A DNA stretch of 64,000 nt from Bursaphelenchus xylophilus. Taxonomy: Eukaryota > Nematoda > Chromadorea > Rhabditida > Aphelenchoididae. Each line of letters starts with the position of its first letter. Position 1 is the first letter of the stretch. The position numbers were made by a program, and so were the translations under genes. The notes under the pieces were generated by a model. That model worked only from the letters and a program-made list of their open reading frames with translations. It was not told the DNA's origin and did no database searches. Positions 1-64,000 of this stretch are shown here, in pieces. Location: the NCBI GenBank assembly GCA_904066235.2, contig CAJFCV020000003.1:3906001-3970000 (forward strand). Reading direction: 5' to 3'.

Positions 1-203
1 GACACCAAATTTTTCGAAATTTCTCAATTTGCCCAAAATGACCATCTTGCCCAACCTGACCAATTTGCCCAAAATTTTCTCAAAATTTGCCAAATTGTCA
101 ATTTTTCATATTTAAATTTATTATGTATTATATAATATTATACAAATTTGATTTTTTGATTAACCGGGTCCACAAATACGATATCTTTTCATCCTCTCCC
201 CTC
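1..203. other. 3' flank of the copine gene
   Basis: AT-rich sequence with repeated 'TTTGCCCAAAAT'-like words downstream of the copine stop codon. No open frame or RNA gene seen. It probably holds the copine 3' UTR, but no clear poly(A) signal could be chosen. Confidence 0.4.
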
Positions 204-3200
204 TCAGCAGATCCGCATCTGCCCGAACTCATTGACCGGCTCCTGAGGTAGGCGACGTCGCGAGGATCGCGGCGAACCGGCGTGCGAGCCCGGCCTGGAT
301 CCCCTCAGGCTGGACTGGTTGGAGCCGAAGCCCCGCGGCGAGTTCGGCGTGCAAACCGACGCATCGAAGGGCGATTTCGGGGATCGTGGGTAAATCCCCT
401 TGGATTTCATGTAGGAAGTGAGCTGCCCCGGGACCTCGTACAACACCTCCTTGGCCAGCTTGGCCTTGGCCTCCTCCAGATCCTCGTTTGAGAGCTCACG
501 GTGCGGCGGAAGGAATTTGCGGAGTTGGACGAACTAAAAATAGAAAAAAATATGTTTTCGAGGACTGTTATGGCTGAATGGACGGGTGAAAAGGAGGTAA
601 ATTGGTGGAAAACAGCAGCTATAGAAGTTCATAACAAGTTGAATTGAAAACAAAATTAAATTTCCGATCAAAAGAGTCGGGAAAATATGTTTTCAGATCT
701 TTGGTCGAAGCGAAAAAAATTAAATTTTCAGAGGGCATTAGCAGAAATTGAGCTTCCATTAGGGCGAAAATTTTACAAAAAATTTTATTTTGAGCTATAA
801 ATTTTCAAATAAAAAGATCTATTTTCGAGTAAAATTGAGTGAGTTTTGGTCGAAAAATCTCAAATTTTCGGCATTTTTCGACCTAAAAATCTATGTTTTT
901 CATGTCAGCTACAAACCAAAAATTTCAAAAATCCTTTTTTTTGAACATCTAGTTTACATTGATACCAAATTTCGTCAAGATCAGCACATTTTTCTTTTCG
1001 TATTTTAGAAAATTTCAGAATTAAAAAAAACCCTTTAGATTTTCACGATTTTCCAAAAAAAATCAGGCTACCCTTACCTGAACAATATCCCTCTTGGCGT
1101 ACTTCCCATTCGCCGATAACATGTGATTATCCGAGTCCAAGATCTTCATCTCATCAAAAGAATCGTACCCCACGCCCACCACAATGATCGACAGAGGCAG
1201 AGTAGATGCCTTTACAATCTCCTCTTTGCTCGCCTCAATATCCGTAATAACACCATCAGTAATTATCAGCAAAACACTGTATTTGGAGCCATCTTCTGGG
1301 AGAGCGGCGGCATGGCGGGCGGCAAATCGAATAGTTGGGGCGAAATCTGTTGGTCCGGAAAGTTCCACTCGCCGTTGGGCGATGAGATAGGCGTTGAGGA
1401 GGCCGTCAACGCCCGCGCAACGACAGTCATTCGTTTCGAGGTTCTGAAGAAGAAAAAAAATAAAAAAATGGCACAAAAATGATCCATTTTCAGTAAAGGA
1501 AAGTAAACTGCGCAGATTTTGATGAAAATTAGCATAAATGGAGCTTGGAATACAGTATGCGTCATAATTATAACCGCACTTTAAAAATGAGTGTAACTTT
1601 TGTGATTGTGAATAGAAATGTGTCATATTTGGCACCAATGTGCATCAGTGTACTAGAAATGATGTCCCAAAAAATTATTTTGAAGAGTTTCCGTATTTTA
1701 GAGAAAAGCTGCAAAACCCAAAATTTTGATACTTTTCGGTGTCGCAAAATTATAACCGCACTTGCGAATTTGGGGTATTACCCTAATAAAAACGCAGGAT
1801 ATCAATAACTGATGTTTAGTTACGCTCCCTGAGGCCTCAATAACGCCCATCACACGACCCGAAACCCTCTGGGCAAATTTTTTTGGCGCAAACTGACCCA
1901 TCTTGTCCCTGAATCGAAAAACAACAGATTTTCGCTTAGTTACGGTAGAATACCGCTTGTTGTAGCGATGTAATAAACGGGCGAGGAGGCCCCACAAGTT
2001 TCCTATCGGATTTAAACCCAGGGAATATGCGAGCGAGTCTATGGTGGCAAATGCCTTGCTGTCAAAGGAACTGGTATGTCGACCTGCTATGGTGGACGTG
2101 GGCATTCTCCAACAAAAGTATAGCCAGATTGCCAGTACGGTACCAGATGTTCGCCTAAGACTTCGTAGTACTCGAAGCTATTCATTTGAGTTGCTCTGGC
2201 CGCGGACGGAAGGCCTCCGTCTTTTTTGAAGGCGCCCCAACTCATCAACGGGCGGCCTCTATAATTACGACACGAGAAGCGACGCGATACGTTTTTAATG
2301 TCATGCCATTGGTATGTAAAACCGTCAGGGCATCGTGTGACTACGCAATCCACAAGGAATATGGTATTACAACTGTCCAACGTCGGTTTCAGCGACCTTC
2401 CACTAATCAACCTTTGTTGTGAATGTATCCTTGGCAAATTTCGGCTGTGGATTGCCGTAAACCGTAGTCAGCTTGGGTCACAGCTTCACATAATACCTTA
2501 TGATGATGTCGCTGTGTTTTCCGACCCTCAGCACGGTGCTTCCGCTACTAATGAAGCTCAGTTCTTGATTTAAGTGAACCCCAGAGATGGCGGAGTTAGA
2601 AGTCCGGCGGATTATTTCTCTTCAACCAGAAGCAGTGGTAAACTTTTGTCTGCCATAACATTTAGATTTGTTAAAGGCTTCCGAGACGACCAGGAAGTTG
2701 ATCACAACTTGAGCCCAACGGTCTAACTGAGCGAAAATCTGCCGTTTTCCGATTCAGGGACAAGATGGGTCAGTTTGCGCCAAAAAAATTTGCCCAGAGG
2801 GTTTCGGGTCGTGTGATGGGCGTTATTGAGGCCTCAGGGAGCGTAACTAAGCATCAGTTATTGATATCCTGCGTTTTTATTAGGGTAATACCCCAAATTC
2901 GCAAGTGCGGTTATAATTTTGCGACACCGAAAAGTATCAAAATTTTGGGTTTTGCAGCTTTTCTCTAAAATACGGAAACTCTTCAAAATAATTTTTTGGG
3001 ACATCATTTCTAGTACACTGATGCACATTGGTGCCAAATATGACACATTTCTGTTCACAATCACAAAAGTTACACTGATTTTTAAAGTGCGGTTATAATT
3101 ATGACGCATACTGTAGGCTAATATATGTATATACAAACGCGATTTTTTTAGCAATTACTGTGAAATATTCAATTGGATTCCTTGCCGGAAATAAGTAGAT

Positions 3201-6200
3201 TTTTTTTCAAATTTTCAAAATCAAAAAATTCCAAAATATAAAAAAAAAGTTTTGTGAGAGAATGTAGCATGAGGAGAGAAGGTCATAAAAAATAATTTAT
3301 GGCTATAGCTCTATACATAAACTTGGCCTAAAAAACAAAAATTTTTGCAAAAACAAAAAGCGCTCCTTTTTTACAGACACTACCTCTTTTATGCCCAAAA
3401 AAATCAAAATTATCTGCACAATTTTTACAAAGAGCAAGCTAAAAATCTCCAACATCCACCAGAAAATTATAATTTAAATTTGACCCAGGTTTCATCAAAA
3501 TTGAAACCCAATTTTATTGAAGCCCTTGAAAAAACCAAAATCTTCCCCTTCAAGTCAAACCTACCAAAGGGAAATTGTAATGGACCCTTGTATCGGGCGG
3601 AATTTTCGCTCCAAACCCATAAGCTTTGAATATTTTGCTCGAATTGTAATGCTGACAAATATCGGCGACAGCAGCGATCGCAATTTCGTATTGATTTGCC
3701 CTGTTCTTATCGTAGTGATGGAGGGAAGTCTCTTCATTCATGGGGAGATTGGATTTGGTGAAATCGACGGCCACACTGAAGTCGAGTTCAGTTCCGCCGG
3801 TGATAAAGTCGAGGAAAGTGAAATCCATCCAACAGTACACTTTGTGGAAGTGCAGCTTGCCCGAGTCGGTGTAGCGCTTCGATTTGGCCGCTTTTTTCTC
3901 GTTGATTAGCTGGAAAAAGGGAGACAATTAGACAAAATCGTTGAGAATCTGAGCGAAAAATCGCATACAGCAAAACCTCTCTATAACGAACAATTTCGGA
4001 AATATAAAGAATCAATCTCAGATTTTGATGAAACTTGGCACAAATTTAGAATAATTGTTTCTAAAATCTATGTGAGAATCCTAGCTGACGCTTTGCAGAA
4101 ACAACATTGATTTTTATTAGGGTGGTCCAAAAGTCTTTTCGTTTTTTTTGTTAAAACTTTAAACATAATTTTACAACAAACGAAAACTAGTTAAGTTTCG
4201 AAGTAAAGGCCATTTGAATCTATGGCTTGAACCCATCTATCGGCAAGTTGTTCGATCCCGCTGCGGTACCACTCCTTGTTCTTAGAGGCGAAAAACTCGC
4301 GGCACCCGTTTTCGACATCGTCCAGATCATTGAGGCTACGACCACGCAGAAAGTGTGCCATGGAGCGAAAAAGGTGATAGTCGTGTGACACAATGTGCAG
4401 ACTATTCGCTGGATCTGGAAGAAGTTCAATGGCGTCGAGAGTTTTGATCTTTTCCTTCGTTTGTTTGGCGGTGCGAGGTTTTGCGTTGTCTTGTTGCAGG
4501 GGTGCGCGGGTTCGTTTGATCAAAGCGGGATATTTTTTGCCAATCGCTGCATACATTCGATCGAGTGGAGCGTAGTAGAGCTCTGCGTCGCTAGTCCGAC
4601 CATTTGGAACGAAGTCGAAGTGAATTACGCCTTCAAAATTGCTTTTTAAGACGTCTTGCCCTCGAGGTCCGTGTCGCCGTCGTTGAATCGCTTGAACCAA
4701 TCGCGCAGTACGATCTGAGACCACATTGTAGCCTTCAACTTCGCTTATCTTCTTTGCTGCTGCAGTTGCGTTGAAGCCTTGTTTTCGGTAATAACGTAAA
4801 AAAACACGAATTTCGGATTTTTCCATGTTTTTTCTACAGCTTAAAAGATTTTAAATAAAAGACCAATTAAAATTTTTAATATATATTATGATAAAGCAGC
4901 TCAAGACCTTTAAAAACATATATAATACATTCATCTAAAAGTCTTTATTTTGTACAAAAACAATTGGACAAAAAGACACCTGAAAAAACGAAAAGACTTT
5001 TGGACCACCCTAATAGATCGAAAGTCGGCGAAAATTTGACACTTTTTGCCGAATCTTGGCACGAAAAATTTCATGCCTATTTCTACTATAGAGTGTAATT
5101 TTTCCACAAAAAATCAGTCTTTTCCGCACGAAACTAGCAAAGTTACGGTCAAAAAAGTGTTTTTTCTCTGACCGCTCTCCGCGTTTAGCGTACTCTTTCG
5201 GCGGCAAAGGCCGTTCAATATCTCGGCGGAGCTTGCAAAGTGCGAGCTAAAACTTTCAGGAATTGATATTTAATTTATGCTCGATGTGTGTGCAAAATTT
5301 AAAGAAAATCTGAGCGTTGCACTTGGGGCACTTTCCTTGTAAGCCGAAATGTAACAACACCTTTCTGTAATAAAAATTTCTCAAAGTTTGAAGCTTAGAT
5401 TTCGATAAAACTAGGCCTCAGCTAAGCACAGCATTTTTTTGTCATCTTGTAGGGGACATGCTGAATTTTAAAGCCGACAAAAGACTTACCGGCAAGGTTT
5501 TATCAATTTTGTTGAGCAGCCGATTGACAGTGGTCGTGCAACTTCCCACCAGATCGTGATTCCCATCATTGTCCCAATCGTAGCACTCGATCAGAAACTC
5601 CCGATCCTTGTCCCCGTAACAGAGCTGATTGATATGGACCTCGAAGGGCTTCCATTTCGGGTTCAGGGTCTGCTCGTGGTACCGGGTTCGATATGCAAGC
5701 TGTAGACTGAAAATGAAGCGATAGCAACTGGGTTGATTAGGTTTTAAAGTTGACTTTTTTATTGATTTTTTGGAAGAAAAAGTAAAAATCACAAATTTGG
5801 AAGGGGTTTTTTTTGAAAATTCGATATGTCCCCAAAAATGTTATCCCCAGACGGCCAAATCTTTGTTGACTATTGCTCGAATAACTCTGAGGATTCAAAG
5901 ATTTTAAATTAAAATTATTTTTTAGAGACAAACACGTCTTACATGTCAAAATTTGATGACTTTTACATCAAAAAATATATATTTTTTAGAGGATTTAAAA
6001 ATGAATGCAAAAATTGCAACTTACGTTCGATCCTCATTGTATCGGAAAACCTTCAAGAAGGGATCGCATTTTCCCAAAAAGTCTTTCCGATCCAAATCCG
6101 AGGCCGAAACAACAAAATAGACCGATTCTTGGCGTCCTTCGCTCAACTCCTCGGCCGTTACAGTGATCGTCCCGTGAGCCTTGCCTTCTTCGCTGAAAAA

Positions 6201-9200
6201 TCAAGAAGGTAAAAAAATCTTAAAATACGTGATTTTATAATATTCATCGTATAACGAAAAGTTTGCCAGGAAAATTTTAATATTCCAATTTTCAAAATAG
6301 AAATTTTTGGTCATTTTTTTTAAAATACCAAATTCAGTTTTTTGCATAACGAAAGGCAAAAAATTTAATCAAAATGAACGGGTAAAAATTTGAATATTAA
6401 AACATAATAAAAAATAAGAAAATTATTTTAAAATACGATGAAGCATTTTCAATTGAGCTTTTAAAAAATTTTTAATATTCAAAATTTATTCAGATTTTTG
6501 TAAATAATATTCAAATTTTAATGTTCAGAATTAAAAAATATTCAAAATTAAAAAATTTAATGATCAAACTTAATTTTTTTTACTGTAAAAATTAATTTCA
6601 ATGTTTTTAAAATACGACGTTGTGAGTTCAGAAACTTGCTGAAAATAAAAAAAACATTCAAATTTTTATTTATTTTATTTTTTCCCCAACTTACTACAAC
6701 GTCTTTGTCTTCCGATTATACCGTGATCCCACCACCTCATGCAGCAACATACTGGCCACTCCCATTCTCTTCTTATGAGCTCCTTGTTTGTCGAAAATCT
6801 CGAATTGTAATCGTTGCTGTTCCTCGAAGTAATAGGTCAATAGTATTTTTGTGGCCCATTCCGGGTCCAAGGTATTTGTGAGCATTTCGGTTCGGCCGAT
6901 CTCTTCCCAATGTCGTTGACGGGCCATTGCGGCGTCGGAGACGCTGACCACGCAATACGGGTCGTTACCGCCATCAGGATCGACGTCTTTTAGGTCGCTG
7001 AAAAAGTTGATTTTTATGCTGTTTTTGATGATTTTCTTGGAACTTTTGCTTAATTTTTGTCTTTTTTACAGATTTAAGAGTTAAAAAATAATGAATTCTC
7101 AAAATTGGAATTAAGAACTTAGAATTTTCTATGAAAATTCCAAAATCGGGTTATGCAGAAATCGCGTTATGCAGAAACAACCAAATTATGACTTTAACAC
7201 CAATTTTCTTCCTTCAAAAATTCAAAAAATTAATTTTTCCCACCGAATGACGAATTAGTAATACAATTTTTTCCCCTCTAAGAACCATAAATCAGCCCCA
7301 GGCCCTTCCAAATCTCGAGCACTTAATCCGTGTTTTTGCTAATAAAAGTGCACATTGTTGTTGTTTTCCCAGGACTTTCTCGCTTCGGATTGACATAAAG
7401 CGTATATACTAGTCATAAAAAAGGGGGAACAGAGTTAATGTTCGAATAAAAATTTACTTCCGTTTATATAAAAAAACAACTTTTTTACTTTTTTATTCCC
7501 TCAGGAGGTCTACTATATTATTGTTTTGAGGGCAGAAATCAATTTTTTTCTTGTTTTAAAATTGAAAAAATGAATTTTTATGAAGTCATCAGGTCATAAT
7601 AGATTTCATTTATGAGCTATGAACTTCCAATCAATCATAAAATTTATGAAATTTAATATCCAAAAAAACCCATTTTGTCTAGTACAATATGGCAAAAAAA
7701 GTAATACAAAAAAGCTTTTATTTTGTTTTTTGCAGCTCCTCGAGGGCTTTCGAATATCTTACGTTCGTCTTTCATAATTTTTTTCCAATATTTTTAATGT
7801 TTTCCACACTTTTTACATCAAAATTCAATTTTATTTGTTTTCCCATTGACCTTGAACATGTCGAATCCACTCGAAAAAAGCAAAAAATGAGCGAGTTTCC
7901 GGTGAAAGAGCAGATATGAAATTTTATCATAGTGACAGGTATTTTTTAATAGCATAATTTTTGTAAAAAGTGGGGTAAGAGGGGACCAAAAGAATTTTTT
8001 TTTGGAAAAAGTCATCAAAAAATGGATTTTAGGAAAAAACTGGAACAATATTAGAAAAGAAACGCCTAGGTATTGAAAACTGCGTAAAAAAAGAATGAAT
8101 ATTGGCATGGCAAGGGGTGATGGGCAATATTTTTTTTGAAATTTTTTGATTGAAAAATGGGGTTTCTTTAAAATTTTGGCAATTTTCCCTAAATTTCTCA
8201 TTTTTTTTTTGGAAAAATAGCCTATGGTATTACAAAATCCACCATCCAGAATTCAAATTGAAACATGTGAAAGTACAATAAACAAATTTTTTTTATAGAA
8301 ACTGTAATTTTTGGATCAAAAAATAATGTTTTTTATGATTATGTATAATATTTTTCGATGATTTTTTGAAATTTTTATAAGCTTTCCCCAGGCAAAAAAA
8401 TGCCTGCAATATAAAAATAGATGCCTCAAAATAAAAAATAAAGCTACGGCAAGTGTTTACCAATCAAGAATTAATCTTATTTTGATCTTTTTTAGTTTAA
8501 AGATCATCAATTTCATTGTTTTTCATCATGTTTTCCTTCGGCATTCAATTTTCATTTCCAGTATGACCTCCAAAAAACTTGGTACATTCATTTCCCGTTC
8601 TTTCTCATCGCCATTTTCCGTCGGGCCGCGAAAAAAATTGGAAAATGTTATTTTTCCAAAGCGCACCGTGCAGAAAAAGATAAGGATTAATGCGATGAGA
8701 AAATGGAAAAATAAATTAGCCAGGAATTAGGACTCAATAAATCTTTTTTACTCTCGCTCTCAGCCCGAATTGTTGAGTGCTTACAAAACACGGCATTTGA
8801 GGGAAATGGCTGCGAATTAGCATAAGGGAATAAAGATTATGGCGAAAAAGGCATGTGCTTTTAGGGGTAAATAGAGTAATTGAACTAAATTTGAAAGGAA
8901 ATGGGAGTGTTTTCGAAATGGAAATGAGATTTTTGGCTTTTGGAATAAAGGCCGTTTTTGGCTATAAATTATACATTATTTTAGATGGAAAAATTGAAAA
9001 ATCTTAACATTTTTGGGTTTTTCAAGGTAAAAGAAAGTAAGTAAACGTGATATATCTTGTCGTATTTTACATATAACAATTTTACTATTAAAATATCAAT
9101 TTTTAAAAATTTTCGCTTTTTGAAATTTTCATGTTTTTTGCTCAAAAAATCAGTGGAAATTCGAAAAATATCAGCAAATATTATTTTGTCGTATTTTACA

Positions 9201-9621
9201 TCACTCCTTGAGCTTTTTTTTCAGTTTTTCACTTTTCAAAAATTTCAAAATTTTCCCACCAAAAATCAATCAAAATTAAAAAAAATCAACCCCAAACAGT
9301 CACTTACTGAGCAGAAATCGTGAGCATAACCTGCGCCGAGCGGCGCTCCATGTCCATTTCGTCGGCCATCGCCGATCTGGGAGGCAGCGAGAAGGTGGAG
9401 CCGCCGTACACAATTTCCGCGTCGAATGCCCCGCGCCCCGTGCTCATCCGGCGCATGTCCACGGAGTTGCGGACCCGCTCCAGGCCCCGCCCACTCAGCG
9501 CTTGGACGGTGCGATGCTCGGCGGCCGACTCCGCGAACGCGACGCTATTTCGGCGGGGCTGCGGCCGCGGGACGGGCCGGTGCTCTCTGCGCTCCGTGTT
9601 GTGTCTGTGCGGCGTGTACAT
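204..9621 (-). CDS. Copine (two C2 domains plus von Willebrand A-like domain)
   Basis: Copines are calcium-dependent phospholipid-binding proteins that act on the cytosolic face of membranes; C. elegans family members NRA-1 and GEM-4 affect receptor and channel levels. Seven exons join in phase: 9621-9308, 6997-6695, 6192-6025, 5706-5490, 3909-3565, 1443-1078 and 533-204, giving 680 residues. Residues about 1-95 are an Arg/Pro/Ser-rich extension. C2A follows (about 95-205, with DPDGGNDPYC), then C2B (about 206-333, with ASDLDRKDFLGKCDPF and CYDWDNDGNHD), then the vWA-like domain (about 334-600) with the metal-site pattern DFTKS and the copine motif YGFGAKIPP. The tail is Ser/Arg/Pro-rich. C2A lacks the usual second aspartate cluster (it reads FDKQGAHKK), so calcium binding by C2A may be weak. 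The start is chosen at the first Met after a GC-rich leader; a Met at 9717 in the same frame is an alternative. Large introns carry transposons. Whether this is the nra-1 or gem-4 orthologue cannot be decided here. Confidence 0.88.
1553..3113 (-). mobile_element. Tc1-like transposon with ~390-bp terminal inverted repeats
   Basis: The element begins CAGTATGCGTCATAATTATA and ends with its reverse complement, flanked on both sides by TA (1551-1552 and 3114-3115), the target duplication of Tc1/mariner elements. The inverted repeats are unusually long: about 1553-1941 pairs with about 2723-3113, with few differences. The roughly 780-bp centre carries a decayed transposase on the minus strand. It sits in the copine intron between exons 3909-3565 and 1443-1078, in the same orientation as the gene. 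Confidence 0.85.
1950..2437 (-). pseudogene. Decayed Tc1-like transposase
   Basis: The minus strand shows two blocks typical of Tc1-family DDE transposases. The middle block (about 2326-2128) reads DGFTYQWHDIKN and then WGAF, with HLVPYW at its end. The C-terminal block (about 2015-1985) reads LNPIGNLWGLLAR, where active relatives have NPIEN; the catalytic glutamate is replaced by glycine. The blocks lie in different frames and the N-terminal half has several stops, so the gene is inactive. Confidence 0.75.
4117..5013 (-). mobile_element. Internally deleted mariner element
   Basis: Perfect terminal inverted repeats TTAGGGTGGTCCAAAAGTCT... and the reverse complement, flanked by TA at 4115-4116 and 5014-5015. 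The length is 897 bp; intact mariners are about 1.3 kb. It has inserted into a copy of repeat family D. The matching empty target, GATTTTTAGATCG, is still present in the other copy near 31455. Confidence 0.92.
4191..4826 (-). pseudogene. Mariner transposase remnant, open but defective
   Basis: A 211-codon open frame starts with a mariner N-terminal helix-turn-helix region (MEKSEIRVFLRYYRKQGFNA) and ends with the mariner C-terminal block (DYHLFRSMAHFLRGRSLNDL). The middle catalytic aspartate is visible in QQDNAKPRT and the last in HDYHLFRS. The first catalytic aspartate and roughly 130 residues around it are missing. Near residue 42 the frame leaves the mariner consensus: the adjacent frame reads RDWFKRFNDGDTDLEGKT, so a 1-nt change followed by a deletion has kept the frame open by chance. 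It cannot encode an active transposase. Confidence 0.85.
6998..9307. other. Copine intron 1
   Basis: About 2.3 kb of AT-rich intron. No coding or RNA gene seen. It contains two copies of the word TCGTATTTTACAT (near 9059 and 9186) that recurs in other introns, and a doublet of GTTATGCAGAAA near 7150-7175 that also recurs near 15.8 kb. Confidence 0.6.
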
Positions 9622-11035
9622 GGCGGGCGGCGGGCGGCGGGAATCGGCGGGGTTTCGGAGAAGAAGAAAGTTGGAGGGCAAAATCTCTCGCGGCGAGGCC
9701 CGAAAGTTGGGGCCCACTCTTTTACTGAGGCCCGAAACGCCGCCAACTTGGCCCCAATGTCCCTTTATGGAGTTGGCGAGACCTCGAAGCCAACGTTCCA
9801 GGTCAGAAGACGCTCGGATTCGCTTGGAACACTCTGAATTCGAAGCTGGATGCTTATTTTGTCTTCAGCTTGCTTCGAAGTCAACAACGCGTCCTCGGAA
9901 GCGCGGCCATCCGATTGTAACGAGCGTTGACGTGGAGTCGGGCGAGATTAAGGAGATTGAGCGTAATTTTCGGCCGAAAAACGATTAAGATGGAGGTGGA
10001 GGCCAATTTCCGGCCTTCTGGATGTCTGAGTCAGTCGTTTTTCCCAGCGGGCAAGATTCGTGGTACCGTGTAACCAAAGAACCTAAAGTTTGGGGATTAA
10101 ATTGGGTAAAAGTCCAAAGAGTTTGGAGGAAAATGGAGTTGCACGAAATTTGGCGGAGAAAATTAATAAAAAAATTAATTTTGACATAAAAATTTTTAAA
10201 AAAAGTTGCAAAAATTCAAAAAAATGTAAAAAATTAAATTTTTTGTAAAAATTACATAATTAAACATAATGAATTTTTAAAAATAAAAAAATAAAAAAAA
10301 ATATTTTTTTTAACTCAAAAAACCCAAAAAATTGTTTCCTTTGCTGCCACAGTACCCTAAGCATACAAAGCAAACACCAGTTATGCGGATTAGATTTCAA
10401 AGTTGCTATTTTCCGAAAGTATTCCCATTGTTTTGAATTTCAAAGGGAAGAAAAGCTCGGGGTAAAACAAAGAAATTAAAAGATGATAAAAAAAACATCT
10501 AAACGTACTCAACAAGAGCTCTTATATAATACACTATAAGCAAGCAAATCAGTCACAATCGCGGGGCTCTTGTTGATTGCAAAGGTCAAGATTGGACTCG
10601 TTTGAAGAGCGTCCACACCAATTTATGAGAGAGATTTTTGGAGCTAGAACCAATGTTATTTAGGAGCGTAAATAATAAATAATACATGGATTAGTATAAC
10701 CGGGGAGGAATGAAATTTATTATGCGGCTAAAATTAGTTGTTCAGCTAGGAAATTTGGAGCGGACAAAGATTGGGATTTTTGAGCAAAAATTGCAACTTT
10801 TTGGATAAAAATGGGCATTACTCCAACTGAGATGCCAAAATTTTGATTTTGCTTGATACAAGAAAAGATTGGCCTTTTTGAAAACTACATTCTAGATTTT
10901 TAGCGCCCCCTAGATCGAAATATCCAAGATATTTCCGCGTTCCAGATTTTCGGATCGACGAAAGATCGAGCCAACGCAAGATCAATCGACACGAGGCGGA
11001 GGACTGGCAGAGGCCCAAAAAAGTCTGTAGTAGGT

Positions 11036-11335
11036 GCCTACGAGGCCTGGTCAAGCCCTTGGATGCTCGGCGATGACTCGGCGGAGACTTGACGAAGACT
11101 TACATACAATACAACCCCTTTTTCCAATGCCTGGCAAAGCCCTTGGATGTTCTCGGCGGAGACTTGATGAAGACTTTGGATATGACCACCTTTTCCAATT
11201 TCAGCCATTGCTTACATTAGTTTGCAATGCCTGGCAAAGCCTTGGATGCTCGGCGGACGCCTGGCGGACGCTCGGCGAAGACTTCCAAAATCACTATCAT
11301 TTATAATTTCAGCTATTGCTAACATTAGTTTTCTT
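11036..11335. repeat. Degenerate tandem repeat (~3 units)
   Basis: Three imperfect units contain GCCTGG(T/C)AAAGCCCTTGG, then GATG with CTCGGCG, then GGAGACTTGATGAAGACTT or a variant, spaced roughly 75-100 bp. The last two also share TTTCAGC(C/T)ATTGCT(T/A)ACATTAG. The unit is much more GC-rich than its surroundings. No protein family is recognisable from its open frame. Confidence 0.65.
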
Positions 11336-12018
11336 GACCTGCCCTATCGTAACACACAAAAGACCGAACGCTTGCTATAAAAAAAGATAAATCAGAAGTT
11401 GATATACGTTCTACATAGAACATTTATCATGTGTGCAAAGGAGATATAAAAATTTATTTTTTCTCCAAGCTAAGTTTACAAAGATCCCTCCGATAAACCG
11501 CTTATCAAACAACTGCAATGTAAATAATATTACGAATGGCAATATCGAACAACACAACCCACCTCAACCGGAAACCCCAAAGAGTAATCTCCAACGGATT
11601 AGATTACTATTTACCTGATGGAAATTGCAGTTAATTTCGGCCTTGGAGATAGCACCAAATTACGGGGCTTTAGATATTTTCGGAGGCCTGACGTTCTCCA
11701 AATAAGGCAAATTACTCAAAATGTAGGGAAGGAATCACGAATGTAGGCGGTGTTCGCGGGTATTTGAGGCATGAAATGTTTGTTGATTGCAAAAATTGAA
11801 GCGCAGCTTTTCCTGGAACAAGTTTACATTCATTTTTCGATGACAAATGCGATTTTCTCAGTTTTTGAAAAAAAACCGGCTTTTTTACACTTTTCAAGTT
11901 GGTCAAAAATCATCATGTTTTTGCGAATCTATAGATAAAGAAATTGTCAGCCATATTTTCATTAAAGACAGCAATGTTTCAATAAAAAAAAATCATTTTT
12001 TTTAACGACAAGACATTA

Positions 12019-12268
12019 CAGTGAGGGACCTGATCCAGTGGCAAAAAAACGTATCGTTTTGCATCCGAGAAGTATCAAAAATGTGGCAAAATGCCTCCCT
12101 CTTCAACTAAAAGCTCTAGGTTTTGAATCCCTTTCCCTCACAAAAAGAGTGGGCACGCTTTTGATATCGGAGTTTTTTCACTTGGAGAGGGAGATATTTT
12201 GCTGCATTTTTGATACTTCCCGGATGCAAAATAGTACGTTTTGGGTCAATGGATCAGGTCTGCCACTG
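12019..12268. mobile_element. MITE family A, copy 1
   Basis: A 250-bp element with terminal inverted repeats CAGTGAGGGACCTGATCCAG / reverse complement of CAGTGGCAGACCTGATCCA, flanked by TA on both sides. Internally it shows GATACTTCCCGGATGCAAAA and its inverted counterpart. Two more copies lie at 17792-18027 and 25609-25859. Too short to code; a Tc1/mariner-type miniature element is the likely identity. Confidence 0.85.
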
Positions 12269-13537
12269 TAGCAAAGACATGTATGACTATCCTTCATTCG
12301 GGGGGCACATTTCATTTAGACCAGACCAGGTACTGGCCCAATATATGTAGCTACAGTTCCAAAATTCTTTGATCAGCTGGCGAATGAGTTGAAATTACAG
12401 CCAGGTTTTCAACGCCTTGTCAAATTCACTAGCCAAAATATCAGAATGGCCGTGAAGCCTCAAAAAAAGGCTTGCCAAATGGCTAGAATGGAGGTCAAAG
12501 AACCGGTATTACAATTTTTTTTTCATTAGCCAGCCAAACTGTCAAAATCATCAGTGTAGGTCACATAAAAAAATTGTAAAATTTTTCATTCAGATCTAAG
12601 CTTCACACGTGAGCAATCCCCTTTTCATAGTGTAAAACAAGTCTCAATTTTCGACAAAAACACCTTATCCCCGCCAAACTTTCCCAACGAACTTTGAAAA
12701 CATTCCAAATACCGGCACTTCCTTGGAAACGCCGAATTCATGGCCGAAACGCAACATTTCACATCGCTGCACATAACAAAGATGGAATAAATGTCTCATT
12801 TCTCGCGGGGTGAGCGGCTTTTCGCGTTCCGAAATAAATGCCCTCGAGGAAATTAAATTAACTCATTCCCACTCTTATGAAATTCCGAGTGAGTACAAAA
12901 GATATCGAAACCGAATTAAAATAATATTAGTTTTAATCGAAAAGCGGGGAATTAGGATGAGGAAACGGTATTGGGCAGGGTCAAAGAACACTGCCTTCAG
13001 CGCTGGTCTTATAAGGACCAATTTTAAAAGAGTTTCACCCCGAATTAAACGTATAAATTTTGGATGAACCTTGGCCAAATTGAGAGAAAAAATTTACCAA
13101 AAAATGAAAAAATACAAAATTTTCGGTTCGTATTTTAGGCTCCAAAAACCGAAAATTGCCAGAACTGTGATATTTTGTCTGCGATTTCAAGGGCCAAAAA
13201 ATCAAAAAAGAATATTTTTTTCAAAGAAAATTCAAAAAGTTGCAGCCAAAAACATTTTTGTCTAGCCAACTCTCCTCATTTCCTGTGCTCTCTCGCAAAA
13301 AAGTTATAGAAAATCTTGGCTGCCACAGCAAAAATTTAACTATTTATGCATTTTCTGTTATATTAAAAAATTCAATCTGGCATTTTCTCCAATAGCATGT
13401 GAAATTTTTTTTATTTGTTATGAAAAAACCCCATTGTCCGCCGGCTCATTTTGACCTACAATTGGCCCATGGGCCTACAAATTTTTTTGTTGTAGACAGC
13501 TTTTGTTCCTCTGAGGTTCTACTGAATAATGGTCATG

Positions 13538-13692
13538 GCATAAAGTCACGACATATTTATCGCGGATGTCGCGCGCGGAAAATGAAGTTAGCTCGCGCGA
13601 AAGTTCATGTCGCTAGTGCAAAAATCAGGAATCGCCGCGACAGGTCCTAAAAAAGAAAAAAAAAACACGGTAAAAAGGTTTCGGGACTTTAT
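13538..13692. repeat. Possible small inverted-repeat element
   Basis: A GC-richer block bounded by CATAAAGTCACGA and the near reverse complement TCGGGACTTTATG, with GCGCG-rich words inside. The terminal match is only about 12 nt, so this is a weak call. Confidence 0.35.
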
Positions 13693-14978
13693 GGTATATT
13701 TTATTAAAGCTCTAGTACATTCAAAGTTTTTTTAGAAATTAAAAAACCACCCTAAAAGTCCCTCAAAAAGGTCAAACTTTGATTTTTCATCAAAAAAGTT
13801 TTTATACATAATAGCAATTTGCATCTTTTTTGGGCCAAAACTAAAAAATTTCAGTGCCTTCTCAATTTGCAAAAAAGCAGAGGCATTACATCTTTTTGAA
13901 AAACGAAGCTTATAATTCTTCCGGATCCCCAAAAAATGAAAATTGGCCTAACTAGAACAACGAAGAGCCTTCTGAAGCCGCTCTAAGTTTAAAAGAATAT
14001 TCTTTTCCTTCGATTCCAGGTGAATTGTTCAAAGTTTGAAATGCAAAATAAATGTGTTGAAATGAGCGTGTTCTCTTGGAACTTGCGGCTATTTCTGAGC
14101 ATGGGAGGTACGAAAGAAAGGGCAGGTAAAAATAAACAGGCTTAAAAAGAGATTTTGGTGAAAAGTTTTTGTGTACATGCACTTTTACTTTAGAGAAATG
14201 AAAGTACATTTGAAATTTCAAAAAAACGTCCAATTAGAATTTTTGAAAACCATATAGCTTTGTGATAACAAGCACACATACAATAAACCTTCTCTTTTAC
14301 GAAATATTTTTGCCCCAGTGAGATTTAGAAAGGCTGTCCCAAAAAAAATAGTTTTTCTCTGACCGAGTCTCTTCATTTTCTATACTCTCTCGCATAAATC
14401 TTCTTAAATTGTCGCCCTTGAAAATGCCGCCCTAAAATTTCCAACAATTGACTTGTGACTTACTCAGAATAAGTGTTCAAAATTTGAGGCAAATCCGACA
14501 ATAGCTCACCGAATAAATTCAATTGCATTTCCGAAGTCTTGGTTTTTTGAGTCAAAAAAATTCGATTACAAATTCTTTCTTTGAAAATGAAATTTAGGTA
14601 GAAATGCTGTCTATGAATGCAACCAAATGATTCTCATGTTGAAAAAAAAAGTAAAAAAGTTAATCCCGAAACAATAAATTGCCCTACAACGAACGTAGGC
14701 CTCGTCTTGAAGAAAAAACCAGCCGAGTTTCTCCAGCGAGCCCTTGACTTTCCGCTCGTATGGGTATTAAAAGTCTTAAACTCGGGACGAAAAAAACGAA
14801 GAAACTATTCGAAAAATGGCAAGGTGGAAAGTGGAATAAACAAATTTTAGTTTTGTCGTATGTTCTTGGATTTGAGAGGTCATATTTTAGGTTGATCCTT
14901 ATTTCAGGGGCCATAATAAACAGAGAAAAGTTTTTTTTGAAAATAAAAAATTTAGTTGTGCCAAATTTCATCAAGATC

Positions 14979-15134
14979 TATCAGTCCGTCGGGAAAATAA
15001 TGTGGATTTGTCGCAGCAAAATCTCTGGCTTCTTCGCCGCACCAAATCCCCAGCTGCGACTAGGCGTCGCCATAGAGATGATATGTGATTCCAACGCACA
15101 AAAAATCCTCATTATTTTCCCGACAGACCTGCTA
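14979..15134. mobile_element. MITE family C, copy 1
   Basis: Begins TATCAGTCCGTCGGGAAAAT and ends ATTATTTTCCCGACAGACCT. About 155 bp with a GC-richer centre containing TTTGTCGCAG. Closest to copy 4 at 36101. Confidence 0.8.
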
Positions 15135-15662
15135 AAGTCATCATTTTAAAAATTTCAAACTAAAAGCCACCCAAAAAATCAAAATTCCAAAAAAATGTCA
15201 CTTTATTACACCTATACACACATATATACGTTCTTATTTTCCCTCCCCAGCAACATTCGCATACGTGTCCTAGGTGAGAGACAAGATGATCTACAACAAA
15301 AGACATCGCCGAGTAAACACCCATTCTTACTTTATACGATTACATCGCCTCAGTTCCAAAACAAATTATCTGTAGGCGCGAAGAAAAAGAATTTCCGAAG
15401 GGCGCGTCAGACGCGAGAAAAATGAGATTTAATCCGAACGATATTTATGCCGCATTAAGGCCGATTATTAGAGAGTTTTTTTGGGGGGAAATAGTAGTTC
15501 GTTGAGGCTGCGAAATTTTGTGGTAATTTGAAAGTTTTATTCAGGGCTATATACTCGGAAATAAAAAGGTTTATAGAGAGTAATTAGAGGTCGGAGGGAA
15601 CTACGAGTGCTTTGTAGTACTAAGTAAGAGTTTACTGAGGATCTGGCGATTAATTTTGGGAA

Positions 15663-15925
15663 TGGAAGTTACAGTAACCAAGTGGAAGTGGTCAACTTTT
15701 GCAAAGTTTGGAACAAAAAAACCTTGTAGGTTTTCTAAGAATATCTGAAAAATTTTAGACATCACTAGATCGCGTTATGCAGAAATGACTGAGATATAAG
15801 CCAAAAATTAGTGGCAAAAGTTACAGTAACCCAATTGAGTTACATCAAAACAAAATTTGGCCAAGTCAGAGGGACATCTTTTAAATTAAATTTGGAAATC
15901 TTCAGACCGCGTTATGCAGAAATCA
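15663..15925. repeat. Degenerate direct repeat
   Basis: Two units share AGTTACAGTAACC(C)AA at the start and CGCGTTATGCAGAAAT at the end (near 15773 and 15907). The second word also occurs as a doublet in copine intron 1 near 7150-7175. No function evident. Confidence 0.5.
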
Positions 15926-17791
15926 ACATGTTCAAAAACCCATTTTTTTTTAATTTTTGAATTATCTTTGCCTCAAATTTTTTTTTTATTTTTGCAAAAT
16001 TTTTCTGGCCAATTTTTTTCTTCCTTCTCAAAATGACGGATTTTTTGCCCAATAAAACGTCATTATTTCAAAATTTTGAATTTGCCGTCATACAGAAGCC
16101 GCCAACGAAGCAGCAGCGACCCGGAACCAGACCCACTGAAACCATTGGCCTTTCATCCCCCGAAAAAATTTGGTAAACGACAATTACGGAGGGTCGGGCT
16201 TCTTAAGGCCTTGACAAATTGGCTTTTACAATGCCGCAGGGCATGTCAGCATTCTCCGAAATCTCGAAGATTTTGCACAAAAACAAGCGCCTTAAAAGGC
16301 CCAAAAGATTTTAACGATTTCAGAAGAGGACACAACAATCTTCGACTAAACAGTAATGTAATCTGAAATTTCCGCAAACGAATCGCGGAAAGTCAAATAA
16401 GGCCTGAGGCAATGAGACGGAAGTCGGCGGGTCGAGAGGAAGTCAAGGAGGTAAGATATACATCAAGGCAGTTGTGTCGGCTTACGATAGCTGAGATGCT
16501 CGAGGTTTGCGGCTTTCCAGCGAACAGTTGGATAGATCTATGATTGTAAGGAAAGTGCTCAACGGAAGTGCCTGAATAACCGACAAATTTTGCACATATT
16601 TACTATCTAGGGCATAAATCAATTTCTGAAAATATTAGCACACGCTTCGAATAAAGATTCAACAATCATGAATGCGGGAAAAAGTAGGATCATTAGCTGA
16701 AAAATGACTTTTCTCAAGGGTCATTCTTGGGGTTGTTTCTATAAAATTTTGCTTGAAATTTCTCTTCAGACCGTACTTCTATCTACTGCAGAAAAATCCG
16801 GCTTATTTTTAATTATCATTACAAGCTAGCCGGAATTTTTAACATCTTGCTGGACCGTCATTTTGGAGCAATACATGATGTTCTCAATGGGAATACTATT
16901 CTTTACCCGAACACACAGTTCGCATATCTTCCAAATTTAGTATATACGTGTATCTAATAGCCAGCCACATATTGATTCATGAAGATAAAAGCTCGCGCCT
17001 TTCGTAAGCCAAGATATTCATGGGTACCTACAGAAACTAAAATGAAAATCAGAAGTCGGAGAAAAAAGTTATTCAGCCATATTTTTTTGGATTTATGAGA
17101 TAAATACCAAAATATTACCGTATAAATTGTAAGTTCCATCCCCAAAATGATATTCTAGCCCATTTCCCTCCCTCTAAAGCCTGTTTCATCCTGTGTAAAC
17201 CCTACAAGACACACTTGTAGCACCTCTCAAAGGCCATTTCGAGCCATCTTCTCTTCGGAAATGTCATCAAATAATGTCACACAAAAGATATTACCTCATT
17301 TCTTTTGCAGTGAAAACAAAGAGGGTGTTTCATTGGTCATGCGATCCGAAGAAAAGGATATTCCATTTCGATTTGTAAACCGTTTATCGGAGAAGCGGAT
17401 TAAACGAAATCTTTAATCAGAGCGAGTAGTCGTAATCTTAATCTCCGCATGCCATAGTGCTTACACGTGATGAACAAGCGAAACATCTCGTTACATCATC
17501 AAGATATTTACAATTTAATTCGGATATTGCGGCTAAAAATAGAGGTTTGGGGGCAATGATTTGTGGGCAGAAAGTTGCTCGCAAATATTCTGCAAATGCG
17601 ACATCTGCACGAAACTTTCGGTCGATGGAAGATTCTGAGCAGTTGTCTAAATGCATGAGGTTTTATTCCCACCCATTTTATCAATTTTTTTGCATATCAT
17701 CTATCTAGTCCGTAAAAAATTGCGGAAATTTATTACACGCGTGACCCGTAACACTAAAAAATTTTGTAAAAAGACGGGGCCGGGACTACTA

Positions 17792-18027
17792 CAGTGGCCC
17801 ACCTGATCCAGTGGCAAAAAACTACCTTTTTGTAAACGGGAAGTATTTTAAAAGTAGCAGAATACCTCCCTCTGCAAGTGAAAAAACTCTGATTTCAAAA
17901 GCCCGCTTTTTTGTGAAGGAGAAAGGCCTTCAAAACAGAGTTTTTTTTGTTAGAGAGGGAGGCATTTTGCTATATTTTTTGATACTTCCCGCATGCAAAA
18001 TGGTATTTTTTTGTCACCGGTGCACTG
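17792..18027. mobile_element. MITE family A, copy 2
   Basis: A 236-bp copy with termini CAGTGGCCCACCTGATCCAG and ...GGTGCACTG, flanked by TA. The right TA (18028-18029) is also the left edge of a family B element, so two miniature elements abut here. Confidence 0.8.
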
Positions 18028-18216
18028 TAGTCCGTTTGACAAGTCGCTGAAGTGATTTTTGCGACATGCACTGTGAGAAAGCATAAGTGGACCTTGAATA
18101 TAATTTGTTGATTTTTGCCCCATGCAATAAGCTTTTTTGGGCTGCCACTTTTACCTTGACCTTTTTTTGGACAGTTGATCTCGTAGAAATCATTTCAGCG
18201 ACTTTGTCAATGGCCT
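18028..18216. mobile_element. MITE family B, copy 1
   Basis: Begins TAGTCCGTTTGACAAGTCGC and ends with GCGACTTTGTCAATGGCCTA, an imperfect inverted repeat. About 190 bp. It contains GCGACATGCACTGTGAG, a decayed version of the GCACTGTGC palindrome found in copy 2 and in the 34-kb array. Confidence 0.75.
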
Positions 18217-18862
18217 AGAATCCTAAAATTGGGGAAAAGGAATACAAAATCGATCTTTTGGCTAGCCAGGTGAATTTTTTGCTAGTCCATCCTGACAAAC
18301 CCCGATACATACTGTTTTTTCAATTGCCCTGGCCTTAGTAAACCACAAAAAAAAACCAAATTTCACCTCAAACACGCTCTAAAAATCTTGGTATTCTCTT
18401 TAAATCCGAAGCTTTTATATTGCCCCATATTGGGCCAAAATCAGAAATCACTTGATTTATGACACCCCAAAGAATATTTATAGCAGCACTTACAACTCCA
18501 CACACATCATCTGCACACGCCGCAATTCTAATTTCGATCCTTTAGAGTACAAACCGGGCTGCTAAGCGGGTCGAACGATGATCCCCGCAATTGCCCAAAA
18601 CCAAAGCCAAATGAATGATGTGCGGTGTCAAGCGCTTCGTTTCAAATTGGTCCAGATGTGAAGTGTGTGTTCGGTTAAAAGTCTTTTTATCTTTGGATAA
18701 TAAAATAAGGGAAATACAAGAACACTTTCTTGTAGTTTATCATTTATTTTGGGTTTTTGGGCAGGTGGGAGAGATGTAATGTGTCTTTGATTAGCCTTTG
18801 AAATTGCGGTTTTACCGAGTCCACAGGGGAGCACTGTAGCGTGCACAGCGTTCTGATGTTTT

Positions 18863-19111
18863 TCGCTGACGATAAGTGTCCAAAAAAAATAAAAAGTGGC
18901 CATAAGGTTTTGATTAACTTCGAGATTATTGCCCCAAATAACCAGCCATCAGCAAGCAGCATGGAAACGAAATTTACATATTTGAAAAGGAAAGCTACTG
19001 TACAGAATACTTTTTTTATTTTGTTGTTGTCATTTCCGGCTAGACATAAACACACAAAAACTCTATGGCCACTTTTTCGACTTTATTTTTTTCGGACACC
19101 GATTAGTCAGC
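18863..19111. mobile_element. Inverted-repeat miniature element
   Basis: The left end (GCTGACGATAAGTGTCC followed by an A-run and AAAAAGTGGCCATA) pairs with the right end (TATGGCCACTTTTTCGAC ... GGACACCGATTAGTCAGC). About 250 bp, non-coding, no second copy seen in this window. Confidence 0.7.
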
Positions 19112-19909
19112 AAAAATTTCGGAAAGCTGTGGCGTGGAGAATAAACATAAAAGTTTAGAAAATCATGATGGGAATGGCAATCCGGGATACGAAATTTTTA
19201 GGATGATTGAGGATCTGACCAAGCTAGAACAATTAGGCCCAAACTTTGTAAGGCACTGCGTCTCGGCTGCTAAAAGTTTTCACTTGTGTCTCCCAAATCC
19301 GTTAACTCTTCTTCGTCAGAGAAAAAATGCCTGATGTGCAAAGCCCATACTTCTACAAATTAACAAGGTTTTTAAGCCTATACGTATTTTAAATTTTTTT
19401 TTTGTTAGAATCGAGCTTTGTCTTAGCAGCGAAACACCGGACTGCAGGCTGGCTGAAGAATTTATTTTGATGCCAATATGCAGTCTTAAACTGAAACCTG
19501 TGGCGATGTTTTTCCTGTCAGGGTTGCGGAAAGGAATCACGGAACAACCATATTACGTGTACTAATATGTATAAGTGGGAAATCTTTGCATATGTGCTAC
19601 CACAATTATTCACATGAACTTTCCTCATTTTCAACAGTCTCTTGACTGCAAAAAATCGTTGAATTTCATCGCGAGGATCGCTGAATGACACCTTTGCCAA
19701 TGTTCATGTTTTTTGTGACGTCAAGTCTTTTGTCGCTCCAAAAGTGCTTCGTGCTTTTCAGACTGATGTATCGGCTGCCTGCAAAATAAAATATTTGGGA
19801 ATTGACAGATGTCATAAATTCCCGCAAATTTGGAAGAAGCTTTGTTTTTTTGCACATTAGCCACTCCCATAACAAAATATAAAACAAAAACAAATGAAAA
19901 AAATATGAC

Positions 19910-19915
19910 TTTATT
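19910..19915 (-). terminator. Poly(A) signal of the tetraspan gene
   Basis: TTTATT on the plus strand is AATAAA on the gene strand, about 135 nt after the stop codon at 20049. Confidence 0.5.
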
Positions 19916-20048
19916 TTTCCAAACTCTATGTACATCTTATACATAATTAAGAGCAAACAAAAATTCAAAATTTTCTCCAAAAATATGACCAGAGAAAGCT
20001 ATTGAAGACAAATACAATAAAAACAAAAAAAAATTCAAAAATTTTTCA

Positions 20049-20838
20049 TTATAACAGTCTGATCGCGGGATCAGGATTTTCTTGCACCGTGATTTCCTCA
20101 TTCAAGTATCGATATCCCCGATAAACAACGCGCAATAAATAATACTCCACAAGGCCAATACCCAAACATAGCAGGGAAATGATGATGACAAAGAGGAGAG
20201 TCATCGCCTGGTCCTCTTCAAAGTATTCATTGGCTCGCAAAGTCTCGGGTAGCCCCACAATTAATGCGGTGACTCCGAAAAAGAACATCACCACTGCCAT
20301 CAACATCGTGAAGACTAGCATCATTCCCTGAAAGAAAAAATTTTTTATATTTACATTTTTTTTTGAGTTGATGAATTTTTTTTACTTTTTGAGTAGACGA
20401 AATCTTGTTTTAGCAAAGTCACTTACATTAATCACCAAATGCGGCCAATAACAGCACGGGATTCCTTGTCGATTCCCCACCAACAAACACCATGGTGAGA
20501 TGCCCGAGGCAACGGCGACGAAGATCCCACTGTATTCTTTGATCGCTATCGACGCGGCGACCATGGGAAATGCGGAGAGACCCCATTGGATACAGCCGAA
20601 GAGGGCGATGAGAAATACTCCTTGCTGAAGATAATTGTGGTTGAAAAAAGTTTAGAATGACGGTAATTAAGGGTTTTTGAATTATAGACATTGTTTATCA
20701 TCACGTATTTTACAAATTTTATATTTATAAAAGTTAAACTCCAGCCTTTTTCTAGCAAAATTTTGTGATTTTTTAGGTGTAACTTACATGAACATGTGTA
20801 CCACACAAACATAAGTAGTATTCGTCATACTGGTTCAT
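20049..20838 (-). CDS. Four-pass membrane protein, LAPTM/DUF7027-like
   Basis: Three exons join in phase (20838-20788, 20624-20427, 20327-20049) to give 175 residues. The N-terminus MNQYDEYYLCLCGTHVH is a short Cys/His-bearing cytosolic segment. Four hydrophobic stretches follow at about 18-38, 41-70, 84-108 and 125-148, and the tail is acidic (NEEITVQENPDP). This layout resembles small nematode tetraspans related to lysosomal LAPTM proteins, but no diagnostic motif settles it. The start is chosen because a TTTTTTTCAG acceptor lies only 6 nt upstream of the ATG, as expected for a spliced-leader site. A short open frame further upstream (21064-21000) was not included because it ends in a stop. 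Confidence 0.7.
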
Positions 20839-21797
20839 TCCACCCTGAAAAAAAGAAATCATCGGTTGACAGTCAACCACAAGAAAACAGAAAAAAATAA
20901 GATAAAAATCGGTAACCACGTATTTTACAATAAAAATTATAAATCAGAGTACATGATAAGTAAAAAGAAAATAGAATCAAGAGAAATGAGAAAAATCTTA
21001 GAAGCCTGAAAAAGTCTCCGGAACAGCGTCTTTGGCGTGGAAATACGGTCTGTAGACGATCCACATTTCTAAGAGATGATAAATGGTTTCAAAATCAAAA
21101 AAAGTAGCAAATTTCTCCCCAACAAAGATCTAAATTTTGGAGGCGTTTACGTAAATTCGAAAAGTCATAAAGTATATGTAGCCTCAGAATTTAAATCTAT
21201 AAATTTCATTCCAATTTCTGGGCTATAAGATCAACGACAGGTCTTCAATGAAGACAAAAACCCCCGTCTTTAATTTCAGAGAAACAAAATTTTTTCTCCC
21301 ACAAGAAACAATTCAAATAAATCTTCCAAGACTAACAAGACTGATCCCATTTTAACGTCAAATTTGAAATGCAACAAACTGCTCGGCACTTCTTACTACT
21401 TTGTCTTCCGAAACGGCTTTATGAGTAATCTTTATGGGGAAATTGAAAAAAAAAACAAATCCCAAAAAAACTCGGAAACCCCGTAGAAAGGAGAATGAAA
21501 CAAACCCGGGGCCAATTCTTTTTGGGGCTCTTAATTCTTTTTCTATCAGTTGGAGAAACTAACTGCCCGAAGACAACGGACAGTCCCAGTTCGAATGAAG
21601 ATTAATCTCGAGATTGTTTTTGCTTTTTCAACGATAATCTAAAGAAATAGGAAGTGAGAGGCGCTGTAAAAAAATTATGTCTGACTTTTTCGAATTTTAG
21701 GACTTTTGGCATTAGACGGTGTAAAATTTCCACAAAAAAAATGTCCTCCAATCACGAATCCGAGAATTAAAGCTGATAAACCGATTCTGCTTGTTAC

Positions 21798-21986
21798 TAG
21801 TCCGTTCGCAAAGTCGCTGGAGTGATTCCGCGACATGCAATGTGCGAAAACAACAGTCCGCCTTGCACTGTGCAACTTCTTGCTTTCTGCACCGTGCAAC
21901 AGGCTTCTTTGGGATGTCGCTCGCACCCTGACTTTTGCACTGTGCATATCGCCAAAAATCACACCAATGACTTTGCGGACGGACTA
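21798..21986. mobile_element. MITE family B, copy 2
   Basis: Begins TAGTCCGTTCGCAAAGTCGC and ends GACTTTGCGGACGGACTA, an inverted repeat of about 18 bp that continues inward with GTGATT / AATCAC. The centre holds GCACTGTGC (twice), GCACCGTGC and GCAATGTGC, the palindrome of the 34-kb array. About 190 bp, non-coding. Confidence 0.82.
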
Positions 21987-22649
21987 TGTAGTGTTACCCT
22001 GGTCCATCAAGGACGGTGAATATCACCGTTGCGCCTAAAAAATAAAAAAAAAATTTAGTCATCGCATAACAGGAAAGTTTGTCAAAATCTGTGCACTCAA
22101 AAGAATCGAAGAGTCTCACTTGGGTTTTATGGTTTTACATGTTCCCCATGTAAACCTGGTCCGAAGCGGACACCTGGGGGAAGAACGCATCTGGGCAAAC
22201 AGTGCACTTTGATGAAAAATTATATGTTAAAAGACGATTTTTTGGCTCGCTGCGTCAGCGGTGGACATAGGAAAAAATTGATTTTGAGTTTTTTACATAA
22301 AAATGACCGCCGACATGTGCTAAGGAAAAGCGAACAACAGTTTTTCTCAATTCTGCCCGGAAGGCATAAATTTGCTTATATATGTCTTTTTTGGAATTTT
22401 CGACTTGGCGACGTCATAGAAAGAGCAAATCACCCAAAATTTTGCTTGTATACGTTTTCGACCATTGGGAATTCATTTTTTTGAAAATTAAGTCTCTCAG
22501 ATTACTGTAACATAGGCATATTGTAATCCGGTCGATAAAAATCGACCGTAACTCCTTCGTATCAAAAATCCCACAGGATTTTATTTCAGATTCGGAATCA
22601 GCATAAAATTCTGCATATTATACACATAATGTGAGGTCATAACTCCAGG

Positions 22650-22726
22650 GGGGAGATCGCGTAGTATATTGGATTTTGGCAAAAATTACGTTTGAAAGGT
22701 CGCGGGTTCGATCCCCGCTTGGTGCA
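22650..22726 (+). repeat. tRNA-like (SINE-like) module, left arm
   Basis: An A-box-like stretch TCGCGTAGTATATTGG (22657-22672) is followed 33 nt later by a perfect B box and T arm: GCGGG TTCGATC CCCGC (22702-22718), then TTGGTGCA in acceptor position. The 5' side does not pair with TTGGTGC, so it is not a functional tRNA; it resembles a tRNA-derived polymerase III promoter as found in SINEs. Confidence 0.6.
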
Positions 22727-23553
22727 AATATTGAAAACACGGCGGAAATTGCGTTTAATGGACACCTAGGGGTTATATGAGATACACTAAGCAATTTTAA
22801 ACATTAATGCATATCTAATTGCGATTAAAACTTTTTTTATATAATTTTTGGAGACTGAATATACAAAAAATGAAATTGCTTCAAACCGCTTGAAATTGGC
22901 AACACTTATTCTAGGGTCAATTGTAAGAAACTTTTGTGTTAACTTTTTTTGGCAGATCACCGTACCATGGATTACTGTAGCATTAAACGTGTCCTGATTA
23001 ACAGCAATTTTCTTCAAAATTCTTGCATAAAATATTAAATCGTTTTAATTAGTCGTTTTAGACAGCGAAAAGATCCAGTTTCTATATATGAAAGAAAATT
23101 CGACCTTAATTGCAACGCGTCTTGATGTCATAATCAATTGGTGAAAGTGCGTCAAATAACTCGGCCATTCCAAACGGTACAGCCATAAAAAATTTTTTTT
23201 GTACACAAGAAAACCCTTTCTTAACCATTCTGAGCACAATGATGACAATGCGACTTCTATGCGCCATGTGGTACACGAAAAACCAAATCAGGTTTAATGT
23301 TACAGTAATCCATGGTACGGTGATCTGCCAAAAAAAGTTAACACAAAAGTTTCTTACAATTGACCCTAGAATAAGTGTTGCCAATTTCAAGCGGTTTGAA
23401 GCAATTTCATTTTTTGTATATTCAGTCTCCAAAAATTATATAAAAAAAGTTTTAATCGCAATTAGATATGCATTAATGTTTAAAATTGCTTAGTGTATCT
23501 CATATAACCCCTAGGTGTCCATTAAACGCAATTTCCGCCGTGTTTTCAATATT

Positions 23554-23630
23554 TGCACCAAGCGGGGATCGAACCCGCGACCTTTCAAACGTAATTTTTG
23601 CCAAAATCCAATATACTACGCGATCTCCCC
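23554..23630 (-). repeat. tRNA-like (SINE-like) module, right arm
   Basis: Inverted copy of the module at 22650-22726. The reverse strand again shows GCGGGTTCGATCCCCGC and the A-box-like stretch. The two modules point toward the centre of the fold-back element. Confidence 0.6.
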
Positions 23631-24064
23631 CCCTGGAGTTATGACCTCACATTATGTGTATAATATGCAGAATTTTATGCTGATTCCGAATCTGAAATAA
23701 AATCCTGTGGGATTTTTGATACGAAGGAGTTACGGTCGATTTTTATCGACCGGATTACAATATGCCTATGTTACAGTAATCTGAGAGACTTAATTTTCAA
23801 AAAAATGAATTCCCAATGGTCGAAAACGTATACAAGCAAAATTTTGGGTGATTTGCTCTTTCTATGACGTCGCCAGGTCGAAAATTCCAAAAAAGACATA
23901 TTTAAGCAAATTTATGCCTTCCGGGCAGAATTAAGAAAAACTGTTGTTCGCTTTTCCTTAGCACATGTCGACGGTCATTTTTATGCAAAAAACTCAAAAT
24001 CGATTTTTTCCTATGTCCCGGGTCCATTACGGGCTGACGCAGCGAGCCAAAAATCGTCTTTTAA

Positions 24065-25608
24065 GGGGGACAAGGGCGGATTTTTTTGAAAGGTTTGTTT
24101 AAATATATAGTTTGTGAAAAACTCGCACCTTGGAGTAAGATAAACCAGCCGTAAGAAGTTCTTTTACATGGGTTATACTTTCTACATACATAAAGACTTC
24201 TACCTACCTTCCGCCTGTTCACAAGTTCGAGTTCTTTCTTACGAGCCTCTTCCTCTTCTTCCTAAACAAACGGTGATTTTTCATAGATATAGATACCTTA
24301 AGGCGTCTCATTAATTCCGGGATCGATGGTCGTTCCTTACGCAGAGATTCTTCTTTTATCGACACATAGTTTTTGATACTTTTCTTACGAATTTTTTGAT
24401 CCGCAGAGACCTAAAAAGCTATGATATGTCGCAGTTAATTTTTTACCTGACTACGAGATACTGTATTCAGGTGTTCGAACAGCAAAAGACGTTGTGGTTT
24501 CTGTGCTTCTGTGCCTTTATTGCGAATACTATAAAGATCACGATCGTTTCTCCTGAGTGGTTCCGAGTTTTCATGGCGATACAAACCTTAAGATAGAAGT
24601 TGCAACGCCCTTCTTAAATCTCTAATCAAAAAACACCTACTTTGTTTTTGAGGAAATAACAATGGGCCCACAAGATTGCCAAATTGTGGCCCTCCTCTTT
24701 GACTCCTTACGATGCCAAATTGTGGCTCTTCCCTTTGACTTCTTACGATACGAGTAGCAGCAAAACCGTGAAGCTCCATGAGATAAGCACAAATAAAGCG
24801 TTGGAAGGTAAAAATTTAGTCGCTAGGATGTGATGGTCGCGTCTTTTTTGGCGCAAGAAGGCTTTTTTTTAACATATCATTCTTTTTACATAGCAATAAA
24901 AATAGATGGAAAAAATCTGCCTTGGCCTTTTACGATATACATTTTTTCGCAAAGCGCTATGCTTGCCCAGGTGCCCTCTTCGGATCCAACAAAATCAGCA
25001 GACAAATTATACATCTCTTAATATTATATAACAAAAAACAAGGTTTCCTAACTAACGTCATTTTGACAGATAAAGTGTTATTCCAAATTGTAAGCCACAA
25101 CCATAAAAAAATTTTTCAAAATTAAAACACGCGGTGAGTAATTGCCTCAAAATTGGGATTTATCCACTCAATAAAAACCAAGGACCAAAACAAAAACAAG
25201 AAGAGTGAATTTGAATATTAGATTCCCTGTTGCACTTCCTCACATAGCAGTGGGTATGACATTCTGTCCCTTTTCCTAATGAGCCCTTAAATTTAGGGCC
25301 AAGAATAAACGAAGAGGGCGGTATATGTTAATTAAAACCTCCTCAAGCTCGCTATTTTCTACTACTCTTAACGTGTGTATTGAATGAGGGAAAATAAGAT
25401 AAGAGTCTGGTACGAAAAAACGTAAAAGGTAAAAGAACTTTTACAGTATTTTCAGAGGCTAGAGCTCAATTCAAAGCGTTGAACAAAGGATTGATGACAA
25501 GGGTAATGCGGCTAGCATATACAACTTACAAAAAATATAGAAAGATCTTGTTTTAGTCACATTCTTGAGATGCTTATCAACAAGCTTTAAAAATTTTATC
25601 CACAATTT
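24065..25608. other. Intergenic, nothing recognised
   Basis: AT-rich sequence with short open frames of no recognisable family and no repeated element identified on either strand. Confidence 0.45.
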
Positions 25609-25859
25609 CAGTGGGGGACCTGATCCAGTGGCAAAAAACGTACCATTTTGCATCCAGGACGCATCAAAAAATGTGGCAAAATACCTCCTCTCCAAGTGAA
25701 AAAAACTCAGATTTCAAAAGCGCGCCCCTCTTGTTGTAAGGAAAAAGCCCTTCAAAACGGAGTTTTTTTCACTTGGAGAGGGAAGCATTTTGCCACATTT
25801 TTGATACTTCCCGGAGGCAAAATGATACGTTTTTTGCCACTGGATCAGGTCTCCCACTG
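25609..25859. mobile_element. MITE family A, copy 3
   Basis: Begins CAGTGGGGGACCTGATCCAG and ends with CTGGATCAGGTCTCCCACTG, followed by TA; the left TA is lost. The 251-bp copy has the most complete terminal repeats of the three (about 45 bp, continuing into TGGCAAAAAACGTA). Confidence 0.87.
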
Positions 25860-26227
25860 TATTTATCAACAACCGTAAAAACTTTTATCCATAATTATAT
25901 GCACTTTTATCGCAAAAGATTGACTTGAAGCGCTTTACACCCAATAATTAAGTTAATTTATGGCAAAACAGGTCGTCTAGCCTGTTTAATTTGCCGTGTT
26001 GGTCGCCTATTTTGACCGTAATGCCCTCTGAATTCGAGGAAATTCAATTCCACTGTCCAACTTTGATTGCACTTTCATAAATTATGCGACATTGTCCGTC
26101 ACTTGGAGGTCGTGGATGTCTTAAAATCGGAATAAATTAACATAAAAACCTCTAAAAACAAACGCCGAATGTCACGTTTTGTCTCTGAAAATACAGTAAT
26201 CATATTCTTGAAGACAAAATTAGACTT

Positions 26228-26584
26228 TCAAATATCGTCTCCGGCCGTTATTCGACTGAAAAAAATCGCTCTATTTTTAGGAAATATCCCCTCTGACATC
26301 TGGTGAAATTGAAAAGTCCCCCTTTCTTCGAAAATCTTGTTGTTTTCAGTGATACAAAGAACGGGAAAGCCGTATTTATTCCGCTGCATAATCAATGTCC
26401 AATCTATCAATGGACGGAAAACAAAGCCCGTCTCAAGTTCTGAACTGCGGATTTTCCATTCCCAATTCTGGTTGCGCAAAAAGAAGGAGGAAAACATCTC
26501 AAATTCGCATAGTAAATCAATTGCTATGGCTGTTTTTCGACTACGCAAAGGAAGATATTCACCCTCAACTGTCAATGAATTCAT
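26228..26584 (-). CDS. Unrecognised open frame, doubtful
   Basis: A single uninterrupted frame of 118 codons, MNSLTVEGEYLPL... to ...SRITAGDDI. No signal peptide, repeat or known motif is seen. It is one of the longer open frames in otherwise non-coding DNA and lacks nearby poly(A) or trans-splice signals. It may be chance or part of a decayed gene. Confidence 0.2.
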   Translation of the reverse strand: MNSLTVEGEYLPLRSRKTAIAIDLLCEFEMFSSFFLRNQNWEWKIRSSELETGFVFRPLIDWTLIMQRNKYGFPVLCITENNKIFEERGTFQFHQMSEGIFPKNRAIFFSRITAGDDI

Positions 26585-26988
26585 TTTTCATGCAAAAAAA
26601 TTATATTACAGTAGATAAAAAAATGCAAAAACCAAAAAATTGAAGGTCGAAATAAACTTTTATTGCTCTTTTCGACCACTTATGGGCCAGTCTTCACCTT
26701 CAACCATCAAAAAATTCATTTTCTCATCGCAACTTATATTACACTAGACAAAAAAATGTTTAGAAATCCCAAATTTCAAGCACCCGGCCAACTTTTTTTT
26801 TATTTTTCCGACCACTCACAAACTAAGCCTTTCCCTCAGTCATCAAAAATCCCATCTGTCTACCAAAAATAACTTACACTATGCAAAAGACAACTAAAAA
26901 TTCCAAAATTTCTTATAAAATAAATCATTTACTTTTCCAAAAACAACAAACTCGGTAACCAAATCAAAAAAAACACCAACTTATTAAT

Positions 26989-29027
26989 TTAGGCGACTGC
27001 TGGGATTTCATCAACAATTTTTTTGACATCTCGGAGCTTGAGGATGTACTTGATGTAATGTTCTGTGATTCTTCTGTCCACTTTCGACTCCGCGACTACA
27101 ATCATTCCATTGTCAACGAAGAAGTCGAGGTCCAGGACAGTATCATCATCATCGGGATCTTTCTGCTCGGCTCTTTCTCTCGTATCTTTTCCAAGTTCAT
27201 TGACGATCAACTAAAACAATATAAAATTATTTTTCAACATAAAACTAAACTCCAAAATCTCTCAAGTTCTAATCCAACGCACCTTGAAGGTCAATAGTTT
27301 TCCCACAAATGTATCCAGTTCAGATTCTCCAATGTCCATGAACGATGCCAATTTAGCGACTGGAAGTGAGGTGTACAATTTCAAGTATCCTCGAAGAACA
27401 GGCAAACAAATTTGTGACTCAATTCCCTCCAGGAAAACATTACACTGCCGGATCAACGGTTCCGAAGCCACATTGGATCCATCGAAGACGGTGGTTGTCG
27501 GAGACAGAGTCTTCGGAGCTCCTTGCATAAAACAATGTCGGAATTCGTCGATTTCTCTAAAAGATGACGACGAAACATTGTAAAATACTCATTCAATAGT
27601 TGATCCATCTAAATACAAAAAACAAACAAGAGAAAAACCTTACCCATTAGACATTCTGAGGACTCTCTCTCCCAGCCGGTCCATCAATTGAGTTTGAATC
27701 GCCTCATCGATGCGTTGTGGTTGAAGACACAGGCAGATGGCCAACAAATAATACAATTGCTCGTGGGTTTTGGCAATCTAAAATAAACATCAATTTTAGC
27801 TTTTTCAATCAAAAATTATATTACACATGCCAAGTACACCATAAAAACAAACAAAAAAATGTCTGTTTTAACACTCAAAACTTACAACATCGTATTTGGT
27901 TGGCTTCTTAGCATTCTGCTGCTGTCCTTGAGGTTGGAGGTTTTGAGTTCGCTGGATGTAAAGCAAACAATTGACGAAGATCTTGGTAGCCTCTCCATAA
28001 TTTCTCATCATCATGTGGGAGAATCCAACAAAGTAATGGAGAGTCACAAAGCATGATGGAACGGCGTTGTAGAGACCCTAAAAATTAAAAAAGAATTGAA
28101 ATTGGACTCACCTTTGGATCGAACTCCAAATTCTCCACAGTTCTCAGAGCTTGATGATAATCTCCAAGGAGCACATGCATTCTCAACAACCCAATCAGAG
28201 CAAAGTATCCCAGCTTGAAGTACAACGGGGAGCGGCCAAATTCATCAGCAACATCATCGGGATTACCTAAAAATTAAATAAAAAATCATAAAAAATATCA
28301 AAAAGTGTGCTTACGTCCTTCCCGAATAGCCTTCAGCTGCTCATTAACCTGTGATTTGTCCAAGAGAGAGTAGAGAATGTTGAGAACTGGATAGATATTC
28401 CACACGTTCTCTAATTCTTCAAACTCCAACATCTCTTCATTATCATCGGCAGTTCTCTTCGTAGGGTTGGTACGGTACAAGCAGAAAGCTTGGAATTGAT
28501 AGACGAACTCATCAATGATATTCCACAACCAAACATTTGGGAGGATAATATCCGTTGGTTGTTCTTTTCCACAAAGAAGTTCAGAAAAGAGCTCCTGATA
28601 GTTAAGATAAGATTCGTAGCGATGTTGGAGCGATGGTCCACGGCGAGAACGTTGGTAGAGATCGCGGTAGTAGAGCTCCTTGTAAAGGACGATGAAAAGA
28701 TGGTCTAAACGTTGAAATAATGGAATAAAAAGACTTACCGAAGCTGTTGGTATCTTCTAATTTCTTGGCATCCGGCCAGCTTCTTTCAGAGAAAAACCGG
28801 TCCGACTGTTCTCCGAAAAAGTGCTTGTACAGTTCGTAGACTTCATCCACTTGTTTTTCCTGGATAATTCGATGCAAATAGATCAAGAAATGCAAGACGT
28901 CCTCTTGGATATCTAAAGTAATATCCTTAGAGTATAAAAATCTAAAATCATAAACAAAAAAATCATAAAACCACCTACCATGAGGGTTGCTGACCACAAG
29001 CTCATCAGAGCTATTTTCGGACTCCAT
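26989..29027 (-). CDS. eif-3.L: Eukaryotic translation initiation factor 3 subunit L
   Basis: eIF3L is a core PCI-type subunit of the eIF3 complex, which recruits the 43S pre-initiation complex to mRNA. Eight exons join in phase: 29027-28979, 28912-28739, 28704-28315, 28266-28112, 28077-27886, 27777-27644, 27556-27283 and 27210-26989, giving 529 residues, a normal family length. Recognisable blocks include FLIYLHRIIQEK near the N-terminus, SYLNYQELFSELL, IWN-type MWNIIDEFVYQFQAF, LGYFALIGLLRMHVLLGDY, VTLHYFVGFSHMMMRNY, and the PCI-like end LKLYTSLPVAKLASFMDIGE. All seven acceptors end in TAG rather than CAG. A TTTTAG acceptor 18 nt before the ATG (exon would begin at 29045) looks like a spliced-leader site. 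The upstream neighbour on the same strand ends 588 nt away, too far for a typical nematode operon. Confidence 0.93.
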
Positions 29028-29614
29028 TTTTTCCGGTTTGGCGACCTAAAATTGGATATTACACATGATCGAAAATGTAAAATAGAAAAATCTCATTCTC
29101 GCAAATCCTAGAAGAATAAACTCATAATAAAACGCTTGTATATACGTTTGAAAAAGACATCTTCCACTTGTTGGCCAGAATTTCCTCTTTTTTACCCATC
29201 TCTGGCTTTCCGTTAAAGTGGGCGTTTGTTTTCGTGGTGGGACTCAAGTTGAGAGTTGACGTTGAGGAAAATTTGAATATTTTAGTTGGTTTTGACTTTG
29301 AAATTTGAGATTCAGATGACAAAAAAACTTTTTGTGGTTTAGTTTGTCTATTAGTCAATAAAAGAGATTTTTTTTGTTATATTTTCATTAAAGATGTTAT
29401 CCATGATAATTTTTCCGCTTCGCTGTCGACAGTCTGTTTCAATGTGAAGAAATCGATGAAATTTATGAAAGCAGGCAAAATTTATGCAATTCTAAAGCCA
29501 ATAACACAATAAATTTCAAGTTTATGATAAGATTATAACCGTATTAATTGAGAATATAGGAAATAATTGGTATTTCTTGCAAAAAAAAATTGTTTCTAAA
29601 ATCACAGCTCCACT

Positions 29615-32600
29615 CTAAAGTTCATCGTGTTTAGGCTTCAACGCGGGGTAGACGTTCTCGACGAACCAGCTGAACGGTTTGCACTCCAACTTCTCCTTGA
29701 GGGCCAGGCGTTCACTCAAATCTCCGGCGTCCAGTCGAGCGGCGCTTCTTCTGGCCTTGAAATAGTCTTTTTCGTGGTCTCCCAGCCAAACTTTGGCGAT
29801 TCGCAGGGTGTTCAGGGCATTCGTGTCGACTCCAGGCTTGGTTTTGTATGGGCGACGCATACGGAAGACGTGGCCGACTCGACTGCACGGGGCGATTTTT
29901 ACCTTTCCACCGCAAAGCCAGGCCTGAAAATTGGGAAATTTTAGAGGGAAAGGGGGCGAAATAAGGATCGATTTGGATTTTAATCACTTTCTAGGGCGTT
30001 ATAGTCAATCTACTGTAGATAAAATGGGAAAAAATCAAGAATTATGACATTTTTTAGCGAATTTTGATGAAAAAGACCTTGTTTTTGGCTAAAATCTCAA
30101 AAATATCTTTGGAAATCGACTTTTATGGACTGATTCCTTTGTCTCAAGGCCTGATACTTATTCTTCTGTCCCTATACTTCATTGCCATACTATCTTTACT
30201 AAAATTTCAACTAAAAATCTATGATATTTTAGCCATTTTCAAACCCCGACATCGCTCCAAAAACCTCTGATAACTCACTCTAATCGAGATCTCAATGTTC
30301 TCTCCGCCCCAGATCTCCATTCCCATGTCGAATTCTCCCAATTCCTTGAAGAATTCCCGGTCCACGGCCATCAATCCGCCGGAGAGGGCGGGCGAATCGA
30401 ACGGCTTCACGTTGTGTTCCTCGGTGTCGAAGTAGGACCAGTCAAAGTATTCCCATTTGAAGTTCAACGCCCAATCGAACCCTCCTTTCGCTACCATGCT
30501 CTGCTCGTAGGCAAAGTTTTGAGGGTTGATGAGGTCGACAATTGGGGCGACAACACTGGAAAAATGATGATTTTTTTGGGTTTTTGGTGTTTTCTTGTAT
30601 TTTTTTAGGGAATTTGAGGAAAAAAGTGGTCTAGAATTATAAAAAAGGTACTAAAAATATATTTCCTATGTTATAATTTTAATTTTGGGCAAGAAATAAG
30701 CCCTTGACATTATAAATTATATTATCCATGACCAAACATTGAGTCCCAAAATTTTTACTCTCAAATTTTCTGGAAGTTTAGTAAATATGTTTTAGATAGA
30801 CCATAATTAAACTCTTCAAAATTTCAGCACTTTCTTTGCAAGCAGAAAAAAGATATTCACAATTTTCTTTGCGAAAGACCATGGCCAAGACCGGTTGTGT
30901 CCCAAAAGTACAGAATGCCGTGCATGGGAAATGAGGAGAGTTGGCTGCAAATTGGCAAAGTGCCTTAAAAACGCCTTAAAAAGTTTTATTCTCAATTTCT
31001 GCCTCCTTTTCTGCCCTTGACTCATTTTTAAAATCTTTTTTTGCTACTGTAATTTAAAAATTTTTCGAGAGAGTACGTAAAATGAGGAGAGTCGGCCAGA
31101 CAAAGAAACTTCTTTTGCTTATAACTGTTTGAATTTCTGTGGGAAAAAGTTGATTTTTTGAGGAAATAGTGTACTCCTCAGTTGAAACAGACGCTGATCT
31201 TTTGAAGATTAAAATCGGAAAAAAAGTTGCGGATTTTTTCAAAATTTTAGTCAAAAAAATCCGGGGATTTTTAAATTGCGTGTAAAAAATCTTGCAAATT
31301 TTTGGAAAAATTAACATTCTTATTTTGGGCTAACAGAGGAAGTACTCCAAGTGCGACGCTCAGATTTTGATGAAACTTGGCACAAATTTAGAATAAGTTT
31401 ATCTAAGGTATATGCGAAAATCCTAGCTCGCGCTTTGCAGAAACAACCGAGATTTTTAGATCGAAAGTCGGCCAAAATTTAGGACTTTTTGCCGAATTTC
31501 GGCACAAAAAGTTTCACGCCTATTTCAACCGTAAAGGATAATGTTTCTACAAAAAAATAAATTTTTTCCGCATAAAACTGCCAAAGTTATTGCCAAAAAG
31601 CGTTTTTCTCTCTGACCGCTCTCCACGATTAGCGTGCTCTCTCGGCGGCATAAATCGTCCGATATCTCGGCGGCGCCTGCAAAGCGCGAGCTAAAACTTT
31701 CAGGAATTGATATTTAGTCTATTCCCGACGTGTGTGCAAAATTTAAAGAAAATCTGAGCGTCGCACTTAGAGTACTTCCCCTGTAAGTTCTATGTATTAA
31801 AATTTGAGGGGAAAAAATCTTACGTCTTCCTGTCCTCCTGGATGACCTTGATCAACGGCTCCAACCATCTGTGATTCACCTCGCAATGCGAATCCAGGAC
31901 AACAATAATATCTCCGCTCGCTTCTCTGGCGGCCAAAGTCTTGGCCCGGATCAATCCCTGTCTCTCCTTGGCCGACACGAATTTAACCTTTTTCCAGCCA
32001 TGGGACTCGGCGTACTCTTTGAGCGGCTCTTCGATGCTCAAATGGGACTCGGAATAGTCGTCGTACAAGATGATTTCGTGCAGTAATTTCTCTGGAGTCC
32101 GATCGAAGATTCCGTTGATCATTCGGACCAGAACGGAGAACGCCTCGTTGTGGTAGATGATGATAATGGAGGCGGTTTTGTGGAGATCGGAGTAATCGAT
32201 TTTGTCGCAGCTGAAAAAAGAGGGTAAAATACGACAGACCATACACAGTAATTTTCTAAAATCGAAAAAATATTTTGGTGCGACTTTTATTTTTATTTTT
32301 TTTTGAATTTTCGAGTTCATTTTCGAGACAGCACGTAAAATGAGGAGATTCGATCAGATGAAAAATGTTTTTCGCTTGCAGCTCTCTGAATTTCTATCAA
32401 AAAAAAGTTTGTTTTTTGTAGGAAAATTATAGTCATCATTTATGACAGACCACAACTTTTTCAAAGCCGGATTTTTGTTTCGTTCCTGTCTTACAATCTC
32501 TAATCTTTGCAAAAAAATCGGAGCCCCAATCGAATACAATTCTAGCCAAAAAATGGCTTAAATGCTTTCTTTTACATCTTTAGCTGGCGCCAAGCATAGA

Positions 32601-33248
32601 TTTGCCAGAACTAATTTTAATTGTTGAGCAGTAAATTTGGCTTACAGTAGGCCGCGGCCGGTTCTCTTTGGCCTAGGGCTTTTCATATCAGCCTGTCGGG
32701 AAAATAATGAGCGCTCTGTCGCATGGAAAATCGCATCGCTGAAGTGAAATGACTTTGCCGCGACACAATTTGTTTTCTCGGCGGCGATGCGATTTTCGAT
32801 GCAGCAGAGCGCTCATTATTTTCCCGACGGATTGATAGCTCATTTTTAAAAGTGATTAAATCGCTTTTCAACTTTGTCAAATTAACTTGTAGTTACATGT
32901 GATTGCAGAAAAAGAAATTTCATGAGCTGAACCGTTGCCTACTTTCTTTGAACTGAAATCCTACAGACAATTCCTCACTTACAGCTCATTATAAGTCTTG
33001 GGGACATCCCTCTTTGGCCCAATCTTGTCGCTGGTCAAAACATTGAAACTGTATGCATTTACTCCCTCCTCGTAGTACTTGTAATGCTTGTGTTCGTTGT
33101 TCAGTTTGTGCTCAGTGACATTGCAATTACTGCGATCCAATTCGTCCCATTCCTTCGTCTTCCGCAGGGGATTTATGTGCTCACATTCCGGCTTTTCATC
33201 GGCTACAACGGCCGCTAGGAAAGCGGCGAACAATAAAGCGTATCGCAT
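29615..33248 (-). CDS. Polypeptide N-acetylgalactosaminyltransferase, lectin-less, with HDEL terminus
   Basis: GT27 enzymes start mucin-type O-glycosylation by moving GalNAc from UDP-GalNAc to Ser/Thr. Four exons join in phase (33248-32983, 32210-31824, 30555-30279, 29923-29615) to give 412 residues. Catalytic marks are complete: [20 protein letters not shown] (about 109-128), the metal-binding DSH (195-197), [11 protein letters not shown] (300-310) and SRVGH (324-328). Two things are odd. The N-terminus [20 protein letters not shown] looks like a cleavable signal peptide rather than a type II anchor. The protein then stops right after the catalytic domain with ...KPKHDEL, so the usual C-terminal ricin-type lectin domain is absent and an ER-retrieval signal takes its place. 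No lectin exon is visible in the 588 nt to the next gene. C. elegans GLY-8 is, as far as I recall, similarly short, but orthology is not shown here. A TTTTCAG acceptor lies 15 nt before the ATG. Confidence 0.9.
31060..31316. repeat. Repeat family F, copy 1
   Basis: About 255 bp in intron 2 of the GalNAc-transferase. It shares long stretches with 33477-33745, such as GAGAGAGTACGTAAAATGA, GTCGGCCAGACAAAGAAAC and AAATTGCGTGTAAAAAATCT. Confidence 0.75.
31334..31783. mobile_element. Family D inverted-repeat element, intact copy
   Basis: Begins CAGAGGAAGTACTCCAAGTG and ends with CACTTAGAGTACTTCCCCTG, inverted repeats of about 35 bp that include GCGACGCTCAGATTTT. The length is 450 bp and it is followed by TA. 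It lies in GalNAc-transferase intron 2. It preserves the empty site of the mariner found in the other copy at 4012-5338. Confidence 0.82.
32317..32450. repeat. Repeat family F, partial copy
   Basis: A diverged partial copy in GalNAc-transferase intron 1, recognisable by CGTAAAATGAGGAGATTCG and the following AAAAATG...TTGCAGCTCTCTGAATTTCT. Confidence 0.5.
32686..32837. mobile_element. MITE family C, copy 2
   Basis: Begins TATCAGCCTGTCGGGAAAAT and ends ATTATTTTCCCGACGGATTG ATA. The inverted repeats extend inward (AATGAGCGCTCTGTCGCAT / ATGCAGCAGAGCGCTCATT). About 150 bp, inside GalNAc-transferase intron 1. Confidence 0.82.
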
Positions 33249-33476
33249 GAGAGTTAGAGCCCGCTGAAAATGGTAACAATCTTAGTCTATCGTAGAAGAA
33301 GTCATAAAATTTTATGAAAAAGGTGAAAAAAAGAAGAAAATTTGAAAAAAATTAAGTTTTTCAGGGGTAGTCTAGGTTCGATTTTCTTCAAAATTTCTTC
33401 TATATACTCTTTATAGCCCTCTTCTTAATCGCTGAAAATTTCAGCTCTCTCTTATTACGCGCAGCCGAGATATTGC

Positions 33477-33745
33477 GCAATTTTTTCGAGAGAGTACGTA
33501 AAATGAAGAGAGTCGGCCAGACAAAGAAACGTTTTTTGCTTGTAACTCTTTGAATTTCTTTGGGAAAAAGTTGATTTTTTGTGGAAATAGTATACTCCTC
33601 AGTTGAAACAGATATTGATTTTTTGAAGGTTAAAATCAGAAAAAAAAATTTCGAATTTTTAAAAAATTTTAGTCAAAAAATTTCGGGGTTTTTAAAATTG
33701 CGTGTAAAAAATCTTGGAAATTGTTTGAAAAATTGCGTTTTTATT
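33477..33745. repeat. Repeat family F, copy 2
   Basis: About 265 bp immediately upstream of the GalNAc-transferase gene, same orientation and close similarity to the copy at 31060-31316. Shorter, inverted relatives of its core GAGAGAGTAC...ATGAGGAGAG are visible near 13270 and 14370. Confidence 0.72.
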
Positions 33746-34264
33746 TTTGGCCAAATTTTATCAAAATTTGAGGGCAATTTTCCGATCAAATTTTGAAAAA
33801 CCGCTCAAAAAATGGGTTCAAACCCAAGTTTCAATTGAAAACAAACAAAGTTCCCCCATTTTTATACCCAAACCCTTTTCAATTGGTCTGTAACCAGCCC
33901 CCACACCTTTTACAACACCTTTTTCGAAAAACTAACCCCAAAAGAATGGACTGTAAACTCTCGCAAGATCTCAGTGGACGCGCGGAGAGTTTTGAGAAAA
34001 ACAAAAAATTGATTGGGCTTTCTCAAGGCCCTTTCCTTCAAGGTAACCTCATTCGTTGCGTCTTATATGCGACGCTTTTTTGGGGGGAAACGTCGAAAAA
34101 AAGACGTCGCGTTGGAAGGTTCGCGCGATTCCAGAAGAATCTCAAGGAACTGGTGGACGAATAACAGATTGTAATTACACGTCAGCGTAACCAGGAAATT
34201 ACTTAAAATTTTTTTTTTAATTCCTTTTTAAAGTAAAAAAAAGTAATGCAAAAAAATTTTTTTT

Positions 34265-35234
34265 GCACAGTGCAAAAATAAGTCATCATTTTTGCTGACT
34301 GCACTGTGCAAAAAACAAACCATTTCCTTTTCACTGCACCGTGCAAAATGTCAAAATTAAAAATTCAGATGCACGGTGCAAAAAACAAAAGCACCTTCTC
34401 TTCATTGCACTGTGCAAAAACACAGTCAATTGCACCGTGCGAAAACAAAAAATCTCATTCTTCACTGCACCGTGCAAAATGTCAAGATCGATAAAACAGA
34501 CGCACGGTGCAAAAAACAAAACATTTCCTTTTCGCTGCACAGTGCAAGAAAAGAGCCCATTGCACTGTGCAAAAAAAAAAGAGCTCATCCCTCACCGCAC
34601 CGTGCAAAATGTCAAAATCAATAAAGCAGATGCACGGTGCAAAAACAAAAAGCACTTTCTCTTCATGGCATTGTGCAAAACCCCAGTCAACTGCACCGTG
34701 CGAAAACCAAAAAGCTCATCCCTCATTGCACTGTGCGCCCGCCGCTTTGCAAAAAACATGCGACGAATGTGCACTGTGCAAAATTGAATCCACTTTCACG
34801 TCATTCCACTCGTTATGCGACAAATCAATTGATCGAAATCACTGCACAGTGCAATTGAATCAACGACAAACATCATTGGCGACAAACCCACGACGAATGA
34901 AAAGTTTGAAAGATTGCACAGTGCAAACCACATTTCGGCAAAAAAGTTCAGCGACAACACCATTCTTTCGCGATTTTCCGCTTTTTGTCGCTTGCGGCGG
35001 AATCTTGTCGCTGCGACAATTTGAAGTTTTGATTTTTTTCTGCGACATCGCGGTCCTTGCATTCAACTTGCCGCCAGTTTCAGTGCAACATCGAAAAGCG
35101 ACATGTCGCGACCGCCAAATGTCGCAGAGGTTTTGAGGAAGAACAAGCCGGATGTTTGGTCGCTCGATGAGGTGATTTTGCACAGTGCAAAAGGGAATGA
35201 GTGCAGTGTTGGGAAAAAGTCGGATGCACAGTGC
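34265..35234. repeat. Array of GCACNGTGC palindromes
   Basis: About twenty copies of the 9-nt palindrome GCACNGTGC (N = any base, rare variants such as GCATTGTGC), nearly always followed by AAAA or flanked by T/A. Spacing is mostly 25-50 nt at the left and looser at the right. Within it, 34336-34736 is a tandem repeat of about 131 bp (three units starting at 34336, 34467 and 34597), each with four palindromes. The surrounding sequence to the right is rich in GCGAC words. No coding potential is convincing. Confidence 0.85.
34336..34736. repeat. ~131-bp tandem repeat, about three units
   Basis: Unit starts at 34336, 34467, 34597 and a decayed fourth at 34728. Each unit reads GCACCGTGCAAAATGTCAA, then GCACGGTGCAAAAA, then GCACTGTGC (or variant), then GCACCGTGCGAAAAC or GCACTGTGC. 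Units differ by scattered substitutions. Confidence 0.8.
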
Positions 35235-35429
35235 GGATTCTTGAATTGTTTCGGTTTGCTTTTTGGGTGGTGAGAAAAGGTGGCAGGAACAAAAATTTGG
35301 TGATGTAGGGCTAAGCAAAAGGTAAAATACGCCACGCCCTCCTCGACTTTCTAAACCAGGCAAGAGTTGAATGGATTACAGACCAACCTCTTGTAGCTTT
35401 TGTCCGCTTCTTATAAATTAATGCAATGT

Positions 35430-35580
35430 TATCAGTCTGTCGGGAAAATAATGAGGGCAATGTCGCTGAGCCGATCGCGTCGCTGAAGTGAAAAAAAAAA
35501 TTATGATTTTGCCGTGACACGATTCATTTTTGCAATTTTTGATGGGACGTTGCGCTCATTATTTTCACGACAGACTGATA
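35430..35580. mobile_element. MITE family C, copy 3
   Basis: Begins TATCAGTCTGTCGGGAAAAT and ends ATTATTTTCACGACAGACTG ATA. 151 bp. The interior shares GTCGCTGAAGTGAA with copy 2 and with family B. Confidence 0.82.
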
Positions 35581-36100
35581 AGATCTTATTAGGTGCAAAC
35601 TTTCTCTCATCGTCAGAAATTCAGTTTATCACTACTTTGAAATTGAGGGTCGACTGGAAAGTGATAGCTCGTCCAATCTTTCACAAAAACATTTTTCTTT
35701 CCACTCCTCGAGCCTGACCGCATTCTGGCCACTGTCAAAAAGACAGACTGCGACATTCAAGGTCTCGGAAAAAGGGATGGTCGGATTTGGCTTCGTATTT
35801 GAGTGTTCAAGTTAATTGTAAAATACGACATTTGTTCCAAATATAATAGCATATTATTTTGCATCTATCTCGAAGTTTTTAAAAGAAGAAAATTGATGTG
35901 ATTTTTTTTATACATGATGATAAAAGTAGGGGCAAACGCAGAGTTTTGAAAACAATTTTCAATCCTTCATGCATGTACAATTACTTTGGCGAAATTTGGA
36001 TAGTTAACTGAAATATAACTATAAATAAAAGTTTCCATTTTTTGGGCCACCCTGTAAGCTGATACGTATAAGTGTGCAATTATATAATCCAAGTGCATAT

Positions 36101-36240
36101 TATCAGTCCGTCGGGAAAATAATGTGGATTTGTCGCAGAAAAATGTCTCGTCTCGTCGCAGTCGCCCAATAAATCTCTCGCCGCGGCTAGCGTCACAGAG
36201 CGATGATGGGGAATCCAACGTAATAATCCATGTTATTTTG
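36101..36240. mobile_element. MITE family C, copy 4 (right end eroded)
   Basis: Begins TATCAGTCCGTCGGGAAAAT, followed by ATGTGGATTTGTCGCAG as in copy 1. The right terminal repeat is lost; only ATTATTTT-like sequence remains near 36230. Confidence 0.65.
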
Positions 36241-36377
36241 TGATTTTATGTAGACTAGTTTTCAGAGTGCAAGGAAATAGTTTCTGAAACAATCGAACTT
36301 GAAGTAAGATTTCATGGAGATTTTGAACTTGACTTTCACACACGCAAACGCCAGATTCTTGGCGGCCTGGACTTAAC

Positions 36378-36525
36378 ATCGGTCTGTCGGGAAAATAATG
36401 ATTATTTTTCCTGACAAACCGATGGGTTTAAAACTCCCGGAAAATCCTTGATTTGATTCATTTTCTCCGCGACTTTGCGATTTTCGATGCGACAGCGTGC
36501 TTATTATTTTCCCGACAGTCTGATA
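36378..36525. mobile_element. MITE family C, copy 5
   Basis: Begins CATCGGTCTGTCGGGAAAAT and ends ATTATTTTCCCGACAGTCTG ATA. Its first 45 nt form a palindrome by themselves (CGGTCTGTCGGGAAAAT and ATTTTTCCTGACAAACCG), suggesting a rearranged or nested copy. Confidence 0.75.
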
Positions 36526-36643
36526 CGCCAAAAATTTTATTATAGAAAAATTGCCATCCATTGAACATTTGAAAATTCACAAAAATGCTTTAAAAAACCT
36601 CTAAAATCTTACCGTATTTCCTCGACGACCACAAGTAGAAACA

Positions 36644-36735
36644 GTGATTGTAATTTGCCTTAAGAGAGCAACTCCATGACAGTATCTAAATCTGGCTCCA
36701 ACTGTCAACAGGTGGCTCTCTTAGGCCAAATCACA
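36644..36735. ncRNA. Hairpin of about 90 nt, miRNA-like or MITE remnant
   Basis: The arm TTTGCCTTAAGAGAGCAAC ... TGACAGT pairs with ACTGTCA ... GTGGCTCTCTTAGGCCAAAT across a loop of about 17 nt. The stem has a perfect 7-bp block next to the loop, a 4/4 internal loop and then a block of about 10 bp. Size and shape suit a microRNA precursor, but nothing shows expression, and many short inverted repeats occur around it. Confidence 0.3.
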
Positions 36736-37335
36736 CACCTTCTACTACAACATAATATTTAGTTAGAATAGCAAATATTCTGTCATCAAAATGTAGAAAA
36801 ATGATAGAAAATAAGGCAATATCCTCTGTTAATACTTTAAAATTAAGAAAAATTATTAAATCGCGGTTTAAAATACGAAATTCTTCAATTTCCAATCAAA
36901 TAAAATCACCAAATTTCGCAAGAACCACAAAGAAATGACGGGAATAAAGAGAGGTTTTGGTTGGAGGCATCTACAGGCATACAAGAGCATAAAGTTTTTT
37001 GGCGACAACTTCAATTTCCTCGCCCCTCTCGAGAATAAAATTTGACTCGAGAATAAAGGGGAAGAAGGAAAGTGCGGAGACAGTAATGGAGCGTGAAGAA
37101 GGAGACTTACTTTTGTTCTTTCCATTACTCCCTTCCTCCGGATCGGGCAGATCCGCGGACGAGCGATGGGTGGGGTAAGAGGGGATCAATGTTTTTGATG
37201 ACTTATTTTTAAGCCTCTCTAATGGCGAGAGAAAGGACAGGGCCAAAATTTTTTCGTTATAGAAGGGATTTGTTGTATAGAGGCTCATTTTCATGGCCTA
37301 AGATCGACTCTAAAGATCTCTGATATTGTTTGTTA

Positions 37336-38565
37336 TTAGGGTGTCCCATAAGTCTTGCAAATTTTTGGGTGGTCGACTTGAGCGAATTCTTGTAAGCTTT
37401 GAAACGCATTACGGAGTATGTTGGATGTACTGGTTTAAAGCTCAGATAAAGCGCTTCTAAACCGTATATGACAAAGCCACAGAGGATCCACCTGCTGCCC
37501 ACACTGCCCCGATATTGTACTAGACATTAAGAAAAATTTTGCTTGCCGATTTTAAAACGGATATATGCTTTCTAAAAATAGATCTGTGGGCCCACTACAC
37601 GTGAAAATAGGACGCATGAGAGCTTCGAATCATATTCTAGTCCACGCTGCGATACAGGCATGGGCACTTTTGTGGTGGTTTGACCAACATGAAAACTGTT
37701 GCACTCACGTTTTTCTGACCTATTTTTTCGACGGTAGAAAGTGTTGGCCGTAGCTCTGCATCGTGTGTAATCTACGCTTGCTTGTGAACATAATGAGGCT
37801 ATGATTACCGCCTGTATCAATTTTTTGCCTTGAGATATACATAATTCAAAATTTTCCCGATTATTTTTAAAATTTACAGAAATTTTTTTAAATTTAGTGT
37901 TTTTTCAGCCCTTTGCACCGCTATTCCAAAATCCTCTTGCTAAGATAAAATACATATGTCAATGTTTAAAAGACACTGCACTACAAGATTATTTGTATCC
38001 ATGCCAACTTTTTTGGTATTGAGTAAATGCACCTCATTTTTTCAAATTTTCTTGGGTTAGCGGTAATTCAGAACAAGGTAGCCAACGGATCCGTTCTTAA
38101 AACGCATAAATCTAACGCTATTTTCATTATGGTAACGGCCCGACCTGAGAAACCATCCTCAAAAAAATTTATACGTAAAAGTATATACATCGTGATATTC
38201 ACCATGGCGCCTGATACAAGAAGCCTGCAGGACAGCGTCATAAGCAAGAATTCAGTGGAAAGCGCCGCTTTTTTAGAAACAGAGTACTCATTAGATTTAT
38301 AAAAAAGTGTGGTTGCAAAGGTGCAGCCTCACTTACCAAAGAACGGAATCGTTTTCCTAACCCTTCCCAAAACTGGACAATATTAAAGAGTGCCAAGTAT
38401 TTCCCCGGAGGGCACGTGGTTAGTTAAAATTTTTATGCTGTTAACAAGTGTAACAGATGGTGGTCTTAACAGTACCAATCATTAAGAAGTATAGTTCTCT
38501 AGGCCCTCGAAATGAGACGTTAATTCTTAAACCCAAAAATTTGCAAGACTTATGGGACACCCTAA
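37336..38565. mobile_element. Mariner-like element, 1.23 kb
   Basis: Termini TTAGGGTGTCCCATAAGTCT... and its reverse complement match over about 34 bp and are flanked by TA (37334-37335 and 38566-38567). The length is that of a full mariner, but the interior has no long open frame. Some minus-strand stretches (for example near 37440-37370 and 37820-37570) may be a heavily decayed transposase; I could not place catalytic residues. Confidence 0.82.
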
Positions 38566-38567
38566 TA

Positions 38568-41500
38568 TAAAAAGTTTTTGTTGTACGCAAGTTCTCCTGC
38601 ATATAAAGAAGATGGTCAGCGAGTATTCGCAATATGTCAATACATTTTTACCATTGAAAAAATCATGATTTTTGCAAGATTAAAGGGGTTTAGAAAATGA
38701 TGATTTATATAATTTAATTATAAATCATCATTAATTTACTCTTTAATTTACAAGGTTTGACGTCAAACATTGACGGTCATATTTTCTCTAAATTTTTTTA
38801 CATGATCTTCTAGGCCAAATATCAATCCGGATTTTTGTAAAAAAGAAGCTAAAAATGTTGCAAATACCATTTCAAATCGCTAAATTATTAATGGTAAATC
38901 TGGTCGAAAATCCTATCTAGAACAACTCCCCTAGCCAGATATATAGTTCCTACGAAAGTTCATTTTTGCCTACAAACCAATTTTTTCCACAAATTCTTTA
39001 ATAATTCCACCGATATTTGTTTAGCCTCTTTTTAGCGGATTTATTAGACGTCGTGCGAGAAGCTTTTCAATTTTTAAAGAGCGCTCGTTTTTGTTACACG
39101 GGCTTAACTTCGGAAGACAACAGAACAAAAGATGACCTACATAGAGTTGGCCTACAAAAAACCAAAGTGGCCATCGCGGCCAAAGCTATAGTTTAGACTT
39201 TGAAAATGGTGACAAAATTTACTGTTAGAGGCAGCTAAGACTTGCAAATTTTGGCTTAAAGGAGCAAAATTATAGAGTGGAGTTTCTTGCCATCATACTG
39301 CTACATGACGTCATCTGCTAATATCAAAAAATTAGAAAATTAGAAGGTCTTCTTTACCGATTTATAGGCCAAAGTGGACGTCCAAGCCCCAGTTTTGGAT
39401 GTCCGCTTTGGCGGATTAAACCAAAGAGTTTGTTGATCGCTTCAAAGTCGTCGTACAAAAGTCCCATCGAAATTCGAAAAAGTACTTTTTTCCTCACAAA
39501 ACTCCACAAACAAAGTCGTCTTGCCGGCCTCTGATTAGCTCCATTTTCCATCGCCTTCCGATCTGCCCGCACTCTCCGCCAAACTCGGCCTTCCACACCG
39601 CCCAACAACTCGTATAATACGAGAGAAGCGCGAAGACGTTTGAAATCAAAAACGAATTCCCTTGAATATCCCCACCTCATGTAAATACAATCGCAACACT
39701 TATGTTCATTTCCGTCGCCCATTCTTCGCCCATTTGCGCGGCCCTTCTTTGTGCGCTCCACTTTGCTCGCGCTCTCCTTTCCCTCCGCAGCAGAATTTCT
39801 TGATTCCTTCCACTTTCGAATGGCTGAACTCGGGGTGGGTGCTGTTCCATCGTGTGCAGCGGGATCGGCAATTAATCGGCATGTAAGAGGGCAAGATTGA
39901 CTCGAGGATCTCCACGGTGTTTGTACACGAAGATCTGGGAGTAGGAAGGACGATGATCAAGTTGCGAGTGGAGGGTTCTGGTCAAGTGTCTTTTGGGTGA
40001 AGGAGTGACCATTTGGGGCAAGGAATCAAGGAGTACGATGGGTGAAATGTTCAAAGATTACTCCTTAAATATTTACTTAAAGGTCAGCGTGACCTTCTAT
40101 TCGATGGGCAGGAAGAAACTGCATCTATATACACACATATGAGGCGTTTCTGGAGTGACCAGAGCAATTTTGGACTCCGCAAACATATGTATTAGCTTGT
40201 CCAATAAATGATGACCTTGAGAGGGGCAAAGTTTACAGTCTCTAAAAACGGCAAGCAATGATGGAATTTCTAAATATGATGTCTTTTTGTAGCTGAGATC
40301 TCAGGATATATCCCAATTATCCGAGACTTACCTAACAATGAAAGCGCGAATTCAGCATGCTAAAAACTTTACAAGCGGGTTCAAAACTAGCTACAGACTA
40401 ATCCCCAAAAGTTTTAACTTCCACTTTTCAGTGGCCGTCTAAATTTCGACAGCTTTCTTGAAGAGTTGGCTAGAACAACGGTTTTTGTCAATAACTTTTC
40501 TTATTTTACAAACTTTAAAGTCCGCATTAGAAAACTTATTAAATGAGCCTGAAATTGTCATACTCAAAATCATAAAACAGTGTCAATCTTTTGGCAAGAT
40601 ACGAGCAGATAATCTCAGCAACACTTCAAAAGCAAGAGCCAGGAATCTCGCACATCTTCGTAGCGCATTTGAGGATTCTTGGTCTAAATTTACGCCAATT
40701 TTAATCCTATTTTGTACGGTTAAAAGTCATCAAACCCCCTGTTTTTAGCTTATGCCAAGCCTTAAGATGACGACGAATACACTTGGTATCTCACATTGGA
40801 AATGATGACTAAAACTTTCCTCTAAATTAGGCCCTCCATCCCCCGTTTCAGCTCCCTCCCTCCGTAATCGAGCTCAGTCTGATCATACGCTATAAGAAGC
40901 CAAAAAGAAATCGTAAAGAGACTTACCATCAGATGAAATTACAGGGCGGAAAATGGTGCTGAATCAACATGTCTTTAGTCACGAAACGAAAATTTATAAT
41001 TTCCAAAACAAAAGGAGACGCAGAAAAAGGAAAATTCGCAGCGATGATTTCTAATGAGATTTTGGGTTAATCAAATTAGTCCAATTAAACCACGAAAAAC
41101 TACAAGTTTCCAACAGTTTCGGGCGGCATGAAGGTGGGCAGATCCCTCACAGAGTCCGGCTCGGAAAACTGGAACAATCCGAGGTTAACGTGATTAAAAT
41201 TAGTGCGCGAAAATTATGGAGAAAAATGACATGTCTGGAGTGCGAAATGAAGGAATTTTTGTGGGAATATCTGTTATTTTAGCGATTTTTTGAAGGAACA
41301 TTGCAGAAATAAGAAAAAATAAAGTTAACGATTGTATAGTACGACAAGCACTTTATGGAAACCCTCAGGACTTTCAGTCGAAAAGTACCAAAAAATCGAT
41401 TTTTTTGAGATTTTAAAAAGATGGAACTGCTTCCCGGACGTCATAAAAGACAATTTTGACAGAGAGTGAAGCCTTTCCTTTCGGACTTTAACAAAAACAG

Positions 41501-42709
41501 CCAAAAAAATTCTATCCATATCTATTATCTATAGTATTTATTACATCCATTTCCCAAGTCTCTCGTCTACAATAATCAATGAATTTATTGGCTGTCCTTG
41601 CATATCCCAAGCTAAAATCCTCATTAAATTATATGTTTCTTATTGTTAGACAAGATATGTAAGCAAAATCTAAAAAAAAATTTAAACGCTGCATACAATC
41701 ATCAAACGATTGAAATCAGCCGTTCTTTACGGTCTCTTTGAAATTTCATGACTACAATTTTTAGCCGTTCGCCAAATATTTACAAGCCTTGAATAACCAA
41801 AAAAATCGTGTTTTGAAGGGGCAAAAAGCCTCAATCAAACCTAAGAATGTTCCAAATACGCACATACTTCCCAAACTCATCCGTACCATTACTTCTACTA
41901 GAAGATCAAAACTCCAGAACCCCTCAATCTTTCATTTTCTCGCCGAACAATGGAGAGAAATGAGTTCGGACCAGGAATTTGCTTCAATTACAGGATTCTC
42001 GGACATAACCTCCTTCTCCTTTGCCTCTTTCTCTCCTTCTCTCTTCCCCGCAACGACCTCGATGCAATTTTGAGCGATGAAAAAAGAGGAAGGGATCATC
42101 AAAGATCTTGTTGTTACAGTAGGGGCCATGGTTGAAGAGATCAAAAGGGACTCACTGCTACGGGTACGTTTGCATTTTGAAGTTGTTTTGCGTAAGCAAA
42201 CATTGTCCACGTGCGGCTGAGCAAAGAATCGTGCAGTGTGTACATTGTAGTGTGAAAATTGGATGGAAATAAAGATCAATACGTACGGTAAATGAACAAC
42301 AGATTCTTGCACAAAAAACGACATAACCAACTTTGACATGAAAGAGGTTAAAATTTGATACAAAAGAGATGAAATAATTCTTTCAACCTTCTTATATGTG
42401 ATGTTGCGGGAAAAATTGAGATATTCAACGATCGATTGCAGTATAAATTTCAGGTCTTTCGTATGCCCTAGCTTGCTGATACCATCCTCAATTTTTTGAA
42501 TAGACTTTAATCATAAGGTGAGCCCCTTTTTTTATTGAGTCGATACAATGATAAGGATGTTCTTGGGCCCTCTTTTTGTTATCTTTTCTTCATTTACTCC
42601 CAAAAGAACGAAAATCACAATTGAGATAATTTTTGGGAAAAATTAATGAGGAAACCTACTTTCTAACTTTGAATTAACTTTGACTTCCCTGAGTAGTAGA
42701 GTAGTTGCG
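38568..42709. other. Intergenic region upstream of the transporter, no gene recognised
   Basis: About 4.1 kb. The block 39350-40000 is GC-richer and has overlapping open frames on both strands but no recognisable domain. A strong 18-bp hairpin lies at 39368-39412. The remainder is AT-rich. No transfer RNA or mobile element was identified. Confidence 0.45.
39368..39412. repeat. Hairpin with 18-bp stem
   Basis: GCCAAAGTGGACGTCCAA (39368-39385) pairs with TTGGATGTCCGCTTTGGC (39395-39412) with two wobble-type differences and a 9-nt loop. Function unknown. Confidence 0.6.
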
Positions 42710-45142
42710 ATGACAAATCAACAACAGGTCTCCGAGGAGACCGAAAATCATATTCAGTAAGTTTATTTTTAGATCTATGAAGCCGTACTGGAAGATTTGT
42801 AATTTTTACTATACCATTTGGATAGTTCTAATTTTAAGGATGATAATGTAGGAGTATTACTATTTATGAACTCTATTTACACTCACGATAAGAGCAGAAG
42901 TTTATATCGAAATTGTCGTGTCGTTGCCCATAGAAAAGCAATTTTCCATAAAGCCAACGTGATCAGAAATTCCTGGCTTTCTTATCATGAGGCTGGCAAA
43001 AAAGAGCAACAAGTCTTCTAACTTTTTCCTGCCAAGATTTGAAGAATCAAAATATGTAAAATCAGATATTCTTTGTCCCTTGTATGGTCAGCTCTCCTCA
43101 TTTTTTCTTGGGTAAAAGCTTGTTTTGGTATCAGCGAAACTGTAAGGGTCAAACTAAAATGTATCATAATTCATCCTTAATATTTCTGGTGGAACAGTAA
43201 ATTCTGAATCCAAACCGAATAGCATACTCCACAGGGTGGGCCACTCGAAACGGGTAAGTTTTTTCTTTGAATTTCTCCGCGGAGACTCCGCCGATTTTTC
43301 TAAAATTTAGATTTTTCTAGAGCTGGGACCCACCATTTTTCGGCGGAGTCTCCGCGGAGAAATTCAAAGAAAAAACTTATCCGTTTCGAGTAGCCTACCC
43401 TGTATACGTCGTTTCAACCCATCAACTTTCAGTGAAAGCCGCGAAGTTCTGATCCGAAGCCAGCTCAATGTCTACGAACGCCAGAAGACCGAGAATTCGA
43501 TTACTCCGGAGCAAGCTCTCATCCATTTGATCAAGGTGATGATGGGCACTGGAATGCTCTCCCTTCCTTTGGCCTTCAAACACTCTGGATTATTTGTAAG
43601 CACGTTTCTAATATAATAAATACTTTTTAAGTTTAGCTCGGCCTCCCATTGCTTGTACTGATTTGTTGTGTTTGCACATATTGTTGTCGTATCTTGGTCC
43701 ATTCATCGACATACTTATGCCGCCGGAAAGGTCAGGAGAAGATGGATTACGCGAATGTGATGAGAAATGCGGTGGAATTTGGGCCCGAGTGGATCAGTGG
43801 ATGGGGATATTTCGCGAAGTAAGTGATCTTTTTGTGACGGTTCCAAGAAGCCAGAAATTTTGAAAAAAAATTGCTACCAACTGGAAAAGGCAGTCGGGAG
43901 GTTCTAAAATCAAAATCCCTATAATCTCCCTATGTACTGGCATAAAATATGGCATTCTTTTTGACTTTTCGTACTTTCTACACTAAAATATCTTCTTTTC
44001 GGTACGAAATTTGTGACATTTTTACCAAAATAATGCATTTTTTACCTCGACCGATTTTCTTCAGAAATGTCGTCAACTTGAACATGTTCATTGCCCAGAT
44101 CGGATTCTGCTGCGTCTACTTTGTTTTTATGGCCGACAATCTGAAGCAGTTCTTCGACGAGACATCAGAAATTCACATCTCTCAAGCCGGTTGGATCGGT
44201 CTTCTTCTGATCCCAATTTTCTTCCTTTGCACAATCAGACAGCTCAAAGTTTTGGCGCCATTTGCTTTGATCGGAAATGTGGTTTACATAGTCGCTGTGA
44301 CAATTGTGATCTATTATTTGTGCTCGCATTTACAACCAATTACAGCGGTCAAATACGTGGGACATTGGGAAGACATGCCTCTGTTCTTTGGGACAGTGAT
44401 GTTCGCGTTTGAGGGGATTGCTGTGGTAGGTTTTATCAAGTGAATATGCCATGTTTATCATTTTCGATTCTGGTGAAATCAAGGCATGAAGATCAGCATC
44501 TTTTCAGATTCTTCCAATCGAAAATCAAATGGATGAACCCCATCATTTCATCTCCAACACGGGAGTTCTCAACACGGCCTGTTTACTAGTCCTCTGCGTA
44601 TATTGCACCACTGGATTCTACGGCTACTTAGCTTTTGGAGAAGCAGTCAAAGATACCATCACTTTGAACCTTCCCAATGAATGGTTCTACCAGTGCATCA
44701 AACTGATGTTCGTTGGCTGCATCCTGGTCTCGTTTCCATTACAATTCTACGTTCCAATTGAAAGGATCGAGAAATATATTTCGAGGAAACTACCGCAAGA
44801 TCGCCAGGAGTTCTTCATCTACTTTGCCAGATATTCGTTGGTCATTGTGGCTTGTAAGTCATACCCATTTCGGGTCACCCTATTCTAGGTCTGCTCGCCG
44901 AATTGATCCCGCATTTGGCTCTGTTTATCTCCTTGATTGGCGCCTTTGCCGGAACGGCGTTGGCGCTTCTCTTCCCTCCAGTAATTGATCTTCTTACTCA
45001 TTGGGCCCAGTGCACATTGTCGCCTAAAGTTTGGCTACTGGATCTGGTACTTATGGGCTTTGGGTTGCTCGGCTTTTTGACGGGAACTTATGCGAGTTTA
45101 TTGGAGATTGCAAAGGCCTTTGGAAATGAGGATCCGCTGTAG
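42710..45142 (+). CDS. SLC36-type (proton-coupled) amino acid transporter
   Basis: Members of the AAAP/SLC36 group move small amino acids with protons across plasma or lysosomal membranes. Six exons join in phase (42710-42756, 43433-43595, 43637-43818, 44065-44425, 44508-44853, 44889-45142) to give 450 residues. The N-terminus is cytosolic and Gln/Glu-rich. The family hallmark begins at TPEQALIHLIKVMMGTGMLSLPLAFKHSG. Later blocks include ILVHSSTYLC, FGPEWISGW, NMFIAQIGFCCVYFVFMADN, FAFEGIAVILPIENQM and GYLAFGEAVKDTITLNLPN. About eleven hydrophobic spans are visible. Intron 1 contains a palindromic miniature element. The 5' end is the least certain part: exon 1 is short and its start rests on phase and a canonical donor (CA|GTAAGT). 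Confidence 0.9.
43231..43403. mobile_element. Palindromic miniature element in transporter intron 1
   Basis: ACAGGGTGGGCCACTCGAAA at the left and TTTCGAGTAGCCTACCCTGT at the right are inverted repeats. The match continues through AAGTTTTTTCTTTGAATTTC and TCCGCGGAGACTCCGCCGA, leaving a loop of about 40 nt. It is about 173 bp and can form a very long hairpin. TA follows the right end only. Confidence 0.8.
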
Positions 45143-45221
45143 AAGCAATGATTGTTGTTGAACGTGTTCAGTTTTTGTTTTTGAATTATTTTAAGATTGT
45201 TTTATAGGATTTTTTTTGCCA

Positions 45222-45227
45222 AATAAA
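45222..45227 (+). terminator. Poly(A) signal of the SLC36-type gene
   Basis: AATAAA 80 nt downstream of the stop codon. Confidence 0.7.
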
Positions 45228-48200
45228 GTTTATGTTGAATTCGGTAAAGCTTGGTATAAATAACGATGAGAATGTTTTCGGAAGATTTTTAGGTTTGAGA
45301 TGGTCAATATATTCATACTTGTATCGATATCCGCCCTATAAAATCAACAATTTATTGTTCTTTTCTCAGCCGCAGCTTGGAGAGTAGTGGCCAAAAAAAC
45401 TTCACTTCGCTGACTAAAAATAAAATATTTCTCGTTTGCCAATAGTCAGCCGCATTTTTCAGGAATTCATCTGTGCAGTAGGCAGCGTATGCATATCTAA
45501 CTACAGTCATCGCACCAGCGGTACTTCTTCTGTCAACGTGTGTTTGTTCTGACCATTAGTCCTAACTACCACCAAAATTGGACTAAATTCCTCCCCATTC
45601 TCCATTCCCCACCGACCACCAACAATCATCCTTTGTAACCTATGCAACGACGTTCTCCGTTCCCTTTTCTCACTGATTTTCCGGGATTTTTCAGCTGGAA
45701 AAGGAGAAGTGAGCTGAAAAGGAGTGGGAAAAGATTTTCACAGAGGCGAGGATTCCTGTTTTTGTTACTCTAAATGTTCTCGTACTTTGAAAAGCGGGCT
45801 TTGACGCACCGCTGAGCGTTTTCATCAGCGAGATTGGGGGGAGTTGCGAGTCGGTGGAGATCAAAGAACGAGGAAGGAACAATGGACAGGGTGCGGGAAA
45901 GCAGGTGTTTTAGTGATAAAACAGACAAAGGGCTTCGCGGTGATACTGGTTTTTGCATATTTTACGCAATTTTTGCAGCGATCTTGAATAATTTTTCGTG
46001 AGTCTGATCCAAAATTAATTTTTCTTCCAGAAATGATTACTTTTCAAATTTTCACATTACTCAATACTGCAAGTTTACTCTCTGACTCATTCCAAATATT
46101 TGCCAATTTTCCTGTACAGTAATTTTTATTACTTCCCCCAAAATTTTCGCACTTTACGGGCCTATTTTGAAATTTCGACCATCCTTTTCCTTTATTTGTT
46201 TACGCAAAAGTCGATTATTCAATAGGTCCATTTCCAATTCATTTGTCAAAAAAATCGGGGACCGCGAGGATAAGAGCGATGGACATATCGAATTGATTTT
46301 ACCCCCGTAAAAACAAAAGGTGAATCAGGTAGAGGGGTTTGGTTTGATGACTCAAGACGTCCTCATGGATAAGGTGGTGGGTCAGCGGGCGAAAAGGGTC
46401 GATTGAGACGGTAAAACCTAAGGAACGTATGGTGGTGTAGCCTAATTGCAGAAACTAACGGGATCCGACAACAAAATCGCTTTAAAAATTGTTAAAATGA
46501 TGATAGAATAAAGCTTCATAGCCTGTTTTGTAGTTTTGTTTCCAATTTTTGTACTGCTTCCCGTATGCTTTCCCATATTTGCATAGCATTCCATGAAGGC
46601 CTGTTTATCCGCCCACGTCGAGGTCACAAACCCCCCTCCGGAGTACAAATCTCCTCCTCCCAAATTACCCATTTCCTATAGCCAAATATTTTCGCACGAT
46701 TTCTTGACCGCGCGCCCCACCGCCCTCCCCTAAATGACCATCTACCTGTGAGAGACGGTCAGCCCCGTCTACAAAAGCCCGTAAAAAGCAAGTCCGCGCA
46801 GAGTGCGTGCTGATTGCGGAGGTTGGGCAGAGAGAGTTCGCGAGAATTTTCCCCTTACCGAGAGCGGCGACAAAACCACCTTTTGCTTCGCTTTTTTTGC
46901 TCAACCTCATTCATATCTCGGCCTGTTCAAACAAATATTCCTTATGGGCTTTACAGTTGGGGCTGGAGTTGCCTTTTTTGGGGGTTGTTGACTTTTGATT
47001 ACTCTTTGATTTCTTGTCACATGAAAAGGTTTTTATACGTGTAGCATAACTTTTCAAACAAGTCAGAAGTTCCCTTTGGCGAATTCTTTAAATTCCAATA
47101 AAGTCATAGTATTTCGGGGTTATCGCCAAGCCTATGTTTGCTTTCTTTGCAACGAGATTATCAGCTCCAATAGAAGACAAATAGGAAATGGAGTTCGATA
47201 AGACCCCCGGCATATTTGGCTGCAGTAAATTCAAAAAAACGGATTTTATTTCCGCTTTAATTATTTGAAATTTTGATAACGCAGTTTTTTTGCACTTCCC
47301 CTAATTTATTCAGCAATTTTTATCAGCGATTAATTCCCGACCTCCCCAAAATGACATTGACCCCGAATGTTCGCTTTTCCGTTCGTCGCTGATTTTTTCG
47401 GGCGCTGAACGATCGAAAATCTTTTTTTTTTTGGTTGAATGCGCGAGCTGGAGGGCGAATATTGCAATGGATGAGAGTGTTTTAGGGCATTTAAAAAGTT
47501 TGGGAAATAGTGCATCACTTTGATGACCTTGTAAATACGTTTATTTTACTCAATTTACAATCTACCATAGGCACAAAATTTTCACTTCTTCGATACACCC
47601 GTATTGCGTAGAAAAAAAAGTTTTTTTGTTGGTCTCTTGAATTGTCATTATGCAATCAAAACTTCGAACCCCCTTGAATAAACCCTGATGCAAATATTTC
47701 CTTTCGGTGACCGCCACTGTGACCCTTCTCTCTGCTGTAATTGCCCATTGCGTGACAATCGCATAACGTTCTAACAGTGATCCGTCGGCTCTTAATCGTC
47801 GTTTCTTTCACTTTTTGATTCCTGTTTCCTTCCGCCTGAGCCTTGTTTAATTCCTTCTGGATCTAAGCTTCTGCTCATCTGATTTCCTTTTGTTCCCTTA
47901 AACGTTCACAGATTGGAAAGTGCATCGAATATTCTCCGTCTTGCGCTGGAATCAGCTTCTTAGGTGGTAAAGATGAATTGTAAAACAAACCTTTCCGTTG
48001 AGTAATTAGGAAGTTCTCAGTCCAAGTTTTATTGTTTTTATACGTAGTTATAAAACCGAAAAAAAGGACAGTAAAGATGTCTGATCGCCTTGTGACCGCT
48101 CCTGTTCGTCTAATTGTAATCTTTTCGAGTTTTACGACCTTCTGACTTTGAAACTTTGATGATTTCTTTTCATCTTCTTGTTGATTTAATTGATCTCCAA

Positions 48201-49868
48201 TTTTCACCATTTAAGACTGGTCTCTGGCCGATGACTAGTCATATTCTTCGTCCCAATGACTGGGCATATGTTTCATATGATCCAAATTTACGCGGAGGGC
48301 TCATTCAAATTCGAGGCAAACTTTTTACGATAAGGCCCTCTCCTTACGGGTGCGGGAATGGAGATGAATCAGGCGGAGAAAGAACTGATATTCTGACCGA
48401 ACTTTTTGCTGGAATACCAGCAGTCTTTCCGCTGCACCGCCGCGGGTTTTAATCGCGGCTGAACGGGATTAGCCGCGAGGGTTTAAACCCGTTTAAGTGA
48501 GGCGAATGAGGACGGTGAAGATGGCGACAGGGCTGGGAAATGGATATTTTTGTTTAGAAAAATGGCTATATTGGTAGTGGAAGGTGAGAATAGCCGGTTC
48601 TTTCGATTGCGTATGGGTTCCTGAAAAAATAATAGAAACTCGGTCGCAACAGGGACAAAACTAACTTCCGAAAGTTTCTGGTGCTTTTTGTTCCAATTTT
48701 CCCTAAAATAGACATTCGTAGAAACTGACGTACGTTATACTACACAGAATTTCAGCGTTTTTGATCAAAAATCAATGAATAATCAAAAAATTCGGACATT
48801 AGCATCTTCATTACGAATTATCAGTTCCAAGCATTATCTATTTTCGAATATTATGAGTCACAAGTCATTTGGCCATCCTTCGACTTCCTATTTCCACTCA
48901 ATTCGTTCCCAGTCCTCAAAAAATTTGAATTTTCTCACTTTTTTCCGGCTCCCATCTGGCCAAATGGCCAGTCCGAAGAGAAAGTTGGCGCAATTTTCGG
49001 CGTTTGAAAAGCGACTTTCTCCCCTGAATCTTTCGGAATTAGTTTTCGCTTGATTTCGTCGTCGGAAAAGCGAAATTCTCCTCGCAAAATTAGGCGTTTT
49101 TGTCGGGATTTTACGGATTTTTACATTGTAATTAGCGATTTGATGTTCGCCGAAAGTTTCGATGGATTCTCTGGGATCCAAGTTTGCAAGACGCGCCGGG
49201 ATTTCGCGGGATCTGCGAGTTTTATGGGAGATTCGCCGGATATTAGATTCGATTAGCAAAAATTGGCTTGAACTTTTTGTTTTTGAAAGGTTTGAGTAAC
49301 AATACCCTAATTATGGCCTCTAGAAAATCATTTAGGCTAATTATGGGCCTATTTTCAATAGTCTTTTTGAAGGGTTTGACCTTGTTTTAGGTAAATTCGA
49401 AAAAGATCTGAAAAATAAATTTGTGGTTTCATGAACCTCTTTGTTGGTTTTTACAAATTCGGCTCATATTCATCATTTGAGAGTTAGAAACATACTAATT
49501 TCCGATGTTCCGGTCAAAGATTTTATTGTTCTAGCTAAAAAATAGGTATCCTCGACAAAAATTTTCGAAAATTTGTTTTTTTTTAGATGTTCTTTGCTGT
49601 TCTTAGATGTCCATTATGGTTGATTCAATTATCTTTTTTTATGGCGTTTTTATACGTGTTTACATTCATTTACTGCCAATTACTGAACTCATTTGATTTC
49701 GCTGTTTTCCAATGAAACTCACATAAATTTACATGAATTTCTTGTTGTTTTAGGTGTGCCGGTTCTGAAATTAATGTTTCATTATCGTTTGGTTTTCTGC
49801 AATTTTAGCGCGGTTTGCTTCAAGTACAATATATTTTTGTTCAGTAGTTTTATCTCCATTTTTTGTAG
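45228..49868. other. Intergenic and 5' region of the kinase gene, no gene recognised
   Basis: About 4.6 kb. Short open frames exist but none is recognisable. The stretch 48330-48500 is GC-richer and contains a two-step hairpin. Long kinase promoter or 5' UTR sequence may lie here. Confidence 0.45.
48443..48491. repeat. Two-step GC-rich hairpin
   Basis: Outer stem CGGGTTT (48443-48449) pairs with AAACCCG (48485-48491). Inner stem TCGCGGCT (48453-48460) pairs with AGCCGCGA (48471-48478). GGGTTTAAACCC at the right is itself a perfect palindrome. Confidence 0.55.
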
Positions 49869-49887
49869 ATGAGGTGAACATCTAATA

Positions 49888-58710
<8,823 letters not shown>

Positions 58711-59273
58711 TCCATCCCCCCAACAACCAGTGCCTCACAAATTTTTACATATTTATATTGTAATTATATTGCTCTTGTTGACTCTTCATAAATATTGTCC
58801 GAAAATAAGTTTTGAGCAATTTTGCGACACCTTTGGAAATGCAAAGATCAATCCAGAATTTTGACGTGAAAATGAGTTGAAAAATTGATTTTCAAATCGA
58901 ATTTTTGTATTTTTTACCGGTATAAAAGCCACGGAAAGCTGAAGAAAATTCATTGCAAAAGCCGCAGTTTGAATCAGCGCAGTCGACGAGAGTCTTCGTT
59001 CCATTGGATTGGTCGGATCAACAAAACGGATCAGGTCATTCCGTAGCAACGGCATTCTTGGTAAGTTCCGGACATGAACTTAGGCATGAAGTGGAAGATT
59101 TGGGCGATGTAGAAGAACCTATTGTTAAAGAGTGCTAAAAAAACCTATGAATTAAGAATTTTACTTAGTGCTGACCTCTGAAAACGTATTCTCCCCGAAA
59201 TTACTGTAGTTTCCGCGGTTTGCAGAGAAGTCTAGGGCGCGGGCTGCGGACTGGGATACTGCTTTTTTTCGTC

Positions 59274-59287
59274 GAATCCGCGGATTC
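59274..59287. promoter_or_regulatory. Perfect 14-bp palindrome upstream of the glycoprotein gene
   Basis: GAATCCGCGGATTC lies about 190 nt before the ATG at 59477. It could be a dimeric factor site; this is inference from symmetry and position only. Confidence 0.3.
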
Positions 59288-59476
59288 ATCGACTAGTCGG
59301 TGAAAGCATGCTATTTTATATCTTATTCCACGGCATTCCTGTCCTAAGTGCTACAGAATATCGCCTACGATCACATTTTCTCCATCCACGAACTTTGGCT
59401 CTCATGGAGAAGATAAAATTCGCCTGTTTCCAACAGCCGACCATGCTTTTAGAGTTGTCGTTTGAGAGTAGCCAAA

Positions 59477-61317
59477 ATGGTGTCCATGCCATTCATTATG
59501 TTGGTTTTCCTGCTGTCAAGCACTTCATTCGTCCATTCCGCGCCCTGTTCCGAAGCCGGACTTGACGGAGTCAACGGATATCTGCTTTATCGCACGGAAG
59601 AAAAACTGGTGTTATATCACCAAGTGTCAAAAGGAGAGAAGAGTAAGATTACGGGGCAATTTGCTGTTTGTTGGATAATGTTTCGGTGTTCCACGTAAGA
59701 TTTTACGATACGCTTTTAGAGAAATGCCCTGATAAAATCAAATTTCCGAATCCGAGTAGACTGCGGAACTTCGAGCTCCATTCGTTTTTCTACGAGAACA
59801 ACGAATTCGTTGTTGTAATTGCGGAAGAGGATCTTGGGAACAACTTGACGAAGACGCATTTTACGAGTTTCTCCGGGTCAGTTGATATTATTTTTATTTT
59901 CTAAATTTAGGTACGCCATTTGAGTATCCATTATCTGGCGGTTTTATTCAGAGGTTTGTTTCAGAGCTGGATGTTTGACCTACGACGAAGCGAACTATCT
60001 GCAGATGGAAGGCCCTATTTCAGCGATGAATGCGATCTGCACCAAGGATAAGAAGTTCAGTGCATGCAGAGGGGACAATGGAAAACCATGCTCAGACGAT
60101 GTAAGAAGGACACTCCATAGACTTTATGAGACTTTATTTTGCTATTAAGATCGTTAAAAAAAACTCTTCTTCCAGAAAGACTTCTACAAGAATATCAGAT
60201 ATGTCCATGGAAATTGCGCTTATGGCCCACTGAGGTTCCTCAGGTATAGCTCACAATTGGCAAATTGTCGAGATGGCTTGTGCGTTTTGGATACTGCCAG
60301 CCAAAAACTGTCACAAAGAATTGTTTCCAAACAAGTGAGTCAAGTTATATTGTACTTGACCTTGAAATTTTAGTGTCAAAAGCTTATTGCGGTCCATGGA
60401 CCCACTACGCTGTGCCGGAACGGTGACGAGTTGATCGTAAATGCTTTGTGAGTATAGTTTCTTGTTGTTTTTTGATTTTTAGAGTGCATTTGGGAAAGTT
60501 AGCTCCGTTCGTTATCAAGTTTTATCATTACGGTAATTTCTTTCAGTAATGAGCGTGTTTGCGTTCGCAAGCTTGGCCTGAATTCGGAGCTGCATTATGA
60601 GGGCGAACTGGTCGCTTACACTTTGGATCTGGCAGCATTCAGCAAAAAGGCCGAGGCTGTAATTGAAGAAGTTGCAAATTTGACAGCGTCTTGTCCACCC
60701 TATGATGACGTGAAAATGTTGTTCACTTATGGAATTCATTTCGCTAAATATAAACCAAAGCTGCCTTCCCCTGCTTCTGGATGGTGTACTGAGTGGGTTT
60801 TGAGAGAATTTTTGACATTATTTTTGGTCTGGATGTTACTTTATAACTGATGATTGTTTTTTGTAATTTTACTTGAAACCTTTGCAATTTTTTAGTGAAG
60901 TCGAGCCATTTGTGAAGTACGGATCAATGGTTTCGGCTACGATTGCAATTTTGTTGACTATGAGTTGTTGCGGAGCCATCATTGGGGTCAGAGTCTCGAC
61001 CAGGATGATGATCAAGGAGGGAAAACCTCTGCCACCCAAGCCTTGGGGTGAGTTCTTGGCCTGATTTTGGAAAAGTTTTGACAAGAGCTTTGTCAATTTT
61101 GCGGATTTTTATTTTTTGCCTTCAATATAATTTTCTAAATAATTTTTATTGTATTTCAGAGAAGAAACGCGGTGGGCAGAACAGTCTGATGACCGTGGGT
61201 GTGACTGAGTCTCCTTCGGCGTATGGAACAGTGGCTACCGAAGCCACTGAAGCCACCGAAATTATCCCTACGTCAAGTGCTGCTCCTCCGGACAGTGGAT
61301 CCAAAAAGCGCCAATGA
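59477..61317 (+). CDS. Unrecognised type I membrane glycoprotein
   Basis: Eight exons join in phase (59477-59642, 59720-59876, 59965-60100, 60176-60334, 60374-60447, 60547-60792, 60896-61047, 61160-61317) to give 415 residues. A signal peptide (MVSMPFIMLVFLLSSTSFVHSAP) leads a Cys-rich extracellular part of about 290 residues. It contains about a dozen cysteines and NLT sites (NNLTKT, ANLTAS). One membrane span follows (SATIAILLTMSCCGAIIGV, about 315-335), then a basic cytosolic tail with PLPPKPW and Thr/Glu-rich repeats (VATEATEATE), ending KKRQ. I do not recognise the family; it may be nematode-specific. A CTTTTAG acceptor 24 nt before the ATG looks like a spliced-leader site. The exon 6 donor (GA|GTGGGT) was chosen because it alone keeps the frame. 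Confidence 0.78.
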
Positions 61318-61692
61318 TCGGCTTTGATTGTGAATTTTATTATCTATTGGGCAAATGAAGTCGTATTTTGTCAGTCTGCTCCTATTCTTGTCGATTTTTT
61401 CACCTTGCACATGGCCAAAATGGTCTAAAAACCGAGATTTTTGGTCTGAAATCAATGTTTTTTGGTTTGTTCTTGGCTAGAAGTCTGATGTGTGTGATCC
61501 CCGTCCTCCCCTATCCTTGTTCCTCCCACACATTCCCCCGCACCTCCTCTCCGACCTTCTCCTTGCTGATCCCTTTCCCTCAGCCCTCGCGCACCCGTGT
61601 TCTTGAATTTCCTTCCATCCGGAAAGCCTCTTGAGATCCGCGTTTTCCGGGCCCAGATCGGCTTTACAAACGGCTTGTGGGTCGCGAGAAAA

Positions 61693-63552
61693 ATGGCTGA
61701 CGACGAACAGTAGTAAGTTTGGGGGTAAAGTAATATAATTTTGGCGATTTTTGATTATTCATTTGGCATTTTTTGGGTTTATTATGAAGCTTGAGTTGTA
61801 AGGTTACGTAATTTTTTGATTTCAGCAGCGAAGAAGAGGAGTACGAGGAGGAGGAAGAAGTCGAGGCCGAAGAGGTCCCAAAGTAAGAAAATTTGATAGA
61901 AATCGATAAAAAAATGTGTGGAATTCTCTAAATCCGTTTGTATAGAAAGTTATGAAGACCCATCTACACTTTCAACTAAAATTTTAAAACTTGCAGACCT
62001 GCCGAATCCAAGCCAGCGCCTCCTCCAGCTGCTCATGATGAAGATGTTGATGAGTCCCAACTCACCGAAGCCGAGCGGGCCATGCTGGAGGCCAAACGAC
62101 GCCAAAAAGACGAAGATGAGAGCAAGCTTCAGGACTACGAAGAACGCCGGAAAAGCGAGCGTGAACGCGAGGAGGAAGAGTTGAGATTATTGAAGGAAAA
62201 ACAAGAACAAAGACGGATTCAGAGGGAGCAAGAGGAGAAGGAACAGGCTGAAAAGAGACAACAGGAGGAGGAGAGGAGGAAACAAGAAGAGGTGAGGGTA
62301 TTTTAGGGATAAAATACAATCGTTTATGATTGAAAAAATGTTTTTTCTATTTTTTCAGAATTTTAGGTACTAATGGTCTAAATCAATATTTTTCAGGAGG
62401 AACGCAAAGCCCGAATTGAAGAAGAGCGCAAGAAAAAGGAAGAAGAAAAGAGAAAGAAGCAGATGCTGAGCGCTGGCTTCGCCATGCCTCAGGGCACCGG
62501 CCCCAATTATGTTTTGCCGGAGAAAAAGGAAAAGGGCGACAAATTCGGAAATATTGTCCAAGCAAAACAGGAAATGGGAATGACCAAAGAACAGCAGGAA
62601 GATCAGAAAATGGCATTCATCAAACAAATGGAGAACTCGATCACTTTTGATGGACTTTCTGGAGCTGAATTGAAGGCCAAGGTTAAGGAATTGCATCAGA
62701 GAATCTGCAAGTTGGAGACGGATAAGTACGATTTGGAAAAGAGACATGAGCGTCAGGAATACGATGTAAGTGGAAGGTTTTTTGAAAGATAATTGACCAT
62801 TATTTTACGCAGACGTTGACGAAATGTCAGCGTTTTTATTTTTGAGACAAAATGTCAACTTTTTTAATGATTGGACGAAATGTCAAAAAAATTATTGATT
62901 TTTCGGAAATCGAAGATTATGCAATAACTTTGGGCAACATGGCAAGCTAATCATTTTTTACTGCCGCAAAATTGCAATTTCTTATTTTTTAGGCGAAATG
63001 ACAAAAAAATTTTGATTTTTTATAAAATTTTTTTTGTAAAAATTTCTTTTTTTTAATTAAAATTTTAGCTGAAAGAATTGAACGAACGTCAACGTCAAGT
63101 TGCCCGTAATAGAGCCTTGAAGAAGGGTTTGGACCCCAGCGACACCGCCAACTCACGCTACCCGCCGAAAGTGTCGATCTCCTCCAAATACGACCGACAA
63201 ATCGACCGGCGCAACTTTAAGGAGAGAAGAGCTGTCTTTGACAAGGTAAAAATATTCTAAGAAATTTATGGAAGATATTTTAGCATTGTATTTTACATTT
63301 TTTATTCAAATTTTTTTTTAGATTTTGATGACTAAAATTATTTTTAAGTTTTTATTTTTTTCGAAAAAAAAAATTATTTTATAATTGTTTTATATTACTT
63401 TGACTTTTTAGAACAACGCTTATCCCTGTTTCCCCAACGTCCCCCCGCCCCCCGTGATCCTCGAATTCAAACTCCAGCAAGGCTCTCAAGCCGGCGATGG
63501 AGATGGGGAACAAAATATGGAGGAGGTGGAGGAGGAATACGAAGAAGAGTAA
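61693..63552 (+). CDS. Troponin T
   Basis: Troponin T anchors the troponin complex to tropomyosin on the thin filament of muscle. Six exons join in phase (61693-61712, 61826-61882, 61997-62291, 62397-62765, 63069-63245, 63412-63552) to give 352 residues. The N-terminus is highly acidic ([20 protein letters not shown]). A long charged helix follows ([20 protein letters not shown] and then Glu/Arg/Lys runs). The conserved core includes [37 protein letters not shown] and [20 protein letters not shown], ending in an acidic tail [10 protein letters not shown] as in invertebrate troponin T. C. elegans MUP-2 is the body-wall muscle member; which paralogue this is cannot be told. Tiny acidic first exons are typical of alternatively spliced troponin T genes. 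Confidence 0.93.
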
Positions 63553-63604
63553 AGAATTTCATTTCCGAAATATTTTCTCATTATTTTCTTTCCATTTTTC
63601 TTTC

Positions 63605-63610
63605 AATAAA
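63605..63610 (+). terminator. Poly(A) signal of troponin T
   Basis: AATAAA 52 nt after the stop codon. Confidence 0.75.
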
Positions 63611-64000
63611 AAGATTTTTTTATTTTGAAGAAATTTTTTTTGAATTTTTTTTTATCCATAGTTCTATTCTTTTGACCTTACTCCCCTTAATAAGACCTCA
63701 GATTGTCTCGATTAAAGGGTCGTGTTGGCCATGACAATAGAGAAAAGAATGCACTTTTCGTCGGATTAAGAAAGAGGAAACTGTGAACATGGTATTAATG
63801 CGCAGTCTACGTAGGTCGGGAAATTGAGCTAACTATTTTTTAGATTTGTATAGTGACCCTTAAAAAATTTTTTGATGATTTTTCAGAATTTTTTCAATGA
63901 GCAATTTGGAACCTAAATTCCCAATATTTACTGCTATTTTTATACAATGGTTTTGTCATAACATAATTTTTTATGTCCTGGCCAAATTCTGTTTCCTTTT
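63611..64000. other. Intergenic end of window
   Basis: AT-rich, with no gene or repeat recognised. Confidence 0.5.

What the first reader, a model, noticed from the sequence alone, without database searches (positions are those of the whole stretch)
29615..33248. A GalNAc-transferase built for the ER: signal peptide, no lectin domain, HDEL end
Known animal polypeptide GalNAc-transferases are mostly type II Golgi proteins with a C-terminal ricin-type lectin domain. This one has a complete catalytic domain (DSH, WGGEN, SRVGH), but a cleavable-looking signal peptide replaces the membrane anchor. The chain ends KPKHDEL* directly after the catalytic domain. The sequence shows this directly. The inference is a soluble, ER-resident enzyme that would start O-GalNAc addition before the Golgi, on folding substrates and without lectin-guided follow-up.
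Basis: partly seen in the sequence, partly recalled or inferred. Interest (0 to 1): 0.78.

Follow-up and report, generated by a model that had tools for sequence, protein, structure and literature searches.

The report
Nematode ER-tagged O-glycosylation starter enzyme
This worm gene encodes an enzyme of the family that starts mucin-type sugar chains, but it is built as a soluble protein with a conserved endoplasmic-reticulum address tag, which suggests that roundworms have an enzyme dedicated to starting these sugars before the Golgi.

Summary
Four minus-strand exons (29615-33248) encode a 412-aa GalNAc-transferase-type catalytic domain with a signal-peptide-like N-terminus, no lectin domain found, and the ending KPKHDEL*. 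It is a GLY-8 orthologue. Of 58 GLY-8 proteins retrieved, 57 end xx[E/D]L and 41 fit the PROSITE ER-retrieval pattern; of 162 other retrieved proteins none does. Trees place GLY-8 as a nematode branch of the GALNT11 class, sister to lectin-bearing nematode GALNT11; the tag needs one gain. Two untagged relatives without a detected lectin branch first. Catalytic residues are kept, and the B. okinawaensis orthologue is predicted to fold like GalNAc-T2/T12. The residue at a sugar-pocket alanine is Ser/Pro/Thr in all 58 but Ala in 158 of 161 others and 10 of 10 paralogues, so the donor sugar needs testing. Best reading: a constitutive, POGLUT-like ER-resident O-GalNAc initiator. Localisation and activity are inferred. 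None of the papers listed by my searches of an open-access library was seen to describe the tag.

The parts
32983..33248 (-). coding exon 1: start codon, signal-peptide-like sequence, N-terminal segment with conserved Cys22 and Cys42
33201..33248 (-). signal-peptide-like sequence [16 protein letters not shown] (cleavage after A16 by the recalled -3/-1 rule; no SignalP run)
   Evidence: hydrophobic core 14 residues
33264..33270 (-). TTTTCAG splice acceptor ending 15 nt before the ATG (likely SL trans-splice or 5' UTR intron acceptor)
31824..32210 (-). coding exon 2: first half of the catalytic domain
31886..31894 (-). DSH metal/UDP motif (residues 195-197, T2 D224-H226)
30279..30555 (-). coding exon 3: peptide- and sugar-binding part
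30381..30383 (-). Ser276, at the position of GalNAc-T2 Ala307; Ser/Pro/Thr in the 58 GLY-8 proteins
30297..30311 (-). WGGEN motif (residues 300-304)
29615..29923 (-). coding exon 4: end of catalytic domain, tail, stop
29870..29884 (-). SRVGH motif (residues 324-328, T2 H359)
29618..29629 (-). C-terminal HDEL, ER-retrieval tag

Best explanation
This is the GLY-8 polypeptide GalNAc-transferase of a Bursaphelenchus-like nematode. A signal peptide sends the chain into the ER lumen, where it becomes soluble after cleavage. The exposed HDEL tail is bound by the KDEL receptor in the early Golgi and the enzyme is returned, so it lives in the ER/cis-Golgi cycle. There it starts O-GalNAc (Tn) on Ser/Thr of chains that are still folding, without the lectin-guided follow-up glycosylation of its relatives. 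It arose by duplication of a GALNT11-type Golgi enzyme in early nematodes, with loss of the lectin domain and membrane anchor and then gain of the tag. Shown here by sequence: gene structure, catalytic residues, absence of a detectable lectin, tag and its conservation, phylogeny; by prediction: fold of the closest orthologue. Inferred: signal-peptide cleavage, ER residence, activity, donor, substrates.
For: Gene model and tail. 57 of 58 GLY-8 proteins end xx[E/D]L, 41 of 58 fit PROSITE [KRHQSA][DENQ]EL, against 0 of 162 other retrieved proteins. In the 57 tagged tails (chosen for L at -1 and E/D at -2) K/R/H stands at -4 in 53, and positions -4 and -3 are less variable (1.73 and 1.92 bits) than -5 to -12 (2.79-3.52 bits). 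No PROSITE-like site in the bodies of the 58 (0 of 23,509 positions). Hydrophobic core median 15 against 21; 3 of 26 against 26 of 29 reach 18 (rows picked by hand). Mn/UDP residues kept. AlphaFold2 of the B. okinawaensis orthologue: mean pLDDT 94.2, 61 for the last six residues; best matches GalNAc-T2 and T12. KDEL receptor family at three places of the same genome. One gain of the tag on the tree. Precedent: POGLUT1-3 are soluble ER enzymes with KDEL-like tails including KTEL and REEL (PMC7803782, passages), variants also seen here.
Against: No localisation, transcript or activity data. 16 of the 57 tagged proteins have non-PROSITE variants (KTEL, HEDL, NDEL, DDEL, EDEL and others), some of which may be weak. 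The position of GalNAc-T2 Ala307 is replaced in all 58, R208 is Lys in 55 of 58 and N335 differs in 4 of 58, so donor use may differ. Three of 26 GLY-8 cores are 18 or longer. The recalled GALNT11-type LDL-receptor linker motif was not seen (Thr before the next Cys in 1 of 20 linkers), so a GALNT11-like substrate is not supported in this genome.
Confidence: 0.72

Rival explanations
1. A GT27-fold ER enzyme with a changed donor: the sugar pocket has been altered and it attaches another sugar (for example GlcNAc) or uses UDP-GalNAc poorly.
For: The Ala307-equivalent is Ser/Pro/Thr in all 58 GLY-8 proteins and Ser in both untagged relatives, but Ala in 158 of 161 other proteins and in 10 of 10 paralogues of this genome. 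A review reports a C. elegans O-glycan with GlcNAc linked directly to protein (PMC6272458, passages).
Against: Other positions recalled to contact GalNAc (D224, G308, G309, E334, N335) are kept in 54 to 58 of 58. Three other proteins with non-Ala exist (P0098, P0155, P0193). Ser is a small change. That Ala307 lines the pocket is recalled, not computed here.
Confidence: 0.1
2. A soluble Golgi or secreted GalNAc-transferase whose tail is only a weak retrieval signal, so that it acts mainly in the cis-Golgi or outside.
For: Several tails are weaker variants: a review gives about 80% (KTEL) and 50% (REEL) of the KDEL receptor-binding signal (PMC7803782, passages). Two early-branching relatives have no tag at all.
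Against: The window protein has HDEL, and HDEL/HEEL/KDEL/RDEL make up 31 of 58 tails. The tag stays while the linker before it varies.
Confidence: 0.1
3. A pseudoenzyme: an ER-resident protein that binds unfolded chains or UDP-sugar but does not catalyse.
For: No activity record for GLY-8 was seen in the listings of my searches.
Against: D224, H226, H359, W331 and E334 equivalents are kept in 57 or 58 of 58; well-folded catalytic domain in the orthologue model.
Confidence: 0.06
4. Gene-model artefact: a lectin exon is spliced on past the stop, or the start is wrong.
For: No transcript data were available here; the six-frame lectin search can miss intron-split domains (4 of 10 paralogue loci had no match).
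Against: Another gene begins about 590 nt downstream, and independently annotated orthologues have the same start region and the same tail with no lectin domain listed.
Confidence: 0.02

Closest known systems
GALNT11 / PGANT35A (GT27 polypeptide GalNAc-transferase)
   Same: Same catalytic domain and closest subfamily by tree; 43-50% identity for the lectin-bearing hits listed. C. elegans gly-8 is listed as GALNT11-like in PMC6934317 (passages).
   Different: GALNT11-type proteins have a longer N-terminal hydrophobic segment as of a type II anchor and a C-terminal lectin domain; GLY-8 has a signal-peptide-like start, no lectin found and an ER tag.
C. elegans GLY-8 and nematode orthologues
   Same: This is a member: 86% identical to B. 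okinawaensis P0001, 47-68% to the others, same architecture and tail.
   Different: Nothing basic. A 2015 review describes the nine C. elegans GalNAc-Ts collectively as type-2 membrane proteins (PMC6272458, passages), which does not fit this lineage.
POGLUT1-3 / Rumi (ER protein O-glucosyltransferases)
   Same: Same plan: signal peptide, soluble glycosyltransferase domain, KDEL-like tail (PMC7803782, passages).
   Different: Different catalytic domain (CAP10), other sugar, folded EGF repeats as substrate. Works like, is not a member.
GALA pathway (GALNTs relocated from Golgi to ER)
   Same: O-GalNAc initiation in the ER (PMC3945522, PMC11909126, passages).
   Different: Induced relocation of Golgi enzymes with lectin domains, or an ER-retained GALNT1 made in the laboratory; GLY-8 would be natural, constitutive and lectin-free.

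Membership tests
GT27 polypeptide GalNAc-transferase | GT-A catalytic domain of this family | tested here: met
GT27 polypeptide GalNAc-transferase | Catalytic Asp-x-His, WGGEN-type and His metal-ligand residues | tested here: met
   D195, H197, W300, E303, N304, H328, R331, Y336 in the window protein (residue roles recalled)
GT27 polypeptide GalNAc-transferase | C-terminal ricin-type lectin domain (usual, not absolute) | tested here: not met
   no PF00652 in the protein or, six-frame, in the window
GT27 polypeptide GalNAc-transferase | Type II membrane anchor (usual) | tested here: not met
   hydrophobic core 14 residues followed by an acidic stretch; GALNT11-type median 21. By composition only, no SignalP
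GT27 polypeptide GalNAc-transferase | Transfer of GalNAc from UDP-GalNAc to Ser/Thr | not testable with these tools
   needs enzyme assay; pocket position Ala307 is Ser
GALNT11 subfamily | Groups with GALNT11/PGANT35A rather than other subfamilies | tested here: met
   GLY-8 plus nematode GALNT11 is one group (100/99) among GALNT11 rows; the ten paralogues of this genome form a separate group (98/92). The branch joining it to arthropod GALNT11 is 98/91 but only 58/88; the root is taken to lie towards the paralogues, and named human subfamilies other than GALNT11 were not in the tree
GLY-8 clade | Falls in the nematode GLY-8 clade | tested here: met
   100/99 with 20 others, 100/99 with 36 others; 58 GLY-8 proteins were retrieved in all
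Soluble ER-resident O-glycosyltransferases (POGLUT-type plan) | KDEL-like C-terminus | tested here: met
   HDEL; 57 of 58 orthologues xx[E/D]L
Soluble ER-resident O-glycosyltransferases (POGLUT-type plan) | ER localisation | not testable with these tools
   needs microscopy or fractionation

The most novel reading that the evidence does not exclude
Nematodes evolved a dedicated ER-resident branch of the GT27 family with a remodelled sugar pocket that starts O-glycans (GalNAc or another sugar) on folding proteins, acting as a folding or quality-control mark much as POGLUTs do on EGF repeats. This would be a constitutive, lectin-free counterpart of the disputed mammalian GALA pathway.
Probability: 0.25. 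Interest if true: 0.87.

Novelty: new variant of a known kind. Interest (0 to 1): 0.66.

Why it matters
Mucin-type O-glycosylation is normally placed in the Golgi. Whether GalNAc-transferases act in the ER is argued over in mammals (the abstract opening of PMC6424425 mentions contested data), because there it depends on relocation or engineered tags. A natural GalNAc-transferase with an ER address, kept in sampled nematodes from Bursaphelenchus and Meloidogyne to Caenorhabditis, Strongyloides, Ascaris and filariae, makes ER initiation directly testable in C. elegans. A loss-of-function allele exists there and is reported to suppress TDP-43 motor dysfunction and protein accumulation in a worm model (PMC6934317, passages).

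Tried and rejected
GALNT11-like substrate: I looked for the GALNT11 LDL-receptor linker motif (recalled: Thr just before the first Cys of the next repeat) in the 30 loci kept from 77 PF00057 matches of this genome; 1 of 20 linkers found had Thr there. Not supported. A first pattern was too strict and found one linker; it was replaced.

P0055 (Acrobeloides) was first counted with GLY-8 because of its rank; the tree puts it with nematode GALNT11, so it was taken out and P0066 put in. Final counts are those. P0056 (Trichuris muris; its N-terminus looks to me fused to another gene, not tested) and P0160 (source label lgn, no organism) are early-branching, without a listed lectin, and untagged; both are outside the 58. 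P0056 is among the 162 others, P0160 in neither set. The 58 hold some species twice (for example P0008/P0039 and P0019/P0057), and the 162 hold many near-copies and some incomplete models. P0098, a lectin-bearing protein ending HRNDL, fits the loose pattern and was scored untagged by an id rule. Its pocket residue is Ser; on that tree the pocket change needs two events. Database listings were capped at the best 120 of 608, 386 and 3451 hits.

Trees: one search used 36 of the 58 GLY-8 proteins and one search used 20 of them, besides the window. One search used 26 GLY-8 and 29 GALNT11-type proteins picked by hand for a plausible start; three of the latter (P0128, P0136, P0164) do not reach 18.

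Literature: searches (open-access PMC library only). Among the titles and abstract openings listed, and the passages read, I saw no ER tag of GLY-8 or of another natural GalNAc-transferase. Searches listed only part of their matches (12 of 56, 15 of 36, 8 of 18). Hagen and Nehrke 1998, the C. elegans cloning paper, was seen only in a reference list and not read; it may mention the lack of a lectin domain. RNAi of gly-8 gave no significant change in survival on P. aeruginosa (P = 0.5594; one passage of PMC7064748).

C. elegans GLY-8 itself was not retrieved under that name; four other Caenorhabditis species stand for it (P0010, P0023, P0030, P0038; tails HEEL or HDEL). The window's species is not stated; 86% identity to B. 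okinawaensis only points to Bursaphelenchus or a near relative.

Full report
Observation. The minus strand of 29615-33248 holds a four-exon gene with GT-AG introns that encodes 412 residues; a homology-guided spliced alignment to the B. okinawaensis orthologue returns the same internal exon boundaries. It begins [19 protein letters not shown], carries DSH, WGGEN and SRVGH, and ends KPKHDEL followed by TAG. Pfam gives PF00535 and PF02709 and no lectin. Six lectin (PF00652) places were found in the 78-Mb genome, none in this window. They fall in 6 of the 10 paralogue loci, so this six-frame search misses some intron-split domains and is supporting evidence only. Downstream on the same strand an exon with PF10255 (eIF3L-like) follows, with a likely start codon about 590 nt after the stop.

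Identity. The best database hit is B. okinawaensis (86%), followed by nematode proteins, some of which sources name GLY-8 or N-acetylgalactosaminyltransferase 8. Non-nematode hits that a source numbers are GALNT11 or 35A (best 120 listed). In trees of catalytic domains the GLY-8 rows form one group (100/99; 37 rows including the window, 21). Trichuris P0056 and the unnamed P0160 join next (99/95), and then the nematode GALNT11 rows, most with a listed lectin domain (whole group 100/99). Ten further GalNAc-transferase loci of this genome form a separate group (98/92). None of the matches is a GALNT11 orthologue by these trees, though that search is a lower bound.

The tag. Of 58 GLY-8 proteins, 57 end xx[E/D]L: HDEL 14, HEEL 10, KDEL, REEL, KTEL and HEDL 4 each, KEEL and RDEL 3 each, HNEL and NDEL 2 each, and seven singletons. 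41 of 58 fit the PROSITE pattern. The one without is P0019, named partial; another record of that species, P0057, ends NDEL. Among 162 other retrieved proteins none fits PROSITE and one (P0098) fits the loose pattern. Positions -3 and -4 are less variable than -5 to -12 (-1 and -2 were part of the selection), and the linker before the tag varies in length. On the tree the tag needs one change among 65 scored rows.

The N-terminus. In 26 GLY-8 proteins with a plausible start the uncharged hydrophobic core has median length 15 and reaches 18 or more in 3; in 29 GALNT11-type proteins the median is 21 and 26 reach 18. This fits a cleavable signal peptide, but it is a composition test on hand-picked rows, not a trained predictor.

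Mechanism. KDEL-receptor genes are present in this genome (three places). C. elegans transporters able to carry UDP-GalNAc are reported, and a human UDP-GalNAc transporter is said to localise to the ER (PMC9368800, passages), so donor could plausibly reach the ER lumen; the passages I saw do not place the worm transporters there. The most economical mechanism is the POGLUT plan carried by a GT27 domain: entry by signal peptide, retrieval by the tag, initiation of O-glycans on chains still folding. Loss of gly-8 in C. elegans is reported to reduce TDP-43 motor dysfunction and protein accumulation (PMC6934317, passages), which is compatible with a secretory-pathway role but shows no mechanism.

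Verdict. The finding is real, conserved across the nematodes sampled, and not seen described in the listings and passages I could search. It is a new variant of a known enzyme family rather than a new kind.

Noticed in passing
30381-30383 (Ser276): GLY-8-wide replacement of the sugar-pocket Ala (GalNAc-T2 A307) by Ser/Pro/Thr; a candidate donor-specificity change.
   Followed up: partly
34264-35189 and 21864-21946: Palindrome TGCACNGTGCA occurs 16 times in the window (expected 0.01), 13 of them clustered upstream of the gene, where 130-145 nt repeats also lie.
   Followed up: partly
32686-32837 and 35430-35580: Inverted repeat with 64-nt arms in intron 1, 84% complementary, with a related pair upstream of the gene; looks like a small non-autonomous mobile element.
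   Followed up: no
31062-31114, 32320-32372, 33483-33535: A 53-nt repeat in two introns and upstream of the gene; the first and third copies lie in a 218-nt repeat 85% alike.
   Followed up: no
31330-31384 and 31733-31787: 55-nt inverted repeat, 85% complementary, inside intron 2.
   Followed up: no
28298-29027 (-): eIF3L-like gene (PF10255 in the exon at 28298-28756) about 590 nt downstream on the same strand; possible operon partner.
   Followed up: partly
P0056 and P0160: Early-branching relatives without a listed lectin or an ER tag (tails LLGK and YPTM); P0160 starts with a signal-peptide-like sequence, hinting at loss of lectin before gain of the tag.
   Followed up: partly
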